From Leptolyngbya sp. BC1307 (GTDB taxonomy: Bacteria > Cyanobacteriota > Cyanobacteriia > Phormidesmidales > Phormidesmidaceae), in contig NZ_NRTA01000014.1 of NCBI RefSeq assembly GCF_002286735.1, positions 1 to 64,000 of the forward strand: a stretch of DNA of 64,000 nucleotides, written 5' to 3'. The translations under genes were made by a program, and so were the position numbers. Within the stretch, counting starts at the first letter, position 1; each line of letters begins with the position of its first letter. Positions 1 to 64,000 of this stretch are shown here, in pieces. Below the pieces are notes generated by a model that made no database searches, had not been told where the DNA came from, and saw nothing but the letters and a program-made list of their open reading frames with translations.

Positions 1-70
1 TGATTGCGGCCCTCTACAATCATGAACGCACGATAGCCGCTTGGTAGTCTCAGCGAGGCGCGTTAGTCTA

Positions 71-223
71 TCACATAATCATTTCTGCAAGAGGTCTTAT
101 GAGGTCGATATGTTGCCGGTTGTAAAGCGTGCTGCTGATGACAATTGCGGGACGTTTTTTGACCGTGCTCTGATCCGTGAAGGGAAAAGGAACCAAAAGC
201 ACATCGCCAAAACTATAGGTCAT
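71..223 (-). pseudogene. Truncated MazF/PemK-type toxin
   Basis: A 50-codon frame starts inside the antitoxin gene, overlapping its last 11 bases. It begins MTYSFGDVLLVPFPFTDQ and continues with KKRPAIVIS, the hallmark N-terminal strands of the MazF/PemK endoribonuclease fold. The family is normally about 110 residues, but this frame leaves the family pattern after about residue 42 and stops at residue 50. The rest of the fold, including the second half of the RNA-binding surface, is absent, so activity is unlikely. I could not find the missing half in the other frames of the remaining 70 bases, so the break looks like a rearrangement rather than a simple frameshift. The window edge limits this judgement. 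Confidence 0.6.
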
Positions 224-485
224 TATAAATATCGTCCTCTGAGTTGTCCCAAACCGTTGCCAGAGAGGGCTCAGAGAGTTTAGCGGCTGATGCCACTAGC
301 AAGGCATCTCCGCCACTGACGGCGGGTGATTGAACGATTTCTTCGAGAGCGGGGCCACCATTCGTTATCTCTAGCCAGGTGACCAGCGCCTTCCACACAG
401 CAGGCTTGATCTGAATAGCTATTTGCTGTCCTTGGGCGTCTGTGACGAATTGCGCTGATTTCAACGCATCAAGCAGAGTAGTCAT
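213..485 (-). CDS. Antitoxin partner of a MazF-like toxin
   Basis: This small protein of about 90 residues starts MTTLLDALKSAQFVTDAQG and ends WDNSEDDIYNDL. That acidic tail is typical of cyanobacterial antitoxins encoded just upstream of MazF-type toxins, where the acidic C-terminus is expected to block the toxin. The frame is open back to 518, but the inner Met at 485 gives the family-like N-terminus and is preferred. The 11-base overlap with the toxin frame implies translational coupling. With the toxin truncated, this is probably an orphan antitoxin. The family assignment rests on the tail motif and the context only. Confidence 0.55.
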   Translation of the reverse strand: MTTLLDALKSAQFVTDAQGQQIAIQIKPAVWKALVTWLEITNGGPALEEIVQSPAVSGGDALLVASAAKLSEPSLATVWDNSEDDIYNDL

Positions 486-552
486 AACGTTAGCTGCGCG
501 CTTGACAGATGAGAACATCTTAGCCCAGCAATCAGTGCATCAGTCCGCAGCG

Positions 553-1257
553 TCAAGTTGTGACTAATCCATTCTCCAGCGCATAACGTACCAGCTCAGT
601 TCGGCTGTTGGTACCGGTTTTGCCAAACAGACGGCTGACGTATTTTTCTACGTTGCGTACGGTGGTCCCCAAGCGGCTGGCAATTTCCTTGTTCATCAGC
701 CCTTCGGCGACTAAGTTGAGCACATCCTGCTCGCGCGGGGTGAAGTCGATGCGGATGCCGCTGTTGTTTTGCTTGATCATGCTGCCGCGCTGAGTCAGCA
801 AGGCTTTGATTTCTTCAATTTGCCGGGCCATCGTTGCGATGTCTGGTGTTTCGGAAGGGTCAGGGGCTTGGGCAGCGCGCCGCTCGATCAGGCTGGTGAG
901 AATGGCGACGAGTTCTTCGGGGTCGAAGGGTTTGGCGAGGTAGGCGTCGGCTCCGGCCTGGTAGCCTTGAATGCGATCGCTCGTCATGCCGCGCGCTGTG
1001 AGAAACACGACCGGCAGTGCCTGAAACCGCGCATCTTCTCGCACCTGTTTGAGGAATTGATAGCCGTCTACCTGCGGCATCATGATGTCTGAAATTAGCA
1101 CCTGAGGCGTTTCTTGCTGCAAGAGATCCCAGCCTTCAGCCGCGTTGCCGGCTACGCGCACTTCAAAATTGCTGTCTTCGAGGTAAGCCTGCACCGACTC
1201 TCTCAGGCCGGGTTCATCGTCTACGAGCAAAACTTTACTGTTGGGAGTATCTGCCAT
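553..1257 (-). CDS. rre1: Rre1/Ycf29-type LuxR-family response regulator
   Basis: The protein has 234 residues. An N-terminal receiver domain (about residues 7-125) carries the acidic pair at VDDE, phospho-acceptor Asp57 in ISDIMMP and the conserved Lys in AKPFDP. A LuxR/NarL helix-turn-helix follows (about 168-232, FTPREQDVLNLVAEGL then VRNVEKYVSRLF). This layout and wording match the cyanobacterial Rre1 / plastid Ycf29 lineage. Rre1 homologues are known to act with Hik34-type kinases and to control heat-shock and other stress genes. Whether it controls the groEL in this window is inference. It is monocistronic and divergent from the Nudix gene. Confidence 0.8.
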   Translation of the reverse strand: MADTPNSKVLLVDDEPGLRESVQAYLEDSNFEVRVAGNAAEGWDLLQQETPQVLISDIMMPQVDGYQFLKQVREDARFQALPVVFLTARGMTSDRIQGYQAGADAYLAKPFDPEELVAILTSLIERRAAQAPDPSETPDIATMARQIEEIKALLTQRGSMIKQNNSGIRIDFTPREQDVLNLVAEGLMNKEIASRLGTTVRNVEKYVSRLFGKTGTNSRTELVRYALENGLVTT

Positions 1258-1330
1258 GGTGTCTTTAATATGGGCTCTGTGATATGGGTTGTGTGTAGAT
1301 CATACCGCTATGCTAACCGCCGCCAACGCT

Positions 1331-1921
1331 ATGCCCAGCCAAAAAGCCTCTCAGTCATTGCCCCAGTCATCGATGCAGTCATCGATAAAAAAGTGGACAA
1401 CCTTCAGCTCTAAGCTAGTCTTCGATCACCGTTGGTATCGACTCAGGCAAGATACGGTGGCCCTGCCTGATGGCCAAGTCGTCGATGACTATTTCGTCAG
1501 CCTGCGGCCCGATATCGCCACGGTGCTGCCGATTACAGCCGACGGGCAGGTCGTTTTCGTGCGGCAGTATCGCCACGGTGTGGGTGAGATTTTACTGGAG
1601 TTGCCAGCGGGCACCTTCAACCCCAAGGAAGAACCGCTGGCCGTCGCTCAGCGCGAGCTAGCGGAAGAAACGGGGTATGTGGGGGAGGAATGGGAGGCGA
1701 TCGCCACCTTTTATAACAACCCCGTCAAGCAAAATAACCGCATCCATCTATTTAAAGCTCAGCCCGTCAGGTTAGCTGGCCCGCAGCAGCTAGACGCCAC
1801 CGAGGAGATTGAAGTTGTGCTCAAACCCATAGCGGCGATTCCGGCCCTGATTGCCTCAGGCGAAATTTGCGTAGCGGGCACTATTACCGCACTAGCGCTG
1901 GGGCTATCGTTCCGGTTTTAA
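1331..1921 (+). CDS. Nudix hydrolase, ADP-ribose pyrophosphatase-like
   Basis: A complete Nudix box is visible: G-x5-E in GTFNPKEEP, then RELAEETGYV, which supplies the metal-binding glutamates for cleaving a nucleoside diphosphate linked to another moiety. The flanking strands VVFVRQYRHGVGEILLELPAG are typical of the ADP-ribose/ADP-sugar pyrophosphatase branch. The frame is open from 1289. Met codons at 1331 and 1373 are the realistic starts, neither has a clear Shine-Dalgarno, and the conserved domain begins just after the second (KWTTFSSKLVFDHRWYRL). It is divergent from rre1. Substrate preference cannot be read from sequence alone. Confidence 0.8.
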   Translation: MPSQKASQSLPQSSMQSSIKKWTTFSSKLVFDHRWYRLRQDTVALPDGQVVDDYFVSLRPDIATVLPITADGQVVFVRQYRHGVGEILLELPAGTFNPKEEPLAVAQRELAEETGYVGEEWEAIATFYNNPVKQNNRIHLFKAQPVRLAGPQQLDATEEIEVVLKPIAAIPALIASGEICVAGTITALALGLSFRF

Positions 1922-2061
1922 GCACGCTATTATAAATAAATCTACTAAACTCCGACCGGAATACCGGGGATTATGGCAAAATTTACTGAGAAGTTTTCTG
2001 CCGCCCTCAGGTCAGGCAGTCAGTAAACCACACAAGCTCATCAACTTAGGTAACTCAACAT

Positions 2062-2703
2062 ATGGCACTTCAACTAGGCGATCAGGTTCCCGATTTTACG
2101 CAAAATTCCTCAATGGGCGACATCAACTTTTACGAGTGGGCAGGCGATAGCTGGGTAGTCCTTTTCTCTCACCCGGCTGACTACACCCCTGTTTGCACCA
2201 CCGAATTGGGTTTGGTCGGTCAGCTCCAGGACGAATTTAAAAAGCGCAACGTCAAGACTATGGCGCTCAGCGTCGATGGCGTCGAGTCTCACAAAGGCTG
2301 GATCAACGACATCAACGAAACGCAAAGCACCAACATCAACTACCCCATCCTGGCTGATGACGACAAGAAAGTCGCCACCCTGTATGGCATGCTGCACCCC
2401 AACTCCAGCACCGGCAATACGCTGACCGTGCGTTCTGTATTTGTGATCGACCCTGACAAAAAGCTGAAGCTCACGCTTACCTACCCAGCTAGCACTGGCC
2501 GTAACTTCGATGAGATTTTGCGGGTGATCGATTCTCTCCAGCTGACGGCGTATGAGAGTGTTGCGACCCCCGGCAACTGGAAAGATGGTGACGATTGCGT
2601 CGTGGTGCCTTCTATCTCTACTGAAGATGCCAAGAAGAAGTTTCCTAAAGGCGTGACAGAAATTAAGCCTTATCTGCGGATGACGCCTCAGCCGAATAAG
2701 TAG
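2062..2703 (+). CDS. 1-Cys peroxiredoxin (Prx6 family)
   Basis: The 213-residue protein starts MALQLGDQVPDF and has the peroxidatic motif PADYTPVCTTELG, with Cys45 as peroxidatic cysteine. The extended C-terminal arm (YPASTGRNFDEILRVIDSL, then CVVVPSISTEDAKKKFPKG) is characteristic of the Prx6/1-Cys subfamily of thioredoxin-fold peroxidases. It should reduce H2O2 and alkyl hydroperoxides in the cytosol. The length is normal for the family. A strong hairpin terminator follows, so it is probably monocistronic. Confidence 0.93.
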   Translation: MALQLGDQVPDFTQNSSMGDINFYEWAGDSWVVLFSHPADYTPVCTTELGLVGQLQDEFKKRNVKTMALSVDGVESHKGWINDINETQSTNINYPILADDDKKVATLYGMLHPNSSTGNTLTVRSVFVIDPDKKLKLTLTYPASTGRNFDEILRVIDSLQLTAYESVATPGNWKDGDDCVVVPSISTEDAKKKFPKGVTEIKPYLRMTPQPNK

Positions 2704-2761
2704 GCCAAATAAAAAGGAAAGCGTAGTCCCCTCAGATTGACAGGACTAAGGCTATTAAAAG

Positions 2762-2810
2762 ACGTGGCGCGCTATGAGTACTCACCTCAGCGCGCCACGT
2801 TTGTTGTTTG
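2762..2810 (+). terminator. Rho-independent terminator after the peroxiredoxin gene
   Basis: A perfect 12-bp stem, ACGTGGCGCGCT (2762-2773) with AGCGCGCCACGT (2789-2800), encloses a 15-base loop. It is followed by a T-rich tail, TTGTTGTTT. Confidence 0.85.
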
Positions 2811-2882
2811 AAGCCATTAGGCCATTGGCAACCAGGCTGAAATCAGCTAGCCTGAGCCAAAGGGCACGACAGTAGTTTGCCT

Positions 2883-4231
2883 CTACCCTTCTTCCATTGC
2901 TGCGCGCGCTTCCCGATGAATAGTCATCTCCTGGTGGTACAGGGTGGTCATGGCGACCTCCCAGGGGAACGTAAATGACTGGAAAGATTCAGGAGAGATT
3001 TTGTCAACGTCCAGGTCAATAACAACTCGCCGCAAAATAGAAAATAGCTGCTGCCGTAGAGTCTGGAGTTCACCGATGGTGGTAGCTTGCTCAACCGCTG
3101 CTATGAGTGACAAAATCTCTAGATTATAGCTGTCGGCTCGATTTTTTTGATGGCCAATCAGCCATAGGCGAAACTGCCAGATCCCCGAAGCTGTCAGAAT
3201 GCTCACAGACAGCAAGAACCCCATCGTCTCGGCATATTCTACAAAGAAAGGAGGATTGTCTTGTGTGTAGTAAGACCGGGCTCCCGGATGCAGCGGGAAG
3301 CCTAGATTTTGACTGGCCTGAGGTGATTGAATACTCGCTGCCCGAGGATTGATTGCGATCAGCTCGTTGCGATGCTCGTATAGCATCTGAGTGATGGTTT
3401 TAACGATCTCGGGAGCCGCCTCTTCGTGAGCGACCAGCAACGCACTGACCGCGACCACCGGTAGATCTTCTAACGGTATATGGGCGCGCCGCCATCGTAA
3501 CTGCCCTGGGGAATGACGGTAGGCTCCAAATAGGGCTGAGTCAGCTTTAGTGCGCCAATTTGCTCAATGGGAACCAGATCGAATTGGCCGGTTTTGAGCA
3601 GTTCGCCAATAGCTGGGTTGCCCAGGCCGATAATGCGAAACAGGGCATCGCCCTCTCCCTGAGGCAGGGCGGCATAGGCGTCGGCGGGAGCTAGGGGCTG
3701 AGCGGTCAGGTCTTGGGCTGATAGGTCATAGTGGCCGGCTAGCGGCCAAAATAGTTGGTAAGAGCCGCTGCCAACGGGCATCAGGGCGACGCGCTTGCCT
3801 TTGAGGTCGGCCATGCTGGTGATGTTGGCATCTCTATTGGCAATCAGGTGAAATATCTCGGGGTAGAGCTGGGCGACGGCCTGAACTGCTGGCTGCACGG
3901 GCGTGTCGCTTTGCACTAACGCCATGTCTGATGTGTGGGCCTGCACACTGTCCATATTTTGGGTAGAGCCGGGAGAGACCAGTACCTCTATGCGAAGGTT
4001 GGGTGCGTGCTTTTGCGTGACCTGAGCGATCGCTTCCCCAAACGCATAGTATTCACCCGTCTCCTCACCGGTCGCTAGCCGCACGACGGAGATTTGCTGG
4101 CGCGATCGCAGCAACAGCGCCGCACATACGCCTGCCGCAATCACACTGACGCTCAGTAAAACAATCCGTAGCGCTCTTCCCCCCTGAGCGCTGCCGGGAA
4201 TAGCTGACGATTTCGCTTGTCTATCGCGCAT
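2883..4231 (-). pseudogene. TAXI-family TRAP solute-binding protein, frameshifted
   Basis: Two adjacent frames together make one TAXI-type substrate-binding protein. The first (start 4231) has one N-terminal membrane anchor (about residues 20-42), then RLATGEETGEYYAFGEAIA and a PBP-like fold with DLKGKRVALMPVGSGSY. It runs out at IPQGSYDGGAPIYR then TAG at 3470-3472. The second, in the -1 frame, continues PLEDLPVVAVSALLVAHEE, exactly where the family continues, and ends with a transmembrane helix (FLLSVSILTASGIWQF) and a soluble tail. The total, 1349 bases, is one base short of 450 codons. The lost base lies within about 3473-3490. It may be a genuine lesion or a sequencing indel. It sits 25 bases downstream of the carotenoid oxygenase gene. 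Confidence 0.8.
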
Positions 4232-4255
4232 AGCCCCGCTCCTTCCTGACCGCCT

Positions 4256-5743
4256 TTAAGCTATTTGCCAAGTCCCGTGAAACCCAAGTGGCACTACGCC
4301 TGGCAGCGCCAACCGACATACGGGTTCACCCAGCTCCGCCGCAAAAATCCACAGTTCGCTTCGATCATCAGCGGCACTGTACACCACGGTCAGCAGCCAG
4401 CCTTCTTCAGGATTTAGCCGGTCAGCGACGTGCAGCGGCTCTGTTCCGTAGTAGCCTGCGCCCAAATCAGCCTCGGTCAAGCGGCCCGTACTGTAGTCAA
4501 ATCGGCCAATTGCCCCAAACCAGTCTTGCCCAGTGCTCACCCCTAGCCGGTGCATTAGCACATAGGTCTGCTGCCAGGGCTGACCGACTTGAGCAGCAGG
4601 CACTTGCGGAAACTCGCAGTCACGATCTAGCACTCGCTCATTGCTGAGAATGTGACCGGTTTGAGGGTTTAGCCGTAGCTGCCACAGACTGCCGTAAGCC
4701 GTCGTTTTTATCTGCCCTGACGGAACTTCTCGTAGCGCCTCGTTGATCTGAGGGAAATCGTCAAATCGGGCAAAATCCATTCTTACAGTGCCATCCTCTT
4801 CCAGACAGCCGTTGCCAAAGTGCCACTGAAACCAGGGCTCGGCCCGTTCTTCAGAGACGATTTCCAAACTTTCACGGTCAACAACGATCACGCGCGTACC
4901 GCGATCGCTCCTCCACCGCATAGAGTCTGCATAGCTACGGCGATTCAGCAGCAGCGGCAGCATCTCTACGGTGACCGGTGAAACGAGAAAGACCAAATAA
5001 GACCCCGCCATCACGAAGCTATGCACCAGCGGCACATCTTTTAGCGGAATGGTGGTTTGGCGGATGAGATTGCAGGCGCGATCGCAGCGATAAATAGCCA
5101 AATTGCACTGCGGGGTTACCCCAATGCTATAAATTTCGCCGCTGAGCGGATCGCGTAGGGGATGCGCTGAAAAAGGCTGACCTTTTTTGAGCCAGCCTAA
5201 AGACTCCCGCCCAAAGGTCTCCAGCGTCTCTAGATCCAGGCTGTGAGGATTACCCGCTTCCCACAGCGCCAGCAGCTTATTCGGCAGCGCCAGCACAGAG
5301 GTATTGGCCGAATTTTTGATGCTGGTACTGTTGATCAATCCCCAGATGTGTTCCCACAGCGGGCCAGGATAGCGCATCCCATAGTTGCCATAGAGAAATT
5401 TATCGGCCTTGCTTTCTGCCTGATAGCCCTCGGTCTGCACATAGCGATAGGTGCCGGTTGCGCCTGTATCGGTCAGATTCACTCGCAGAATGGCCCCGTC
5501 GCCATCAAACCAGTGACCCACGGGCTGACCGCCACGCTGCAGACGACCGGTGCCATTTTGGTAGAGCGTGCCGCGTAGCCCGGCAGGAATGCGGCCAGAG
5601 ATGATCTGTAGTGGGGTGGTGGCAAATTCTGAAGCGGGCTGAGCCAGGCTCTTGTGCCAGGGCTGAGGAGCGGGCGTCGCGCCGGTAGTGCGTTGGCTAG
5701 TGCGTTGGCTTGCAGGCGAAGGAGAAGCGGTGGTCGCGGTCAT
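4256..5743 (-). CDS. Carotenoid cleavage oxygenase (apocarotenoid oxygenase type)
   Basis: A 495-residue member of the RPE65/carotenoid oxygenase beta-propeller family. After a Ser/Thr/Pro-rich leader of about 35 residues comes PAGLRGTLYQNGTGRL and GHWFDGDGAILRV, the usual family opening. Histidines that can fill the four-His iron site are visible in FSAHPLRDP, VHSFVMAGSY, WFQWHFGNG and the C-terminal GFHGTW. The length and the terminal FHGTW match apocarotenoid-15,15'-oxygenases such as Synechocystis Diox1, which make retinal from apocarotenals. The exact cleavage bond is not predictable from sequence. Its nearest downstream neighbour is the TAXI gene on the same strand, so co-transcription is plausible. 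Confidence 0.85.
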   Translation of the reverse strand: MTATTASPSPASQRTSQRTTGATPAPQPWHKSLAQPASEFATTPLQIISGRIPAGLRGTLYQNGTGRLQRGGQPVGHWFDGDGAILRVNLTDTGATGTYRYVQTEGYQAESKADKFLYGNYGMRYPGPLWEHIWGLINSTSIKNSANTSVLALPNKLLALWEAGNPHSLDLETLETFGRESLGWLKKGQPFSAHPLRDPLSGEIYSIGVTPQCNLAIYRCDRACNLIRQTTIPLKDVPLVHSFVMAGSYLVFLVSPVTVEMLPLLLNRRSYADSMRWRSDRGTRVIVVDRESLEIVSEERAEPWFQWHFGNGCLEEDGTVRMDFARFDDFPQINEALREVPSGQIKTTAYGSLWQLRLNPQTGHILSNERVLDRDCEFPQVPAAQVGQPWQQTYVLMHRLGVSTGQDWFGAIGRFDYSTGRLTEADLGAGYYGTEPLHVADRLNPEEGWLLTVVYSAADDRSELWIFAAELGEPVCRLALPGVVPLGFHGTWQIA

Positions 5744-5819
5744 AAAAACAACGGGAGATTATGCTTTTAAAGGTAGCAGACGGCGATTTCTTTAGCTGTT
5801 TGCAAACGCAGTGATCCGG

Positions 5820-7265
5820 CTACTGAATCGGCAGACTGAGGGTAAAAGCGGTTTGCCCTTTGGGCGTGCTATTCAGGCGCAGCTCACCCTTGTGAGCGCG
5901 GGCAATTTCTCGGGCAAGGCTGAGCCCCAGACCAAATCCTTCTCGCTTACGGTTGCGAGAGAGATCGCCCCGATAAAAGCGATCAAACAGGCGATCGCGC
6001 TCCTCTACCGGAATATCTCTGGAGGCATTCGCTACGGTCACCTGCACGCTGTTTCCCTGCTGTCGCCCGACAATGGACAGCCATCGCATGGCCTTGCCCT
6101 CCGGTAAGTTGTACTTAATGGCGTTGTCGATCAGGTTTTGTAAGACCTGAGTGAGCAGATCGCGATCGCCCCGTATTTTCAGCTCTCCATCCAGCTTGAC
6201 TTCTACCGGCAGGGCCGGGTCTAGCAGCTCAATATCTTCTATCAGCAGCGTTAAAATCTCCTCAACATCCACTATCTCTCGCCGCATACTAATCTGCCCT
6301 GCATCGGCTAAAGAGAGCAGCAACAGCTTACGCACAATCACGCTCAGCCTGGCCACTTCGTCTAGCAGCTGGCCCAAACTTTGCTGCAAGGCCGAGCCGG
6401 GTTCAGCTTGCTGCATGGCTAGCTCTAGCTCGCCGCGCAAAATTGCCAGCGGCGTTTTGAGTTCGTGAGCCGCATCGCCGCTAAAGCGAGAAGACTGCCT
6501 GAAGCTGCGCTCCAATCGCGTCAGCATTTGGTTAAAGACTTCAATGAGTTCAACAAATTCGACATCGGCACTGCCCACGGGCACCTGTTGATCGAGCCCG
6601 GTCGCCGTCACCTGCTGAATGACGTTAGTGAGCTTACGCACTGGTCTGAGCGCACTGCCCGACAGCACCCAGGCCCCTACTGCAATCATCATTAACGTGC
6701 TAGGAATCGCTACCAAAAAGATGTTGCGAATCACCGCCATGTCTTGATCGATGGTTTGCAGACTGACGGCGATCGCTGCCTTCCCCGCTTCCGAGTTAAT
6801 TATCCCGATGCGCCAGCTGCCTGTGGCTGTGCTGCGAGTCGAGACTTGGGTGGGGCTGCTACTTGGTGTGGGGCTCGCGGGCTCTGGACTTTTTTCCTCT
6901 TTGTCAGCCAGTTCGCTGCCTACGGCTGTTAGCATCAGGTCAATCTCTAGTGCGACATTGCCGAGCCGAGCTTCACTGACCGAATAGTGCAGCGTTCTGC
7001 CTTTCTCATCTACTGCCAATAGGGTGATCGGAGTGTCAATTTGGGTTTCTAGTTCGCGCGGCAGCTCTTGGGTAAAATTTTGCCACCAGAGGGGCGATCG
7101 CCGCGCTGCCATCCGCTGCAGTTGACTATCGAGCTTGGCATCTAGGCTGTTTACCTTCGCCACATAAATCAGCCGCCAGGCCACCAGCCCAAAGCCCACC
7201 AGCGCCCCACCTGCCAGTGCCACCGCCATCAGCGCAATCCGTAAGCGAAAAGACCTCAGCTTCAC
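5820..7265 (-). CDS. Membrane sensor histidine kinase
   Basis: Starting at GTG 7265, which is preceded by a good Shine-Dalgarno (AGAGGAAAG), the protein has 481 residues. A first membrane helix lies at about residues 10-32. A periplasmic domain follows with a Ser/Pro-rich stretch. The second helix (FLVAIPSTLMMIAVGAWVL) leads into a HAMP linker. The H-box is SGDAAHELKTPLAI, the N-box LQNLIDNAIKYN, and the G-boxes RFYRGDLSRN and GFGLGLSLA. It is a classical HPK1-type kinase. The cognate regulator is probably the OmpR-family gene at 8266-8946, from which it is separated by a Uma2 gene. The stimulus is unknown. The frame stays open upstream of 7265 but would then overlap the Uma2 gene. Confidence 0.88.
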   Translation of the reverse strand: MKLRSFRLRIALMAVALAGGALVGFGLVAWRLIYVAKVNSLDAKLDSQLQRMAARRSPLWWQNFTQELPRELETQIDTPITLLAVDEKGRTLHYSVSEARLGNVALEIDLMLTAVGSELADKEEKSPEPASPTPSSSPTQVSTRSTATGSWRIGIINSEAGKAAIAVSLQTIDQDMAVIRNIFLVAIPSTLMMIAVGAWVLSGSALRPVRKLTNVIQQVTATGLDQQVPVGSADVEFVELIEVFNQMLTRLERSFRQSSRFSGDAAHELKTPLAILRGELELAMQQAEPGSALQQSLGQLLDEVARLSVIVRKLLLLSLADAGQISMRREIVDVEEILTLLIEDIELLDPALPVEVKLDGELKIRGDRDLLTQVLQNLIDNAIKYNLPEGKAMRWLSIVGRQQGNSVQVTVANASRDIPVEERDRLFDRFYRGDLSRNRKREGFGLGLSLAREIARAHKGELRLNSTPKGQTAFTLSLPIQ

Positions 7266-7294
7266 CTCAATTCTTTCCTCTATCTTTTTGCGCT

Positions 7295-7924
7295 CTAAAC
7301 ATCTCCTGCTGACAGCATCTGCGCAGCGGTTAGTCTCAATCGAGGAAATACCTCTGAACAAACGCTTTCATTAGCTTGATACGAACTTTCTATGTAAACG
7401 CCACCCTCTAAAATCAGCACCGTTACCTGCTGACGATGGCGAGCAATAATCCAATATTCAGGAATTTCTAAGTCCTGGTACTGCTGTCGTTTCCATTCGT
7501 AGTCACGGCGATAGTTATCACTGCGTTTACTCCCCGGGCTCACGACTTCGGCCACAAAAGCGGGCGCTGGCATCTCCAAAAGCACTGCGCTCTTCTTCAA
7601 AGCGGCCATCAGGCCGATATGCGCTGGCCGCAACACCACTACGTCTGGTTGACGATTGACCCTACCGTCACCGACAGGATGAACCTGGATTTCAGTTGAG
7701 GCGGTTCTCACGAGTGTTCTGGGTGTCACGAACTGGCCTAAAACAAAGAGTAGTTCAGTCGCCACTCTGATGTTTTCTTCATCTTCTGGCGGCAATTCTA
7801 CGACCTCTCCGTTGCTCAGCAGGCGAAAACTTCCATCCGAGCCCAGGTCAGATGCTAGATATTCTCGGTATGTGCTGTAGCGGACGGATGTATAGGTCAC
7901 AACTGGGATCGAGCCCCTTAGCAC
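7295..7924 (-). CDS. Uma2-family (DUF820) endonuclease-like protein
   Basis: A 209-residue protein of the Uma2/DUF820 family, which is greatly expanded in cyanobacteria and has a PD-(D/E)XK nuclease fold. Visible family motifs are LLSNGEVVELPPEDEENI, then RQPDVVVLRP (the metal-binding Asp) and PAFVAEVVSPGSKRSDNYRRD (Glu plus the SPG-S-D block), followed by WKRQQYQDLEIPEYWII. Cellular function is not established for the family. The upstream start is GTG; a second GTG nearer VTYTSVRYSTYREY is possible. It lies between the response regulator and its likely kinase, an unusual insertion point. The stop is only 29 bases before the kinase start. Confidence 0.85.
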   Translation of the reverse strand: MLRGSIPVVTYTSVRYSTYREYLASDLGSDGSFRLLSNGEVVELPPEDEENIRVATELLFVLGQFVTPRTLVRTASTEIQVHPVGDGRVNRQPDVVVLRPAHIGLMAALKKSAVLLEMPAPAFVAEVVSPGSKRSDNYRRDYEWKRQQYQDLEIPEYWIIARHRQQVTVLILEGGVYIESSYQANESVCSEVFPRLRLTAAQMLSAGDV

Positions 7925-8265
7925 TACTGGATGAAGTATAGCAAAGCGGTTTTGAGGAGCGATCGCTCGTCGTCGCTTTCTCTATTGGATTAAAGCTTCG
8001 GGCATCCCCTACGCATCCCCTATGCATGGCGTCGAATAGCTGCATTCCTGATACGGACTCTCTAATCTTCGTAGGACTCACCGTCGAATAGACAGTTAGC
8101 TTATGGCCACTACCGACAAAATCTTTGTCCATCTGCGAGTGCCACCCTTGGACTGGGATTTCGTCAGTACAGCTAGGACAGTAAATCTGCTCAAAATTAC
8201 AGTCACAGTCCCAAAAAATAGCTTCTCTAGCAGTGATGGTTGTGACAATAAGTCCCACCCAAACT
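7925..8265. other. Gap between response regulator and Uma2 gene
   Basis: No gene I can support. A GTG-started minus-strand frame crosses most of it (with a CPSC motif) but matches no family I recognise and runs into the Uma2 gene. It holds an 11-bp imperfect tandem repeat, GCATCCCCTAC then GCATCCCCTAT (about 8002-8023). Confidence 0.4.
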
Positions 8266-8946
8266 TCACAGCGAGTCCGCCTGCCTGAACCGATACCCTA
8301 CCCCCCGCACGCTTTCAATCCAGCGGTTTTGACCTTCCATATCAATTTTTTTGCGCAGCCGCTGAATGCACACGTCTACGACGTTGGTGCTGGGGTTGAA
8401 GTCATAGCCCCAGACGTGCTCTAGCATTTGGGTGCGGGTGAAGACTCTGCCGGGCGATCGCATCAAATATTCCAGCAAATTAAACTCGCGGGTCGTTAGC
8501 TCTACTGACTGCTGATCACACATTACCGTGCGCGTAATCCGGTCCAGCTTGAAGGGGCCTACCGTCACCAGGTTTTGCCCTTCGCCCGCGCTGCGGCGCA
8601 CCACCGCATACATACGCGCCACCAGCTCCTCTACGAAAAAAGGCTTAGCAATATAGTCATCGGCTCCCAAATTCAGCCCATGCAGGCGATCGTCTAGCTC
8701 ATTGCGCGCCGTTAGCAAAATGACCGGTGTGTTGCGACCGGCCTGCCGCAGATGCTTCAAAATGAACAGCCCGTCTTTTCCCGGCATCATGATGTCGAGC
8801 AAAATTACGTCGTATTCGTTTTCGATAGCTTTTTCGTAGGCCATGTCGCCATGATCGCAATAGTCCACTACAAACCCATGCTCTTTTAATCCCACCTGCA
8901 CAAAGCTGGCAATCTTAGGCTCATCTTCTACAAATAGAACGTGCAT
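8266..8946 (-). CDS. OmpR/PhoB-family response regulator
   Basis: A 226-residue regulator. The receiver domain (residues 1-118) has the acidic pair at VEDEP, phospho-acceptor Asp51 in LLDIMMPGKDG and Lys in YIAKPFFVEEL. The winged-helix output domain (about 130-222) shows the OmpR signature LTTREFNLLEYLMRSPGRVF, then VDVCIQRLRKKID and ESVRGVGYRF. It opens a minus-strand cluster running regulator, Uma2, histidine kinase. Two near-identical direct repeats lie upstream (8980-9061) and could be its own binding sites, suggesting autoregulation. The signal sensed is unknown. Confidence 0.9.
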   Translation of the reverse strand: MHVLFVEDEPKIASFVQVGLKEHGFVVDYCDHGDMAYEKAIENEYDVILLDIMMPGKDGLFILKHLRQAGRNTPVILLTARNELDDRLHGLNLGADDYIAKPFFVEELVARMYAVVRRSAGEGQNLVTVGPFKLDRITRTVMCDQQSVELTTREFNLLEYLMRSPGRVFTRTQMLEHVWGYDFNPSTNVVDVCIQRLRKKIDMEGQNRWIESVRGVGYRFRQADSL

Positions 8947-8979
8947 AGGTGTCTAATCCTCAGACTCTAAAAAATACGG

Positions 8980-9061
8980 CGCTTTATGAATAAATATTAG
9001 CGGCTGCTCATTATTAGACGGCCTGCACCTCAAATGCCGAGTCGCTTTATGAGAAATATTA
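8980..9061. promoter_or_regulatory. Pair of direct repeats in the divergent promoter region
   Basis: CGCTTTATGAATAAATATTA (8980-8999) recurs as CGCTTTATGAGAAATATTA (9043-9061), offset by 63 bp, about six helical turns. They lie between the divergently transcribed response regulator and fasciclin genes. This position and phasing suit a transcription-factor pair, most simply the adjacent OmpR-type regulator. Binding itself is inference. Confidence 0.45.
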
Positions 9062-9198
9062 CAAAGATGTAATCAAAAAGCAGGGGGATTGTTAACTTTC
9101 CCTGCTTCTAATGAGGAGAACGGATGGCTACCTGCCCAATTAGACAGGTTCAGGACAGAGCTATCCAAAAACTCCACTTGCTAACTTAGAAGACAACT

Positions 9199-9801
9199 AT
9201 GCGTTTTTCGATCTCCACCAAATCTCTCAAGCAGTTTGCCGGCGTTGCCGCTGCGCTATTGATCCTTCCAGTCGCCGTCTCTTGCGCCGGTGATCCGGCA
9301 GAGGATACTGCCGTTGTAGATCCTATCGAAATGCCCGAAGGCGATGCGGCGACTGACACAGCCGCTACTGGCGAAACCATCGTAGACGTTGCTGCTGCCA
9401 ACGGCTCATTCGAGACCCTGGTGGCTGCTGTTCAGGCTGCTGGTTTGGAAGAAACGCTCAGATCAGAAGGCCCCTACACCTTATTTGCGCCTACCGATGA
9501 AGCATTCGCCGCACTACCCGAAGGCACCATCGAGAAACTACTCCTACCTGAAAATCAGGAAGTGCTGACCCAAATTCTCTCTTATCACGTCATTCAAGGC
9601 GCTGTCCCCTCGTCTGATATTGAAAGCGGCGCAGTGAGCACTGTCGAAGGGGCAGATTTAAACATTGCTGCCGATGCAGATGGCGTCATGGTGAATGACA
9701 CGGCAACCGTTATCGAACCTGATGTCATCGCTGATAACGGCGTCATTCATGTGATCGATACTGTGCTGCTACCGCCTGATCTTGATCTCGCTAGTCTCTA
9801 G
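9199..9801 (+). CDS. Fasciclin (FAS1) domain lipoprotein
   Basis: The 200-residue protein starts with a signal peptide (AAALLILPVAVSC) whose Cys fits a lipoprotein cleavage site, followed by an acidic low-complexity linker. A single FAS1 domain (about residues 56-196) shows the H1/H2 landmarks YTLFAPTDEAFAALPEGTI and the closing DNGVIHVIDTVLLPP. FAS1 proteins are cell-surface adhesion or polysaccharide-associated modules; the ligand here is unknown. Transcription is divergent from the OmpR-type regulator gene and a strong terminator follows. Confidence 0.9.
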   Translation: MRFSISTKSLKQFAGVAAALLILPVAVSCAGDPAEDTAVVDPIEMPEGDAATDTAATGETIVDVAAANGSFETLVAAVQAAGLEETLRSEGPYTLFAPTDEAFAALPEGTIEKLLLPENQEVLTQILSYHVIQGAVPSSDIESGAVSTVEGADLNIAADADGVMVNDTATVIEPDVIADNGVIHVIDTVLLPPDLDLASL

Positions 9802-9850
9802 ATGCGGGCCATTGCAGACTATCGCGTTGGCCTGCAGAACTGACTGACGA

Positions 9851-9887
9851 AAAGGCCGCCGGAGAAAAGCTTCTCTGGCGGCCTTTA
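9851..9887 (+). terminator. Strong terminator after the fasciclin gene
   Basis: A 16-bp stem with a single G-U pair (9851-9866 against 9871-9886) closes on an AAGC tetraloop. The stem ends in A and T triplets, giving a near-symmetric hairpin that could act in both directions. Confidence 0.8.
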
Positions 9888-10030
9888 GCTATGTTTAAAT
9901 CGTCTTAAATCGTTCTTCATGGCTCAAAAGTACATGAGCCTGTTCAATAGACGGTTTAATAGTAGGCAGCAAATAGACATCAAAACTTCACCTTTGCCTC
10001 TTTTCAAAAACATCCTCTCTATAGGCCGCT

Positions 10031-11131
10031 ATGACGACCCTGCTACGTACTCCTCTGCACCCGATCTGCCTCCAGCAAAAAGCCAAAATGACTGGTTTCT
10101 CTGGCTGGGAAATGCCCGTACAGTTCAGCGGTATTTTGCAGGAGCACCAGGCAGTTCGTCAGTCAGCCGGAGCTTTTGATATTTCTCATATGGGCAAGTT
10201 TGTGCTCACTGGGGCAGATGTCTTGGGTGCCCTGCAGCAAATCGTCCCTTCTGACTTGGCCCGGCTAACCCCCGGCAGAGCCCAATACACGGTTTTTCTC
10301 AATGAGCAGGGGGGTATCATTGACGATCTGATTGTCTATCATCAGGGGCAAACTGGCGGTCAGCAAAAAATTACTCTGATTGTAAATGCAGGGACAACCG
10401 AGAACGATAAAATCTGGCTGCAAAAGCATCTGCCCGCCACTGTGCAGCTCCAAGATCTTTTGCTTGAGCAAGCGCTGATTGCCGTCCAGGGGCCAGCTGC
10501 CACCGCCCGACTTCAGCAGCTTTGCCCTCATGAAGATCTCCAGTCTGTCCCTCGCTACGGTCACTTGACCGGCGAGCTATTGGGTCAACCCGCCTTTTTT
10601 GCCAGAACCGGCTACACCGGAGAAGACGGGTTCGAGGTGATGGTGCCAGCGGCAGTCGCGGCAGACGTGTGGCAAGGGCTGATGGATTTGGGCGTGGTTC
10701 CTTGCGGGTTGGGCGCACGCGATACGCTGAGGCTAGAGGCATCAATGGCGCTGTACGGACAAGACATCACCGATACGACTACGCCACTAGAAGCAGGATT
10801 GGGCTGGCTGGTGCATTGGGATAAAACCGCTGACTTCATCGGTCGCGCTGTGTTGGAGCGGCAAAAGGCAGAAGGCTTAGAGCGCCGATTAGTTGGCCTC
10901 GTTCTAGAGGGCCGCAATATTGCTCGTCATGACTACCCTATTCTCAGCCAGGGCAAACCGGTCGGTGTTGTTACCAGCGGTACGCTTTCGCCCACGCTGG
11001 GCTTTCCGGTGGCCTTAGGCTACGTACCACCGTCTTTGGCAAAGCCCGGCCAGGTGTTAGAGGTGGCCATTCGCAGTAAAACTTTTCCGGCAACGGTGGT
11101 GAAGCGTCCGTTTTACAAGGCAGGTAAATAG
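10031..11131 (+). CDS. gcvT: Aminomethyltransferase, glycine cleavage T-protein
   Basis: A 366-residue T-protein of the glycine cleavage complex, which transfers the methylene from the aminomethyl-lipoyl arm of H-protein to tetrahydrofolate and releases ammonia. Recognisable blocks are MTGFSGWEMPVQFSGIL near the N-terminus, AGAFDISHMGKF, the central IAVQGPAA, RTGYTGEDGFEVMVP, and LGARDTLRLEASMALYGQD, which contains the conserved Asp/Arg. The C-terminal barrel has VTSGTLSPTLGFPVALGYV. It is the first gene of a gcvT-gcvH-gcvP run on one strand, so the three are probably co-regulated. In cyanobacteria the complex serves photorespiratory glycine metabolism. Confidence 0.95.
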   Translation: MTTLLRTPLHPICLQQKAKMTGFSGWEMPVQFSGILQEHQAVRQSAGAFDISHMGKFVLTGADVLGALQQIVPSDLARLTPGRAQYTVFLNEQGGIIDDLIVYHQGQTGGQQKITLIVNAGTTENDKIWLQKHLPATVQLQDLLLEQALIAVQGPAATARLQQLCPHEDLQSVPRYGHLTGELLGQPAFFARTGYTGEDGFEVMVPAAVAADVWQGLMDLGVVPCGLGARDTLRLEASMALYGQDITDTTTPLEAGLGWLVHWDKTADFIGRAVLERQKAEGLERRLVGLVLEGRNIARHDYPILSQGKPVGVVTSGTLSPTLGFPVALGYVPPSLAKPGQVLEVAIRSKTFPATVVKRPFYKAGK

Positions 11132-11297
11132 AGTAAAGGACGCGCGGTGAGTTGCTTCACCCGCAAACTGCTGCGACACTATGAAATAATTTTGGCTGAT
11201 ACCTGTTTATCCTGAGACCAGCGGTGCAATACTGGCAGCATCCAATCACTGGAGTACGACCTGACTGACCTGATTATGGTCACCTTGAGGAAACATC

Positions 11298-11693
11298 ATG
11301 GCGTTTGAATATCCTGACAATTTGCAATATCTGGACACTCACGAATATGCGCGGGTGGACGAGGAAGACAAAACGGTAACGGTGGGCATCACCGCGTTTG
11401 CTGTGGACCAGATGGGGGATGTCGTATTTTTAGAGCTGCCCGCTATTGGCGATACGGTGGAAAAGGGCGAAAACTTTGGCACGATTGAGTCGGTGAAGGC
11501 CGTCGAAGACCTGAAGTCGCCGGTCGATGGTGAGGTGCTAGAGCGCAATGAGGCGCTGATTGAGTCGCCTGAGCAGATTGCAGATGATCCGTTTGGCGAT
11601 GCTTGGCTGATCAAAATACGGGCAGATGATCTTTCAGATTTGGACGATACGCTGTCGGCAGAAGAATATCAGGAGCAGGTGGAGGGGAGCTAG
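11298..11693 (+). CDS. gcvH: Glycine cleavage H-protein
   Basis: The 131-residue lipoyl carrier of the glycine cleavage system. The lipoylation site is Lys67 in [13 protein letters not shown], set between two beta strands as in all H-proteins. The start [20 protein letters not shown] is standard. It shuttles the aminomethyl group from P- to T-protein and is reduced/oxidised by L-protein (not in this window). It lies 166 bases after gcvT and 121 bases before the gcvP start. The spacing allows an internal promoter but is compatible with one transcript. Confidence 0.96.
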
Positions 11694-11814
11694 TAAGAAT
11701 TCACTGTCACGAACAGCAGTGAACCGTTTTTTGTTACACAATACTAAGAGGACTGTGGGCGTAGCCTACCTATCAGGCGCGGCCCGTCAGCTCGCACTTT
11801 TTATCCCCGCTACC

Positions 11815-14814
11815 ATGCCCTACGATCAGACCGCTCCGTCTCCTGAGGTTTTTACGTCAACCGCTCAAACTGTAGCCAGTACTGTGGTTGATGCCGTCAG
11901 CAGCATCTCGGCAACAGCAGATCGCTCGATCTGGACAGATCACCTTCCTGCGGATCGCTTCGTCCAGCGGCACCTCGGCCCGACTGCGTCCGATATTGAT
12001 CAAATGCTGGCTGTCCTCGGCTTCGATAGCGTGGATGATTTGATTGCCGCTGCTGTGCCCGCTGGCATTCGGCTGAGCGAGCCCCTAAAGCTCCCCGCAG
12101 GGCTGACTGAGAGCGAGGCGCTAAACAAGATCGCTGATATCGCAGCGCTCAACCAGGTCTATCGCAGCTACATTGGTCTGGGGTACCACGGCTGCGTGAC
12201 GCCGCCCGTCATCCAGCGCAACATTTTAGAAAACCCCGGCTGGTATACCCAATACACGCCCTATCAGCCAGAAATCTCTCAGGGACGGCTCGAAGCGCTG
12301 CTCAACTATCAGACGATGGTCAGCGACTTGACCGGGTTGGAAATTGCCAATGCTTCTTTGCTAGATGAAGGGACAGCGGCAGCAGAGGCCATGAGCATGA
12401 GCTATGGCCTGTGTAAAGACAAGAATGCCAAAGCGGCTAAGCGTTACTGGGTGTCTGCGAGTTGTCATCCACAGACGATTGAGGTGATTAAGACGCGATC
12501 GCACCCGCTAAATATAGAAGTTGTCATCGGTAACCATAGAGAGCCCAAAGCGCTAGCCGACGGCCCCTTCTTCGGTGCCCTGCTGCAATACCCTGCCACT
12601 GACGGCGCGATCTACGACTATACAGACTTCATTGAGCAAGCTCACGAGACAGGCGCGACCGTGACCGTCGCCGCTGACCTGCTCAGCCTTACCCTGCTCA
12701 AGCCCCCCGGCGAATTTGGCGCAGATATTGCAGTCGGCAACACGCAGCGATTTGGTGTGCCGCTAGGCTATGGCGGGCCTCACGCCGCCTACTTTGCCAC
12801 CAAGCAAGCCTACGCACGCAAACTGCCGGGCCGTCTGGTGGGCGTTTCTAAAGACGCCAAAGGCGCACCCGCATTGAGACTAGCCTTGCAAACCCGCGAA
12901 CAGCATATTCGTCGCGACTCAGCCACCAGCAATATCTGTACGGCTCAAGTGCTGCTTGCCATTATCGCCGGTACTTACGCGGTCTACCACGGCCCCGCCG
13001 GGCTTAGAGGAATTGCCACACGCACTCATCAGCTCACCAACGCGCTGGCAGACGGCTTGCGGCGGCTGGGCTACCCGCTGGGCACCGAACCCGTATTCGA
13101 TACGCTCACAGTCGTCACTGGCGAGCAAACTGCCGATATTATCGCCCGCGCCGCCGAGCGTCAGGTCAATCTGCGCCTTGATCCGGTTCGGTCAGGTCAA
13201 CCCCAGACTTTGGGCGTCTCCTTGGATGAAACGACTGGGCCAGCGCAGTTGGCTGAACTGCTGGCAATTTTTGCGGGTGACAAATCTGCGCCTGAGCTGG
13301 ATTCTCTGCGAAGAGAGCCGCTGCCTGAGCCACTGCGACGCACTTCGCCCTACCTGACTAACTCCGTATTCAACCGGTATCACAGCGAAACTGAACTGCT
13401 GCGCTATCTGTACAGTCTGCAAAGCAAAGATCTCTCACTAGCCAATGCGATGATTCCCCTGGGATCTTGCACCATGAAGCTCAATGCCACCGCTGAAATG
13501 GTGCCGATTACCTGGCCAGCGTTTGGACAGATTCATCCCTTCGCCCCGCTCTCCCAGACCCAAGGCTATCAGGTTCTCTTCACCCAGCTAGAAGCGCAGC
13601 TAGCAGAAATTACGGGCTTTGCAGGCATTTCGCTTCAGCCTAATGCGGGCTCACAGGGAGAATATGCAGGGCTGTTGGTCATTCGTCAGTATCATGCGTC
13701 TCGGGGAGAGGGCGATCGCAATATCTGCCTGATTCCCCAATCTGCCCACGGCACCAATCCGGCCAGCGCAGTCATGGCCGGGATGACAGTAGTCGCCGTC
13801 AAATGCGATGACGACGGCAATATTGATGTCGAAGATCTGGCCGCTAAAGCAGAAAAACACCAGGACAGTCTGGCTGCGCTGATGGTGACCTACCCCTCTA
13901 CCCACGGCGTGTTTGAAGAGAGTATCAAAAGCGTTTGCAAGATTATTCACAGCCACGGCGGTCAGGTGTATATGGATGGCGCGAATATGAACGCCCAGGT
14001 GGGCCTGTGTAGTCCGGGCGATATTGGCGCAGATGTCTGTCATCTCAATCTCCATAAGACTTTTTGCATTCCTCACGGTGGCGGCGGCCCCGGCGTTGGC
14101 CCGATTGGCGTTGCCGCTCACTTAGTCCGGTTTTTGCCCGGTCACAACTTGATTCCGACGGGCGGCGAGGAAGCTATTGGTGCCGTTGCTGCCGCGCCCT
14201 GGGGCAGTGCCAGCATCTTGCCAATTTCCTGGATGTACATTCAGATGATGGGAGCCGAAGGACTCAAGCAGGCCAGCGAGATTGCCATTCTCAGCGCCAA
14301 CTACATCGCTAAGCGGCTGGAAGGCCATTACGATATTTTGTACAAAGGGGCCAGCGGGCTGGTCGCCCACGAGTGCATTGTCGATTTGCGAGGCTTCAAA
14401 AAAACCGCTCAGGTGAATGTCGATGATATTGCCAAGCGTCTGATTGACTACGGCTTTCACCCGCCCACCATGTCCTGGCCAGTAGCCGGTACCATCATGG
14501 TTGAGCCGACTGAGAGCGAAGCTTTGGGCGAACTAGACAGGTTTTGCGATGCCATGATCGCCATTCGCGCTGAGATTCAACAGATTGAGTCTGGCGAGAT
14601 TGCCTCAGAAGAAAGTCCTCTGCACTACGCCCCTCACACCACCGCCGATCTCGTAGATGATTGGCAGCGGTCTTACTCACGCGCGCAGGCGGTCTTTCCG
14701 ACGCAGTGGACTCGCGATCGCAAATTCTGGCCTGCCGTCAACCGCATCGATCAGGCGTTTGGCGATCGCAACCTAGTCTGCACCTGTCCCTCAATGGACG
14801 AATACGCCGACTAA
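11815..14814 (+). CDS. gcvP: Glycine dehydrogenase (decarboxylating), P-protein
   Basis: From ATG 11815 the protein has 999 residues, the normal length for a homodimeric P-protein. The frame is open further upstream but would overlap gcvH. After a leader of about 45 residues comes [18 protein letters not shown]. The PLP-binding Lys is residue 748 in [18 protein letters not shown], followed by the glycine-rich loop VGPIGVA. It decarboxylates glycine and loads the aminomethyl group onto GcvH. An even-numbered pair of duplicated halves is visible, as in the family. It is the last gene of the gcv run and is followed directly by a pyrimidine tract and a peptidase gene. Confidence 0.97.
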
Positions 14815-14843
14815 TTCCCCCTTCCCCTTTCCCCCTTTCCCCT
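14815..14843 (+). repeat. Polypyrimidine tract abutting a start codon
   Basis: A pure C/T run made of repeated TTCCCC/TTTCCCC units fills the whole gcvP-peptidase junction and touches the peptidase ATG, leaving no room for a purine-rich Shine-Dalgarno. Similar C/T tracts occur at 37981-38034 (as purines on the + strand) and 49009-49060. Confidence 0.6.
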
Positions 14844-17225
14844 ATGACTCTTCCCGCTCAGGACACCTGGCAAACCCCCCCTGAGCCCATCGCCTCGATG
14901 CTCAACGCCCCACAGCTCCCCACCGTTGCCTTTTCCCCCAAGGCTGAGTGGATTGTTGAACTGGGCCAGGCAGAGCTGCCGCCGATAGAAGAATTGGCCG
15001 CGCCAAAAGTGGCGATCGCCGGTTTCCAAATCAACCCAAAAACCTGGGGGCCAGCCAAACCAAACTACTACCGTAGCCTGGCCATTCGCCGCCAAGAGGA
15101 AAAAACCGCCCGCCCTATCCAGCTCCCCCCTGATGCGCGCATTCGCAATTTAAGCTGGTCGCGGTGCGGCCAGTATCTTTGCTTTACGCATACAAAAATA
15201 GAGAATGAGGACAGCGGCATCAGTCTGTGGGTGCTCGACCTTAAAACAGCACAAGCCCGCGCCCTGACCGGCCTCATTCTCAATGCCACCTGTGGCAGCG
15301 TCGTCCGCTGGCTACCCGACAACAGCCTGATCTGCAAAGTCCGCATAGAGGTAGGCCCACCACCCAATCCGCCTAGCTTACCGGTCGGGCCGATTATAGA
15401 AGAAAATCTAGGCCGCACTGCGCCTGCCCGCACCTATACCAACCTGCTGACCAATCCTCATGACGAAAATCTGCTGGAGTACTATCTGACTTCGCAGCTC
15501 GTCCATCTCACCCTGACTGGCGAGCAAACCCCGATCACAGAACCTGACCTGTTCAAAAGCTTCTCGCCTTCTCCCGACGGTCAGTGGTTAATGGCAACCA
15601 CCACCCACCGCCCCTTCTCCTATCAGGTACCGCTTTCTCGCTTTCCTGCCTGCACCAAGATTTTTAATTTGCAGGGCAAGCCTGTCTATACCGTGGCCGA
15701 CTTGCCCCTGGCCGAAGAGATCTCCATCAATTTCGATTCTGTTCGAGACGGACGGCGAGCAACTGGCTGGCGTGCCGACAAACCTGCCACCCTGTATTGG
15801 ATAGAAGCCTTAGACGGCGGCGATGCTCGGCAGGAAAGTGAGTATCGTGACAGTGTTTATACCCTCTCTGCTCCCTTCACCGATGCGCCCGCGCTGCTGT
15901 GGAAATCAACCTTACGATTTAACAGTCTGGTCTGGGGCAATGGCACAACAGCGCTAGCCTACGAAGCCTTTTACAGCAGCCGTCAGGTTCGCACCTGGCG
16001 ACTCGCGCCCGACGACCGGCAAGCGACCCCTCTTTTATTATCAGAGCGCAACTTTCAAGATGCCTATAGCAATCCCGGTGAGCCTGTAACGACACCCGGC
16101 GAATATGGTTGGCAAACGCTGCTGCTCTCAGATCAAGGCGATATTTACTTTAACGGTCGTGGTGCTTCTGCAGAAGGGGTTCGTCCTTTCTTAGACAGGT
16201 TCAATCTGGCCAGCGGTGAAACAGAAAAACTGTGGCGATCGCCCCCCAACACCTTCTCTAGAGTGAGAAAAGTCCTCGACCCAGCCGCCAACCAGTTCAT
16301 CATCCGTCAGGAGAGTAAAACCGCCCCTGGCAACTACTGGCTGCACGACCGTGACCAGTCTCAGACAGTTGCCCTGACTCATTTCCAAGATCCGCTGCCC
16401 TGGTACGAAGACATTCACAAAGAGATCGTGCGCTACCGCCGCACCGATGGCTTAGAGCTTTCCGCCACTCTCTACCTACCGCCTGGTTATGACCTGGAGC
16501 GCGACGGCCCGCTGCCCACTCTTTTGTGGGTTTACCCAGAAGAACACAAAAGCCGTCAGACTGCCAGCCAGGTCACTCGCTCAGAAAATACCTTTGGTAG
16601 ACCCAGCCGAGCTTCAGTGATGTTTTTACTCACGCAAGGCTATGCGCTGCTCTCTGGGCCGACGATGCCGATTGTCGGCGAGGGCGAGATCGAACCTAAT
16701 GACACCTATTTAGAACAGCTGATCGACAGTGCCACCGCTGCTGTCGATTATTTAGTTGAGCGAGGCGTCAGTGAGCCTGGTCGCTTGGCCATTGGCGGAC
16801 ATTCCTACGGCGCGTTTACCACCGCAAATCTGCTAGCTCATACCAATTTGTTTGCGGCGGGTATTGCTCGCAGCGGCGCTTACAACCGCAGTCTGACCCC
16901 TTTCGGCTTCCAAGGCGAACAGCGTCACTTTTGGGATGCTACCGATACCTACAGCCAGATGTCTCCCTTTTTCGCTGCCGACCAAATCAATCAGCCGCTG
17001 CTGCTCATCCACGGCGCTGCCGATAACAATGCGGGCACCTACCCTATTCAAACCGAGCGACTGTACGAAGCGATGAAAGGACTCGGCGGCACGGCGCGCT
17101 GGGTGAGCTTGCCCTACGAAGAACACGGCTACCGCTCTCGCGAAGCGGTCGGTCACGTTCTTTGGGAAATGGTGCGCTGGCTAGATACCTATCTCAAAAG
17201 AGAAGGTGAACCCATAGATTCATAA
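14844..17225 (+). CDS. S9-family serine peptidase, glutamyl-endopeptidase-like
   Basis: Starting at ATG 14844 (MTLPAQDTWQTPPEPIASML) the protein has 793 residues. The N-terminal two-thirds is a WD/propeller-like domain that gates access. The C-terminal alpha/beta-hydrolase domain carries nucleophile Ser654 in GGHSYGAF, the Asp in IHGAADNNAGTYP and the His in PYEEHGYRSRE, in canonical S9 order. The domain order and the ALDGGDARQESEYRDSVY segment recall the plastid glutamyl peptidase (CGEP, S9D) group. It has no signal peptide, so it probably acts in the cytosol. It starts 29 bases after gcvP, across a pyrimidine tract, and may be read through from the gcv transcript. Confidence 0.88.
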   Translation: MTLPAQDTWQTPPEPIASMLNAPQLPTVAFSPKAEWIVELGQAELPPIEELAAPKVAIAGFQINPKTWGPAKPNYYRSLAIRRQEEKTARPIQLPPDARIRNLSWSRCGQYLCFTHTKIENEDSGISLWVLDLKTAQARALTGLILNATCGSVVRWLPDNSLICKVRIEVGPPPNPPSLPVGPIIEENLGRTAPARTYTNLLTNPHDENLLEYYLTSQLVHLTLTGEQTPITEPDLFKSFSPSPDGQWLMATTTHRPFSYQVPLSRFPACTKIFNLQGKPVYTVADLPLAEEISINFDSVRDGRRATGWRADKPATLYWIEALDGGDARQESEYRDSVYTLSAPFTDAPALLWKSTLRFNSLVWGNGTTALAYEAFYSSRQVRTWRLAPDDRQATPLLLSERNFQDAYSNPGEPVTTPGEYGWQTLLLSDQGDIYFNGRGASAEGVRPFLDRFNLASGETEKLWRSPPNTFSRVRKVLDPAANQFIIRQESKTAPGNYWLHDRDQSQTVALTHFQDPLPWYEDIHKEIVRYRRTDGLELSATLYLPPGYDLERDGPLPTLLWVYPEEHKSRQTASQVTRSENTFGRPSRASVMFLLTQGYALLSGPTMPIVGEGEIEPNDTYLEQLIDSATAAVDYLVERGVSEPGRLAIGGHSYGAFTTANLLAHTNLFAAGIARSGAYNRSLTPFGFQGEQRHFWDATDTYSQMSPFFAADQINQPLLLIHGAADNNAGTYPIQTERLYEAMKGLGGTARWVSLPYEEHGYRSREAVGHVLWEMVRWLDTYLKREGEPIDS

Positions 17226-17235
17226 AGGCTATAGC

Positions 17236-18390
17236 TCAAACATGCGCTAGTCCGACAGCCTGAGAAAGGTGAGTCAAATTGTGATCGTCGAGTTTGTCCA
17301 GCAAGCCGCTCAAGATCTCTGTAACCATGGTTGGACCTTGATATACCCAGCCGGTATAGGTTTGCAGTAGAGAAGCGCCTGCCGTGATCTTGTCCCAGGC
17401 ATCGTCAGCGTCAAAGATGCCGCCCACGCCAATAATTGGCAGTGTCCCCCGAGTCTGTTGATAAATTAGGCGAATGACTTCTGTAGAGCGCTGGGCGACT
17501 GGTGCACCGCTAATACCGCCTGCCTCGATGGTGACTGCTTTGCCGGTCGCTGCAATTGCTTGAGTCTTTAGGCCCTCTCGGCTGATGGTTGTATTGGTGG
17601 CGATAATACCCGCCAGCTTACAGACTTGGGCCAATTCGATAATCTCATGAATATCTTCGGTGGCGAGATCGGGCGAGATTTTTACTAGCAGCGGTTTGCT
17701 TTCGGTGTTGGCCGTTTGCAGCGTTTCTAAGATAGGCAGGAGCTGTTCTTTGGCCTGCAGCGATCGCAGTCCCGGCGTATTCGGCGAAGATACATTCACC
17801 ACAAAGTAGCTTCCTTGTGTTTTCAGCAAATCAAAGCTCTGGCGATAGTCGGTGGCAGCTTCGGCTAGTGGTGTCTGCTTTGATTTACCCAGGTTAATGC
17901 CGATAGGGATGGGATAGCTGCCCTCAGGCCAGAGCTTGGCTAGCCGTTTAGAGAGGGCGGCTGCGCCCTGGTTGTTAAAGCCCATCCGATTGAGCGCGGC
18001 TTGGTCGGCAGGCAGACGAAACAGCCTGGGCTGTGGATTGCCCGGTTGGGGATGATAAGTGACTGTGCCGAGTTCTGCAAATCCGAACCCCAACAAAGGC
18101 CAGGCCCGAGCCGCTGTCCCATCTTTGTCAAATCCGGCAGCTAGCCCGAGCGGATTGTCAAAAGAGAGACCCCAGAGAGATTGGCGGAGACGAGGCGATC
18201 GCACCTCACACAAACCAGCGATCGCGGCTTGCGCTGCCAGCCGGGTCGGCTGATGAAAGATTGGCCCTCGATCCGGCTTAGTCGCGAGCCAGGCCAGTGC
18301 GTCAATCGTTTGACGATGGACAGTTTCGGGATCTGCCTTTAAAGCGTTAAATAATAGCGGTCGCAGGCCCAATCGGTAGAGCTGTTGCAA
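17236..18390 (-). CDS. pyrD: Dihydroorotate dehydrogenase (quinone), class 2
   Basis: A 384-residue class 2 enzyme that oxidises dihydroorotate to orotate with quinone in pyrimidine synthesis. The N-terminal helical extension ([29 protein letters not shown] is split here by the fold start) marks the membrane-associated class 2 type. Downstream motifs are [57 protein letters not shown] with the catalytic Ser, [10 protein letters not shown] and the FMN phosphate loop IIGVGGI. It is convergent with the S9 peptidase gene (10 bases between stops). Confidence 0.95.
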
Positions 18391-18621
18391 AAGAAACTCC
18401 CAAAAATAGCGCCCTGCAGGGGCAAAGTCACCATAGCAAAAATCGCCCAGATAGCGTTAGGTCAGGCGATCGCAAAGGGAACTATACGGGTATCAAGAAA
18501 TCTACCTGTTTGCATCAGTGCTCTGTGCTTCTACGGGCTTAGTCTTCACCGTGACTGAGCTACCTTTTGACCCCCGCGATCTATTCCCTACCGGCTGAAG
18601 CCCGCAACGGCTCTGTTTTTC

Positions 18622-21363
18622 ATGGTTAAGTCTACAGTTCACAGCGTTGACCCGCAGTCATCTCATCGCTTGAGTAAGCAAGATCTCAGCCAGGTATTGC
18701 CCGCTATCTGGGAGGCTGAAACGCTCGAAAGGTCGATTCAAACCGCGCTAGAGGCCATCCAAGCAGAGTTTGGCTACTCCCTGCTGTGGATGGGCCTGTA
18801 TGATCGCTTTAACCATAAGCTCACCACCCGAGGAGTGCTCACCCAGGGCCCCCGGCGCTTTTCTCATACCTCTCTATCGCTGCATCCCGGCGATGTGCTA
18901 GAGCAGGTCATCATGCGGCAAAGGCCGATGGTGATTGCCGATATCCGCGCCGAATCTCGGGCCGGTGCCTGGGCCCGGATTGCCACCCTGTTTGAATTGC
19001 AGGGTACTGTCGTGCTGCCGATTCAGCGACGCGGCCTCTGCTTTGGGCTGATGGTACTGTGCTCGCGGCAGTGGGGAGCCACCCCTGGCATTTTAGAAAA
19101 CTCCACGCTGCTGGCGATTAACAATGCTCTGGCCGAAGCCATTCACCAAAATGCCCTCGAACAGCAGCGGCAGCAGACCAAGCAACCCGCCAAACCGCTG
19201 CTAGCCCTACTGGGGTCGTTAGACAATCTGTCGGGGCTAGATGCCCGCCTGCAGCTGGTCGCTGAAGAAACTCAAAAGTTTGTCGGTGCGCCCGTCAGCA
19301 TCTATTGGCTAGAGCTGCGAGGCCGCAATTTTTGGTGCCGGGTCGGCAAGCTCAAAGGCAAGCCCAACGCCACTTTACCGGTTAACGAAGTGCAGACGCT
19401 GTATCAGAGTCTCTGCGCCGAAGAAATGGTTGCCTTTGGGGAGATAGAGGGCTCATTAAAGGCGAGTATGGCCAGCCGACTGATGCAGCATCTCAGCGCC
19501 CAGTCGCTAATGGCTGCGCCGATTGTCTACCACAACGAGCTACAGGGGTTTATCAGCGTTGAAGGGGCAAATCCTCGGATTTGGAGCGAGGTCGAAAAAG
19601 AATATGTGCAGGGCGTCGCTCGGCTAATTGGGCTGGCAATGCCGATCGCCGAAATGGATGCTGCTCTGAGCCAGGTGAAATCTGACCATTTGCTCAGTGC
19701 TGGTGTGACTCGTAGTATTCACAGCGATCGTGACTGGCAGCATGTTTTGGGGCTGTGCGTAGAGCAGCTGGCCGCTCGCATCGGTACTGATCAGCTGCTG
19801 GTACTTAGCGCTAACCTGGATCGGGGCGGATTTGATCTGTGCTATCGCACGGGTCATGACGTTGGGCGAGCAGAGCACTGGCTGCCGCTAGACACCGTCG
19901 ATGAAAAAATGCTCAAGCGGGCGCATTCTCCTGTCAGCATAGAGAGCTTAAGCAATGACCTGAAGTTTGCCGTCTGGCGATCGCACTTTCAGGCGATGGG
20001 TGTGGAGTCGCTACTGGTGAGCAGTACCTCACCGGGGCGCTTGCCTGAAGGGCTGATTATCGTCACCGACAAAATAGACCGGCGCTGGAGCCAAACCGAG
20101 CGCGAGCTGCTGCAGACCCTCAGCAGACAGATCGGGCTAATCTTGCACCAGTGGCAATTGCAGCGACAGACCGATCAGCAAGCTCAGCTGCACGAGACCT
20201 TTCAGTGGGGCATGCGCAGCCTGCAGCGGCTCTCTCATATTGACCACCTTGACCAATCTGCGACTCGTCACATTGCTCAGCTCTTGCATGTACCGCTCGT
20301 CGCTATCATCACCTGGGAGCACGGGGAGGCATTTGCCAAAGCCAGTCATGTGCTGGTGCAGAACAAAAGCTTTCAGCTAGATACCAACCGGCATATCTCT
20401 GTAGAAACGGATGCGATGCTCAATTGGGCGGTTTCTACTGAAGGATTACTGGCGCTGCGGCTAGAAGATCTCCCTACCGATGACCAGCAGTGGATTTCAG
20501 GCCCGGCGCAGGCGCAAATCTTAGCTATGGCCCTGCGGACTGCGCCTGAACATGAACCTAATGCAGTGATTGTGGTGGCTGATGGTGCCAGCCGCCAATG
20601 GTCAGAAGAACAGACAACGCTGCTCGCCATTGTGGTCAACCAGCTGGCCTGGTGCCGTCGCCATCTCAAGCTGACAGCTACTATGCTAGAGCGTCAGCAG
20701 CAGCTCACCCAGCTCAACTGGTACAAGCAACACCAGATCGAAGATCTCAACCGTGGCCTGAGAGACTGCCTGCAGCAGCTACGCCTACAGCCCAGCGCGG
20801 CAGATGCCCGGCGGCAATTGCTCTTGCAAAAGATGAACACTTTGGCTGAGCGGCTAGCTCATATTGCTGATCGCGAGCGCTGGGCAATTAAGATTCATGC
20901 TCAGAGCACGCCGATCATTAGCCTGCTAAAGCGAGCGATGACTCGGGCCAAGCCGCTGCTACAAGAGCGACAGCTATGGTCTAAGGTTCACTGCGAGAGC
21001 AACTTAAACATTTTCGGCGATATTACCAAGCTGGAGTTTGTGCTGTATGAGCTGATCGCCGAAGCCTGCGATCGCTCTCCGCTCGGCGATCGTATCGACA
21101 TCTGGTGTCGCCCGGTCAACCAGCAGTGGATAGAAGTTTCGATTACCGATGAGGGCACCGTCGCCCCGCAGGTTTTGCAGGAGCTAGCCCAGGGACGCCC
21201 GGCAGATCTGCTTTCACCTTCTATTTTGCAACAGCCGCACCACAGCCACCTGTGGGTATGCCAGACACTAATGCAGCAGCTCGGCGGCGAATTTACCCTC
21301 ACGCAAATGGAAGATGGTCGCACGCTAAGCCGGGTCATGCTGCCGCTAGGCGAAAAAGCCTGA
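18622..21363 (+). CDS. Multi-GAF protein with degenerate kinase-like C-terminus
   Basis: A 913-residue soluble protein. Several GAF-like segments follow one another: residues about 25-180 (FGYSLLWMGLYDRFN, VVLPIQRRGLCFGLMVL), 205-345 (LMAAPIVYHNELQGFISVEG), 365-510 and 520-690. A coiled coil rich in Gln/Leu/Arg (690-760) leads to a HATPase_c-like domain (about 790-910) in which the N-box is weak (LEFVLYELIAEACDRS). No clear H-box histidine followed by E/D-x-x-x-P is visible. It is therefore either a very divergent sensor kinase or a regulator that has lost catalysis. No GAF Cys typical of a bilin-binding cyanobacteriochrome is evident in a DXCF or CH context. It stands alone on its strand. 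Confidence 0.7.
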   Translation: MVKSTVHSVDPQSSHRLSKQDLSQVLPAIWEAETLERSIQTALEAIQAEFGYSLLWMGLYDRFNHKLTTRGVLTQGPRRFSHTSLSLHPGDVLEQVIMRQRPMVIADIRAESRAGAWARIATLFELQGTVVLPIQRRGLCFGLMVLCSRQWGATPGILENSTLLAINNALAEAIHQNALEQQRQQTKQPAKPLLALLGSLDNLSGLDARLQLVAEETQKFVGAPVSIYWLELRGRNFWCRVGKLKGKPNATLPVNEVQTLYQSLCAEEMVAFGEIEGSLKASMASRLMQHLSAQSLMAAPIVYHNELQGFISVEGANPRIWSEVEKEYVQGVARLIGLAMPIAEMDAALSQVKSDHLLSAGVTRSIHSDRDWQHVLGLCVEQLAARIGTDQLLVLSANLDRGGFDLCYRTGHDVGRAEHWLPLDTVDEKMLKRAHSPVSIESLSNDLKFAVWRSHFQAMGVESLLVSSTSPGRLPEGLIIVTDKIDRRWSQTERELLQTLSRQIGLILHQWQLQRQTDQQAQLHETFQWGMRSLQRLSHIDHLDQSATRHIAQLLHVPLVAIITWEHGEAFAKASHVLVQNKSFQLDTNRHISVETDAMLNWAVSTEGLLALRLEDLPTDDQQWISGPAQAQILAMALRTAPEHEPNAVIVVADGASRQWSEEQTTLLAIVVNQLAWCRRHLKLTATMLERQQQLTQLNWYKQHQIEDLNRGLRDCLQQLRLQPSAADARRQLLLQKMNTLAERLAHIADRERWAIKIHAQSTPIISLLKRAMTRAKPLLQERQLWSKVHCESNLNIFGDITKLEFVLYELIAEACDRSPLGDRIDIWCRPVNQQWIEVSITDEGTVAPQVLQELAQGRPADLLSPSILQQPHHSHLWVCQTLMQQLGGEFTLTQMEDGRTLSRVMLPLGEKA

Positions 21364-21408
21364 ACGCTTTTGAGGGGCGCTCTCCCATAGCCAGAGTCCG
21401 CTTTTCAG

Positions 21409-21684
21409 CTACATGGGTGCTTCTGAAGACTCTGGAAACTGGAAATTAACCACGTCCGGATCGCAGAGCGGTTCGCCAGTGGCTTTTGAATGCGCTATCC
21501 AGGCGTCGAGTTCGGCTTGGGAGGTGGGGTCGGCGCAGCCATCCCAAGGCTAGTAAGGGTCGCTTTTATCAGCAAAATAGTAGCTAGCGAGCATAAAGCC
21601 CCAAAACAACTGTCGGTGGAATAAGGCCAGACCGCCCAGGGTGATCGCCCCTGCCGCTAAGAGTGAAATCCATTTGTTTTGCAT
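21409..21684 (-). pseudogene. Small membrane protein gene with in-frame amber codon
   Basis: From ATG 21684 a 44-codon frame encodes one membrane helix (WISLLAAGAITLGGLALF) and ends FADKSDPY, followed by TAG at 21550-21552. The same frame then stays open for 46 more codons, PWDGCADPTSQAELDAWIAH through to PESSEAPM and a final TAG at 21409-21411. The second half is protein-like, with balanced composition, two Cys and an amphipathic helix. The simplest reading is one gene of about 91 codons interrupted by a single nonsense change, for example CAG to TAG. I do not recognise the family. The gene is divergent from bioF. Readthrough cannot be excluded. Confidence 0.55.
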
Positions 21685-21802
21685 ACTATGATTGAGCTAG
21701 CGAAGACCCTCACGATAAACACTTCGAGCAGCAGCGCCAGCAGAAAAAGTGCCAGTTAGCCAATTCGCACAGCTTTCTGCAAGCTAACGCTGGCTGTATG
21801 AC

Positions 21803-21836
21803 TGCCTGACTCTGGCTGCCTGACTCTGGCTGCCTG
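21803..21836. repeat. 14-bp tandem repeat upstream of bioF
   Basis: TGCCTGACTCTGGC occurs twice in tandem (21803-21816, 21817-21830), followed by a partial third copy TGCCTGA. It ends 8 bases before the bioF start codon. Confidence 0.8.
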
Positions 21837-21844
21837 ATAATGCC

Positions 21845-23044
21845 ATGCCCGATCCCTATAGCTGGGTGAAGAAATCTCTGCGCACCCTCCACCATGCTGA
21901 CTGGTATCGCAGCGTTCAGACTATCGAAGGTCTACCTGGGCCGGTCGTGACGATGGCGGGCCGCGCCCTGGTTAATTTTGCCAGTAATGACTATCTGGGC
22001 TTGGCGAGCGATCCGCATGTGGCAGAACGGGCGATCGCGGCCACCCGAACCTATGGCACAGGCGCAACTGGCTCTCGTCTGCTAAGTGGCCATCGACCCT
22101 TGCACGCTGAATTGGAGCAGGCGATCGCTCATCTCAAAGGCACCGAAGCCGCCCTGGTTTTTAGCAGTGGCTATTTGGCAAACATCGGCACAATCACCGC
22201 CCTAGTCAACAGCCGCGATCTGATTTTGGCCGATGCGTATAACCATGCCAGCCTGAAAAATGGCGCGTCGCTGAGCGGAGCCACCGTCATTGCTTATCGT
22301 CACAGCGATCTCGCTGAACTGGCTAACGCTCTGCTTCAACATCGCGCTGCTTATCGCCGGTGCCTGATTTTGACAGACGGCGTTTTCGGCATGGATGGGG
22401 ATGTGTGCCTGCTGCCCGAGATTTTGGAGTTGGCTGGTCGCTTTGAGGCGATGGTGATGATCGACGAAGCCCATAGCGCTGGCGTTTTGGGTAAAACCGG
22501 GGCAGGCTGCGCTGAGCACTTTGGCTGCACTCATTGGCCGATGGTGCAAATGGGCACGCTCAGTAAAGCCTTTGCGAGCTTGGGTGGCTATGTTGCTGGC
22601 AGTGGTGAACTGATTGAGTTTTTGCGCAACCGAGCGCCGAGCTGGATCTATACGACCGGACTCTCACCCGCAGATGCGGCGGCGGCACTGGCAGCGATCG
22701 CCCTACTCCAGCACTCTCCTGATCGCTTAGCACAGCTCCACGCCAATGCCCGCTACCTGACTCAGCAGCTCGATCAGCTTTTGAGCGATTTGCCCCCTGC
22801 TCAGCAAGCCACCCTAAAACGACTGCCCTCCGATTCCGCCATTATTTGTTTGCAAGTGAAAGACGCAGCGACCGTTCTCAGGCTGGGGCAGCAACTGAAA
22901 GACCGGGGCATTTTTATCTCAGCCGTGCGACCGCCGACCGTGCCGATTAGCCGACTGCGCATGAGCGTGATGGCAACGCATACGCCCGCCCATATCGATC
23001 AGCTCATAGATGCGCTCAGGGTCTGTTTGGCTGAGGTGGATTGA
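21845..23044 (+). CDS. bioF: 8-amino-7-oxononanoate synthase
   Basis: A 399-residue PLP enzyme of the alpha-oxoamine synthase family, which joins pimeloyl thioester and alanine in biotin synthesis. Diagnostic blocks are VNFASNDYLGLASDPHV, GTGATGSRLLSGHRPLH, SGYLANIG, LILADAYNHASLKNGA, the Asp-His pair in MVMIDEAHSAGVLG and the PLP Lys241 in GTLSKAFASLGGYVAG. The length and motifs are canonical for BioF rather than glycine C-acetyltransferase, but that split is not absolute by eye. No other bio gene is adjacent. The following small Cys-rich gene is on the same strand 98 bases on. Confidence 0.9.
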   Translation: MPDPYSWVKKSLRTLHHADWYRSVQTIEGLPGPVVTMAGRALVNFASNDYLGLASDPHVAERAIAATRTYGTGATGSRLLSGHRPLHAELEQAIAHLKGTEAALVFSSGYLANIGTITALVNSRDLILADAYNHASLKNGASLSGATVIAYRHSDLAELANALLQHRAAYRRCLILTDGVFGMDGDVCLLPEILELAGRFEAMVMIDEAHSAGVLGKTGAGCAEHFGCTHWPMVQMGTLSKAFASLGGYVAGSGELIEFLRNRAPSWIYTTGLSPADAAAALAAIALLQHSPDRLAQLHANARYLTQQLDQLLSDLPPAQQATLKRLPSDSAIICLQVKDAATVLRLGQQLKDRGIFISAVRPPTVPISRLRMSVMATHTPAHIDQLIDALRVCLAEVD

Positions 23045-23142
23045 GCGATCGCTGTCGCAATTTAACACCCGATAGAGATACTGGCGATCGCCATCCTCTA
23101 ACATGGGTAATAGAGGACGTTTCATTTTAATTCCATCAGATC

Positions 23143-23358
23143 ATGACAGAAATCAACTGTGCCGAAGCTTGTAAAGACGGCTGCGTACTAGGTGACCAGT
23201 GCCCTCACAAAGAATCGCGGCAGCAGGCGTCGGCGTTTATCGAAAACACTTCTCTAGACGACATACTGGAGATGGCCGCCGAGGCAGTGCGTCGCAAACA
23301 GCAAGAACGTGCCAGCGAGGGGCCTAAGTGGGTTTTTCCTGAAGATGGCATTCAGTGA
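23143..23358 (+). CDS. Small conserved cyanobacterial protein, Cys-rich N-terminus
   Basis: A 71-residue protein starting MTEINCAEACKDGCVLGDQC, with four cysteines in the first 20 residues (a possible metal or Fe-S/Zn knuckle). A helical region (LDDILEMAAEAVRRKQQERA) and the terminal GPKWVFPEDGIQ follow. It resembles a small conserved hypothetical family of cyanobacteria, but I know no function for it. Its stop overlaps the 3' end of the convergent mechanosensitive channel gene by seven bases. Confidence 0.7.
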   Translation: MTEINCAEACKDGCVLGDQCPHKESRQQASAFIENTSLDDILEMAAEAVRRKQQERASEGPKWVFPEDGIQ

Positions 23359-25169
23359 GCAGAGTCGGACTGAGTGACCTCTTCTGCGCGTAGCTGAACT
23401 GCAGCTGTTTGCCCGCTATTGGTATCGGCTCGCTTTTTCCAACGAAGTTCCAGCTGTTCTTGCGGGACCCCGATGGCAATGCCCGCCTGGTCAAATGACT
23501 GCTTAATGCGCTGCCGCAGCTCAAAAGCGACGGGCCACTGCTTGAGCGGCTGAGTTTTGAGCAGCAGGCGCAGGTTAATACCGGTATGATCGACTTTATC
23601 GACGCCCAGAACTTCTGGCGGTTCTAAAATCAGCGGCTGCCATTGGACATCTTCAGCTAGCTCAGAGGCCGTTTCTTTCAGCAGAGACAGCGCCTTATTC
23701 AGATCGGTGGTGGTCGCTACGCTCACGGAGAAATCGACTTGTGCCCAATCTTTTGAGAGATTTTGGACGATGCTGATCTGGCTATTGGGAATAGTGATCA
23801 GGCGGCCTTCGATGTCACGCAGCTGCGTAATGCGCAAATTGACATGCTCAACTGCGCCTGTTAGCTCCTGTACCGTGATCACATCGCCTATGCCGAAATG
23901 GTCTTCAGCCAGGATCAAAAAGCCATTGATGAAGTCTTTGATCAGGCTTTGTGAGGCGAGCGAAATGCCCACGCCGATGATGCCAGCACCTGCGAGCACT
24001 GGGCCAATTTGAACGCCAGCGATCGCCAGCGCCACCAGCACCGTCACCCCGAAGATAATCGCCCCCACTAGACCCTTAGCTACCTGAGAAAAGGTTGAAA
24101 ATCTCAAATTCAGCCGCTGCGACTTATCCGGTGCCCACCGCGTACCTTCCTGCAGAGCCAGGCTAACTTTATCGATCACCAGGCTGCTTATTCGCACCGT
24201 CAGAGAAGCCAGCCCTACAATCAGCAAAATCTTAGCTGGAATTTTCATCCACTGAAGCAAAAGCGTCGATAGCCAGCGGCTGTAGGGAAATAGAGCCAGT
24301 ATCCACAGCAGGCTGCTGATCCACAGGCCAAGTTGAAATAAAACCAACAGCCCGCGCTCAACTTCGTTGATTTTGCGCTTTTGATGATTATCCAATCGAG
24401 CCTTGAGCTGTTCGAGAACAGTGTTTAAGCTCATAGGTGAGGCTTCTACCATGGGGTAACTGCCGCTCCTAGCCTGACCAAGCTGGGTTTGGGCATTGGC
24501 CAGGCGCACCTGTCGCTGCTGTAGCTTACGGCCGATGCGCCTGACGGCGATTTGTAAAAGGCTGGCAATCACGACGATGATGACTCCAATGCGAGCCTGC
24601 CGCTGCCAAAAACCAGGTTCACGCTCTCGCTGATAGCGGCTAAAAGCAGTCCGCAGCGTTTCGGCAAGCGCCTCAGCGCGATTGTCCGGATTAGCGTGAC
24701 CACTCAACCGGGCATCAAGCGCCGTAACCGTTAACAGCGGCTGGTCGTTGATAAAGATGACCGGCAAGTTACTGGGCTCGTCAGTTTCCACTGTGACCTC
24801 TGGCGAACTGTCTGACCGGGCCAGGGTATATAGCCGCTGCTGAATTTCTTGCGCCCGTTCTTCGGCGGGCCACTGACCGACGACAGTCGGTGCGCTCACC
24901 CAAAACAGCGTTCTGCCATCTAAGTAAATCGGGGCAGCCGCAATTGACTCTGGCATGATCGTCCACTGCTCGGGCAGCAGCCGACTAGTCGCCGATAGCC
25001 CTTCAGATGAGTTGGCGGGCGCGGGCGTAGCATCGAGTGATGAGGCGTTGCCAGGAACCAAACTATTAGGGGGGATTTGAGCTAGCCCCGGTAGTGCCCA
25101 CAGCAGCGCCGCACTGAGAGCCGCCAGCCAGTATTTAAGCTTTCCTAGGGGCAAGAGACGAAATGACAT
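23352..25169 (-). CDS. MscS-family mechanosensitive ion channel
   Basis: The 605-residue protein has a signal peptide (KYWLAALSAALLWALPGLAQ) and a periplasmic domain of about 150 residues. It then has membrane helices near residues 188-208, 270-300, 310-335 and 365-400. The pore-lining helix is the Gly/Ala-rich VLVALAIAGVQIGPVLAGAG followed by IGVGISLASQSLIKDFINGF. The MscS beta domain is marked by FGIGDVITVQELTGAVEHVNLRITQLRD and RLITIPNSQI. It resembles the extended YbdG/YnaI-like cyanobacterial forms. It should release osmolytes during hypo-osmotic shock. A second, shorter MscS gene lies at 36584-37510. Confidence 0.92.
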   Translation of the reverse strand: MSFRLLPLGKLKYWLAALSAALLWALPGLAQIPPNSLVPGNASSLDATPAPANSSEGLSATSRLLPEQWTIMPESIAAAPIYLDGRTLFWVSAPTVVGQWPAEERAQEIQQRLYTLARSDSSPEVTVETDEPSNLPVIFINDQPLLTVTALDARLSGHANPDNRAEALAETLRTAFSRYQREREPGFWQRQARIGVIIVVIASLLQIAVRRIGRKLQQRQVRLANAQTQLGQARSGSYPMVEASPMSLNTVLEQLKARLDNHQKRKINEVERGLLVLFQLGLWISSLLWILALFPYSRWLSTLLLQWMKIPAKILLIVGLASLTVRISSLVIDKVSLALQEGTRWAPDKSQRLNLRFSTFSQVAKGLVGAIIFGVTVLVALAIAGVQIGPVLAGAGIIGVGISLASQSLIKDFINGFLILAEDHFGIGDVITVQELTGAVEHVNLRITQLRDIEGRLITIPNSQISIVQNLSKDWAQVDFSVSVATTTDLNKALSLLKETASELAEDVQWQPLILEPPEVLGVDKVDHTGINLRLLLKTQPLKQWPVAFELRQRIKQSFDQAGIAIGVPQEQLELRWKKRADTNSGQTAAVQLRAEEVTQSDSAH

Positions 25170-25254
25170 AAAATTGCTCGTCAGCGAATCATCGATACTG
25201 TACTTGTATAGCGAGCGTACGGATACATACTCGCAGAGAAGGCTACGCTAAACC

Positions 25255-26361
25255 ATGACCCAGTCAAAGATCCACTCTCCATCTGCCGATGACCCCATAG
25301 AAGCTGCGATGATGGTGCGCTGCTGTGAACTGGCTGCTCAGGCGGCTGGCCACACAGCGCCTAATCCGCTAGTTGGCGCTGTGATTGCTCAGGCCGGTCA
25401 GATTGTAGGCGAAGGCTATCATCCTCGGGCGGGTGAGCCTCACGCTGAGATTTTTGCGCTGCGAGCAGCGGGCAGTCGGGCCAGCGGCGCGACGCTCTAT
25501 GTCAATTTGGAGCCCTGCAACCACTATGGCCAAACGCCGCCCTGTAGTGAAGCGGTGATTCGCGCGGGTGTGCGCCGGGTCGTGATTGGCATGGCTGACC
25601 CCAACCCTAAAGCGAGCGGCGGCATTGAGAAACTGCGGGCGGCGGGTATTGAGGTGAGTGTTGGCATAGAAGGCGATCGCTGCCGACAGCTCAACGAAGC
25701 ATTTATTCACCGGGTGACGCACCACCGTCCCTTTGGCATTTTGAAATATGCCATGACGCTAGATGGCAAAATTGCCACGACCACTGGCCACAGCGCTTGG
25801 GTGAGCGGCCCTGAGTCCCGCCAGCAGGTCCATCGGCTGCGCAGCCAGTGCGATGCGGTCATTGTCGGCGGCAATACGGTGCGCCAGGATAACCCCAATC
25901 TAACCAGTCACGGAGTCGGCGATCGCAATCCACTGCGGATCGTCATGAGCCGCCAGCTCAACCTGCCCACAACGGCAAACCTGTGGAATACCGCCATAGC
26001 GCCGACGCTGGTGATGACGCAAACAGGCGCTGACCCATCGGTATTAGCGGCTCTGCAAGAGCAAGGCGTTGAAGTCGTTAGCTTTGAAGCGCTGACCCCA
26101 ACTGTCGCCATGACCGCCCTCTATCAGCGGGGGTTGCTGAGCGTGCTGTGGGAATGTGGGGGGACGCTGGCGGCTGAGGCGATCGCAGCGGGAACTGTGC
26201 AAAAGGTCTGGGCCTTTATTGCTCCCAAGCTGATTGGCGGCACCACGGCTCCGTCTCCTCTAGGCGATCTGGGCCTGAGACACATGAACGAGGCTCGACT
26301 GCTGAACCGGGTGCAGATGACAGCCGTCGGCGAAGACTTCTTGCTACAGGGCTATCTATAG
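25255..26361 (+). CDS. ribD: Bifunctional deaminase/reductase of riboflavin synthesis
   Basis: A 368-residue RibD. The N-terminal deaminase domain has zinc ligands His63 with Glu65 (EPHAEIFAL) and Cys88/Cys97 (LEPCNHYGQTPPC). The C-terminal reductase domain (from about 150) has RPFGILKYAMTLDGKIATTTG, AVIVGGNTVRQDNPNLTSH, PLRIVMSRQL and the closing LIGGTTAPSPLGDLG. Together they convert the GTP cyclohydrolase II product to the ribitylamino-uracil phosphate. The order is deaminase then reductase and the length is normal. It is divergent from the MscS gene and convergent with the thioredoxin gene (5 bases apart). Confidence 0.96.
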   Translation: MTQSKIHSPSADDPIEAAMMVRCCELAAQAAGHTAPNPLVGAVIAQAGQIVGEGYHPRAGEPHAEIFALRAAGSRASGATLYVNLEPCNHYGQTPPCSEAVIRAGVRRVVIGMADPNPKASGGIEKLRAAGIEVSVGIEGDRCRQLNEAFIHRVTHHRPFGILKYAMTLDGKIATTTGHSAWVSGPESRQQVHRLRSQCDAVIVGGNTVRQDNPNLTSHGVGDRNPLRIVMSRQLNLPTTANLWNTAIAPTLVMTQTGADPSVLAALQEQGVEVVSFEALTPTVAMTALYQRGLLSVLWECGGTLAAEAIAAGTVQKVWAFIAPKLIGGTTAPSPLGDLGLRHMNEARLLNRVQMTAVGEDFLLQGYL

Positions 26362-26366
26362 GGTAG

Positions 26367-26732
26367 CTACCGCTGAACTGACTGAGGGGTAAAGGCAGTT
26401 TCTAGCCGCTGCCGATAGGCAATATCTTTTAGCTTGGCCTGAAAAGCCTGACGGCTTTGAAACCCTTCAATCCGCTGCAAAACCTCGCCCCTCTCTATAT
26501 ATAAGAGAGTTGGTAGGCTCCTGAGCTGGTAGCGATTGGCCAGCTTAAAATTCTCATCGGCATTGACACAAAACAGATTGACTGGGCCGGGCCATTCAGC
26601 CTGAATGCTGGTCAAAACAGGTGTCACGAGCTTGCAAATGCCACACCAGGGCGCAGAAAAATGAACAAACGCTGGGACTGAAGAGGCCAGAACTTCTTGA
26701 TCAAAGTTTTCCTCAGTAACCGTACTCATCAT
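26367..26732 (-). CDS. Thioredoxin-like protein
   Basis: A thioredoxin-fold protein of about 121 residues starting at MMSTVTEENFDQEVL. The active site is HFSAPWCGICKLVTPVL (WCGIC instead of the standard WCGPC), with the cis-Pro loop in LRSLPTLLYIERGEVL. The changed third position alters redox potential in known thioredoxins, so a specialised partner is possible. The frame is open back to 26783; the internal Met pair fits the fold start better. A basic/polar tail (KDIAYRQRLETAFTPQSVQR) extends the normal C-terminus by about 15 residues. Confidence 0.88.
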   Translation of the reverse strand: MMSTVTEENFDQEVLASSVPAFVHFSAPWCGICKLVTPVLTSIQAEWPGPVNLFCVNADENFKLANRYQLRSLPTLLYIERGEVLQRIEGFQSRQAFQAKLKDIAYRQRLETAFTPQSVQR

Positions 26733-27061
26733 AGGAGGGTCGTTGCTCTGCAATCGTCTATGGTTTTTAAGAGGGTCAGTCAAATTGGCGGATCAATGAC
26801 CTGCCTAGAGTTAAAGCCAGCATAGAGTAACTAAACAGCATTCAGATTCATTCAGTCTGGTATGTCAGTCATTATCTATAACTTGACCAGTTTCTCTCTG
26901 ATTAATTACATTTTATAGGGTTTTCTAACAAAAACACACGGCTTTTCGTTTACAAAACTTTTTCTTTCTGAGCTTTCTGTCTCAGCCTCAGCGTAATTTT
27001 AGCCGGATACTCAGTCCCTAACATCTGTAAATAGTCAAAAAGTAATCGAAGCGGCTGAAAA

Positions 27062-27820
27062 CTAAACCAGCAGCCAGCCTAATCCGATTGCCAAAATCGC
27101 GCCGACCGTCGTATTGATGATGTTGACCAGGTCGTGGGTCAGCCAGCCAAATTTTTCTTCAACAGTTGCCCCGATCAGGCTCTCTACTGTGGTTGCGCCA
27201 AAAGCTGCGATCGCACAAATGCCTACACCCAGTGGAGAAATTAGCCCGATTGCCCAAGCCAGCGCCGCTAGCGCCAGCGAAGCGACTATTCCTGCTGCTG
27301 TCCCTTCCAGGCTAACCGCGCCTTCGGTGCCGCGTGGAACGGGCTGTAGCGTCGTAATCAAAAATGTTCGCTGACCGTAAGCTTTACCGATCTCAGTCGC
27401 GCTCGTATCCGATAGCTTAGTGCTCAAAGAAGCGACAAACCCCAACGCCAGCAGCGGTTGCCATAGGGATAATCCGCTAGGGTAAAACAGCCGCACGGCC
27501 ACGACTCCCACCGCGCACACCGCGCCCGTCAGCGCCGAGCCCCAAACGTTGCCAGGCCCGCGCACACCTCCGCGCGCCTCAGCAATGCCGTAGGCCTCTT
27601 TTTGGGCCATGCCGACTTTAGTCACCGCTGAACCCACAAAAAAATAAAACAGGGTGACAACATACGCCCGCCAGCCTAAAGCCCCCCACAAGATCACCCC
27701 CAACACCCAGGCATTGCCATAGCCTGCCGGGGTGAGCAGCTTTTTGGGTAGTATGAAGGCGATCGCCACCAAAACGGTATTGAGGGCGATCGCCACCAGC
27801 CAGGGATTGTCTATGAGCAT
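27062..27820 (-). CDS. DUF92/TIGR00297 membrane protein, likely phytyl-phosphate kinase (VTE6-like)
   Basis: A 252-residue protein with six or seven membrane helices. Family-specific blocks are YGNAWVLGVILWGALGWRAY, FVGSAVTKVGMAQKEAYGIAE, RGGVRGPGNVWGSALTGA, FVASLSTKLSDTSATEIGKA and VPRGTEGAVSLEGTAAG. These match the DUF92 family, whose cyanobacterial and plant members (Synechocystis sll0875, Arabidopsis VTE6) phosphorylate phytyl phosphate to the diphosphate for tocopherol and phylloquinone synthesis. Function here is transferred by family. It is a single gene on its strand. Confidence 0.88.
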   Translation of the reverse strand: MLIDNPWLVAIALNTVLVAIAFILPKKLLTPAGYGNAWVLGVILWGALGWRAYVVTLFYFFVGSAVTKVGMAQKEAYGIAEARGGVRGPGNVWGSALTGAVCAVGVVAVRLFYPSGLSLWQPLLALGFVASLSTKLSDTSATEIGKAYGQRTFLITTLQPVPRGTEGAVSLEGTAAGIVASLALAALAWAIGLISPLGVGICAIAAFGATTVESLIGATVEEKFGWLTHDLVNIINTTVGAILAIGLGWLLV

Positions 27821-27907
27821 AGGCTTGCGCTGTTAACAGTTGTAGCTGGTCTCAGTTGGCGGGTCTGATCTGTTGAGCCGACTTTTGAAGTCTACATCTT
27901 ATATATC

Positions 27908-27949
27908 TAATGGATATTGGCTAATAGATATTGGCTAATGGATATTGGA
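27908..27949. repeat. 14-bp tandem repeat, three copies
   Basis: TAATGGATATTGGC, TAATAGATATTGGC and TAATGGATATTGGA follow one another without a gap. They lie between the DUF92 gene and the winged-helix gene, just 3' of the latter's stop. Confidence 0.85.
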
Positions 27950-27978
27950 TATATAGACGCAGACAAAACGGCTGACGG

Positions 27979-28602
27979 TTACTTTGCCTTAGTGACACTC
28001 TCCGACTGAGAGTAGCGACCGTTGCGACCCCGATACCAGGTGCCGTCACGAGCGCCCGCTGACAAAATATTAGAGATGCGGTTCCGAGCCTTGAGGAAGG
28101 AGGGGCGTGGCATGTCTTCACTAAAGATAGAAGACATCACATCGGCGATCGTAAACACCTCTGAGGGCTGAGAGCGCAAAACACTGCTCACCGCTTCAGG
28201 TAAAGCTGCTTCGTGGTACTCAGCTTGAACATACTTTTGCCAGTTCGCCGCTCTGCCGTCCTTTTTCTTACGTGGTGTGGATGTTTTGTCAGCCTTTGGC
28301 TCCCGCCCTGATTTGGCCTTAGCTGCTGTCTTAGTCGTTTTCTTGGCAGCAGGTTCGCTCTTTTCAGCTACAGGTTCTTCAGCTGCGGGTTCTTCAGCTG
28401 CGGGTTCTTCAGCCATCGGCTCCACGAGAGCAGGTTCTGAAACGACAGCCTCTTCGCCATCTGACGCTTGGAACATGTTGATCACAGTACGTAAGCCCTG
28501 CCGCTGCTCTTGTAGCTGAGAAAGTTTGGTTTCTAAGGTTTCGACTTGCTGGGCGAGGTCAGTCTCAACAGAAACAAGCTGGGAAAGGACAGGGTCGCTC
28601 AT
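27979..28602 (-). CDS. Coiled-coil / basic linker / winged-helix protein (paralogue A)
   Basis: A 207-residue protein in three parts. Residues 1-47 form a heptad coiled coil (LVSVETDLAQQVETLETKL). Residues about 58-83 are an acidic repeat (EEPAAEEPAAEEPVAE), then residues 84-118 are strongly basic, Lys/Ala/Thr-rich and disordered-looking (KKTTKTAAKAKSGREPK). Residues 120-200 look like a compact winged-helix module (VFTIADVMSSIFSEDM, FLKARNRISNILSAGA, WYRGRNGRYS). The C-terminal module and the coiled coil are clearly shared with the gene at 30874-31605. The layout recalls linker-histone-like nucleoid proteins. No function is known to me. Confidence 0.75.
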   Translation of the reverse strand: MSDPVLSQLVSVETDLAQQVETLETKLSQLQEQRQGLRTVINMFQASDGEEAVVSEPALVEPMAEEPAAEEPAAEEPVAEKSEPAAKKTTKTAAKAKSGREPKADKTSTPRKKKDGRAANWQKYVQAEYHEAALPEAVSSVLRSQPSEVFTIADVMSSIFSEDMPRPSFLKARNRISNILSAGARDGTWYRGRNGRYSQSESVTKAK

Positions 28603-28822
28603 TTTTTAAAAATCCTCATAGCAGTAATGGTTTCCTTGTTGCTTATTGTGACAGTCTCTGCGAGATTGTCTTTGTACAAAGTGAGTGTAGCGTTTTCTGC
28701 GACCTTTGCTAAGCGATCAAACAATTGTGTAAAAATCTTGTCATCAGTTTCGTCTATTCCTGGAGTTTGCTATCAATGACCGCTTTTGCAGACTGTGCGG
28801 GCAGCAGTGGTTAGCGAAACGG

Positions 28823-29682
28823 CTAGCGAAACACAATTGTCTTGTGATTATGCAGCATGACCCGGTCTTCGATATGGTAGCGGAGCCCTCTAGCCAAGAC
28901 TGTTTTTTCAATGTCCTTGCCGTAGCGGGCTAGGTCGCCGGGTGAATCGGAGTGATCGACGCGCAGCACGTCTTGATCGATGATGGGACCGCAGTCTAGA
29001 TCTTTAGTCACATAGTGACAGGTGGCTCCAATGAGCTTTACCCCGCGAGTATGGGCTTGGTGATAGGGTTTGGCCCCGATAAACGACGGTAGAAAAGAAT
29101 GGTGAATATTGATAATGCGGCCTGGGTAGCGATCGCACATGGTTGCCGACAAAATCTGCATATAGCGCGCAAGCACCATCACCTCTCCCCCTACGGCTTC
29201 AAAGTGAGCCATCATCTCTTCGCAGGCTGCCGCTTTGGTCTCACGGCTGACAGGCACATGATGAAAAGGAATGCCGTGCCACTCAACTAATCCGCGAAAC
29301 GCCTCGTGGTTAGAGATAACGCAGACGATGTCGATGGCTAACTCATGGCTGCGCCACCGCGACAGCAGGTCGTCAAGGCAATGGCTACTTTTAGACACTA
29401 AGAGCGCTACGCGCTTTCTCTGCGCCGAGTCTCGAATGGCCCAGTCCATTTTAAACTGCTCTGCTATCGGGCGAAATCGCTGCTGCAACTCCCCAAGCTT
29501 GAAGGGGAGAGAGTCCGCTAAGATCTCTTGCCGCATAAAAAACGCTGGCCCTCCTGCTCTGAGTGGTGCTGAGCCTCACTGATCCAGCCGTGGCTATCGG
29601 CTATCAGTGAGCTGACTGCGGCGACGATGCCAATGCGGTCTGGGCAAGAGAGGGTAAGAATGTAACGCCTGGAAGAGGTCAT
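28823..29682 (-). pseudogene. purU: Formyltetrahydrofolate deformylase with a -1 frameshift
   Basis: The catalytic domain is intact: RKRVALLVSKSSHCLDDLL, ARYMQILSATMCDRYPGRII, NIHHSFLPSFIGAKPYHQAH, GATCHYVTKDLDCGPII. It would release formate and THF from 10-formyl-THF. The N-terminal ACT domain starts at ATG 29682 (MTSSRRYILTLSCPDRIGIV, ending HHSEQEGQRF) but is in a different frame. The frames meet at a run of six T (29537-29542 on the + strand as A). One extra T would restore a normal product of 286 residues. The junction reads T TTT TTA in the zero frame, a classic -1 slippery heptamer, and an ATG for the downstream frame lies right behind it. Sequencing indel, pseudogene and slippage are all possible. 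Confidence 0.85.
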
Positions 29683-29806
29683 AATCGATAGGAGGGCTCA
29701 CTAGTGACTGATGCTATCAGAGATAAAGATAAAGCTCAGGGCGTTCTTCCAGATAGAGGCAGCTAAACGGGTATGATGCCGTTTAGCAACGTTCTTTCTC
29801 TATCTT

Positions 29807-30379
29807 ATGCGCGCGCTTCGTATCCTCATTCTCCTAGTGTTTTTGCCAGCAGGGTTGGGATTGCTCATTCAGGCGGCTGACCCAGCATTAAGTCTGACAG
29901 TAAGTCACATCAGCGGAGCGCAGCGGCTGCTGTCACTGTCATTGGCACTGTTCTGCCCAGAACTCGCGCATATGGCCATCGTAGATCTCAATAATATTGC
30001 AGCGGTTGCCGAATTACAGGAGGACTCTCGTCTACGTCATTTCTCCAAAGTCACTGTTAGTACTGTTGTTCTAGAAGCGGTCGGATTTTACGCGGCGCTG
30101 GTTTCTCTTCAGTGGGGAGTAATCGCTATTATCTTCAGTCAGCTCTGGTTCAATCTGCTAGCGGGCATACAGCTGTGGCCAGGGCAGTCTCCGCCTATTA
30201 CCCCGCACGGTATCTCTGATCGGCGAGCCGTTTTGATAGCCAATGGCTTAGGGCTAGGGCTCATCAGTCTCTGGCCCCTGCAAGCAGTTCGGATTTGGCT
30301 AGCTGCTGGGCTGTTCACGCTGATCACTCTCTTTTTAGTGATTAAGTATGGCTGGCAAAAGGTAGAGCAGGCGCGATAG
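29807..30379 (+). CDS. Conserved integral membrane protein, unknown function
   Basis: A 190-residue protein with about five predicted membrane helices: residues 4-23, 40-65, 82-112 (interrupted), 140-160 and 165-182. It starts MRALRILILLVFLPAGLGLL and contains a polar loop (ELQEDSRLRHFSKVTV) after helix 2. It looks like a cyanobacteria-specific membrane family but I recognise no catalytic motif. It is divergent from purU and stands alone. A weak hairpin terminator may lie about 140 bases downstream. Confidence 0.65.
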   Translation: MRALRILILLVFLPAGLGLLIQAADPALSLTVSHISGAQRLLSLSLALFCPELAHMAIVDLNNIAAVAELQEDSRLRHFSKVTVSTVVLEAVGFYAALVSLQWGVIAIIFSQLWFNLLAGIQLWPGQSPPITPHGISDRRAVLIANGLGLGLISLWPLQAVRIWLAAGLFTLITLFLVIKYGWQKVEQAR

Positions 30380-30873
30380 AGACTCTAAAAATGTCTGAGT
30401 GCAAGGCTAGGTGCGTCCTGGCGATCGCCTAATGTCATGGATCAATGCCATTAGTAGCAGAGCGATGGCTGGTAATTGTTGGGAGGCCCCAACATCTGTT
30501 TTGGCATCTGTTTTGGCGAAAAAGCCCACGGCATAAGGGTCGCCGGCTTTTGTGCAATAGCTAAAAGCTGAAAGTTGTCATGTTCAAATACAGCCACTTG
30601 CTCTCTCTGAATGTTATGTGAGCAGGGCATACAGCCGTTGATTTAGACCGGACTATTCTGTAATCTCCCGGATATTCGCAAAAAAAAAGTCGAAAAAAGA
30701 CTTGATTAAAAAGAAGAAAGTGTTTTAATAGTGTTATTCTCGAAAAAGATATTTCGTCCAAAAGCATTTCAGGTAAAGGTTTTCCTGCAGACACTGCCGG
30801 AACTTCTGCTGCAAGGCACTTTCACCAAAACATCAATACTAAAACCTAAACACAATCACGGAGAATATGACCT
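30380..30873. other. Long leader/promoter region of the winged-helix paralogue B
   Basis: I see no gene in these 494 bases. They hold a perfect 12-bp tandem duplication CATCTGTTTTGG (30493-30516), a hairpin described separately, and an A/T-rich stretch (about 30680-30760) with several TATA-like boxes, consistent with a strong or regulated promoter for the downstream gene. Confidence 0.5.
30518..30552 (+). terminator. Possible terminator
   Basis: AAAAAGCC with CGGC on the left pairs with GCCGGCTTTT on the right after a short loop, ending in a T run. It would end the transcript of the membrane-protein gene at 29807-30379. Confidence 0.45.
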
Positions 30874-31605
30874 ATGTCTACATCTGTTTTGCCCCAGCTC
30901 TTAGAAGTGGATTCTGAGCTGTCGGCACAAGCGAGTACGTTAGAAGCTCAGCTAAAGCAACTGCAGGAAAAGCGCAAAGGCATTCGTACTGTTATTGCGA
31001 TGTTTGAGTCAGGTAGAGCACCTGCAACCGCTGACATTCCTGAAATTGTCGAATCAGCGCCCGCCGAAGAGCCTATCGAAGAGCTCACCGAAGAGCCCAC
31101 CGAAGAGCCCACCGAAGAGCCCGTCGCTAACCAGACGACCAAAACCAAAGCAGTTACTAAAAGAAAAACAAAAGCGACCACAGCTAAGACCACTAACGCT
31201 AAGGCCACTAAGACTAAAGCGAAGCGCGGTCGCCCGGCCAACGCAAAAGCCGCCGTATCTGCTGATTCGTCTGAAGCTAAGCCTGAAGTTAAGCCAGATG
31301 CTAAGGCAACAGCCAAGCAGAGCGGTAGATCATCCAACTGGCACCGCTACGTGCAAGAGACCTATCGCCAAGCGCCTCTGCCCGATGTCGTTGTTGGCGT
31401 GTTGCAGGCTCAGCCCGGTAACGTCTTTAAGATTGCCGACGTTATGAGTGCAGTCTTTAAAGAAGACATGCCCGAGAATTACTTCTTAAAAGCCCGCAAC
31501 CGTGTCTCTAATATTTTGTCTGCGGGTGCCCGTAGTGGTGAGTGGTATCGGGGACGAGGCGGCACTTACAGCGTCTCTGAGAAGGCGATCGCGCGCGTTG
31601 GCTAG
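30874..31605 (+). CDS. Coiled-coil / AT-hook-like linker / winged-helix protein (paralogue B)
   Basis: A 243-residue paralogue of the 27979-28602 product. Residues 1-47 form a coiled coil (LLEVDSELSAQASTLEAQL). Residues 60-85 are an acidic EEPT repeat encoded by 12-bp DNA repeats. Residues 87-128 are a basic linker with TKAKRGRPANAKAAV, whose core RGRP (residues 118-121) is the AT-hook minor-groove motif. A second, mixed-charge linker precedes the winged-helix-like module at about 154-233 (VFKIADVMSAVFKEDM, FLKARNRVSNILSAGA, WYRGRGGTYS). The upstream gap is long and promoter-like, and a strong terminator follows. A nucleoid or gene-regulatory role is inferred from layout only. Confidence 0.78.
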   Translation: MSTSVLPQLLEVDSELSAQASTLEAQLKQLQEKRKGIRTVIAMFESGRAPATADIPEIVESAPAEEPIEELTEEPTEEPTEEPVANQTTKTKAVTKRKTKATTAKTTNAKATKTKAKRGRPANAKAAVSADSSEAKPEVKPDAKATAKQSGRSSNWHRYVQETYRQAPLPDVVVGVLQAQPGNVFKIADVMSAVFKEDMPENYFLKARNRVSNILSAGARSGEWYRGRGGTYSVSEKAIARVG

Positions 31606-31642
31606 CTGACTTATCTAGCAGACTATGTCCTTCATTTATCAG

Positions 31643-31676
31643 GCTCTGAGCGCACCCCGTTCTCAGAGCTTTTTTA
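31643..31676 (+). terminator. Terminator after paralogue B
   Basis: A perfect 8-bp stem, GCTCTGAG with CTCAGAGC, encloses an 11-base loop and is followed by seven T. Confidence 0.85.
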
Positions 31677-31699
31677 TGATATCTAGAACGACTGCACCG

Positions 31700-33040
31700 T
31701 CACTTACCGCTAGACTGATAGCTGAAAGGGACTGCAGGCGCAGGCATTCGCTGAGCGCTCAGAGACAGCGTGATGGTGTTGTCATCGGTGCGTTCGTAAA
31801 TCCACCTTTCTTCTGGGCAAACCTCAGAGGCCAGGTTTGGTAGCTGATTGGGCCACTGCCCCGATTGAGAGAGCTGCTTAGCCTGTAAGACTTTTTGGGT
31901 GAGTTCTAGGGTGAGGGCGCGATCGCCTGCTGCTCGCCAACGCTGGGCCACCACTACCGGCGATATCGCTGTCGCTGAATTCCACCAGGCTGTTTTCTCC
32001 TGACTCAAGATGAGTTCGGCGATCGGCAGTGGCGTAGCACAGATATCTAGAGGGGTCAGCTGATCGAGCGCCCGATGAGCGGTGCGAGTAGTATCGATGG
32101 CGGTCAGCTCCAACCCGTAAGCAGGTGAAAACCAGTAAGATAGCGTTGCCAACAGTTTTTCTAGATCTGTCATAGCGCCGGGTCGCTGGATCAGGCGCAG
32201 CAGCGATCTCTGAGAGATTTGATACTGCAACCAGGCATCAAATTGCAGACCGGCTATGACCGATGGGCGCTGACTCTGCTGAGTTAGCCGGGTTTGCCAG
32301 ATAGCAGGCACATTCTCCAAATGTCGCAGAACGCCTGCCTGCTGCTCAGAAACGACTGACACCAGCATCTGAGAGACCAGGTCGGGACGCTGAGCGATCG
32401 CCTGGTTCAGCCGCCATGAAGCTTCTAACGCTGTCAGCATCTCATCTTGCCGCCCTTGATGGCTATGGTCAATAGCAGCGAGCAACAGCAGCTTCTGCAG
32501 ATTGAAAACATTGACAAAGCCAGGAAACGGATAGTTCAGCTCAGACATCCGCTCAAAATCCATTTCCCACCGGGGCGCTTCGCTCTCCAAAATTTGAGAT
32601 TGGGCAGCAGCGATCGCTTCTCTATGGGCATTGAGATAGGTGCTCAGAACTGGGGGCGGCGAGTCTAGCGGTCCTGACACCTTAGCCGCTTGCTGCCGGA
32701 GAAACTCGCTTAGCGTCTCTTCAATCGTCTGATAGGCCCGCTCAGCTTCTGGCCGGACGCGAAAAAATAAACTGCTGGGATCATTCGGAATAAAGCCTAG
32801 ATCTGCCGCCATCTGATCAAACTGCCGGGCGGCGGCATTGCGCTGATAGGTTGGGAACTGAGCAAAGAAGGTATTTGCCTCTACCGCCATTTGCGCTTGC
32901 TGCTGCCGGGCCTGCACACCGCTCCAGAATAAGACCACCCAGGGCAAGCCAAACACACCGAGAACAGCTAAAAATAAAAACGGGCGCGGACGGCTCAGCT
33001 GCTCTTTTTGTTTGGCGGTAAGTTTCAAAGCGGGGTGCAA
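31700..33040 (-). CDS. Conserved hypothetical protein with N-terminal membrane anchor
   Basis: A 446-residue protein. One membrane helix (FLFLAVLGVFGLPWVVLFW, residues 22-42) is followed by a large, mostly helical extracytoplasmic or cytoplasmic domain with no motif I recognise. Landmarks are FNLQKLLLLAAIDHSHQGR, ALEASWRLNQAIAQRPDLVS and the C-terminal WPNQLPNLASEVCPEERWIYE. Only one Cys pair region (ICATPLPI, EVCPEE) is present. It resembles large helical hypothetical proteins common in filamentous cyanobacteria. It stands alone on the minus strand, and repeats cluster just upstream of its start. Confidence 0.7.
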   Translation of the reverse strand: MHPALKLTAKQKEQLSRPRPFLFLAVLGVFGLPWVVLFWSGVQARQQQAQMAVEANTFFAQFPTYQRNAAARQFDQMAADLGFIPNDPSSLFFRVRPEAERAYQTIEETLSEFLRQQAAKVSGPLDSPPPVLSTYLNAHREAIAAAQSQILESEAPRWEMDFERMSELNYPFPGFVNVFNLQKLLLLAAIDHSHQGRQDEMLTALEASWRLNQAIAQRPDLVSQMLVSVVSEQQAGVLRHLENVPAIWQTRLTQQSQRPSVIAGLQFDAWLQYQISQRSLLRLIQRPGAMTDLEKLLATLSYWFSPAYGLELTAIDTTRTAHRALDQLTPLDICATPLPIAELILSQEKTAWWNSATAISPVVVAQRWRAAGDRALTLELTQKVLQAKQLSQSGQWPNQLPNLASEVCPEERWIYERTDDNTITLSLSAQRMPAPAVPFSYQSSGK

Positions 33041-33086
33041 TTGGGAAGGGTACGTAGCTGAAGCGATTAAACGCTGAGCGGTCTAT

Positions 33087-33142
33087 CTCTTCAGTTTGCC
33101 CTCTTCAGTTTGCCCTCTTCAGTTTGCCCTCTTCAGTTTGCC
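33087..33142. repeat. 14-bp tandem repeat, four perfect copies
   Basis: CTCTTCAGTTTGCC is repeated exactly four times without interruption, 47 bases upstream of the start of the 31700-33040 gene. Exact identity of all four copies suggests recent expansion. Confidence 0.95.
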
Positions 33143-33211
33143 GACTGCTTGAGAGTGCTGCGGTTAAGCAATCCAAGCGTTAAGCGACAAAGAGACTGCG
33201 CTTTTATCCTT

Positions 33212-33249
33212 CCCAAATATAAAATATGAACCCAAATATAAAATATGAA
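33212..33249. repeat. 19-bp perfect tandem duplication
   Basis: CCCAAATATAAAATATGAA occurs twice head to tail (33212-33230, 33231-33249). On the minus strand it is the A/T-rich tract directly after the terminator hairpin of the RRM gene. Confidence 0.9.
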
Positions 33250-33277
33250 CTCACCGAAGAATGAACCTTCGGCGAGT
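33249..33277 (-). terminator. Terminator of the RRM-protein gene
   Basis: An 11-bp stem with one G-U pair, ACTCGCCGAAG against CTTCGGTGAGT on the minus strand, has a 7-base loop. It is followed by the T-rich TTCATATTTTATATTT. Confidence 0.75.
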
Positions 33278-33319
33278 CTGTGTGTGGCAGTCATTGGCCG
33301 TAGCTGTCCGCTACGATCC

Positions 33320-33565
33320 TTAAGTGCGTGGCCTGGCCTTATTGACCTTAAGCGTGCGGCCCATCCACTCAGCGCCGTCCAATGCTTCAATCGCAGCCGA
33401 TTCTTCTGCTTCACTGCTCATTTCTACAAAGGCAAATCCTCTCACGCGACCGGTCTCGCGGTCTGTGGGGAGCTTGACAGACTTAACCGAACCGTACTCT
33501 GCAAAGACCTGGTGGAGGTCATCTTGAGCGGCATCAAAAGACAGGTTTCCAACGTAAATTGACAT
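33320..33565 (-). CDS. RRM-domain RNA-binding protein
   Basis: An 81-residue single RNA-recognition motif. RNP2 is SIYVGNLSF at the N-terminus and RNP1 is RGFAFVEM, both with the aromatic residues that stack on RNA. The C-terminus ends directly after the domain (LKVNKARPRT), with no Gly-rich tail, so it is the short Rbp type. Known cyanobacterial Rbp proteins are induced by cold or help mRNA localisation. Its upstream region is A/T-rich and long enough for a regulated 5' leader. Confidence 0.95.
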   Translation of the reverse strand: MSIYVGNLSFDAAQDDLHQVFAEYGSVKSVKLPTDRETGRVRGFAFVEMSSEAEESAAIEALDGAEWMGRTLKVNKARPRT

Positions 33566-33936
33566 AAAAGCGTCTCTAGACTGTCTCTAGAGTATGGATT
33601 ACAAGACTTTAGATATGGGATATATCTTTACTGTGAACTTTTTTTTGAACGGGCTGTCTCTTCTGGGCTGCTTCTTCTGGGCTGACTTCGTCAAAGCTGG
33701 CTCCTCAAAAAAGCCGCTATCAGCCACAGTAGCACAGTCATAGGGTGCCGCAGTAGTACGGCTCAAGCAATGCTCAAAAAGCGTTGAAACTCATTCTAGG
33801 AATGCCTATAGACCAGTTTACCTATGTCAGATGTACCTGCCTATTGCCCTTTTTGGCTGTAGCACGCATTACAAAATTGCTTCTCTAACCAGAGACAATA
33901 GAAAGTGCTGTTGTCCTTGATAGTGAACTGAACGGT
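33566..33936. other. Divergent control region, RRM gene / VOC gene
   Basis: I see no gene. Near the RRM start a 10-bp repeat of TGTCTCTAGA type occurs twice. At 33657-33684 there is an imperfect 14-bp tandem repeat (TCTCTTCTGGGCTG, CTTCTTCTGGGCTG). A/T-rich stretches at 33600-33650 may hold the minus-strand promoter and a cold-responsive leader, which is inference. Confidence 0.5.
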
Positions 33937-34365
33937 ATGAGTACTATTTTTCACCTGTCTTTTCCAATTGAAAACATTGCTGACACTAAACGCTTTTACG
34001 TCGAAGGGTTGGGCTGCGAAGTCGGTCGTGAGGGTAAAGGCTCGCTGATCTTGAATCTGCAGGGTCACCAGCTAGTCGCTCACATCGTGAGAGAACCGCT
34101 GACGCCGCAGCGGGGCATTTATCCGCATCATTTTGGGCTGACTTTTGCCACTGAGGCAGCGTGGGAAGACTTTTTGCAGCGGGCCAAAGATAACGGGCTC
34201 ACCTTCTACCAGCAGCCGAAGCACCGCTTTAAAGGAGAGCGCATAGAACATCGCACCTTCTTTTTAGAAGATCCGTTTCATAATTTGCTGGAATTTAAGT
34301 ACTACGTTTACCCCAGCGCGGTTTTTGGCGAGCTGCAGTATTCTCAAGTCGGCGATGCTCATTAG
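33937..34365 (+). CDS. VOC-family (glyoxalase/dioxygenase fold) protein
   Basis: A 142-residue protein with the paired beta-alpha-beta-beta-beta modules of the vicinal oxygen chelate superfamily. Module one starts FHLSFPIENIADTKRFYVEG and has LNLQGHQLVAHI; module two has YPHHFGLTFATEAAWEDFLQ and closes FFLEDPFHNLLEFKYY, with the typical His/Glu metal ligands (HHFGL, LEFK). Members range from glyoxalase I to dioxygenases. The substrate here is not predictable, though the ending is dioxygenase-like. The gene is divergent from the RRM gene. Confidence 0.85.
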   Translation: MSTIFHLSFPIENIADTKRFYVEGLGCEVGREGKGSLILNLQGHQLVAHIVREPLTPQRGIYPHHFGLTFATEAAWEDFLQRAKDNGLTFYQQPKHRFKGERIEHRTFFLEDPFHNLLEFKYYVYPSAVFGELQYSQVGDAH

Positions 34366-34390
34366 AGAGTGGCGATCGCCCAAAATCTGG

Positions 34391-35005
34391 TTAGCTGTGG
34401 AGCGATCGCGCAATTTCTCTTAGCCCCTGCGGATCGCAGATCATTCGGTTGTGGCTGGGCACTGACAGTCGTCGCCCTTGCCCTACCTTCAGTTGAGAAC
34501 TCCAGGGTGGCAAAATCAGTAGATCAAACGGCGTCCATAGGGAGACAAACCGCAGCATCTCCAGCTGGTGGAGATCTCGGTTAAGCGACTTTAAGAACGC
34601 GCTACCCGGTCGCATTTGCCGGACGCCTGGGCGATCGCTAAACAACCCTAAAGCCGTGCCCCGGTGAGGAGCCGACACCGTCACTAGCCGCTGCACTCGG
34701 CCCAACCCGCCCAGCCGCTGCACATAGTAGCGGCTTACCAGCCCGCCCATGCTGAACCCGACCAAATCTATAGGCTGCTGTGGCCCCACGCACTTATCTA
34801 CAAACTGACCCACCTGTTCAGCAAGCGTCTCTAGCCGGGCGTCGCCGTTGTTTGGCGTCATACTCAGAGCGTAGACTGACCAGCCTTGATCTTCCAGGTG
34901 AGCCTTCAGGATCGAAAAGATACTCGCTGTATTCCAGATACCGTGGACTAATACGACCGGATTACGGCCAGACGTATGAGCCACAGACTTTGCGATCGCT
35001 ATCAC
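34391..35005 (-). CDS. Lipase-like alpha/beta hydrolase
   Basis: A 204-residue hydrolase. The oxyanion-hole strand is NPVVLVHGIWNT, the nucleophile elbow VGFSMGGLVSRYYVQRLGG and the region after it LVTVSAPHRGT, as in triacylglycerol lipases of the LipA/EstA type. The catalytic His is probably in the C-terminal PSHNRMI. It has no signal peptide. Its ATG overlaps the stop of the upstream DUF3493 gene as ATGA (35002-35005), so the two are translationally coupled. Confidence 0.85.
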   Translation of the reverse strand: MIAIAKSVAHTSGRNPVVLVHGIWNTASIFSILKAHLEDQGWSVYALSMTPNNGDARLETLAEQVGQFVDKCVGPQQPIDLVGFSMGGLVSRYYVQRLGGLGRVQRLVTVSAPHRGTALGLFSDRPGVRQMRPGSAFLKSLNRDLHQLEMLRFVSLWTPFDLLILPPWSSQLKVGQGRRLSVPSHNRMICDPQGLREIARSLHS

Positions 35006-35349
35006 TCACTCTTTTCCTGACGGTCTTCCCAGCGAAATAAAAATACCATGAGTGCAACGACGCCCATTTGCAGCGCAAAGTTAGGCAGAGAGTCAGCCAG
35101 GTCACGCCCGGCCAAAATCTTGGCGAAAAAGACAAATCCCCCAATGGCACCCGATGCCCCAAAAGCCGCGTAGATAAACTTGCGCAGACCTTTGTAAGGC
35201 GCTTCAGCTTCGGCGAGCAAGCGATCATAACGCTCCTGGCTCATGCCACTAGGTGGTGTCTGGCGCGGTGTTTGGCGGGGCATGTTGGTGCTCTTCTTAC
35301 CCGGTTGCCCTTGCTTTCGGCTTTTTCCTGATGGTTTCTTTTTGGCCAT
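35002..35349 (-). CDS. DUF3493-type membrane protein (LPA3-like)
   Basis: From the ATG at 35349 the product has about 115 residues. A basic, Pro/Gln-rich N-terminus (MAKKKPSGKSRKQGQPGKKS) is followed by a conserved segment, SQERYDRLLAEAEAPYKGLR, and two membrane helices (FIYAAFGASGAIGGFVFFAK and LQMGVVALMVFLFRW). This matches DUF3493, which in plants includes LPA3, needed for photosystem II accumulation. That role is by family only. The frame is open to 35415, but the inner Met gives the normal start. It overlaps the lipase gene by four bases. Confidence 0.75.
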   Translation of the reverse strand: MAKKKPSGKSRKQGQPGKKSTNMPRQTPRQTPPSGMSQERYDRLLAEAEAPYKGLRKFIYAAFGASGAIGGFVFFAKILAGRDLADSLPNFALQMGVVALMVFLFRWEDRQEKSE

Positions 35350-35488
35350 AGCCGCCCTAAACTGATGCGTTGTCTCAGTACCAATTGTGCCATGTCGCGC
35401 CCGTAAGGTAAGCACTCGCTGCTCCGCTTTATAGATTTTCCGCGCGTTTTTTTACAGGGCTTAGTAACTGCCAACAGGCGCTGACTGC

Positions 35489-35494
35489 TATAAT
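35489..35494 (+). promoter_or_regulatory. Likely -10 box of the tRNA-Thr gene
   Basis: A perfect TATAAT lies 13 bases upstream of the tRNA 5' end, a spacing typical of tRNA promoters. A good -35 box is not evident. Confidence 0.55.
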
Positions 35495-35507
35495 GCGAAC
35501 TCAAATT

Positions 35508-35579
35508 GCCGATGTGGCTCAGGGGTAGAGCAGCTCATTCGTAATGAGCAGGCCGTGGGTTCGAATCCCACCATCGGCT
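35508..35579 (+). tRNA. tRNA-Thr (anticodon CGU)
   Basis: A full cloverleaf folds by eye. The acceptor stem is GCCGATG/CATCGGC, the D stem GCTC/GAGC, the anticodon stem GCTCA/TGAGC with loop TTCGTAA, and the T arm GTGGG-TTCGAAT-CCCAC. The anticodon is CGT, decoding ACG (Thr). CCA is not encoded. It lies 23 bases before an SDR gene on the same strand. Confidence 0.96.
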
Positions 35580-35602
35580 TTAACGTCAAGGAGTCAGGTT
35601 CT

Positions 35603-36394
35603 ATGGATTTTGGTCTGAAGGATAAAGTTGCTGTTGTCACTGGTGGTGACTCGGGTATTGGCAAAGCAACTGCCGAAATTTTGCTTAAAGAAGGCGCTAA
35701 AGTCGCGATCCTCAACCGCTCTTTTGATGAGATCGATGATCTCAAAGCCTTTGGTGACCCGTTTGCAGCTAAGGCCGATATTACCAGCCTGGAGCAGGTA
35801 GAAGCGGCCAGAGACAAAATCACAGAACACTTCGGACCGGCTGAAATTGTGGTGCATGCAGCGGGCATCACAGGCGCGGTAGGCGACTTTTTAGAGATTG
35901 ATGACGAAGGCTGGATGCACACTATCAATGTCAACCTGATGGGCACCGTGCGAGTGTGCCGGGCTTTTATTCCGGCAATGCGCGAAGCCGGATGGGGCCG
36001 AATAGTGCTGCTAGGTTCGGAAGATGCCGTGCAGCCCTACACCGAAGATATGCCTTACTGCTCTTGTAAGGCAGGTACGCTCAATCTGACTAAAAACCTC
36101 TCTAAGGCGTATGCCAAAGATGGAGTGCTCACCAATATGGTCTCTCCGGCTTTTGTTGAGACAGCGATGACGAATGCGATGATGCGATCGCGCTCTGAAG
36201 AAAAGGGCGTCAGCATGGACGAAGCCGTCAAAAGCTTTTTGGCCGAAAAACGCCCGGGCATCGAAGTAGGCAGACGAGGCCGCGCTGACGAAGTCGCTGC
36301 TGTGATCGCCTTTTTGTGCTCTGAGCAGGCCAGCTATGTAGTCGGCTCCAACTGGCGGGTTGACGGCGGCTCAGTGTCTACGATTTCTACTTAA
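35603..36394 (+). CDS. Short-chain dehydrogenase/reductase
   Basis: From the ATG at 35603, preceded by AAGGAG, the product is 263 residues. The Rossmann motif is VVTGGDSGIGKATAE, the NNAG-equivalent VVHAAGITG, and the catalytic Ser/Tyr/Lys are in VLLGSEDAV and PYCSCKAGTLNL. The C-terminus, VGSNWRVDGGSVSTI, is typical of classical SDRs. Cofactor preference is uncertain: the residues after beta-2 (ILNRSFDE) include an Arg, favouring NADPH. The substrate is unknown. It follows tRNA-Thr directly and could share its transcript. Confidence 0.88.
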   Translation: MDFGLKDKVAVVTGGDSGIGKATAEILLKEGAKVAILNRSFDEIDDLKAFGDPFAAKADITSLEQVEAARDKITEHFGPAEIVVHAAGITGAVGDFLEIDDEGWMHTINVNLMGTVRVCRAFIPAMREAGWGRIVLLGSEDAVQPYTEDMPYCSCKAGTLNLTKNLSKAYAKDGVLTNMVSPAFVETAMTNAMMRSRSEEKGVSMDEAVKSFLAEKRPGIEVGRRGRADEVAAVIAFLCSEQASYVVGSNWRVDGGSVSTIST

Positions 36395-36583
36395 GCGGCA
36401 CTAGCTTGATTTAGAAGGCGTTGTCATTACATGGCCGCTGGCCACTAGCCGTAGAGGTCGCTAGTGAGGACCGGTTTTTCATCGGTGACCACCCCCTCCT
36501 AGCTGAGCTAGTCACGCTGAGGCTGCCTAATCTTAAGTCGGCGGCGCTGGCAGACGGCAAAAATTAAAAAATGCAGCCAAGTG

Positions 36584-37510
36584 CTATTTCGACCTGGGTG
36601 TGGCAGGGGCGTCTGTATCGACTGCAGTGGTAAAGAAGCGCTGGGTCGGATAGGCCAGAGAAATATCGCGATTTTTGGCAAACTCGCGCAGGACGCCTTC
36701 CCATAGCTCCTGCTCTGTGCCCCGGCGCTGGCGCGGCTCGCAAAGGTAGCGCATCGTTAGCAAGATGCCGCTTTCTTTGACAGTGGTGTATACCGTGGGG
36801 GTGAGCTTGGAATAGAAGATCATATACTTGTGCCCGCTCTGGCGCAGATGCTGTTCGGCGATGCTGCTGAGATGTTCGGCGTGAGTGTTGACTTGAACCA
36901 GCAGAATTTTTTTGGCAGATTCCCAGTTGCTCTCGAAGGTCACCAGGACTGAGATTTCGTTCCAAATGTATTTGAAGCCCTGGGAGTAGTTGGCGATCGC
37001 CTGCTGAAACACCTGACCATTGGGCACATGAATAATTCGTCCGGTGCTCTGATCGGCCTCTACCCAGTTGCCAATTTCCATCATGGTAAACTGAAATACG
37101 GCAATGTCGATTACGTCGCCCGAATGACTGCCAACTTGAATGCGATCGCCCATCTGAAACGGCTGTCGCCAGAGAATAAATAACCACCCCACCAAGTTGA
37201 CCAGCGGGTCTCGCAAAACGACGGCTAAGCCCGCCGAAAACAGGCCTAAAAAGGTAGATAGGCCCCGCATATCGGGTAGCCACATGACCACCAGCGCAAA
37301 CCCATACAGGCCGTAGCAAAGGTAGCCAATCCATTTGCGCCAGGCATACCGCAGCCGAGGATCGTCAATTTGCTGGTTGATCAGGCGCGTCCCCCCCATC
37401 CGTAGGGCGCTGACTAGCAGTAAGCCGACCACCGAAGCAATCAGATTGTTGCGAAGATCGACATCAATCGGCGAAATGGGAAGGTTGACCGTCTCTTGAA
37501 GTAAGAGCAT
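36584..37510 (-). CDS. MscS-family mechanosensitive channel (short form)
   Basis: A 308-residue MscS homologue. Membrane helices lie near residues 26-45, 62-80 and 85-112. The pore helix region LFSAGLAVVLRDPLVNLVGWLF is followed by the beta domain FQMGDRIQVGSHSGDVIDIAVFQFTMMEI and HVPNGQVFQQAI. The C-terminal alpha/beta domain (YMIFYSKLTPTVYTTVK) is present. It lacks the large N-terminal domain of the 23352-25169 channel, so the two are not recent duplicates. The gene stands alone on the minus strand. Confidence 0.88.
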   Translation of the reverse strand: MLLLQETVNLPISPIDVDLRNNLIASVVGLLLVSALRMGGTRLINQQIDDPRLRYAWRKWIGYLCYGLYGFALVVMWLPDMRGLSTFLGLFSAGLAVVLRDPLVNLVGWLFILWRQPFQMGDRIQVGSHSGDVIDIAVFQFTMMEIGNWVEADQSTGRIIHVPNGQVFQQAIANYSQGFKYIWNEISVLVTFESNWESAKKILLVQVNTHAEHLSSIAEQHLRQSGHKYMIFYSKLTPTVYTTVKESGILLTMRYLCEPRQRRGTEQELWEGVLREFAKNRDISLAYPTQRFFTTAVDTDAPATPRSK

Positions 37511-37636
37511 TTAGGCGACTAGATAACCAGGAAAGGACACTTTATAGTGACAAAGCTATGAAGCTAAATGTCAAAAAATGTGGATTTTATATATTCAACC
37601 CAAGCGTATTTACGTAGAGGTGTTCTATAAAGCACA

Positions 37637-37981
37637 ATGATAGGTATGAGAAGCAACTACACCACATCCGCACTGGAGCAGCGCTTTCCCTACCTCTGCA
37701 AGGTACTCTATTTTCCTGATCAGCAGTCAGAGAGCGTTCAGCAGGCTCCTAACAATCCGCTGAACTGGTATATGCGCGCCCCGCTGCTGCCCCGAATCGG
37801 CGATGTTATTCCCTACGGTCAGTCTCTATTTTCGGTGACGACCGTCATTTTGGAAGACTGCTGTACGGCTGATGCCCTCTTTAAAGTAGACCGCCAGGCT
37901 GGCCGCATTGCTGAAAAAGAGGAAGTGCCGAAATGGCATGCTGTGATTTGGGTGAGCTTTTGGGGGATCAAGTCTCTGTAA
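37637..37981 (+). CDS. Hypothetical protein
   Basis: A 114-residue soluble protein starting MIGMRSNYTTSALEQRFPYL. It holds a beta-rich middle (LPRIGDVIPYGQSLFSVTTV), an EDCCTADALF segment with adjacent cysteines and a Trp-rich end (KWHAVIWVSFWGIKSL). I recognise no family. Composition and codon use are like the neighbours. The stop is within two bases of a purine-rich tract that separates it from the convergent gene at 38035. Confidence 0.55.
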   Translation: MIGMRSNYTTSALEQRFPYLCKVLYFPDQQSESVQQAPNNPLNWYMRAPLLPRIGDVIPYGQSLFSVTTVILEDCCTADALFKVDRQAGRIAEKEEVPKWHAVIWVSFWGIKSL

Positions 37982-38034
37982 AAGGGAAAGGGAGAAAGGA
38001 ATAAGGGGAAAGGATAAAAAAGGGGAAAGGAGCG
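37981..38034. repeat. Purine-rich tract between convergent genes
   Basis: Almost pure A/G over 54 bases, with repeated AAAGGG and GGGGAAAGGA units. It is the reverse-strand equivalent of the C/T tracts at 14815-14843 and 49009-49060. Confidence 0.6.
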
Positions 38035-38529
38035 TTAGAGCATGGGTTTGGCTACACTTTTTTGCCACAGCCAGATGCCACCGGTACAGAGGGCGCTAGT
38101 CCACCACATCGCAGCCGCCTCCGACTTGCCCGCTAACAGATAGCTGCCGCCGATCAGCAGTAGCGCGATCGCGCCGCCACCTGAAACCACCAGCATCAGC
38201 TTCACCGTCTGGGTCGCTAGCTGAATGCGTTGGGCCATATCGTCTCCTGCTGTCAGTACGACTGAATGCTGAATGGCCGCTTGAAAAGATTGCACTTTGA
38301 GCGGATCGACCTGGTAGTAGGTGCCTAGCTCAGCGTCGCGCAAAGTAGGGTCGGACTGTAGGCCAAACTGTTTGGCAAGTGCGATCGCCTCTCGCACCTG
38401 TCGCTTCGTCGCTGCTGGCCGAAATGTCTCGAATAGCGACTCCCTGTAAACACCCGTCTGAGCCATATCCAAAACTCGCCCGGTCAGCTCGTTCATAGAA
38501 AGCTGAGGTGCCGTCAGGTTATTTGCCAT
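38035..38529 (-). CDS. Conserved hypothetical membrane protein
   Basis: A 164-residue protein. The N-terminal half is soluble and helical (LSMNELTGRVLDMAQTGVYR, KRQVREAIALAKQFGL) and could be a small winged-helix-like or TPR-like segment. The C-terminal half has two membrane helices (LMLVVSGGGAIALLLIGGSY and AAMWWTSALCTGGIWLW). I know no function. It lies downstream of groEL on the same strand but is separated from it by a terminator. Confidence 0.6.
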   Translation of the reverse strand: MANNLTAPQLSMNELTGRVLDMAQTGVYRESLFETFRPAATKRQVREAIALAKQFGLQSDPTLRDAELGTYYQVDPLKVQSFQAAIQHSVVLTAGDDMAQRIQLATQTVKLMLVVSGGGAIALLLIGGSYLLAGKSEAAAMWWTSALCTGGIWLWQKSVAKPML

Positions 38530-38627
38530 GATCTTCTCCCGAGCGTTCTTGCAGGCATAGATCTCAATAGTACATTAGCACCATCCCTGTCAGCTCAGGC
38601 CCGATCGCAGGCGATCGCTGCACAATA

Positions 38628-38663
38628 AAAAAGGAGAGATAGCTGAATCAACTACCCCTCCTT
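38628..38663 (-). terminator. Terminator of groEL
   Basis: On the minus strand AAGGAGGGGTAG pairs imperfectly with CTATCTCTCCTT around a 9-base loop, and is followed by TTTTATT. Confidence 0.65.
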
Positions 38664-38733
38664 ATTTATGGCGATATTGTCTCGATTGGCTTAGCTAGCC
38701 GGGAAAAAGACAGCGTTGCTCAAGCAGCAGGCA

Positions 38734-40437
<1,704 letters not shown>

Positions 40438-40464
40438 TTAGCACTCGATAGCTGAGAGTGCTAA
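40438..40464 (-). promoter_or_regulatory. CIRCE operator (HrcA-binding site) of groEL
   Basis: TTAGCACTC, nine bases, then GAGTGCTAA: an exact match to the CIRCE consensus inverted repeat. It lies 34 bases upstream of the groEL start codon. HrcA represses at this element until heat stress. Confidence 0.97.
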
Positions 40465-40745
40465 TCTAAATCACAATGTATCCGCAGCAGGCCGGATGTA
40501 AAAGTCGCAATAACCGATCCTTTTTGGTCTGATGGCCACGGTTCTGTCAGATAGCCCAATAAATAGTCAATAAAGTCAGGCCGCTAAAAAGGACGCTAGC
40601 CGTGGTGACCAACGCCCTTTTTGACTGAGGTTTCTGAGATTTAGTCCTGAGAGATCTCTATCGCTAAAATCTAGCCAGTAATAGCAGTCTGTCAGCGGCA
40701 GAGGACTCCTAATTCCTGATCTCAGTATCCTGTCTTAGCAAAGCC

Positions 40746-41231
40746 TTAGAGAGAGACTCGGCCCTCTATCTGGCCGCCAATGGCCTTCCAAGCGGGCAAG
40801 CCACCTTTAATGGCGCTAACTTTTTGAAATCCAGCTGAGCTGAGCTGCGTAACGGCAGCAGCGGTCTCTTCGTCAGATGCGCCATAGACAAATAGGTCTC
40901 GCTCGGGCTCGAAGGAACTTCCAGCACGCTCGGTGAGGTCGGCCATGGGCATTGTAATTGCACCCATGATGCGCTCGTGGTTGAAGGCATCGCGATCGCG
41001 CACATCTAAAATCGATAGCGCAGGCTCTCCCCACTCTAACCGGTTCTTTAAATCAGTCGGTGAAGAGACAGCGTCAAAGTCAGTCGGAACTGGCGTTGCT
41101 TGCCCAATGACATCTTGGGCTTTGCTAACCGCATTCAGCACCTTGTTCTCTTTGCTATCTGCTTTATTTAACAGATTGCCAGCGGCGTCTTTGCCTTCTT
41201 CAAACGCTTGTCCTGATGTTTTAGTTTCCAT
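40746..41231 (-). CDS. Rhodanese-like domain protein without the active-site Cys
   Basis: A 161-residue protein. A hydrophilic N-terminal 45 residues (EEGKDAAGNLLNKADSKENK) is followed by a rhodanese fold: LSILDVRDRDAFNHERIMGA, then DLFVYGASDEETAAAVTQL and the closing GLPAWKAIGGQIEG. In active rhodaneses the loop after the V-Y strand starts with the catalytic Cys. Here that position is Gly (VYGAS), so sulfur transfer is unlikely and a binding role is inferred. A Shine-Dalgarno (AAGGATACC) precedes the start. It is first in a run of stress-type genes. Confidence 0.82.
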   Translation of the reverse strand: METKTSGQAFEEGKDAAGNLLNKADSKENKVLNAVSKAQDVIGQATPVPTDFDAVSSPTDLKNRLEWGEPALSILDVRDRDAFNHERIMGAITMPMADLTERAGSSFEPERDLFVYGASDEETAAAVTQLSSAGFQKVSAIKGGLPAWKAIGGQIEGRVSL

Positions 41232-41334
41232 AGATTTGGTATCCTTCTAATTAGTGTTTTGGTTAGTGTTTGGCTGCTTCTAGATAAGTTTCTAGAGGCA
41301 GTCGCGCGCTTTGCGGCCACAGGGGTAATATCCC

Positions 41335-41661
41335 TTAGCCACCCGCTTGACCTGACTGTACCGACTGCGTTCGAATGGCTTCGATCTGACCGGTTTCAGT
41401 CTGGGTGATGTCGATGGGGGCGGTGTCAGCTTGATCTGATACCGATCCGTTTGCTCTAGAATCTACGTCGAGTTCATAGCGACGCTGATCGCGCTTTTTC
41501 AGGTCTTCAGCAACCGATAGCGGCTCCTCTGGCTTAATATTCAGACCAGCCTGTGTGCCCAGCTCTTCTGTATCCATTTCAGGATCAGGCGAGACATTGC
41601 CAGCGTAGGCGCTTTTGTTGTCTAGCGCGGCCTGCTTGTTTTGACTGTCTGTATTTTCCAT
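41335..41661 (-). CDS. DUF6335-like acidic small protein
   Basis: From the ATG at 41661, preceded by AGAGG, the product is 108 residues, hydrophilic and acidic. The middle block, PEMDTEELGTQAGLNIKPEE then LKKRDQRRYELDVDS, matches a family common in cyanobacteria (DUF6335 as I recall it). No membrane segment is present. It probably lies in the same expression neighbourhood as the rhodanese-like gene downstream on the same strand. Function is unknown; composition resembles stress-protective hydrophilic proteins. Confidence 0.65.
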   Translation of the reverse strand: MENTDSQNKQAALDNKSAYAGNVSPDPEMDTEELGTQAGLNIKPEEPLSVAEDLKKRDQRRYELDVDSRANGSVSDQADTAPIDITQTETGQIEAIRTQSVQSGQAGG

Positions 41662-41999
41662 AGAGCCTCTATCCTTTAAACAATCTGCCTTCGCCCAGAC
41701 ATTTAGATGTCTGGTTGGACGGCGGCAGCAAAAGGCATTCACCTCTGCCATTAATTTCGACAGCAGTGTTTGCATTTGTTTACAAACTAAAAAATAACTG
41801 GATAAATAGCCTCTACAGAGAGACAGAACTGTTCTCCCTCTTAAGAGGCAACCTTGCGATCGCTAGCTGAAGTTGACGCCTTGACTAAGGCTCAAGCGGG
41901 AGGCTGACCCTTTATACTGCATAAGGCACTCTCTCAATCTAGAGACCCTCTTCTCATTTTCATTTTCTCAACTTTTCATTTTCTCAATTTAAGGATCAC
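41662..41999. other. Divergent control region of DUF6335 and SDR genes
   Basis: I see no gene. Just before the SDR gene a 16-bp unit is tandemly duplicated with one change: TTTTCATTTTCTCAAC (41957-41972) and TTTTCATTTTCTCAAT (41973-41988). An AAGGA Shine-Dalgarno for the SDR follows directly. Confidence 0.55.
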
Positions 42000-42809
42000 A
42001 TGTGTATGCGCGGGCTGAAGAACAAAAACGTATTAGTTACTGGAGCCAGTAGCGGCATTGGCCAGGCGATCGCCGTGCGATTTGCGGCAGAAGGGGCTCA
42101 TGTGGCGGTGAACTACTACAAAGGTGAAGAAGAAGCCGCTAAGACGATTGAGCAAATGAGAGCGGCTAGTGCGACTGCGGGTATTAGCGGTCTCAAAGAT
42201 ATGACAGTGCAGGCTGATGTCTCTAAAGAAGAAGACGTTACTGCCATGTTTGAGCAGGTAATATCTACGTTTGGCGGGCTAGATATTTTGATCAACAACG
42301 CCGGGATGCAAATTCAGGGCGCTTCTCACGAAATCCCGATAGAGAAGTTTGACAAGATGATCGATATCAACATGCGGGGAGCTTTTTTGTGTGCGCGGCA
42401 GGCGATCGCTCACTTCCTCTCCCATAGCCAAGCCGGTGTAATCATCAACGACTCCAGCGTGCATGAGCTGATTCCGCGACCGCAGTATGTGGGCTACACC
42501 ATGAGCAAGTCAGGAATGCGAGGCATGACCCGCACCTTGGCGTTAGAGTACGCCCGCGACAATATTCGCATCAACTCATTCGCTCCCGGCGCGACCCTGA
42601 CGCCGATTAACCCCTGGAAAGACGATCCGCAAAAAAAGGCAGATATTGAAAGTCGTATTCCTATGGGCCGCTCGGGTACGCCTGAGGAAATGGCCGCTGT
42701 TGCCGCCTTTTTAGCCTCTGATGACGCTGCCTATATCACCGGCCAAACCCTCTTTGTCGATGGCGGTCTGACCCTCTTTCCTTCTTTCCGCACGCCCTGG
42801 ACCGGCTGA
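42000..42809 (+). CDS. Short-chain dehydrogenase, glucose 1-dehydrogenase-like
   Basis: A 269-residue SDR. The Rossmann motif is VLVTGASSGIGQAIAVRF, and the chain continues HVAVNYYKGEEEAAKTIEQM, LINNAGMQIQG, VIINDSSVHELIPRPQYVGY with the catalytic Ser and Tyr, MSKSGMRG with the Lys, and INSFAPGATLTPIN. The YKGEEEA segment after beta-2 and the final TLFVDGGLTLFP are typical of glucose 1-dehydrogenase-type SDRs of stress clusters. It may start at either of two Met codons, at 42000 (chosen for its Shine-Dalgarno AAGGA) or 42006. The true substrate is unknown. Confidence 0.88.
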   Translation: MCMRGLKNKNVLVTGASSGIGQAIAVRFAAEGAHVAVNYYKGEEEAAKTIEQMRAASATAGISGLKDMTVQADVSKEEDVTAMFEQVISTFGGLDILINNAGMQIQGASHEIPIEKFDKMIDINMRGAFLCARQAIAHFLSHSQAGVIINDSSVHELIPRPQYVGYTMSKSGMRGMTRTLALEYARDNIRINSFAPGATLTPINPWKDDPQKKADIESRIPMGRSGTPEEMAAVAAFLASDDAAYITGQTLFVDGGLTLFPSFRTPWTG

Positions 42810-42918
42810 TTCAGTTCAGCGAATTGTCGGGTCATCGCTGATATATACACTCCAGGGAAGATAGACAAAAAGACGCGATTCTCCACACTGGAAGAGTTTC
42901 CACTACCTCGGCAGACCT

Positions 42919-43371
42919 ATGCTGAAATCATGGATGGTGATCGGTGGGGTAACCCTAGCCGTTGCCCTGCTGTCAAATATCATCAGACCGAAAGATATCA
43001 AATGGTTCAGGCGGCTGCAGCGTCCTGACTGGCTGACGTTTGAAAAGCTGATTCCGGTAATCTGGACGACCGTTTTTATCTGCGGTGCCTGGTCTGCCTA
43101 TATCGTTTGGGAGCAGACGCAGTCTTGGTCATGGATGGCCGCCTACCTGCTGCTAGAGGTGGTCACTGCTAGCTTTACCCCCGTTTTGCTATGGTCTCAT
43201 AGCCTGAAAGCCGCCACCTTTATCGGCGGACTCGGATTTGTGATTGGTTTGCTGCTGGCGCTGGGCACTTTTCAGATTTCAGTGTGGGCGGGGATACTGC
43301 TAATTCCCTACCTGCTGTGGAGCCCAATTGGTACCTATACGACCTGGCGGATGGATCAGCTGAACCCCTGA
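42919..43371 (+). CDS. TspO/MBR-family membrane protein
   Basis: A 150-residue protein with five membrane helices, the number expected for TspO. The family-type start of the domain is visible in LQRPDWLTFEKLIPVIWTTV, with the conserved P-W spacing before helix 2, and WSAYIVWEQ follows. The C-terminal LLIPYLLWSPIGTYTTWRMD corresponds to the conserved W-x5-T-x3 region. TspO proteins bind porphyrins and respond to stress and light in bacteria. The sequence is divergent, so this is a TspO-like call rather than a firm orthologue. It lies in the stress-type gene run. Confidence 0.75.
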   Translation: MLKSWMVIGGVTLAVALLSNIIRPKDIKWFRRLQRPDWLTFEKLIPVIWTTVFICGAWSAYIVWEQTQSWSWMAAYLLLEVVTASFTPVLLWSHSLKAATFIGGLGFVIGLLLALGTFQISVWAGILLIPYLLWSPIGTYTTWRMDQLNP

Positions 43372-43428
43372 GTACTCCAGCCAAGGGGCGACCCATCGTA
43401 GCGTCTCCGTTTCTATAGCGCTGCCAGG

Positions 43429-45069
43429 TTAAACCTGAGGGGAGAGATCGGTGGCGGCGTCTGGGGTGGCGTCTGGGGCGGCGTCCGGACTCAGCGCGAT
43501 TGGGCCGAGGTCATAGGTGCTCCATTCGCCCTGATAGCGCTCGGCGACGAGGGGAACCAGAGCAAATTGAGGCGTTTCTCCTTCCATTTTGATATTAACC
43601 CGCAGGGCTGAGTAGGGCCTGCGGGTTTTGCTGCCGTGTCCGGCGCGACCGATAAAGAGGTGACACTTTGCCACGGGCTTACCATGTTCTTCTAAGACTG
43701 CGCCTTCTTTGCGCTGCCGCCTGAGGCTAAAGCCGCTGCCGCCGCAGACTACCCAGGGAATCAGGCGATCGCCGTGCCCGGTATCTTCAGTTCGCAAATA
43801 TTCAAAACAGTGCGCATGGCCGCTCAGCACCAGGTCTACCAGGGGCCGGTCAGATGGCTTGGGTAGGGGCGCGATCGCCGCCTGTACATCGTCGAGCACC
43901 TGACGCAGATGAGTCCTCACGGCGATCGTCTGGCCCTGAAACCATTTAGTGCTCTCTGTCACATAGGGCGGATGGTGAAAATAGAGCACCCGGCCCTTAG
44001 CGCTTTTGTCTTGCCAGGAGGCAATCAGCCGGTCTCGCAGCCAGTCTAGCTGTTCGGTGTCGAGGGTATCTTCTGTCTGAGAAATAGTGAGCTGCTTGTC
44101 AATATCCCACAGCTGCTCTTCAATCTGCTCAGCTTTGCCATAGATGTGAGTAGCGCGCTCAGCTTGCTCAGGAATGTCTACATTGAGATCGTCAGACTCT
44201 GCTAGCAGTGACTGCATTTGCTCTTCTAGCTGGCTACGATAAGCCTCGATCTTTTCTCTTTGCTCTCGGCCTTCGTTAGTTTTAGGCAGCGGCTGAGGCG
44301 CATTAAAAGTATTGCTATCGAGGGCAAAAAAATCGATTCCCCCCCGGCGAAACGTATAGTAGCGATTGGGCAACCGGGTAAACTCTCCGGGCACATAGCG
44401 CAAGCAGCGACCTGTCTCGGTTTTGGCGGTATAGCGCTGCTGCAGATGATCTGCTAGGTGCTCTTTGCTAAGCGGCTGCAAACAGTCTAGAAAAGCTTTA
44501 GCAAATCCCTCTCCTTGAAAAGAGCCGTGCCAGCCCACATCTAGATTGATTCGGCGGCGCAACAGTCGCCGAACAGGAGAAAAGACTTGGCTCAGTATCC
44601 CCGTTAACAGCGGCAGGTCGTAATAGTCGTGGTTGCCCAGCGTCGGTAAAAAGGGCAGCTTAAACGTCATTTTATCAAACCGGACTTTGTGGGGCTTTTC
44701 TCCGCCGACGATAAATTCGCGGTAGGGCTTGATGAAGTTGTCAGGGTACTGCTCGCTAGATCCGGCTAAATACACGACATCGCCTGTGTGCAGGATAAAC
44801 TCGCACGCTGGCAGGTGCTTTAACAACCGCTCAGTGATGCGGCGCTGGGGCTGATCGCGCACATGCCGACTGGTGCCGCTGTCGCCAATCACTAAAAAAG
44901 AGAATCCATCGCGCTCAAGGGCTTCATCACTATGGGCCTCATCACGGGTAGCAATTTCTAGCCGTGTCTGGTCAATGTTGTGCTCTGCTATGAGGGGATG
45001 CTGCCAGCGTACTCGCTGATTCATTTGAGCGATCTTGGTGGCGATGGTCGAGTCGGATACAAACCTCAT
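43429..45069 (-). CDS. Calcineurin-like metallophosphoesterase
   Basis: A 546-residue protein. The metal-binding blocks of the family appear in order: FLVIGDSGTSRHV, LHTGDVVYLAGSSEQYP, TLGNHDYYDLP, YFHHPPYVT and VLSGHAHCFEYLRTE. A long helical insert rich in Glu/Gln (REQREKIEAYRSQLEEQMQS) lies in the middle of the domain. It has no signal peptide, so it is probably cytosolic. The C-terminal tail has an Ala/Asp/Pro repeat (PDAAPDATPDAATD). The substrate (phosphoprotein, nucleotide or other) cannot be read from the sequence. Confidence 0.88.
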   Translation of the reverse strand: MRFVSDSTIATKIAQMNQRVRWQHPLIAEHNIDQTRLEIATRDEAHSDEALERDGFSFLVIGDSGTSRHVRDQPQRRITERLLKHLPACEFILHTGDVVYLAGSSEQYPDNFIKPYREFIVGGEKPHKVRFDKMTFKLPFLPTLGNHDYYDLPLLTGILSQVFSPVRRLLRRRINLDVGWHGSFQGEGFAKAFLDCLQPLSKEHLADHLQQRYTAKTETGRCLRYVPGEFTRLPNRYYTFRRGGIDFFALDSNTFNAPQPLPKTNEGREQREKIEAYRSQLEEQMQSLLAESDDLNVDIPEQAERATHIYGKAEQIEEQLWDIDKQLTISQTEDTLDTEQLDWLRDRLIASWQDKSAKGRVLYFHHPPYVTESTKWFQGQTIAVRTHLRQVLDDVQAAIAPLPKPSDRPLVDLVLSGHAHCFEYLRTEDTGHGDRLIPWVVCGGSGFSLRRQRKEGAVLEEHGKPVAKCHLFIGRAGHGSKTRRPYSALRVNIKMEGETPQFALVPLVAERYQGEWSTYDLGPIALSPDAAPDATPDAATDLSPQV

Positions 45070-45436
45070 AGATACCTTGCTATCAATACAGCAGTGCGCG
45101 ATCGCACACCTAACAGTAAACGTTATCTCTCCACTATCTTAATGGGCGATCGCGTCAGCGCTCAGTTCAGGTCAGCAAATTTTCTAGTCAGATAGTGCAG
45201 GCGATGATCAGTCTTTCGTCATGCTCAGCGGTGAGGCAGTTTGTATCCCTTGGTAGAGTCTCTCATTCATCTACCTTTACTACTCTAAGAGGTAGTCATT
45301 TCATTAAAGCTAACTGACTCTCTTGACGTCTATATACTTAGGAGTGCTCAAGGCTAGGCTGTACCAGCAAAGCTGTTATTAGCTTCGGAATGCAGATCAC
45401 GCTTAATAGCTTAATTAAAGTAAAAGGAGCCCAGCA
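45070..45436. other. Divergent control region, phosphoesterase / small hydrophilic gene
   Basis: I see no gene. There is an A/T-rich stretch at about 45270-45340 that may hold the promoter of the small gene. AAAAGGAG directly before its start is a good Shine-Dalgarno. Confidence 0.45.
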
Positions 45437-45628
45437 ATGGCAACCGAAGACAAAAAGAACAAAGATGTCGAGCTTGAGACCAGTGGTAAGCAGTCAACCG
45501 TAGAGGGCAAAACTCGAAAAACGGGGCAAGGATCTAATACAGATACCCGCCCCGGCGCTGAGGCAGAAGCGCCCGGCAACGACACTGGTGTTGCGGGTGC
45601 GCCCAACCAAGGCACCGAAGCTCGATAG
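45437..45628 (+). CDS. Small highly hydrophilic protein
   Basis: A 63-residue protein with no hydrophobic segment, starting MATEDKKNKDVELETSGKQS and ending GVAGAPNQGTEAR. It is rich in Gly, Thr, Glu, Lys and Asn and is surely disordered. The AAAAGGAG Shine-Dalgarno and the hairpin 50 bases past the stop support a real gene. It resembles small stress-induced hydrophilic proteins. I recognise no family. Confidence 0.65.
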   Translation: MATEDKKNKDVELETSGKQSTVEGKTRKTGQGSNTDTRPGAEAEAPGNDTGVAGAPNQGTEAR

Positions 45629-45642
45629 AGCATCAGCCCTGA

Positions 45643-45666
45643 TAGTCACACAAGTAGTCACACAAG
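45643..45666. repeat. 12-bp perfect tandem duplication
   Basis: TAGTCACACAAG occurs twice head to tail between the small hydrophilic gene and its terminator hairpin. Confidence 0.8.
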
Positions 45667-45680
45667 GCTGATTTAAGAAA

Positions 45681-45716
45681 GGCCAGATAGCTAGTCTCAA
45701 GGCGAGTTATCTGGCC
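45681..45716 (+). terminator. Hairpin after the small hydrophilic gene
   Basis: A perfect 9-bp stem, GGCCAGATA with TATCTGGCC, closes an 18-base loop. There is no long T run after it, so it may be a weak terminator or an RNA-stabilising hairpin. Confidence 0.5.
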
Positions 45717-45792
45717 TCAAACTGCAACTCGAAGTTTGTTTTGATATCGCTTCAAAATCTGCAAACGCTGCTAAACTCTACTGCACTTCACC

Positions 45793-46668
45793 ATGACAAG
45801 TACTCAATCGGAAAGACACCCCACTCCCGACGAAATTCCCGGTCAGAAGCTGCCCTACCCAGCTAGCCAGGAAGATATGACGCCTGCTCCTGATAGCGAT
45901 CTCTCTAACTACAAGGCCGCTGGTAAGCTGACCGGTAAAGTAGCCATTATCACTGGGGGCGACTCTGGTATTGGCCGCGCGGTGGCGATCGCCTACGCTA
46001 TGGAAGGTGCCAACGTCGCCATCTTGTACAACGTCAACGACAAAGACGCCGATAAAACCAAGTCAATGGTAGAAGAGCGCGGCGGTCAGTGTCTGCCGAT
46101 CAAAATGGACGTGCGCAAGCCCGAAGAGTGTGAAGCCGCTGTCACAAAAACCATCGATAAATTTGGCCAGCTTAATATTTTGGTGAACAACGCCGCCTTT
46201 CAAATGGTGCAAAAGGATCTAGCCGACCTGACGATTAAGCAGTTTCGCGAGACCATCGAAACCAACGTATTCGGCTACTTTCATATGTTCAAGGCAGCGC
46301 TGCCTCACCTGAAGGAAGGCGATGTCATTATCAACACCGGATCTATTGTCGGCAAGATGGGCAAAGGCATGCTGGTAGACTACGCCACCAGCAAAGGCGC
46401 AATTCACGCGCTGACCAAATCTCTAGCGCAAAACCTGGCTGACCAGAAAATCCGGGTTAACGCCGTCGTTCCAGGGCCAGTCTGGACGCCTAATATTCCG
46501 GCTACCATGCCGATTGAAAAGGTCGATCAGTACGATACGGACAACGCTATGGGCCGTGCCGGACAGCCTGAAGAGCTGGCCCCGGCCTACGTTTTCTTAG
46601 CGGCTGAAGACAGCAGCTTTATGACTGGCGCGCTCGTTGATGTGACCGGTGGTCAGCTCTCTAGCTAA
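45793..46668 (+). CDS. SDR-family oxidoreductase, general-stress type
   Basis: A 291-residue SDR with the N-terminal extension of about 45 residues (TPDEIPGQKLPYPASQEDM) typical of the YhdF/YtvR-like general-stress SDRs of Bacillus and of desiccation-tolerant bacteria. Core motifs are VAIITGGDSGIGRAVAIAYA, LVNNAAFQMV, VIINTGSIVGKMG, VDYATSKGAIHALTKSLA and NAVVPGPVWTPNIPAT. The YxxxK pair is intact. The substrate is unknown. The stop overlaps the convergent small membrane gene by four bases. Confidence 0.9.
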   Translation: MTSTQSERHPTPDEIPGQKLPYPASQEDMTPAPDSDLSNYKAAGKLTGKVAIITGGDSGIGRAVAIAYAMEGANVAILYNVNDKDADKTKSMVEERGGQCLPIKMDVRKPEECEAAVTKTIDKFGQLNILVNNAAFQMVQKDLADLTIKQFRETIETNVFGYFHMFKAALPHLKEGDVIINTGSIVGKMGKGMLVDYATSKGAIHALTKSLAQNLADQKIRVNAVVPGPVWTPNIPATMPIEKVDQYDTDNAMGRAGQPEELAPAYVFLAAEDSSFMTGALVDVTGGQLSS

Positions 46669-46853
46669 CTGTCCTTATCAATTTCAGGCACGACATCGGG
46701 GCGAGCTTTGTCTTCCCAGCCGACCGGACGCTTAGAGTTGTACCAGGCCACAGAACCGATACCTACCGCAGCGGCAAAACCCACTAAGCCGACAACTGTC
46801 AAAACCAGAGAGTAGGGGAGTGTGTCTGCACCGGCTGCCTGCATAAATACCAT
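46665..46853 (-). CDS. Small single-helix membrane protein, possible Psb35
   Basis: A 62-residue protein with one membrane helix (SLVLTVVGLVGFAAAVGIGS) followed by AWYNSKRPVGWEDKARPDVV. The WYNSKRP-GWE block after a single helix is what I recall of the cyanobacterial Psb35 family (ssl2148 in Synechocystis), which stabilises CP47 modules during photosystem II assembly. I cannot verify the identity without alignment. It overlaps the end of the SDR gene by four bases and is transcribed towards it. Confidence 0.55.
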   Translation of the reverse strand: MVFMQAAGADTLPYSLVLTVVGLVGFAAAVGIGSVAWYNSKRPVGWEDKARPDVVPEIDKDS

Positions 46854-46940
46854 GGTTCCAACTCCTCAGAGCGAAGAAACAATAACTTCTACCATACCAG
46901 GTGAGTTTCCCCCGGTGTCGTCAAAAGCAAACAGTAAAGT

Positions 46941-47986
46941 ATGCCAGTTAATCCGGAAAAAGCCGCTGTTGCCGCTGGTTTGCGGTACGTTCACGACGGG
47001 CTGCCGGGTATCCGCCGTCAGCGCTGGGGTAGGGGCTTTAGCTACATTTTGCCAAGCGGCGATCGCCTCCCACCCTCCTCAGAGCGCGACCGAATTGAAT
47101 CCCTAGCAATTCCGCCTAACTGGGAAGAGGTGTGGATTTGCCAGGATCCGAACGGTCACCTGCAGGCAACCGGACGCGACGCCAAAGTCCGCAAGCAGTA
47201 TCGCTATCACCCTGATTGGAATAAGTTTCGCAATCTGCAAAAGTTTGATCGCATGGTGCCCTTTGGCTTAGCCTTGCCCGCTCTGCGGGAGCAAACTCAG
47301 GCTGATCTGGCGCTGCCGAAGCTCTCTCGCCAAAAGGTGACAGCCGCGATTGTGCAGCTGTTAGATCGCACGCTAATCCGGGTGGGTAATGTGGAATATG
47401 CCAAGCAAAACAAGTCTTATGGCCTGACGACGCTGCGCGATCGCCACGTCGATTTTGGCAAGGGAGAGGTCAGCTTTCACTTTAAGGGCAAAAGCGGTGT
47501 TGAGCATGAGGTGAAAGTTGAAGACCCAACGCTAGCTAAGGTAGTGCGTCGCTGCCGCGATATTCCTGGCTATGAGCTGTTTCAGTATTATGATGACGAA
47601 GGCGATCGCCAAACGGTCGATTCTGGCGATGTCAACAGCTATCTCAAAAGCGTCACTGGCGAAGATTTTACCGCTAAAGATTTTCGCACCTGGGCCGGAA
47701 CAACCGTTGCTACCGATACCCTTCAGCAGCTCGGTGAATGGACGCAAGAGACCGAAGCCAAACGCAACGTCGTCGCCGCTATTAAAGCCGCCCCGCTCAG
47801 CTCGGCAACCGACCGGCCACCTGCCGCAAATACTACGTACACCCTACCGTTCCAGAAAACTACCTGGCAGGACTCCTGCTTGAGCAGCTGATCGAAGCTC
47901 AGAAGCAGGCTCGGGCTGACCCTGTCCATGCCGACTGGCTGGACACCCGTGAAAGCGCTGTCCTCACTTTGCTCAAATCTATTTAG
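46941..47986 (+). pseudogene. DNA topoisomerase IB, frameshifted before the catalytic Tyr
   Basis: The first frame (316 codons, 46941-47891) is a eukaryote/poxvirus-type topoisomerase IB. It has RQRWGRGFSYILPSGDRL, IPPNWEEVWICQDPNGHLQA, GRDAKVRKQYRYHPDWN and the catalytic-domain block NKSYGLTTLRDRHVDFGKGE with KDFRTWAGTTVA, then KRNVVAAIKAA. After about 47790 the family continues in the -1 frame: AQLGNRPATCRKYYVHPTV, which contains the active-site Tyr, then on to WLDTRESAVLTLLKSI and TAG at 47984-47986. The full length, 1046 bases, is one base short of 349 codons. The loss lies in or next to a C-rich run near 47791-47796. As read, the enzyme lacks its nucleophile. Confidence 0.85.
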
Positions 47987-47996
47987 CGCTGTCTAA

Positions 47997-48944
47997 TTAG
48001 CGCTGCTTAAAAAGCTCCCAGCCTGCGGGCTGACGGTCTTTCGCAACCGGTTTCCCCTGAATAATTTCAGCTAAGATCTCGCCAGATTCCACCAGTCTAG
48101 GCCCCGGTCGATTGAAGTATTGATTGCCATCTGTGACATATACGCGACTGGTTTGCGCGGCTTTGAGCTGCGGCCATTCTGCGTGCGCCGCCATCTCCGC
48201 AGTTGCCTGTCGGGTTTGCTCCAGGTCATAGCCACAGGGCATCACAATGATGATATCTGGGTCAGCCGCTGTCAGCTCTGCCCAGCTCATCCAGTCAGAG
48301 TGCGCTCCCGCTTTGCCAAAACAGCTCTTACCGCCAGCCAGCGTCACCAACTCTGGTACCCAGTTACCCGCCGCCATCAGCGGTTCGGTCCACTCTATAC
48401 AGGCAATCGTAGGGTGCGATTTAGTTTCTACTGTTTGCAATCGTGCTTGCAGCCGTTCAATCACAGACTTTGCAGTAGACTGCCCTACCGCTGAAGCGTC
48501 TAAAGCCGCTGCGACTCTCTCCATATCAGTCCATACATCGGCTAGGCGCTCAGGCTGCAAAGAGATTACCTGTATATCAGCCGCCGAGTCTGCTGAGGAA
48601 ACTAGCTGCTTCACCGCCTGCTCAACGTCACTCAGGCTGACGGCGCACACTTCGCACTGCGCCTGGGTGATGATATGAGTCGGCTTCAGATCGGCCAGTA
48701 CTGCTGTCTTTACCCGATACACGCTCAGCGCCTCTCTCAACAGGTTACTTACCCGCTCGTGAATTTCCGAACTGGTACCTACCGGGTCAAACTTGGGCTC
48801 AGTGCAAATAGGCAGATCGCGAACGGATTCAGGAAAATCACATTCGTGCGATCGCCCCACCAAATACTCGCCATAGCCCAGCGCCGCGACTATCTCAGTC
48901 GCACTCGGAATCAAAGACACAATCCGTAAATCACTCGAACTCAT
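47997..48944 (-). CDS. BtuF/cobalamin-type ABC substrate-binding protein, no signal peptide
   Basis: A 315-residue protein of the class III periplasmic-binding fold: RIVSLIPSATEIVAALGYGE, LVGRSHECDFPE, AQCEVCAVSLSDVEQAVKQL and LMAAGNWVPELVTLAGGKSC with a Trp/Glu pair typical of corrinoid/haem binders. No signal peptide or lipobox is seen, since the fold starts at residue 6. It is therefore probably cytosolic, or relies on an unseen upstream start. No permease or ATPase gene is adjacent. Its stop is 11 bases from that of the topoisomerase gene (convergent). Confidence 0.82.
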   Translation of the reverse strand: MSSSDLRIVSLIPSATEIVAALGYGEYLVGRSHECDFPESVRDLPICTEPKFDPVGTSSEIHERVSNLLREALSVYRVKTAVLADLKPTHIITQAQCEVCAVSLSDVEQAVKQLVSSADSAADIQVISLQPERLADVWTDMERVAAALDASAVGQSTAKSVIERLQARLQTVETKSHPTIACIEWTEPLMAAGNWVPELVTLAGGKSCFGKAGAHSDWMSWAELTAADPDIIIVMPCGYDLEQTRQATAEMAAHAEWPQLKAAQTSRVYVTDGNQYFNRPGPRLVESGEILAEIIQGKPVAKDRQPAGWELFKQR

Positions 48945-49008
48945 AGCGATACCTTCATAAAAACTAACGCCTCATACGGACTCTCTAACCGACTGGGGCA
49001 CACTAACC

Positions 49009-49038
49009 CCAATTCCCCTTTTTCCAATTCCCCTTTTC
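49009..49038. repeat. 15-bp tandem repeat in a pyrimidine-rich leader
   Basis: CCAATTCCCCTTTTT is followed directly by CCAATTCCCCTTTTC. The C/T-rich tract runs on to about 49060, just upstream of the histidine kinase start. Confidence 0.7.
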
Positions 49039-49081
49039 CCTTCTCTCCCCCAAGCCCTAGTGAATCGTAGCCAGCTACTCT

Positions 49082-50497
49082 ATGCACTCCACCGCCCGCC
49101 AACTCCCTTCGCCTACGCCTGCCTTAGTTGCGGGCACTCAGCAATCACTCAGCATCCACTCTACGCTCAGTGACCTGCCGCTACATGCCTTCTCGGTCAC
49201 TGCCGACTGCGCCATTCAGTCGCTTGTAGAGCATTTCACTCAATTTCCCGATCTGCCTGGGGTCATCATCACTGATGTCGGTCATCTCAGCGTCATGTCG
49301 CGACAGCAGTTTTCAGAATGCTTGCTGTATATGGGACATACCGCTTGTTTTCAATCGGGCTCGCTGCGTCTGGTGCTCAATCAGGCCGACCGCAGAGCCC
49401 TGACGCTCGCTGGCCATACTGCCATCTTGACAGGCGCACGGCATGCTCTCAGACGCCCGTTAGAACAGCAGAGCGCACCTATTTTGGTGCAACACGCTGA
49501 CGGCCCGCACCTGCTGGATGCCCGCGTTCTCAACGTAGCCCATTGGCAAATTCGCGGCATCGAAACTCAGATTCGCTACGAGCGGCTACAGATGCAGCTT
49601 TTGCAGAGCGAGAAGATGGCGGCGCTGGGGCGTCTGGTCGATGGCGTTGCTCACGAAATCTTAGACCCGGTGAGCTTTATCTGGGGCAATTTGAGCTACA
49701 TTGCGGGCTACGCTCAACAGCAGCGCGAACTGCTGATGGCTTACGAAGCCGCTCTACCCGATCCGCCGCCTGAAGTCGCGCAGCTCCGAGATGAGGTTGA
49801 AATTGAGTATTTGCGCGAGGATCTGCCAGCGGCGATCGCCAGTGCCCGCAGCGGTGCCTCCAGACTGCGACAGCTCGCTACCAGCCTGCAAAACTTCTGC
49901 CATATTGATGAAGTTCACCCTCGTCCGACTGACCTCAATACGCTGCTAGACAGCACTTTACGCCTGCTGAAAAGCCGCCTGATCACCTCGATTACACTGG
50001 AGTGCTGCTATGGCAAACTGCCGCCAGTATCCTGCTTTCCAGGTCAGCTCAGTCAGGTCTTTATGAACCTACTGGTCAACGCTGTCGATTCCCTGCTCTC
50101 TCAGACCCATCTTCGAACCCTTCAAGGCGCGACTGCCTCTGAGCTTGTCGCCGAAGCGCCCCAGATCACGGTCACAACCTGCGTTCTTTCAGATCAGGAG
50201 ACACCGACGGCTAACCCTGACGACGCCCGCTGGGTTTCAATTATCATCACTGACAATGGCCCCGGCCTGCTACCAGAGACCAAAGCGCAAGTGACTGACT
50301 CTTTCTCTACGCAGAGCCGCTCTCGCAAAGAAACTGGCCTGGCGCTGAGCTACCAAATCATCACGGCCAAACACGGCGGCAGATTTTGGATGCGCTCTTT
50401 TCACGCTTCTGAAGAGACCTTGCCACCCGGCGATCGCACGCCAACCGGTACCGAATTCGAAATTCTGTTGCCACTGACTTCAGATGAGACAAAATAG
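49082..50497 (+). CDS. Soluble sensor histidine kinase
   Basis: A 471-residue kinase without membrane helices. Residues 30-160 form an input domain of unclear type (VIITDVGHLSVMSRQQF). A coiled coil (QIRYERLQMQLLQSEKMAAL) leads to the H-box LVDGVAHEILDPVSFIWGN. The N-box is QVFMNLLVNAVDSL, G1 DNGPGLLPETK and G2 KETGLALSYQII. The H-box order and the spacing of about 60 residues between the helices, including a DPPPEVAQL insert, fit the ATP-binding-domain kinases common in filamentous cyanobacteria. No regulator is adjacent, so the partner is unknown. Confidence 0.88.
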   Translation: MHSTARQLPSPTPALVAGTQQSLSIHSTLSDLPLHAFSVTADCAIQSLVEHFTQFPDLPGVIITDVGHLSVMSRQQFSECLLYMGHTACFQSGSLRLVLNQADRRALTLAGHTAILTGARHALRRPLEQQSAPILVQHADGPHLLDARVLNVAHWQIRGIETQIRYERLQMQLLQSEKMAALGRLVDGVAHEILDPVSFIWGNLSYIAGYAQQQRELLMAYEAALPDPPPEVAQLRDEVEIEYLREDLPAAIASARSGASRLRQLATSLQNFCHIDEVHPRPTDLNTLLDSTLRLLKSRLITSITLECCYGKLPPVSCFPGQLSQVFMNLLVNAVDSLLSQTHLRTLQGATASELVAEAPQITVTTCVLSDQETPTANPDDARWVSIIITDNGPGLLPETKAQVTDSFSTQSRSRKETGLALSYQIITAKHGGRFWMRSFHASEETLPPGDRTPTGTEFEILLPLTSDETK

Positions 50498-50577
50498 CTT
50501 TTCTTGTCCCCTCGCCTACATCTGGAAAGATCATTTTTGGCAGCAACCCCTCAAGGTTTTTGCTCAAATGGGTATGG

Positions 50578-51711
50578 CTAAGCGGCGATCGCCATTGCCC
50601 CTGCATTCACCACATCTATATAAAACCGCTCTAGCTGCCGGGTAGATGCCTCCCAGCCCCAGCGCTCAGCCTCGACGCGGGCGTTTTGCCTGAGCAGTTC
50701 GCGCTCAGCTTTCATGCCCAACAGCTTTTGAGTGGCGGCAATGGCCCCTTGCTCATCTGCCGGGTCAAACATAAAGCCATTAATGCCATCGGTGACAATA
50801 TCGGGAATGCCCCCGGCGTTGGCGGCAATGACCGGGCAACCAGCAGCCATGGCCTCTAGCAACACCAGACCTAAGGTTTCGGTGCGAGACGGGAAGATAA
50901 AGGCATCGGCAGAGGCGTAGGCTGCGCCCAGTTCTTCGCCGCCCAGATAACCCACAAAATGGGTGGGCGTCCCGGCAAAGTGTCTCTCTAGCTCTTCGCG
51001 GTTAGGGCCATCGCCCACCAGCGCTAAACGAGCGCCGGGAATAGAGTCTAGAACAGGTTTGATCCGGTCGATTTCTTTTTCGGCAGAGAGGCGACCAATA
51101 TAGATCAGAATAGGGGCGTCAGGGTGGCCTTGCGTGAGGTGCGATCGCATCTTTTCACTGCGCAAATCAGGCCGAAACAGATCGGTATCTACCCCGCGCT
51201 GCCATACTTCTACCCGCTCAATATCATGCTCAGTGAGTTCCTGCTGCATCGCCGTTGAGGTACACAGATTGATCGCCGCTTTGTTGTGCATGGCTTTCAG
51301 CAACTCCCACAGCACCCCTTCTAACATGCCAAGGTTGTAGTGCTCCAGATACTTAGGCAAATGCGTGTGATAAGAGGCCACCAGCGGCACATTTAGAGAC
51401 TTGCTGTAGTAAATGCCCGCTAGCCCCAGCACAGCCGGGTTGACCACATGAATTAGCTCAGGCTTGAACGCCTCTATCGCCTCTCGGATAGACGGGCGCG
51501 GGAAGGCCAGTTTTAGCTCCGGATAAAGCGGCAGCGGAAACCCTGAGACCCCTTCCACTCTGGCTCCTTTATACTCGGTCAGACCACCTTCGGGGCAAAA
51601 CACGCAGACCTCGTTGCCGAAGTTTTGCAAATGTTCGACGGTGTGCTTCAAACGGGTGACAATGCCGTCAACTTTAGGGAGAAAGGTCTCTGTAAAAATG
51701 GCAATTCGCAT
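50578..51711 (-). CDS. sqdX: Sulfoquinovosyltransferase (glycosyltransferase family 4)
   Basis: A 377-residue GT4 enzyme. Landmarks are AIFTETFLPKVDGIVTRL, KPELIHVVNPAVLGLAGIYY, VASYHTHLPKYLEHYNLG, VWQRGVDTDLFRPD, IYIGRLSAEKEIDRI and the nucleotide-sugar E-x7-E motif in FPSRTETLGLVLLEAMA. These and the neighbour sqdB identify SqdX, which transfers sulfoquinovose from UDP-sulfoquinovose to diacylglycerol to make the thylakoid lipid SQDG. It is the second gene of the minus-strand sqdB-sqdX pair, 286 bases apart. Confidence 0.95.
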   Translation of the reverse strand: MRIAIFTETFLPKVDGIVTRLKHTVEHLQNFGNEVCVFCPEGGLTEYKGARVEGVSGFPLPLYPELKLAFPRPSIREAIEAFKPELIHVVNPAVLGLAGIYYSKSLNVPLVASYHTHLPKYLEHYNLGMLEGVLWELLKAMHNKAAINLCTSTAMQQELTEHDIERVEVWQRGVDTDLFRPDLRSEKMRSHLTQGHPDAPILIYIGRLSAEKEIDRIKPVLDSIPGARLALVGDGPNREELERHFAGTPTHFVGYLGGEELGAAYASADAFIFPSRTETLGLVLLEAMAAGCPVIAANAGGIPDIVTDGINGFMFDPADEQGAIAATQKLLGMKAERELLRQNARVEAERWGWEASTRQLERFYIDVVNAGAMAIAA

Positions 51712-51997
51712 AGGTACAGCAAGGTCAGGAGTGAAGTGAAAGAAATCAGTAGGCCGATCACTCTGCTGTAAATAAGCAGGGGATATCAGGTTTTTACCCT
51801 GAGAGAACAGCCGTTTGCAACCCTCTTAGGACACTTGATACAGGGGCACCTAGCACCTATTCAAATCAGACTATAGATGGAGACCTGCCCAAAAACTTAG
51901 CTCGGCAAAAAGGCCAGGTCGCACCCAGAACATTTGGTTCTTAGTAACAAACTGACCTTCGTCAATCGGCGGATAGGCCGCTTATCTTGCAAGCAGG

Positions 51998-53493
<1,496 letters not shown>

Positions 53494-54768
53494 CTAGGGG
53501 CGGTTGAGCTGAAAGACGAGCAGGCTGGTCTCTTGCTCGTCGATAAAATTATCGTCACTCATGACAAGCAAACTTTCGTGGCCACCTGGGAGAGTGGGGC
53601 CAAAGGTCATCGCTTCGTAGTTTTGTAGGGGGGTAGGCAGGCTGGTAAAGTCGAGCACGAGCTGTTTGCGGATGGGCTGAATGCCACTGGGGTCAATGCC
53701 GCTATCGTTACGGAGGGAGGCGATCGCACTAATATCGGTCGCGCCACCAGAGGCCAGCTGATAGAGCTTTAGCGCAAACCCTTGAAAGCCATAGGAGCGC
53801 TCCAGTCCTAAGAAGTGACCGCCCTGGTCGAGCACGGCAATTTCAGACAGGCCGTGTAGGACAGCGCCCGAAGGTGCCAGATCCATTTCGTAAAGGTGCT
53901 CAGAAATAAACGTCGTCTGATACTGGTCAAGGGTGTAGTGCAGCAGGCGATTTTTGTAGGGGATTTCGGGGGCAAAGTCCAGGTCTTGCAGCAGCGGGCC
54001 TTCAGTCGCGACAAACAGCCGGTAGGGTTCGTAAATGCCACCTGTCCCAGAGGAAACGTTGATCGCCAGCGCTTCAAAGCTGAGGTTTTCTTGAACGCCC
54101 TGAGTCTGCTCTAGCATGTCTTCTACCGCCTCTTCTGCGGCGTTCTCTGAGCCGGCTGTGGCGGTGGTCTGATTGAGCAGATTGTCTGAGAGATAGCGCT
54201 CGGGTATGGGTATTGCTGTTTTTAACTGGCCAGTAGCCAGGTCGTATTCGCCTACGGCGGCGGCGATTTGCCGTTTGGGAGAGCCTTCGCTGGCGATCAG
54301 GAGCGTGTTGCTGGGGGTGAGGGCCATGCCTTCGGGATCGAGGCTACCGGGGGCGTAAGGGTTGCCCTGAGCGTCTTTGAGGTAGGTGACCGATTCGACT
54401 GTGAGTCTAGGATCGGTCAGATTCTTTAGGGTGAGGGTGTAAAAGCGGGGGCGATCGCGGCTATCTGAAAGGGCATAAAGGCGATCACGCGGTATGTCGT
54501 AGGCGATCGCCGAAATGCCGCCTACTGGCTCACCTTCAAAGCTTTGCTTAGGGAGTATTGTGCTGCCGACTAGGTCTACAGAAACATCGAGAAATAGACG
54601 TTCTTGGGCGCTTACCTGCGGTAGTGCGCAGCCGCCGAGGAGGGCGATCGCCAGCAGGCTACTTACCAGTGTTTTGAGGCTCAGCGTTTTGAGGCTTAGC
54701 GTTTTGAGGCTTAGCGTTTTAAGGCATTGGCTAGCCCTACGGAGCCAGGGGAATCGATCGCAAGACAT
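53494..54768 (-). CDS. Esterase-like/phytase-like lipoprotein
   Basis: A 424-residue secreted protein. The signal peptide is unusual: a KTLSL unit repeated about four times (encoded by a 15-bp DNA repeat) leads into LVSSLLAIALLGGCALPQ, whose Cys fits a lipobox. The mature part is the phytase-like beta-propeller family: GGISAIAYDIPRDRLYALSD, LDPEGMALTPSNTLLIASEG, FVATEGPLLQDLDFAPE, GHFLGLERSYGFQGFALKLY, NYEAMTFGPTLPGGHESLLV. Substrate and activity are unproven in most members. It is divergent from the RluA gene. Confidence 0.85.
   Translation of the reverse strand: MSCDRFPWLRRASQCLKTLSLKTLSLKTLSLKTLVSSLLAIALLGGCALPQVSAQERLFLDVSVDLVGSTILPKQSFEGEPVGGISAIAYDIPRDRLYALSDSRDRPRFYTLTLKNLTDPRLTVESVTYLKDAQGNPYAPGSLDPEGMALTPSNTLLIASEGSPKRQIAAAVGEYDLATGQLKTAIPIPERYLSDNLLNQTTATAGSENAAEEAVEDMLEQTQGVQENLSFEALAINVSSGTGGIYEPYRLFVATEGPLLQDLDFAPEIPYKNRLLHYTLDQYQTTFISEHLYEMDLAPSGAVLHGLSEIAVLDQGGHFLGLERSYGFQGFALKLYQLASGGATDISAIASLRNDSGIDPSGIQPIRKQLVLDFTSLPTPLQNYEAMTFGPTLPGGHESLLVMSDDNFIDEQETSLLVFQLNRP
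54671..54725. repeat. 15-bp coding tandem repeat in a signal peptide
   Basis: GTTTTGAGGCTCAGC then twice GTTTTGAGGCTTAGC, then a partial copy GTTTTAAGGC. The unit is a multiple of three, so copy-number changes add or remove KTLSL units in the signal-peptide n-region without a frameshift. Confidence 0.9.
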
Positions 54769-54795
54769 GAAGCCGTCACAGTTATAGATATCTAT

Positions 54796-55818
54796 ATGAT
54801 TAACGATAGGTTATTTGAAGTGAAGAGGAGCAGCCTCGCCAATTTGCCAGATAGACCCGCGATGAATCAGGGCTGGACGTATGCCGACCGAGTGCGGACC
54901 GGCGGACAAACTGTGCTGGACTATTACACTCAGCGCTACCAGCACTCTACCCGCGAGCAATGGCAGGCGCGAATTGAGCAGGGGCAAATTTTACGAGATG
55001 GCTTGCCAGTAACCGCTCAGGCAGTGTTAGGGCGCGGACAAACGCTCACCTACTATCGTCTGCCCTGGCAAGAGCCAGACGCGCCGCTAGATTTTGAGGT
55101 GCTGTATGAGGATGAAGATTTGTGGGCGATCGCCAAACCCTCTGGCTTGCCCGTTCTCCCTGGCGGCGGCTATTTAGAGCATACGTTGCTCCACCAAATG
55201 CGGCGGCACTACCCGGACGATACCCCCGTTCCTGTGCATCGGTTAGGGCGAGGAACCTCGGGAGTGATGCTATTTGCCCGGTCTGAGCTGGCGAGAGAAA
55301 GGCTATCGCGACAGTTTAGAGAACGGACGATCAGTAAAATCTATCGGGCGCTGATTGGCCCGACTGACCCGGCAGAATTGGCTGAAAGGAGCGATCGCTT
55401 TACCTGCACCACGCCAATTGGCAAACTGCCCCATTCGCAAATTGGCTATATCTATGGTCACTCACCTACCGGGCTGGCCTCTCACAGTGAATGCCAGATA
55501 CTGCAGCGCGGTCCGCAGTCAACGCTGGTCGAAGTCTCTATTTTGACGGGCAGACCTCACCAGATTCGGATTCATCTGGCAGCGGCAGGCTATCCGCTGT
55601 TGGGCGATCCGCTTTATCCGGTGGGCGGTGTGCCTGATCTGAATGGCTCGGTGATGCCGGGCGACTGCGGCTATTGCCTGCACGCCCATCGGGTGCGATT
55701 TACCCATCCTCGCCTGGGGAAAACTCTGTGCGTTGTCGCCGAGCTGCCGGACGGCTTGAGATGGACAGCTGTAAGGAATGGCTATCCTCACTTTTCATCG
55801 GCTGCTTTGTTGGCGTAG
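54796..55818 (+). CDS. RluA-family pseudouridine synthase homologue, catalytic Asp replaced
   Basis: A 340-residue protein from ATG 54796; an alternative start at 54862 (MNQGWTYADRV) is equally plausible. The order is an S4-like segment (GQTVLDYYTQRYQHSTREQW), then the catalytic domain LDFEVLYEDEDLWAIAKPSG, PVPVHRLGRGTSGVMLFA, RTISKIYRALI, ILTGRPHQIRIHLAAAGYPL and LHAHRVRFTHPRLGK. In the normal motif HRLDxxTSG the Asp is the nucleophile. Here it reads HRLGRGTSG, so the Asp is Gly. The rest of the fold is intact. A similar HRLG variant may occur in other cyanobacteria and plants; activity is therefore uncertain. Confidence 0.85.
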   Translation: MINDRLFEVKRSSLANLPDRPAMNQGWTYADRVRTGGQTVLDYYTQRYQHSTREQWQARIEQGQILRDGLPVTAQAVLGRGQTLTYYRLPWQEPDAPLDFEVLYEDEDLWAIAKPSGLPVLPGGGYLEHTLLHQMRRHYPDDTPVPVHRLGRGTSGVMLFARSELARERLSRQFRERTISKIYRALIGPTDPAELAERSDRFTCTTPIGKLPHSQIGYIYGHSPTGLASHSECQILQRGPQSTLVEVSILTGRPHQIRIHLAAAGYPLLGDPLYPVGGVPDLNGSVMPGDCGYCLHAHRVRFTHPRLGKTLCVVAELPDGLRWTAVRNGYPHFSSAALLA

Positions 55819-55881
55819 AGTGGCACAGACTGGTTCATTTCCGCTTTCGGTGCTTTTTGACGGCTTTTTATTGCTTTTCCT

Positions 55882-56847
55882 ATGGCTCAGCCTGACTACA
55901 TTCTCTACGCTCAGCACGGTTGGGCTGATATCGACCGGGGGATTGGCACTCTGGCACGGCAAATTGCTAGCCCTAATGCGCGGGTAGTCGTGCCTAATTT
56001 AGGGTTTGTCAATACCTGGATTCGGATTGCGCCACTGATTGATCAGGTAGAGGCGATCGCCCTGCAAACCCAAGCTGACCATCCTGAGACGCCGATCCGC
56101 GTGATTGGTCACTCGATGGGCGGGCTGATCTGGCTAGAAGTGCTGGCCCGGCATCCGGAGTGGTGGCCGCTGGTGGAGTCTCTGGTGTTGGTGGGTTCGC
56201 CGGTCGGTGGAGCGGACTTGAGCCGAATGGTCGATCCGTTTGCTTGGGGAGTAGGCATCGCCAAAGACCTGGGGCAAAATCGGCGATCGCTCGCTGAGCG
56301 GATTGCGGCTGAAGTGCCAACCCTGGTGATTGCCGGAGATTTCTACCGGGGCGGCGATGGCATTGTGCCGTTGGAATGTACTAAGTTTCACCGGGCTAGC
56401 TATGTGGCGATCAGCGGCATCAGCCATCACCGGCTCAAACAGCATTCGGCAGTAGCTAACGTGATTCAGCAGTTTTGGCAAAGCTCGGCTCATCTGTGTG
56501 TGCCCAGTCCGATTGGGAGCTATTGCGATCGCCTGATTCGTCAGCTACAGGCGGTGCCCGGCATGACAGATGCTCACTATCAGGGCTTTGATAAGTCTGA
56601 GCTGTGGGCGCATTTGCCCGACGGACTGATGCTACAAACCTGGTGCAGTCGGTTGAATGTTCATCATGTCTATTTGTCGAGCCCTAGTGGTGACTGTCTC
56701 TTTGCGGGCTTTGTCGGCTGGCCGCATACGGTGGCGCTATACGACACGCTATGGCATTTGCGAAAAAGCTGGTCTCCCTCAGCACCGTCTTCAGCGCAAG
56801 TTGAGGCGATCGCTATTGACTTTCCTTTAGATGCAACAATCCCTTAG
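55882..56847 (+). CDS. Alpha/beta hydrolase
   Basis: A 321-residue hydrolase. The elbow VIGHSMGGLIWLEVLARHPE holds the nucleophile Ser and LVLVGSPVGGADL follows. The Asp is likely in VIAGDFYRGGDGIVPLE and the His in AISGISHHRLKQH. The last about 110 residues (from VPSPIGSYCDRLIRQLQ) form an extra domain I do not recognise. It lies 63 bases after the RluA gene on the same strand. No signal peptide is seen. The substrate is unknown. Confidence 0.83.
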   Translation: MAQPDYILYAQHGWADIDRGIGTLARQIASPNARVVVPNLGFVNTWIRIAPLIDQVEAIALQTQADHPETPIRVIGHSMGGLIWLEVLARHPEWWPLVESLVLVGSPVGGADLSRMVDPFAWGVGIAKDLGQNRRSLAERIAAEVPTLVIAGDFYRGGDGIVPLECTKFHRASYVAISGISHHRLKQHSAVANVIQQFWQSSAHLCVPSPIGSYCDRLIRQLQAVPGMTDAHYQGFDKSELWAHLPDGLMLQTWCSRLNVHHVYLSSPSGDCLFAGFVGWPHTVALYDTLWHLRKSWSPSAPSSAQVEAIAIDFPLDATIP

Positions 56848-57078
56848 CTCTTATTATTCGCTAGTTGAGTTTCTTCTCGCTCTAAACAGCGATCGCCCCT
56901 TCAAACTGAAGTTCTGCACGATGAAGCCAAACATTGCATTTATGCAAATTGAGTTTTGTATTGAGTGATGGAAGAAAGCAGAGGGTGAAAGGAGCGATCG
57001 CGCCGCTGAATGGAAGAGTTGGGCGGGCGATCGCAGCTAACACCCTCGCAAACTAAAGTTCACTGAACACGAGCCTCC

Positions 57079-57312
57079 CTAAGCCGCCCTCACTCGCTTA
57101 GTCAATATCGCCATTACCTCATTGGGCCTGCCCGTCGGCAGCAATTGGCTCCAGTCATTTGGCTCAGCATAGTTCAGATGATGCAATTGCTGAATGGTTA
57201 CCTGCACCGCGCTAGGGCTACCAAACAGCATATGGCGCACAGGTTCAGTCGGTGAGCTGCCATCAGCAGAAGCAGTGGACGCAAAAGCGCCCGCAGTAGA
57301 AGGGATAAACAT
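57079..57312 (-). CDS. Small conserved cyanobacterial protein
   Basis: A 77-residue frame. From an internal Met at 57231 it reads MLFGSPSAVQVTIQQLHHLN, then YAEPNDWSQLLPTGRPNEVM and AILTKRV, a pattern I recall from many small cyanobacterial hypothetical proteins. The N-terminal 27 residues before that Met are low-complexity (Ala/Ser/Thr), so the shorter start may be the true one. No function is known to me. It marks the left edge of the AT-rich accessory region. Confidence 0.6.
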   Translation of the reverse strand: MFIPSTAGAFASTASADGSSPTEPVRHMLFGSPSAVQVTIQQLHHLNYAEPNDWSQLLPTGRPNEVMAILTKRVRAA

Positions 57313-58250
57313 GAGATCTGGTCTCCGCGAATAGGATTAGCGAGAAAACCAGAACTCAAAAGCTTAGCCACCCCACAAAAGCTAGTGCAAATCAGGGTGG
57401 CTAAGGTAAAGTGACCTCAGCTTCCAGGCTGCGCGAATCAGTTTGGGAGTTAGCCGTCGGCGTGGTGCTTGTAACACCCGTCGATGGCGCTAAGTCGATT
57501 GAGTTCTGACAGAGAGAGACTGTGATAGGCATCACAACCAATAGCTACAGAGCATAAGCCGATTTCCAGCTTTCGTCAAGCGGTAGAAAAGCGAATTATT
57601 TTTCAGTTGTGAAAGACAAAATCGCGAATGTAATAGACGTATGCCTTCTCAGCCGACAGGATAAAGTATTTGAGCCTGATTGCTTCTCGACCCCGACCTA
57701 GCAGACGAGGTGATTTAGATGGCGGCATACTTAATGCATGTAGTAAGTCTGAAATATAGGTACTTATGCAGCAGTTACACCTAATAAGCACCTCATGCCC
57801 CTACTCAACATCGCGAAAATGGTAGATAACGCCCGTTTCTAAGGACTCATACCACAGAAACATCAGATAACTTCTGTAAAGGGGGCTTTATCCCGCAAAA
57901 ATGTCAAGCAAGTTGAAAAATAGGTTGTTATGCAGCAGATCTGACGTTGAATACATAGTTATGCCGCCGGGCGGTTAGTGAGGGAGCAACTGAAAAGTTA
58001 TCTGTAGTCTTAAAGACCCGATTGACTAACAAAAGTTTGATGGGAACTTCTGAAAGCCGCTTTCTACAAAGATTTCAGCCCAAATAGGCGACTACTCCTG
58101 CAATTAAGCTGAAAGCATTGATGTAAAAGGAATTCAGGATTTCTAGTGCATGTTTTGTCAGTCAATCAGCTTAAAGACTTAAAATTAAAGACTTAAAAGC
58201 TCGTCTGAGTTTTCTAAGCTACCAAGAACCACAGCTAAAACCAGAAAAAT
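57313..58250. other. AT-rich gene-free stretch at the left edge of the island
   Basis: I can support no gene in these 938 bases. Short frames exist but lack family signals. The 11-mer TTATGCAGCAG occurs at about 57768 and 57938. CCGCCGGGCGG (57964-57974) can form a small hairpin between two GTTA sequences, but no attC site meeting the R/L box spacing could be built here. A 14-bp tandem duplication lies at 58171-58198. It may be decayed cassette DNA. Confidence 0.45.
58171..58198. repeat. 14-bp perfect tandem duplication
   Basis: TTAAAGACTTAAAA occurs twice head to tail, 52 bases upstream of the membrane-protein cassette gene. Confidence 0.9.
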
Positions 58251-58700
58251 ATGTCGGAGAAAAGCAATAAATTATCGCAAGAAGAAGCAAAAGACTTATA
58301 TCTCAAAGTCTGGGAGAAGGAGCAAAGTTATATTCAGATTAGATGGACAGTAGTAACATTCTTTATTAGCATTAGCTTTGCAATCCTTGGATTTTCCTTC
58401 AACATAAGCAATCCCAAGTTGCCTATAATCACTCCTCAATTAGTTGGTTGTGTTATTTACTGGTTTGCGTTTTAAACTCATCTTGTCCTATATAACTTGA
58501 CAGAATATTACAGAGAATATCTATTAAAAATGGAAAAAGAAGGTTTGGTCAAATATGATGTAAGGACAGAAGCTAACAGATTTTTTGCTGAACGAAGGAA
58601 GGGATTAGGACGATCACATCCGACAACATTATTAGCTTATTTTGGTGTTGGCTATACTGTAGCTATTGCATTGATTTTTATTAAGCTGTATGTAATCTAA
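58251..58700 (+). pseudogene. Membrane-protein cassette gene broken by an ochre codon
   Basis: Two frames in the same phase are separated only by TAA at 58473-58475. The first 74 codons give a hydrophilic helix (SQEEAKDLYLKVWEKEQSYI) and two membrane helices (VVTFFISISFAILGFSF and PQLVGCVIYWFAF). The second part continues THLVLYNLTEYYREYLLKME, then a cytoplasmic loop and a final helix (LLAYFGVGYTVAIALIFIKL). Together they read as one three- or four-helix protein of about 149 residues. The two-helix pair plus soluble loop recalls membrane proteins of phage-defence operons, but this is inference. The gene is followed by an attC-like site and so looks like a cassette of its own. Confidence 0.65.
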
Positions 58701-58753
58701 TGCCTTATGTTTGCAGGTTGAGCTAGCAATAGTTAAGTCGTTGTAGAGGTGCG

Positions 58754-58839
58754 GCATAACAACCCTGGTGTAGCGGATTGACCGAAACCACCTGTGATGT
58801 TGCAAAGTCTCTGGCAATCGCTGACCAGGAACGTTAGAA
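58754..58839 (+). other. attC-like integron recombination site
   Basis: R'' GCATAAC (58754-58760) pairs through TAAC with GTTA in R' GTTAGAA (58833-58839). After a 3-base spacer on each side, L'' CCTGGTGTAGCGGATTG (58764-58780) pairs with L' CAATCGCTGACCAGG (58815-58829). This gives 14 base pairs, with an unpaired G at 58776 and a small bulge at 58770-58771 on one arm only. That asymmetric extrahelical base pattern, box order and spacing is the hallmark of attC. The cleavage point would be in ACGTTAG, and the next gene starts 33 bases later. Confidence 0.8.
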
Positions 58840-58865
58840 CACTAAACACAGAATTAGAGTAATAA

Positions 58866-59621
58866 ATGAGTTTTGTATTTAAGATATTTGAACATTGCTA
58901 CAATTCGATTAGAGAAGGAAAGCTTATTGAAAAAGAGAACTCTAGAGATAAGGAATACCATTTCCAGGACTGGTTCAAGTCTCGATTAGAAGAATTAAAA
59001 AGCAACTTTGATGAACCATCAAGAAACAGCTACCCTGACTTTCGTATGGTCGGTGATGCATTAGGCTTCGAGCTGAAGGGGTTACAATATCCTGGAAGAA
59101 TCACTAATTACGATTCGAACAGTCAGGTTCCAACAGGATTGCATAATGGTAGAACGGTATTTTATGTGTTTGGTAGGTATCCGAAAGAGCCATTAAACCC
59201 GAAGAAATACCCTGTTCACGATCTCATTATATGTCACGGTAATTTTATTAACTCTGATCACGAATATATCCACAAAAACAAAAGCGTGAAAGGGTTTGGT
59301 AGTTATGGAGATATAATGATTCGTGACAGAAAAATGTATGTTGCACCAACACCATATGCATTGACTGAAGGTACTGAGAATCAAATCACACTAGTTGTAC
59401 CTGTTGGCCTAGTTGCTCCAGCGGGTTTTAGGGCTATTGGTGAATTGGTGCGAGTTGAAACAGGAAAATTGATAGTAGGTTATGAGTTTGATCTTATCGC
59501 AAACGAAATAAAGGCCAAGAAAATAGATAATCCAAACTCAGGTCTAGAGCATAGGTTCGTAGCTTACCGTGTGTCGTCTGACAAAGGGCCAAGAGTGTCA
59601 CTCAAGAGTGAAAACGAATAA
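58866..59621 (+). CDS. Predicted restriction endonuclease, PD-(D/E)XK type
   Basis: A 251-residue protein with AT-rich codon use. The nuclease core is NSYPDFRMVGDALGFELKGL: Asp58, Glu69 and Lys71 form the D-x10-E-x-K triad of the PD-(D/E)XK fold, with a preceding helix (KEYHFQDWFKSRLEELK). Then come SQVPTGLHNGRTVFYVFGRY and HDLIICHGNFINSDHEYI. It overlaps the methylase gene by one base (TAATG), so the two are translationally coupled, as restriction and modification partners often are. I do not recognise a specific subtype or recognition sequence. It sits in an attC-bounded cassette. Confidence 0.7.
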   Translation: MSFVFKIFEHCYNSIREGKLIEKENSRDKEYHFQDWFKSRLEELKSNFDEPSRNSYPDFRMVGDALGFELKGLQYPGRITNYDSNSQVPTGLHNGRTVFYVFGRYPKEPLNPKKYPVHDLIICHGNFINSDHEYIHKNKSVKGFGSYGDIMIRDRKMYVAPTPYALTEGTENQITLVVPVGLVAPAGFRAIGELVRVETGKLIVGYEFDLIANEIKAKKIDNPNSGLEHRFVAYRVSSDKGPRVSLKSENE

Positions 59622-61732
59622 TGAAGGCTATTGAGCGTGATTTTCCCTTCGAAGAAATCGATCCCATTGCTGAAATAGAAAGCTATAGGAAAGAAATAAA
59701 CAGACCGATCTATCATATCCACAAATGGTGGGCTAAGCGCCTTGGTAGTGTTTTTCGGTCAATTGTTTCAGGGGCATTAGCTGAAGGGCAGTGGAAAGAT
59801 TTTTATGAAAACCAAAACAATGCGGGAAAGATTGTACTTGATCCGTTTATGGGATCAGGAACGACACTCGGTGAAGCCGCAAAACTTGGTGCAAGTATAA
59901 TCGGCTGCGATGTCAATCCCGTTAGTACCTTTCTTGTCACTCAAGCGATTACAAAAGCTGGGGTGAACGAGCTTGAATCTGAATTCAAGCTAATCGAAAA
60001 GGATGTAAAAGAAGAAATAGTTTCTTACTACACAACGAAAGTTCCTAATGCTACTAAACCCACTCAAGCCTTATATTATTTTTGGGTAAAAACTGTCACT
60101 ACCCCAGCCGGTGAATTAGTACCGTTGTTTTCAAGCTACGTTTTCAGCAAAAACGCATATCCCAGCAAAAAGCCGGATTCACAAATTTGGTGCCCTTCCT
60201 GTGAATCTATATTTGTTGAAAAATATAACAGTACCAATGTTGAATGCCCATATTGCTCACATATGTTTAACCCCCAGAATGGATCAGCGAAAGGAACAAA
60301 GGTCACTGACAGCGAAGGCAACTCATACAAGATTAAGGAATTAATTACTAATTCAAAGGGTGCTCCCAGCCATAAACTTTATGCCATTATGGCTTTGGAT
60401 GAATCTGGTGAGAAGGTCTACATTAAACCATCAAAGTTTGATTTTGATATTTTGAAAGAAGCCCGTAACCACTTGAAAGACCTTGATGGCGTCCTTCCTT
60501 TGCCGACAATGGAAGTTCGACCTGGTTATAATACAAACCAAGCACGAGGTTACAATTATAAATTATGGCGTGACTTTTTCAATGACAGACAGCTTCTTTG
60601 CCTGGGTTTACTTTTACAGCGAATACTTAAAATCGAAAACAAAGTAATTCGTGATCATTTCATTTGTTTGTTTAGTGGCACCCTCGAATTCAATAACCTT
60701 TTTTGCAGCTTTAAAGGTGAGGGAACTGGTGCTGTAAGGCATATGTTTTCTAATCACATATTGAAGCCAGAAAGGACACCGCTTGAAAATACTGTATGGG
60801 GAGCTACCGGAAAAAGCAGTGGATCATTTTCAACACTCTTTAAAAGTCGCTTGATTAAAGCAAAAATATATCTTGATGAGCCATTTGAAATTTTGATTGA
60901 TTACAGTGGCACTAAACAGTCTTCAAAGAAAGTTATTTGCAGCGACCCAATTAGGCTAAATGTTTCTCAATCTTGGGAGGAATTTGCCAAGTCGCAACAA
61001 GGCGCGCTTATACTTAATGGCGACAGTTCGTCACTTCCTATTCCTGACTCCACTGTTGATGCAGTTGTAACTGACCCTCCATATTTTGATTTTGTTCATT
61101 ACAGCGAATTAAGCGACTTCTTCTATGCTTGGCTAACCAATGCACTTGGGGGGGAGTATAAATATTTAAACAGACAGGATTCTTCCCACAAGAACGAAGT
61201 TCAGGATCGCGACAATGAAAGTTTTACAAAGAAAATTTGCAGTATTTTCCGAGAATGCAATCGAGTACTCAAGCAAGATGGTCTTTTATGTTTCAGTTAT
61301 CATCATTCTACTATCGATGGCTGGATGGCTATTTATAATTCTGTCACTGAAGCGGGGTTTGATATTGTGGCTTCGCACCCGGTCAAGGCAGAAATGTCTG
61401 TGGCAAGTCCAAAAAGCGCTGCAAAAGAACCCATAAATCTGGATGCAATATTGGTATGTAAAAAGGAAAATAAACCACCAGTTATTAAAAACGGGAATAT
61501 TGAAGTCAAAAAAAGAGTTAGTAACTACGTTAAGCGTTTTGAGGCAATTGGACGTACGCTCAGTTCAGGAGACAAGTTTGTCATAATCTGTTCTCAAGCG
61601 TTGTCGGTAGCATCTACTCTCAGAATGGATAAAGTTGACGCTGAAAAATTTATCAGAGAGTCCGTGCAGGAGTGTTCTGACAAAGCGCTGCACTCGGACA
61701 ATTTTTCCGCTACGCTTCAAAATTGCCGGTGA
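59621..61732 (+). CDS. Adenine-specific DNA methylase with Zn ribbon (DUF1156/COG1743-like)
   Basis: A 703-residue methylase. The N-terminus has the DUF1156-type block NRPIYHIHKWWAKRLGSVFR. SAM-binding motif I is VLDPFMGSGTTLGEA (residues 73-87), followed by IIGCDVNPVS. A zinc ribbon of two CPxC knuckles (CPSC 191-194, CPYC 209-212) sits in the middle. Catalytic motif IV is TDPPYFDFVHYSELSDFFYA (DPPY at 485-488). The order I, insert, IV resembles the alpha class. DPPY implies N6-adenine or N4-cytosine methylation. It should protect host DNA against the coupled nuclease. The stop codon lies inside the downstream attC-like site. Confidence 0.85.
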   Translation: MKAIERDFPFEEIDPIAEIESYRKEINRPIYHIHKWWAKRLGSVFRSIVSGALAEGQWKDFYENQNNAGKIVLDPFMGSGTTLGEAAKLGASIIGCDVNPVSTFLVTQAITKAGVNELESEFKLIEKDVKEEIVSYYTTKVPNATKPTQALYYFWVKTVTTPAGELVPLFSSYVFSKNAYPSKKPDSQIWCPSCESIFVEKYNSTNVECPYCSHMFNPQNGSAKGTKVTDSEGNSYKIKELITNSKGAPSHKLYAIMALDESGEKVYIKPSKFDFDILKEARNHLKDLDGVLPLPTMEVRPGYNTNQARGYNYKLWRDFFNDRQLLCLGLLLQRILKIENKVIRDHFICLFSGTLEFNNLFCSFKGEGTGAVRHMFSNHILKPERTPLENTVWGATGKSSGSFSTLFKSRLIKAKIYLDEPFEILIDYSGTKQSSKKVICSDPIRLNVSQSWEEFAKSQQGALILNGDSSSLPIPDSTVDAVVTDPPYFDFVHYSELSDFFYAWLTNALGGEYKYLNRQDSSHKNEVQDRDNESFTKKICSIFRECNRVLKQDGLLCFSYHHSTIDGWMAIYNSVTEAGFDIVASHPVKAEMSVASPKSAAKEPINLDAILVCKKENKPPVIKNGNIEVKKRVSNYVKRFEAIGRTLSSGDKFVIICSQALSVASTLRMDKVDAEKFIRESVQECSDKALHSDNFSATLQNCR

Positions 61733-61746
61733 GCGCGGCGTTAGGT
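61675..61746 (+). other. attC-like integron recombination site, second
   Basis: R'' TCTGAC (61676-61681) faces R' GTTAGGT (61740-61746, an exact GTTRRRY). L'' (61685-61705, starting GCGCTGCACTCGG) pairs with L' (61719-61736, AAAATTGCCGGTGAGCGC) over 20 bases. Three unpaired bases sit on one arm only: G61690, T61694 and A61698. The phrase GCCGGTGAGCGCGGCGTTAG is very close to the 3' half of many known attC sites. It has the same orientation as the first site and overlaps the end of the methylase gene, as cassette attC sites often do. Confidence 0.9.
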
Positions 61747-61897
61747 GGATAAGCATCACTGACTAAGTAAACTGAAAACTCAGTACAGAATTGTTTGTCA
61801 GAAAGGTCTGCTGTTCAGCCCTCAATTGGGGCCGATGGTCAGAGACTTGCATAGCGGTATGAAATTCACTACCTTTAACTTACTGAGCGAGAAACCT

Positions 61898-62155
61898 ATG
61901 AAGATGGATGAGTTAGAAATGGAAGATGATCTACGAACAGAGTATGATTTGAAGAGTCTGCGAGTCAGGAAGTTAGGCTCTGGAAGAAAAAGTTTTGACG
62001 GAGCAACCATACGGCTAGAACCTGATGTTGCAGATATGTTTCCTGATGCTGATGCGGTTAATGAGGCGCTTCGATTCTTGATTAGAATTATGCGAGATAA
62101 CCAGGCGCTTGTACCAGCAGTACAGGCTGACAATTCAAATGCAGCGGACAATTGA
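61898..62155 (+). CDS. Small conserved cyanobacterial protein, antitoxin-like
   Basis: From the internal ATG at 61898 the product has 85 residues: MKMDELEMEDDLRTEYDLKS, then LRVRKLGSGRKSFDGATIRL, EPDVADMFPDADAVNEALRF and LI. The pattern of an acidic start, then RKLG-GRKSF and EPDVA-MFPDADAVNEALR, is common in cyanobacteria as a small protein that often partners a toxin, but no toxin is adjacent here. Function is unknown. It is immediately outside the second attC-like site. The frame is open upstream of the chosen start. Confidence 0.6.
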   Translation: MKMDELEMEDDLRTEYDLKSLRVRKLGSGRKSFDGATIRLEPDVADMFPDADAVNEALRFLIRIMRDNQALVPAVQADNSNAADN

Positions 62156-62206
62156 GACCTCTTGGTGAGATAGCAAAAATTACGAGTGCCGCTGATTTGA
62201 GCCGTC

Positions 62207-62234
62207 TGTCATCAACCACATGTCATCAACCACA
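62207..62234. repeat. 14-bp perfect tandem duplication
   Basis: TGTCATCAACCACA occurs twice head to tail in the short gap after the antitoxin-like gene. Confidence 0.9.
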
Positions 62235-62359
62235 TATAGAGGAGAGCGCTGAAAATCAGCAGAAACCTGAAACCTGTGAGCGTGCTTAGGTAGCAAATGT
62301 GTCTCATTGATACTGATGTCATGATCGATGCCCTCCAGCTTGAAGCTGCGATCGCCCAG

Positions 62360-63730
62360 TCAGATCCAGGTTTTTAGCCACCAGCGCAGCTTTAAGTCTG
62401 CTGGGGTGAGCGGTGAGCCCAGGCTGAGCGGCAGCCAAAAGAAAAAGGATAGAGCGATCGCACCCAACATCACCAGCGCCATCACCCGCACCCACTTCTG
62501 CGGTGAATGCAGCCATTCACTCAACAGCCAGGCCAGCATGATGAAGCTAAACGCAGCAGCAGGCATATAGAGATAGATAAACGTGCAGCGGCTGATCACC
62601 ATCCAGGGGAGCCAGTTAGCGGCATAGCCGATCAGCAAATAGGCGCTAAGATTTTGAACCGTAGGATTGGCAGGCGTTGCTTTTGCTCGCATAAGCAGGT
62701 TTTTTACCTGCCGCATTCGCACGATAAATAGGAGAATCACCGCGCTACTAGATAGCCACCACAGCGCCGGGTTGCCCAGATTGTTCACGGTATACGCTTG
62801 TAAACCCACTGTTTCATACCAGTAGGCAATCGGTTTAATCAGCAGCGGCCAGGTATACCACTGAGAACAGTCGGGGTGCCCGCTAGCCGCTAGCCGTTGG
62901 TGAAAGGTAAACAGCGCAGCGTGGAGAGAGAGCAGGCGTTCTCCACTTAGATAGAGATGGGGCCACCAGATCAGGCTATAGGTCAGCGCCGGGATGAAGC
63001 CGCCGTAGAGTAGTGCCTGCGATAGTGCTTTCTTCGATAGTGCTTTTAGGGGTTGCGATCGCTTAAACCATTTCCCCCGCCAAGCTTCCCAAATCAACAA
63101 ACTGAGCCAATAGCCCAACCCGTTCCATTTGACCGCCACAGCCGCCCCCAAAGCCACAGCCGCCAACGTTCGTAAAATACCTTTAAAAACTCTCCCTTTA
63201 CCTGAACCGATGCTTGCTTGCAGCCACAGCCAATGACCCAACAGCCCAAAAAACACCATGTAAATGTTGATCAGCGCGTAGCGAGACTCGGTGACAAACA
63301 GGCCATCTATTGCAACAAAACCACCCGCCAAAAGCGTAAAAGTCCATCGCTTAGCCTCCCGCTGCCTGCGCCCCAGCGTATATGCAATTCCCATCACAAC
63401 CAGAGGAACAAAACTGCCAACTAGCGCATTCATCCAGCGATAGCTAAAAGGCGCTAACCCCTCAGGCGCTGCTGTAAAAGGCCAGTTTGAGAAGGGCCAG
63501 TGCGCACTCAGCCAAATGCCAGCGGCAATCAGATATTTACCAAGCGGCGGATGAGCGTCAAATTGTGGCACGCCCGTCAGATAGGCATGAGCAAATTTAA
63601 CAAAGTAAATCTCATCAAATACCAGCGCATCAAACCGGGAGAGCTGCCAAAAGCGCAGGCCGAAGCTCAGGCCAACGACAGCAATTAGCCCTAAGTGGTA
63701 GTAACGAGTGCGGGTCAGTCGCTTTAGCAA
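62360..63730 (-). CDS. PMT-family glycosyltransferase (dolichyl-phosphate mannosyltransferase-like)
   Basis: A 456-residue integral membrane protein with about ten helices. The family signature is FDEIYFVKFAHAYLTG, with the catalytic Asp-Glu in the first loop, then FDAHPPLGKYLIAAGIW with the conserved HPPLGK. Later blocks are ESRYALINIYMVFFGLLGHW and GLGYWLSLLIWEAWRGKW. It should transfer a sugar from a lipid carrier to protein or another acceptor at the outer membrane face. The acceptor is unknown. The 5' region has a set of alternative hairpins. GC content returns to the chromosomal level here. Confidence 0.88.
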   Translation of the reverse strand: MLKRLTRTRYYHLGLIAVVGLSFGLRFWQLSRFDALVFDEIYFVKFAHAYLTGVPQFDAHPPLGKYLIAAGIWLSAHWPFSNWPFTAAPEGLAPFSYRWMNALVGSFVPLVVMGIAYTLGRRQREAKRWTFTLLAGGFVAIDGLFVTESRYALINIYMVFFGLLGHWLWLQASIGSGKGRVFKGILRTLAAVALGAAVAVKWNGLGYWLSLLIWEAWRGKWFKRSQPLKALSKKALSQALLYGGFIPALTYSLIWWPHLYLSGERLLSLHAALFTFHQRLAASGHPDCSQWYTWPLLIKPIAYWYETVGLQAYTVNNLGNPALWWLSSSAVILLFIVRMRQVKNLLMRAKATPANPTVQNLSAYLLIGYAANWLPWMVISRCTFIYLYMPAAAFSFIMLAWLLSEWLHSPQKWVRVMALVMLGAIALSFFFWLPLSLGSPLTPADLKLRWWLKTWI

Positions 63731-64000
63731 ATTTTTTTAGCTAGCCACCTGTTGAGCGACGTAATACACAACGGTTACGAATCATAGCAGCGAACAGACT
63801 ACCGCATATAGCGTTGGTCACTTGGCTTGAATACAGCAATGCAGGTAAAACCTTTGCATAACAACAGGCCAAGTGACTCGCGTTACCCGAATGCATCCGA
63901 GTAACGCTATATCTTGCTATAGTTTGCCGATGACCCGATAGCATGGGGTGAGGGGTTTGACCCAGCGGACAACACGAAAGCGAGCGGCATTAATCGGGCG
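63731..64000. other. Leader of the PMT-like gene with alternative hairpins
   Basis: I see no gene. ATATAGCGTT (63806-63815) is complementary to AACGCTATAT (63903-63912). GTCACTTGGC (63817-63826) is complementary to GCCAAGTGAC (63868-63877). CGTTAC (63881-63886) is complementary to GTAACG (63901-63906), which overlaps the outer arm. The two arrangements are partly exclusive, as in an attenuator or in a small palindromic element. Confidence 0.5.

Follow-up and report, generated by a model that had tools for sequence, protein, structure and literature searches.

Genes A and B are divergent paralogues with one domain anatomy

Do the two similar genes on either side of purU in Leptolyngbya sp. BC1307 encode linker-histone-like proteins, or proteins that organise DNA in another way? 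The first-pass annotation of the window (the whole 64,000-nucleotide stretch analysed here) proposed the former and described a eukaryote-like chromatin architecture that could form a nucleoid-organising pair. According to a 2024 paper, in the text preceding its proposal of cyAbrB2, the nucleoid-associated proteins of cyanobacteria 'remain unidentified' (PMC11368403). In this study, we analysed the two genes, designated A and B. Both ORFs were present, and their transcription is divergent, with purU and a membrane-type ORF in between, as the annotation had described.

27979..28602, minus strand: gene A, ORF of 207 aa; coiled coil, acidic-then-basic linker, winged helix; pI 5.7
28823-29536, minus strand: purU; Formyl_trans_N, E 8.7e-41
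29807-30379, plus strand: membrane-type ORF of 190 aa between purU and B, without Pfam match
30874..31605, plus strand: gene B, ORF of 243 aa; coiled coil, acidic-then-basic linker with RGRP, winged helix; pI 9.35

The paralogy of A and B is genuine. The two proteins were identical at 25/46 positions of the N-terminal helix and 54/88 of the C-terminal module, and at 15/67 aligned positions of the linker. The anatomy of helix, low-complexity linker and C-terminal winged helix was borne out in both by heptads, charges and AlphaFold2. Whole-protein matches to Tim54, CCDC106, TonB, p300 and similar proteins fell below the cut-off, reflected likeness to the low-complexity linker, and were set aside. 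A promoter and terminator scan gave signals no commoner than in shuffled sequences, and these were left unused.

The N-terminal helix carries leucine heptads

28468..28590, minus strand: A N-terminal leucine-heptad helix, residues 5-45; heptad L/F at 9, 16, 23, 30, 37 and 44; its counterpart in B was modelled as one helix
30886..31008, plus strand: B N-terminal helix, residues 5-45; AlphaFold2 helix 5-45, block pLDDT about 92-93 over residues 11-40

The residues V, I, L, M or F occupied the six heptad positions at a mean frequency of 0.97 in 44 relatives (permutation p 0.0004). These heptads support a predicted coiled coil at the N-terminus of A and B. The AlphaFold2 model of whole B is a monomer, and the coiled-coil oligomer is a prediction from the heptads.

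The linker keeps its charge order as its sequence drifts

28246..28467, minus strand: A linker, residues 46-119; acidic AEEPA repeats, then Lys-rich; charge -11 then +9
28363-28413: 15-bp tandem DNA repeat, coinciding with the acidic part of the A linker
31009..31335, plus strand: B linker, residues 46-154; predicted disordered (pLDDT mostly 47-53, AlphaFold2); charge -12 then +15
31059-31122: 12-bp tandem DNA repeat, coinciding with the acidic part of the B linker
31225..31236, plus strand: RGRP AT-hook core, B residues 118-121, in the basic half of the linker

The acidic-to-basic order was seen in both linkers beyond what residue shuffling gives (p 0.0005 for A and 0.0015 for B). We then scored linker charge in relatives. 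Among 95 non-identical proteins, 66 had one winged helix and 150-290 aa, and 60 of these were scored. The remaining six lacked the end-of-helix pattern (L049, L054 (N-truncated), L030, L031, L032 and L033). Proteins containing X (the B copy of G296 and L038/L128) were excluded from the charge, wing-motif and shuffle/heptad counts. The second linker half was more positive than the first in 59/60 relatives; it was itself positive in 59/60, and the first half was negative in 43/60. Polarity exceeded shuffling at p < 0.05 in 49/60, counted over relatives that are not independent of one another.

As the first-pass annotation had noted, RGRP occurs in one linker: it was found once in B and was absent from A. 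Shuffling the B linker produces it in 0.05% of cases, and it is kept in 5/7 B orthologues. In the scored set it was present in 5/60 relatives (B included), all of them B orthologues.

Identity among B orthologues (5 genomes) was 78-89% in the helix, 27-41% in the linker and 69-82% in the winged helix. For A orthologues (6 genomes) the values were 61-80%, 35-44% and 82-90%, respectively. Wherever dS could be computed, dN was far below dS in the helix and winged helix. These comparisons indicate that the helix and the winged helix are under purifying selection, and that the linker sequence drifts with its charge order kept.

The C-terminal module is modelled as a generic winged helix

27982..28245, minus strand: A C-terminal winged helix, residues 120-207; 61% identical to the modelled module of B
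28024-28038, minus strand: A wing W-Y-R-G-R
31336..31602, plus strand: B C-terminal winged helix, residues 155-243; pLDDT 87.3 and pTM 0.79 when the module was modelled by itself in AlphaFold2; structural matches
31543-31557, plus strand: B wing W-Y-R-G-R

A different fold of this module had been named as grounds for dropping the annotation. The AlphaFold2 model of the B module and its structural matches agree on a winged helix. The net charges of the A and B winged helices were just +3 and +4. Foldseek with the winged-helix model gave zero matches at E <= 0.001. Over 71 domains, the wing motif was [RK]GR in 24, RGE-type in 16 and other in 31. R-G-R as a putative DNA-contact motif is therefore not family-wide and is only a lead.

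The main alternative is that A and B are ordinary dimeric site-specific transcription factors. Dimers would then form through the coiled coil, operator recognition would fall to the winged helix, and the linker would passively space the two. The nearest folds were generic, with regulators of the MarR, IclR and Fur types among them (Z 8-9), and the invariant residues A58, R59, R61, S63 and N64 lie on the long third helix of the module, both of which fit this alternative. However, A and B lack a ligand or sensor domain, the linker keeps a strong charge polarity despite drifting in sequence, and one relative carries up to 10 near-copies. For the non-A/B paralogues, gene neighbourhoods were matched solely against the neighbours present in the window, so that a conserved target operon beside them could have escaped notice. 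We regard site-specific regulation as possible, though rather unlikely.

The searches support no specific link to linker histones or HARE-HTH

The first-pass annotation linked the module to linker histones and suggested H15 and HARE-HTH folds for comparison. Linker histones H1/H5 share with A and B a winged helix and a long, disordered, basic Lys/Ala-rich segment. In H1/H5, the long basic tail is C-terminal to the globular domain. The basic segment of A and B is N-terminal to the winged helix, so the order is reversed, and A and B have an extra coiled coil and an acidic stretch.

We searched a 27-sequence family alignment with PF00538 and PF05066, and zero members matched at E <= 1. Against this genome, PF05066 gave 0 matches at E <= 10, with 3 control genomes over the cut-off. 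PF00538 also gave 0 matches at E <= 10; no control genome passed the cut-off, so this test had no positive control. In hhalign profile comparisons, the chicken H5 globular domain reached 7% probability and the RNA polymerase delta domain 5%, both slightly above all 146 unrelated fragments. Since the two scores are nearly equal, the likeness is that of generic winged helices. The alignment with the H5 globular domain (GH5) was in register for the domain's second half. In Foldseek, histone H1.0 chain 6lab_U ranked 31 (TM 0.55/0.65, E 0.14), and many unrelated winged helices ranked higher. The modelled module thus matches many winged helices equally and does not single out linker histones. No H1/H5 or HARE-HTH chain was among the matches listed in the VIA structure lists, an observation that carries no weight against the likeness.

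Linker-histone and HARE-HTH homology as specific claims were rejected on the Pfam, own-genome profile, hhalign and fold searches. That A and B are true H15 homologues, and so a bacterial instance of a eukaryote-like chromatin component, is very improbable; their named relatives are also cyanobacterial only. A related alternative makes them RNA polymerase delta-like (HARE-HTH) or RNA-binding transcription modulators, with the acidic stretch as a nucleic-acid mimic. The delta protein of B. subtilis has a winged-helix-type domain and an acidic tail, which fits, as does the hhalign score. However, delta is not known to have a coiled coil or a basic linker. Together with the PF05066 result and the nearly equal H5 score, this makes a delta-like role quite improbable.

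The family is cyanobacterial and expanded in some genomes

The description of A and B as a pair was partly upheld: the pair is kept in 7/7 genus genomes examined, but it is too narrow, as this genome has 4 gene copies of the family. A profile search of 386 sampled cyanobacterial genomes, in which up to 14 candidates per genome were scored, gave matches in at least 56. The family is therefore no universal nucleoid organiser. Alignment A3 was made without L140 (truncated) and one X-containing L128 ORF, and alignment A4 without that L128 ORF. The winged-helix tree was poorly resolved (26/68 inner branches well supported), and A orthologues formed a separate, well-supported group in it. A literature search found no paper on the A/B family; most subscription papers lay outside its coverage.

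Gene A adjoins purU and DUF92 in an arrangement conserved across the genus, and the conserved A/B block comprises ribD, thioredoxin, DUF92, purU and rbp. Searches of viral contigs and phages found no relative, and a search of plasmids found no relative of B itself. Tandem-winged-helix relatives were present on cyanobacterial plasmids (21 records), adjoining parA/parB in 2/8 plasmid regions read. Archaeal AspA was also among the structural matches (Z 8.5, rmsd 2.5, 71 aligned), tied with many others. On these grounds, A and B could assist the partition or maintenance of replicons as accessory DNA-binding proteins. However, the A/B block contains no par genes, and 6/8 plasmid regions had no annotated par genes nearby; we consider a partition role improbable.

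A and B resemble H-NS-like DNA bridgers in predicted layout and in charge

HBHA has a coiled coil and a Lys/Ala-rich basic region, as in A and B; unlike them it is not known to have a winged helix. cyAbrB2 is an AbrB-type protein. HBHA of Mycobacterium tuberculosis has been reported as a nucleoid-associated protein (PMC10665949), and for cyAbrB2, a nucleoid-associated protein of the cyanobacterium Synechocystis, an H-NS-like mode of action has been proposed (PMC11368403).

As a working analogue, the H-NS/MvaT/Lsr2/Rok class of DNA bridgers comes closest to A and B, in predicted layout and in acidic-to-basic charge. No sequence homology to this class was found. As the class is described in PMC6936261, its members have an N-terminal oligomerisation domain, a flexible linker and a C-terminal DNA-binding domain; in the H-NS class the N-terminal part is negative, and the linker and DNA-binding part are positive. 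The B linker is likewise predicted to be flexible (pLDDT mostly about 50, fast-drifting low-complexity sequence), and the calculated charge of A and B is similarly asymmetric, negative in N-terminal and positive in C-terminal parts. The DNA-binding fold of H-NS, MvaT and Lsr2 differs from the A/B winged helix. The R-G-R in the wing of A- and B-type copies is reminiscent of the Q/RGR motif described for H-NS and Lsr2 (PMC6936261).

Rok of Bacillus subtilis, whose C-terminal DNA-binding domain is a winged helix and whose N-terminus is a predicted coiled coil (PMC6936261), also has a flexible linker and the small size of A and B. However, its linker is neutral. The minor-groove residues of Rok are N-T-R. 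Homology to the Rok winged helix was rejected (hhalign 0.1%; 103/146 unrelated fragments scored as high or higher). In this genome, H-NS (PF00816) and Lsr2 (PF11774) gave 0 matches at E <= 0.01, with the controls detected in C. glutamicum and E. coli, and HU was present (Pfam).

A and B may bridge DNA through a charge-tunable linker

A chromosome-organising role is the likeliest kind of function for A and B. We propose, with a probability of about 0.5, that they are nucleoid proteins which oligomerise and bridge DNA, with a charge-tunable linker. The match of predicted layout and charge order to the H-NS/Rok class description supports bridging, as does a genome with HU and without an H-NS or Lsr2 match. 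Winged helices, on the other hand, are most often modules of ordinary transcription factors. The acidic overall character of A and the small positive charge of the winged helices, modest for a compacting protein, also count against bridging.

In the proposed mechanism, the N-terminal heptad helix would drive assembly into dimers or larger oligomers. Two winged helices and the Lys-rich linker halves (in B also RGRP) would hold two DNA segments, so that a dimer would bridge DNA. The acidic linker half would probably fold over either the basic half or the winged helix and so weaken DNA binding to a salt-dependent degree. The paralogues may mix via their similar coiled coils, and AT-rich or foreign DNA may be silenced.

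A more specific form of DNA bridging is tentative and, taken as a whole, unlikely. In it, the family would be independently arisen cyanobacterial H-NS-type xenogeneic silencers, with a Rok-like scaffold and an H-NS-like charge gradient. The R-G-R wing tip would contact the minor groove, and 4-10 paralogues would mix through the coiled coil that they have in common and thereby tune the nucleoid. The copies with tandem winged helices on Nostocales plasmids would serve as 'stealth' proteins.

If bridging were refuted, A and B would still represent a winged-helix family of cyanobacteria, as yet unnamed, that has expanded in particular lineages. If it is true, the family adds an independent origin of the H-NS-like design, and one in which the acidic/basic linker is free in sequence and fixed in charge order, so that a model of autoinhibition by charge could be tested directly. 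Unannotated, multi-copy and with the anatomy of DNA bridgers, the A/B family offers a concrete candidate set of cyanobacterial nucleoid proteins.

Arrangement of Genes A and B in the Window

Two paralogous genes lie in the window, together with a membrane-type ORF.

27979-28602, minus strand: A, one of the two paralogues (207 aa)
29807-30379: membrane-type ORF (190 aa), between A and B
30874-31605, plus strand: B, paralogue of A (243 aa)

The first-pass annotation described a divergent paralogous pair separated by purU and a membrane gene, which was borne out by the ORFs and Pfam matches in the window; A and B are transcribed away from each other. The membrane-type ORF is kept across the genus and is without a Pfam family; its NCBIfam match to the VP0952 biofilm-associated protein was weak and below the cut-off. 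Directly downstream of the A stop codon is a 14-bp tandem repeat (CTAATAGATATTGG, 3.6 copies, 27907-27957). No significant match was found for A or B in Pfam, NCBIfam or PHROGs, or for B among the sequences of solved structures.

The pair was present in 7/7 genomes examined (the window's genome and G292-G297 of the same genus). Disregarding contig ends and losses of single genes, the genus shares the gene series ribD, thioredoxin, DUF92, A, purU, membrane ORF, B, ORF446, rbp; G297 lacks purU between A and B, and in G296 it is matched only in part. The position of A is older than the genus, because an A-like copy in Vasconcelosia also adjoins DUF92, thioredoxin and ribD. The neighbouring genes suggested no function.

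Conserved End Modules and a Charge-Ordered Linker

The structure of B was predicted by AlphaFold2 on a 44-sequence alignment. Residues 5-45 formed one confident helix, the middle stretch was disordered (pLDDT mostly about 50), and the C-terminal domain was compact and confident. The helix is a predicted coiled coil, as first annotated, since leucine-type residues recur at heptad spacing: positions 9, 16, 23, 30, 37 and 44 carry one at a mean frequency of 0.97 across 44 relatives, and permutation gave p = 0.0004 for this a/d pattern. Modelled alone, the C-terminal domain (pLDDT 87.3, pTM 0.79) had helices at 20-30, 38-45 and 52-72 and strands at 75-77 and 82-85. These elements follow one another as in a winged helix, so the annotated module is retained as a predicted one. 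With VIA-align, both this domain and the whole model matched winged helices of many kinds; the domain matched LACTB2 (Z 10.0, rmsd 2.9, 76 aligned) and Z-alpha, MarR, Fur, IclR and AspA (Z about 8-9). Foldseek gave no match to the domain at E <= 0.001 and placed a histone H1.0 chain at rank 31. Membership of the linker-histone or HARE-HTH families, with which the first-pass annotation suggested a comparison, failed the sequence tests (Pfam, genome profile search and hhalign), and the fold likeness to both is generic.

The linkers are acidic then basic, as annotated (A, -11 then +9; B, -12 then +15), and RGRP occurs in B and 5/7 B orthologues (B counted) and not in A. Among 60 relatives scored, which are related and thus not independent, net charge rose from the first half to the second in 59, the second half was positive in 59, the first half was negative in 43, and the charge order exceeded that of shuffles of the same residues (p < 0.05) in 49. 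The acidic repeats of both linkers coincide with short tandem DNA repeats. Linker identity among genus orthologues was 27-44%, that of the helix 61-89% and that of the winged helix 69-90%; in the helix and the winged helix alike, dN was much lower than dS in all comparisons that gave a dS value, and several of the comparisons were saturated. Together with the kept charge order, this contrast indicates that selection acts on the sequence of the end modules and, apparently, on the charge order of the linker.

Distribution and Variants of the Family

The window's genome has four copies, and genus genomes have 4-6 intact domains each, within a range of 1 to 10 in the gathered set. The ten intact copies on ten contigs of a Leptolyngbyaceae MAG (Leptolyngbyaceae cyanobacterium MO_188.B28) are a lineage-specific expansion. 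With B as sole query, 21/58 relatives (own genome counted) matched at E <= 0.001. A close-alignment scan of 84,980 species genomes yielded 40 loci, all with cyanobacterial titles (Phormidesmis, Leptolyngbya, Leptothoe, Adonisia, Vasconcelosia and similar). A wider profile, with at most 14 candidates scored per genome, found the domain in 56/386 sampled cyanobacterial genomes, 41 of them from one family (f7); the usual form there is a coiled coil with two winged helices. Such relatives also occur on plasmids of Nostoc, Trichormus, Halotia, Gloeocapsa, Acaryochloris and Rippkaea, and the 20 listed of 21 records were all annotated as hypothetical proteins. No relative was found in the viral contigs and phages searched.

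Variant architectures were also observed. The protein at L077:2085-3035 (G294:C79) carries the winged helix at its C-terminus behind a part weakly matching ComJ (E 1.2e-4, below the Pfam cut-off); this protein showed no N-terminal heptad helix like that of A and B, so the domain looks portable. A 470-aa protein (L078:286-1698, G317:C294) has it at the N-terminus, followed by pentapeptide repeats, and a 496-aa open frame (G340:C115:14399-15283) has three winged-helix matches, with more copies in that genome. parA/parB adjoin a tandem-winged-helix-type gene in 2/8 plasmid regions examined (L154 3347-6760, Gloeocapsa pGLO7428.02; L157 697-4586, Halotia branconii plasmid).

Proposed Mode of Action

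The literature searches made listed no paper on this family. In PMC11368403, cyanobacterial nucleoid-associated proteins are said to have been unidentified before the cyAbrB2 proposal. Rok pairs a winged helix with a predicted coiled coil (PMC6936261), the same scaffold as the A/B family; however, its linker is described as neutral (PMC6936261 and PMC9757077), whereas that of A/B is acidic then basic, an H-NS-like charge gradient. The family combines a Rok scaffold with an H-NS-like gradient. By this analogy, we propose that A and B are nucleoid proteins that bridge DNA as oligomers and have a charge-tunable linker, a reading to which we give a probability of about one half. Counting against it, A is acidic overall (pI 5.7), the winged helices are weakly basic, the distribution is patchy, and homology was found to none of Rok, H-NS and Lsr2; the main rival is that A and B are ordinary dimeric regulators. 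A putative nucleoid role, as first suggested, is still the leading candidate explanation; a linker-histone or HARE-HTH identity is not upheld. As DNA-bridging proteins, A and B would oligomerise, and the oligomers would bind and bridge DNA, with the charge-tunable linker as part of the design, and may silence it.

Follow-up and report, generated by a model that had tools for sequence, protein, structure and literature searches.

Two hairpin-forming sites in the genome of the cyanobacterium Leptolyngbya sp. BC1307 bracket a nuclease gene and a methyltransferase gene, raising the question of whether this pair is an integron gene cassette and, if so, what kind of structure holds it and whether it can still move. 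The window, as the term is used here, is the whole 64-kb stretch of DNA that was analyzed (64,000 nucleotides). An earlier note, made from the sequence of this window, had read the hairpins as recombination sites (attC), the genes between them as one mobile cassette, and the locus as a cluster of attC sites lacking an integron integrase in a cyanobacterium. The host is indeed a cyanobacterium, with 12 phycobilisome-domain matches in its assembly; the other readings are taken up below with the evidence that bears on each.

The two sites lie in the same orientation on the forward strand, at the coordinates first proposed: attC 1 at 58754-58839, with R'' GCATAAC and R' GTTAGAA (58833-58839), and attC 2 at 61675-61746, with R'' TTCTGAC and R' GTTAGGT (61740-61746). 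In the fold of attC 2, the unpaired bases are confined to one arm. A scan of the whole window for the attC layout, on both strands, ranked the two sites first and second. In 20 dinucleotide shuffles of the 64 kb, the layout score of site 1 was reached once and that of site 2 eight times; no significance is therefore claimed from layout, and a covariance model was built. Single-strand folding energies of the sites are mildly unusual (z -1.3 to -2.3) and add little, and Rfam gave no attC-like match in or near them. A plain consensus pattern proved useless genome-wide, as the reversed pattern, run as a control, gave more matches than the pattern did.

The covariance model was trained on 28 attC sites from other genomes, most of which adjoin integron integrases (L029, L066-L084), the sources being the host's cyanobacterial order and one Kovacikia plasmid. 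The common stem of these sites is real, as revealed by covariation: both-sided changes occur in 12 of 13 pairs, 94.5% of cells pair compared with 65% in shuffles, and the covariation of the stem is 0.69 compared with 0.16 when shuffled and at most 0.17 when the partners are slid. Scored unfiltered, the window gave three significant matches, all on the forward strand. These are attC 1 (67.3 bits, E 2.4e-13), attC 2 (37.9 bits, E 1.5e-6), and a third, decayed site, attC 3, at 62125-62210 (R'' GGCTGAC, R' GTCTGTC; 47.1 bits, E 1.1e-8), against 11.2 bits (E 2) for the best non-site in the window. The identification of both bracketing sites as attC therefore stands. AttC 1 shares 84% identity with an attC of an intI-bearing array in a genome of the same genus (G057). 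AttC 2 is a moderate fit to the cyanobacterial model, with GAC replacing AAC in R''; the same model assigns 28-39 bits to known class 1 attC sites, which places attC 2 within the range of real foreign attC sites. The GTT of R' is invariant across the 28 model sites and has become GTC in attC 3, which is thus probably dead.

In the standard layout of an integron, the integrase gene (intI) lies on the reverse strand and is followed by attI and then by the cassettes on the forward strand. The attI site adjoins intI (PMC9668308). An intI relic is present in the window on the reverse strand at 57603-57728, contrary to the claim that no integrase is found there. The relic retains the start codon (ATG 57728) and the first 41 codons, with the N-terminus MPPSKSPRLLGRGREAIRLKYFILSAEKAYVYY, and then a stop (57603), the remainder of the gene being deleted; in a tblastn search with the IntI of G057, 57704-57606 (-) matched over 34 residues with 70.6% identity (E 3e-8). 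The attI region follows at 57856-57964 (+), with the core CAGATCTGACGTTGAATACATAGTTATGC and a predicted crossover between G57958 and T57959. The region is conserved upstream of intI, at the same distance, in G057, G020, G015, and G038 and in the host's own contigs C29 and C45. Conservation extends through the stretch CAGATCTGACGCTGAATATATAGTTA as far as GTTA, beyond which the sequences diverge; this is the appearance that attI sites with different first cassettes would be predicted to have. The locus thus has an attI beside intI with cassettes inserted, as an integron does, and a functional intI is missing, since 41 codons are left here and only broken copies were found elsewhere in the genome.

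The sequence downstream of the relic (56888-57602, -) is common to other integron-platform relics of the genome: C27 (L026:9562-10449) matches 56888-57747, and C29 (L027) matches 57078-57581, each with 85% identity. The platform with its flank (window 56888-57747) occurs in several copies, on C27, C29, and C45, which are 81-85% identical, and every intI among them is broken.

Three cassettes lie in a row on the forward strand downstream of attI. Cassette 1, in first position, spans 57959-58833, from the attI crossover to the R' cut of attC 1. Its gene, at 58251-58700 (+), encodes a membrane protein of 149 codons in two ORFs of one frame; the in-frame TAA at 58473-58475 makes it a pseudogene, with a weak 8xMP match (Pfam PF24838, E 0.0011) that falls under the family cut-off. 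Cassette 2 (58834-61740), which harbors the nuclease-methylase pair and attC 2, is discussed below. Cassette 3 (61741-62204) runs from the R' cut of attC 2 to that of attC 3 and contains a gene of ∼85 aa at 61898-62155 (+), with an ATG at 61898 in an ORF open from 61826 and a stop inside attC 3. This gene has no match in Pfam or NCBIfam; a Nostoc plasmid encodes a weak relative (E 5e-6).

Further integron remains are scattered across the host genome. The search for intI and for more attC sites that the earlier note had proposed was successful for attC, on several contigs, and unsuccessful for an intact integrase. At E <0.003, attC sites are present on C44 (four), C80 (two), C29, C45, C11, C98, C69, C59, and C14 (three, those of the window). 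A profile search with TIGR02249 of the assembly (99.99% complete, 222 contigs) returned only broken copies of intI; an integrase gene may be hidden in a gap among the 222 contigs. On C11 (82274-83954), an attC (-) adjoins an intI relic that is 86% identical to the G054 IntI to about residue 208-210 and is then broken, and C45 carries intI fragments. The relics of C27 (L026:10277-10432, -) and C29 (L027:7897-8052, -) join approximately the first 17 residues to residue 286 onward. The two have the same in-frame deletion (∼residues 18-285), each with a 52-codon open frame, and their proteins share 69% identity. This would be explained by a deletion older than the duplication of the platform or by something that keeps the mini-frame open.

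Two side observations concern other arrays. The attC array of C44 (L142:7023-11030) contains, at separate positions, two near-identical short genes (∼90-100 aa, ending in ALGCTCAVCTGGVQRPIF), which looks like the duplication of a single cassette. The Kovacikia minuta plasmid pB (L029, NZ_CP083584.1) carries a cyanobacterial integron at 12806-15942, with five attC matches; a DNA cytosine methyltransferase gene adjoining its intI overlaps a hypothetical gene, perhaps another restriction-modification cassette.

The prevalence of integrases in the host's order bears on whether the array might still be live. A strong intI match was detected in 34 of 65 genomes of the order, compared with 23 of 386 drawn from the whole phylum, and many of the copies in the order contain stops or are truncated. 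An integrase encoded elsewhere in the cell, or one brought in on a plasmid, could still move the cassettes in trans, a reading we consider improbable, though the strongest of the alternatives. Consistent with it, attC 1 is intact and attC 2 has kept its GTT, complete intI is frequent in relatives of the same order (the 34 genomes with a match), and the Kovacikia plasmid has an annotated integron integrase with adjoining attC sites. Against it stand the failure to find an intact intI in so complete an assembly, the GTT lost from attC 3, and the pseudogene in cassette 1. Given that no intact intI was found, the cassettes are probably fixed in place, barring the arrival of an integrase in trans, and the present-day mobility that had been suggested for the pair is unlikely.

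A second alternative is a cluster of attC sites lacking integron-integrases (CALIN), in which the cassettes were inserted away from an integron and never stood beside an integrase of their own. IntegronFinder 2.0 (PMC9024848) defines a CALIN by a minimum of two attC sites where a full-length integrase is lacking; the three sites here are spread over <3.5 kb and no full-length intI is near, so a standard integron finder would probably return this call. What sets the locus apart from a CALIN is that the N-terminal intI relic and attI have been kept upstream in the standard order, with a third attC downstream, and that further copies of the platform, with intI relics of their own, occur on C29, C27, and C45. 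The orphan-cluster reading is thus largely refuted, and we assign it only a very small probability. The relic and attI argue instead for a decayed chromosomal integron, comprising the intI relic, attI, and three cassettes in a row with the probable restriction-modification pair in the second, and we hold this interpretation of the locus with high confidence.

That the second cassette is a single unit is supported by comparison with the closest relative found of the pair, located on a metagenome-assembled contig of an Idiomarina sp., a marine gammaproteobacterium (JAIUMU010000009.1). There the nuclease is 90% identical at the amino acid level and the methylase, which adjoins it, is 76% identical. 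DNA homology between the two contigs is 77% and starts (CGTTAGAA) at 58832, the predicted cut of site 1, to the left of which no upstream base pair can be aligned. On the right, the similarity stops after CG[T/C]TAGG at 61739 (CGTTAGG in the window, 61739-61745), so that the left half of attC 2 is common to both contigs as TTCT[A/G]ACAA, followed by GCACTC[A/G]GACAATT. When alignment scores were compared with shuffles over 80 bases on each side of an edge, z was 15.7 inside and -1.1 outside at the left edge, and 8.1 inside and 0.0 outside at the right. Homology is thus bounded by both predicted cuts, between the G and the TT of each R' as in an integron, which identifies the 2907-bp unit as one gene cassette, in agreement with the original proposal. 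The R' of the Idiomarina copy reads GCTAGGC, one base off GTTAGGC, and this copy therefore looks decayed too.

A related pair is found in an array in Bacterium UASB270 (L149), directly after an attC at 5768-5875 (41 bits) that closes a run of five attC sites. The 3' attC of this pair was missed by the model, and an attC-like remnant at L149:8972-9080 aligns only partly and was not counted. The pair is thus carried by integrons in two or more lineages, and a third has it with edges of attC type. Close relatives of the pair are also located on plasmids (in Acidiphilium and Tabrizicola), and the model detected no attC in most other relatives; both findings would suit a pair that travelled in a defence island or on a plasmid, the hairpins being terminators or chance. 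That reading is refuted by the sharp junctions at both R' sites, the covariance-model scores, and the same family following an attC in the five-site array of UASB270, and it retains next to no credibility.

An empty site at this position, the comparison originally envisaged for related strains, was not found in relatives. In genomes of the same genus, the RluD and hydrolase genes of the left flank and the mannosyltransferase gene of the right flank are present, are not neighbors, and have no attC beside them. Similarly, ∼158 kb of same-genus sequence around the neighboring host genes (L132-L141) gave no covariance-model match. The history of the locus is thus not directly seen.

Within cassette 2, the organization of the genes is as first described. 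A 33-base leader (58833-58865) precedes the gene for a putative restriction nuclease of 251 aa (58866-59621, +), which is coupled through a TAATG overlap (nuclease stop TAA 59619-59621, methyltransferase ATG 59621-59623) to the gene for a DNA methyltransferase of 703 aa (59621-61732, +), whose stop codon at 61730-61732 lies inside attC 2. The methyltransferase matches PF01555 (N6_N4_Mtase, 65.5 bits) and has a CxxC..CxxC ribbon and a DPPY motif, and so carries the catalytic motifs that the methylase of a type II restriction-modification system should have. It scores 120 bits with NF042963, the DUF1156 anti-phage methyltransferase family, well under the cut-off of 1000.

The nuclease, a candidate for the PD-(D/E)XK type, contains the motif PD58-x10-E69-x-K71, in which D58, E69, and K71 are invariant among 13 homologues. 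The protein has no family match in Pfam, NCBIfam, or PADLOC, no solved structure matched by sequence, and no matching phage record. The best match of its predicted structure, a low-confidence model (mean pLDDT 62.7), is EcoRV (1bua; prob 0.99, E 2.6e-3, TM 0.28), followed by HincII. The motifs and this model point to a putative nuclease activity. The nuclease and methylase genes are neighbors in all 11 relatives with both ends on the contig, and the pair is most likely a restriction-modification (R-M) system. At one further locus (L095, G055:C20, 5781-7723, -), the partner of a nuclease relative (52%) is a methyltransferase of the cytosine-C5 rather than the N6/N4 type, and the nuclease family may thus swap methylase partners.

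The decayed integron would have arisen as follows. At the start there would have been an integron platform comprising intI and attI, its first cassettes under Pc-type expression. IntI, working on the bottom strand of the cassette's attC in its folded form, would have inserted cassette 2, with cuts between G and TTAGAA at site 1 and between G and TTAGGT at site 2; the single-stranded hairpin, the strand, and the mechanism are deduced from the junctions and from what is established about integrons. A later large deletion in intI would have left the cassettes in place, after which decay may have reached attC 3 and the cassette 1 gene as the R-M pair stayed open. If the pair is still expressed, the methylase would mark host sites and the nuclease would cut unmarked incoming DNA.

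Several known systems resemble this locus. The sedentary chromosomal integrons of Xanthomonas (PMC12444791) likewise have an intI broken by stops, frameshifts, or deletions and a short frozen array; the present case differs in its cyanobacterial host, its several decayed platforms per genome, and its two-gene R-M cassette. Integrons have been reported earlier in cyanobacteria (PMC2426708, PMC8618304, PMC8352920). The cyanobacterial integrons and attC model of Ghaly et al. 2021 (PMC8352920) concern the same phylum and attC class, whereas the model used here derives from the host's order and one Kovacikia plasmid. According to the review PMC12409362, type II and IV restriction genes have been reported in integrons, and the phage-defence cassettes of Darracq et al., Kieffer et al., and Getz et al. 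2025 include restriction systems as cargo, as here; by comparison, the predicted R-M cassette is 2.9 kb long, has two genes, and belongs to a decayed cyanobacterial array. In the library searched, no paper treats integron integrases together with Leptolyngbya, which says little. As cyanobacterial integrons, defence cassettes, and intI decay have all been published, what is gained here is the example itself and the numbers of the survey.

The example provides base-level evidence that a predicted two-gene R-M system moves as one integron cassette, with its edges mapped in hosts of two phyla. It also draws attention to the host's order as one rich in integrons, in which the loss of intI and the freezing of arrays could be traced within one genus. 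Of greater interest are the cassette shared across phyla and how often intI occurs in the order. A broader proposition, which we regard as evenly balanced, is that Gammaproteobacteria and Cyanobacteria have exchanged the same R-M cassette, pair and attC together, by way of integrons, and that the Bacterium UASB270 lineage has a related one; the host's order would then be a hot spot of integrons and share in a pool of defence cassettes that spans phyla, its platforms multiplying and dying.
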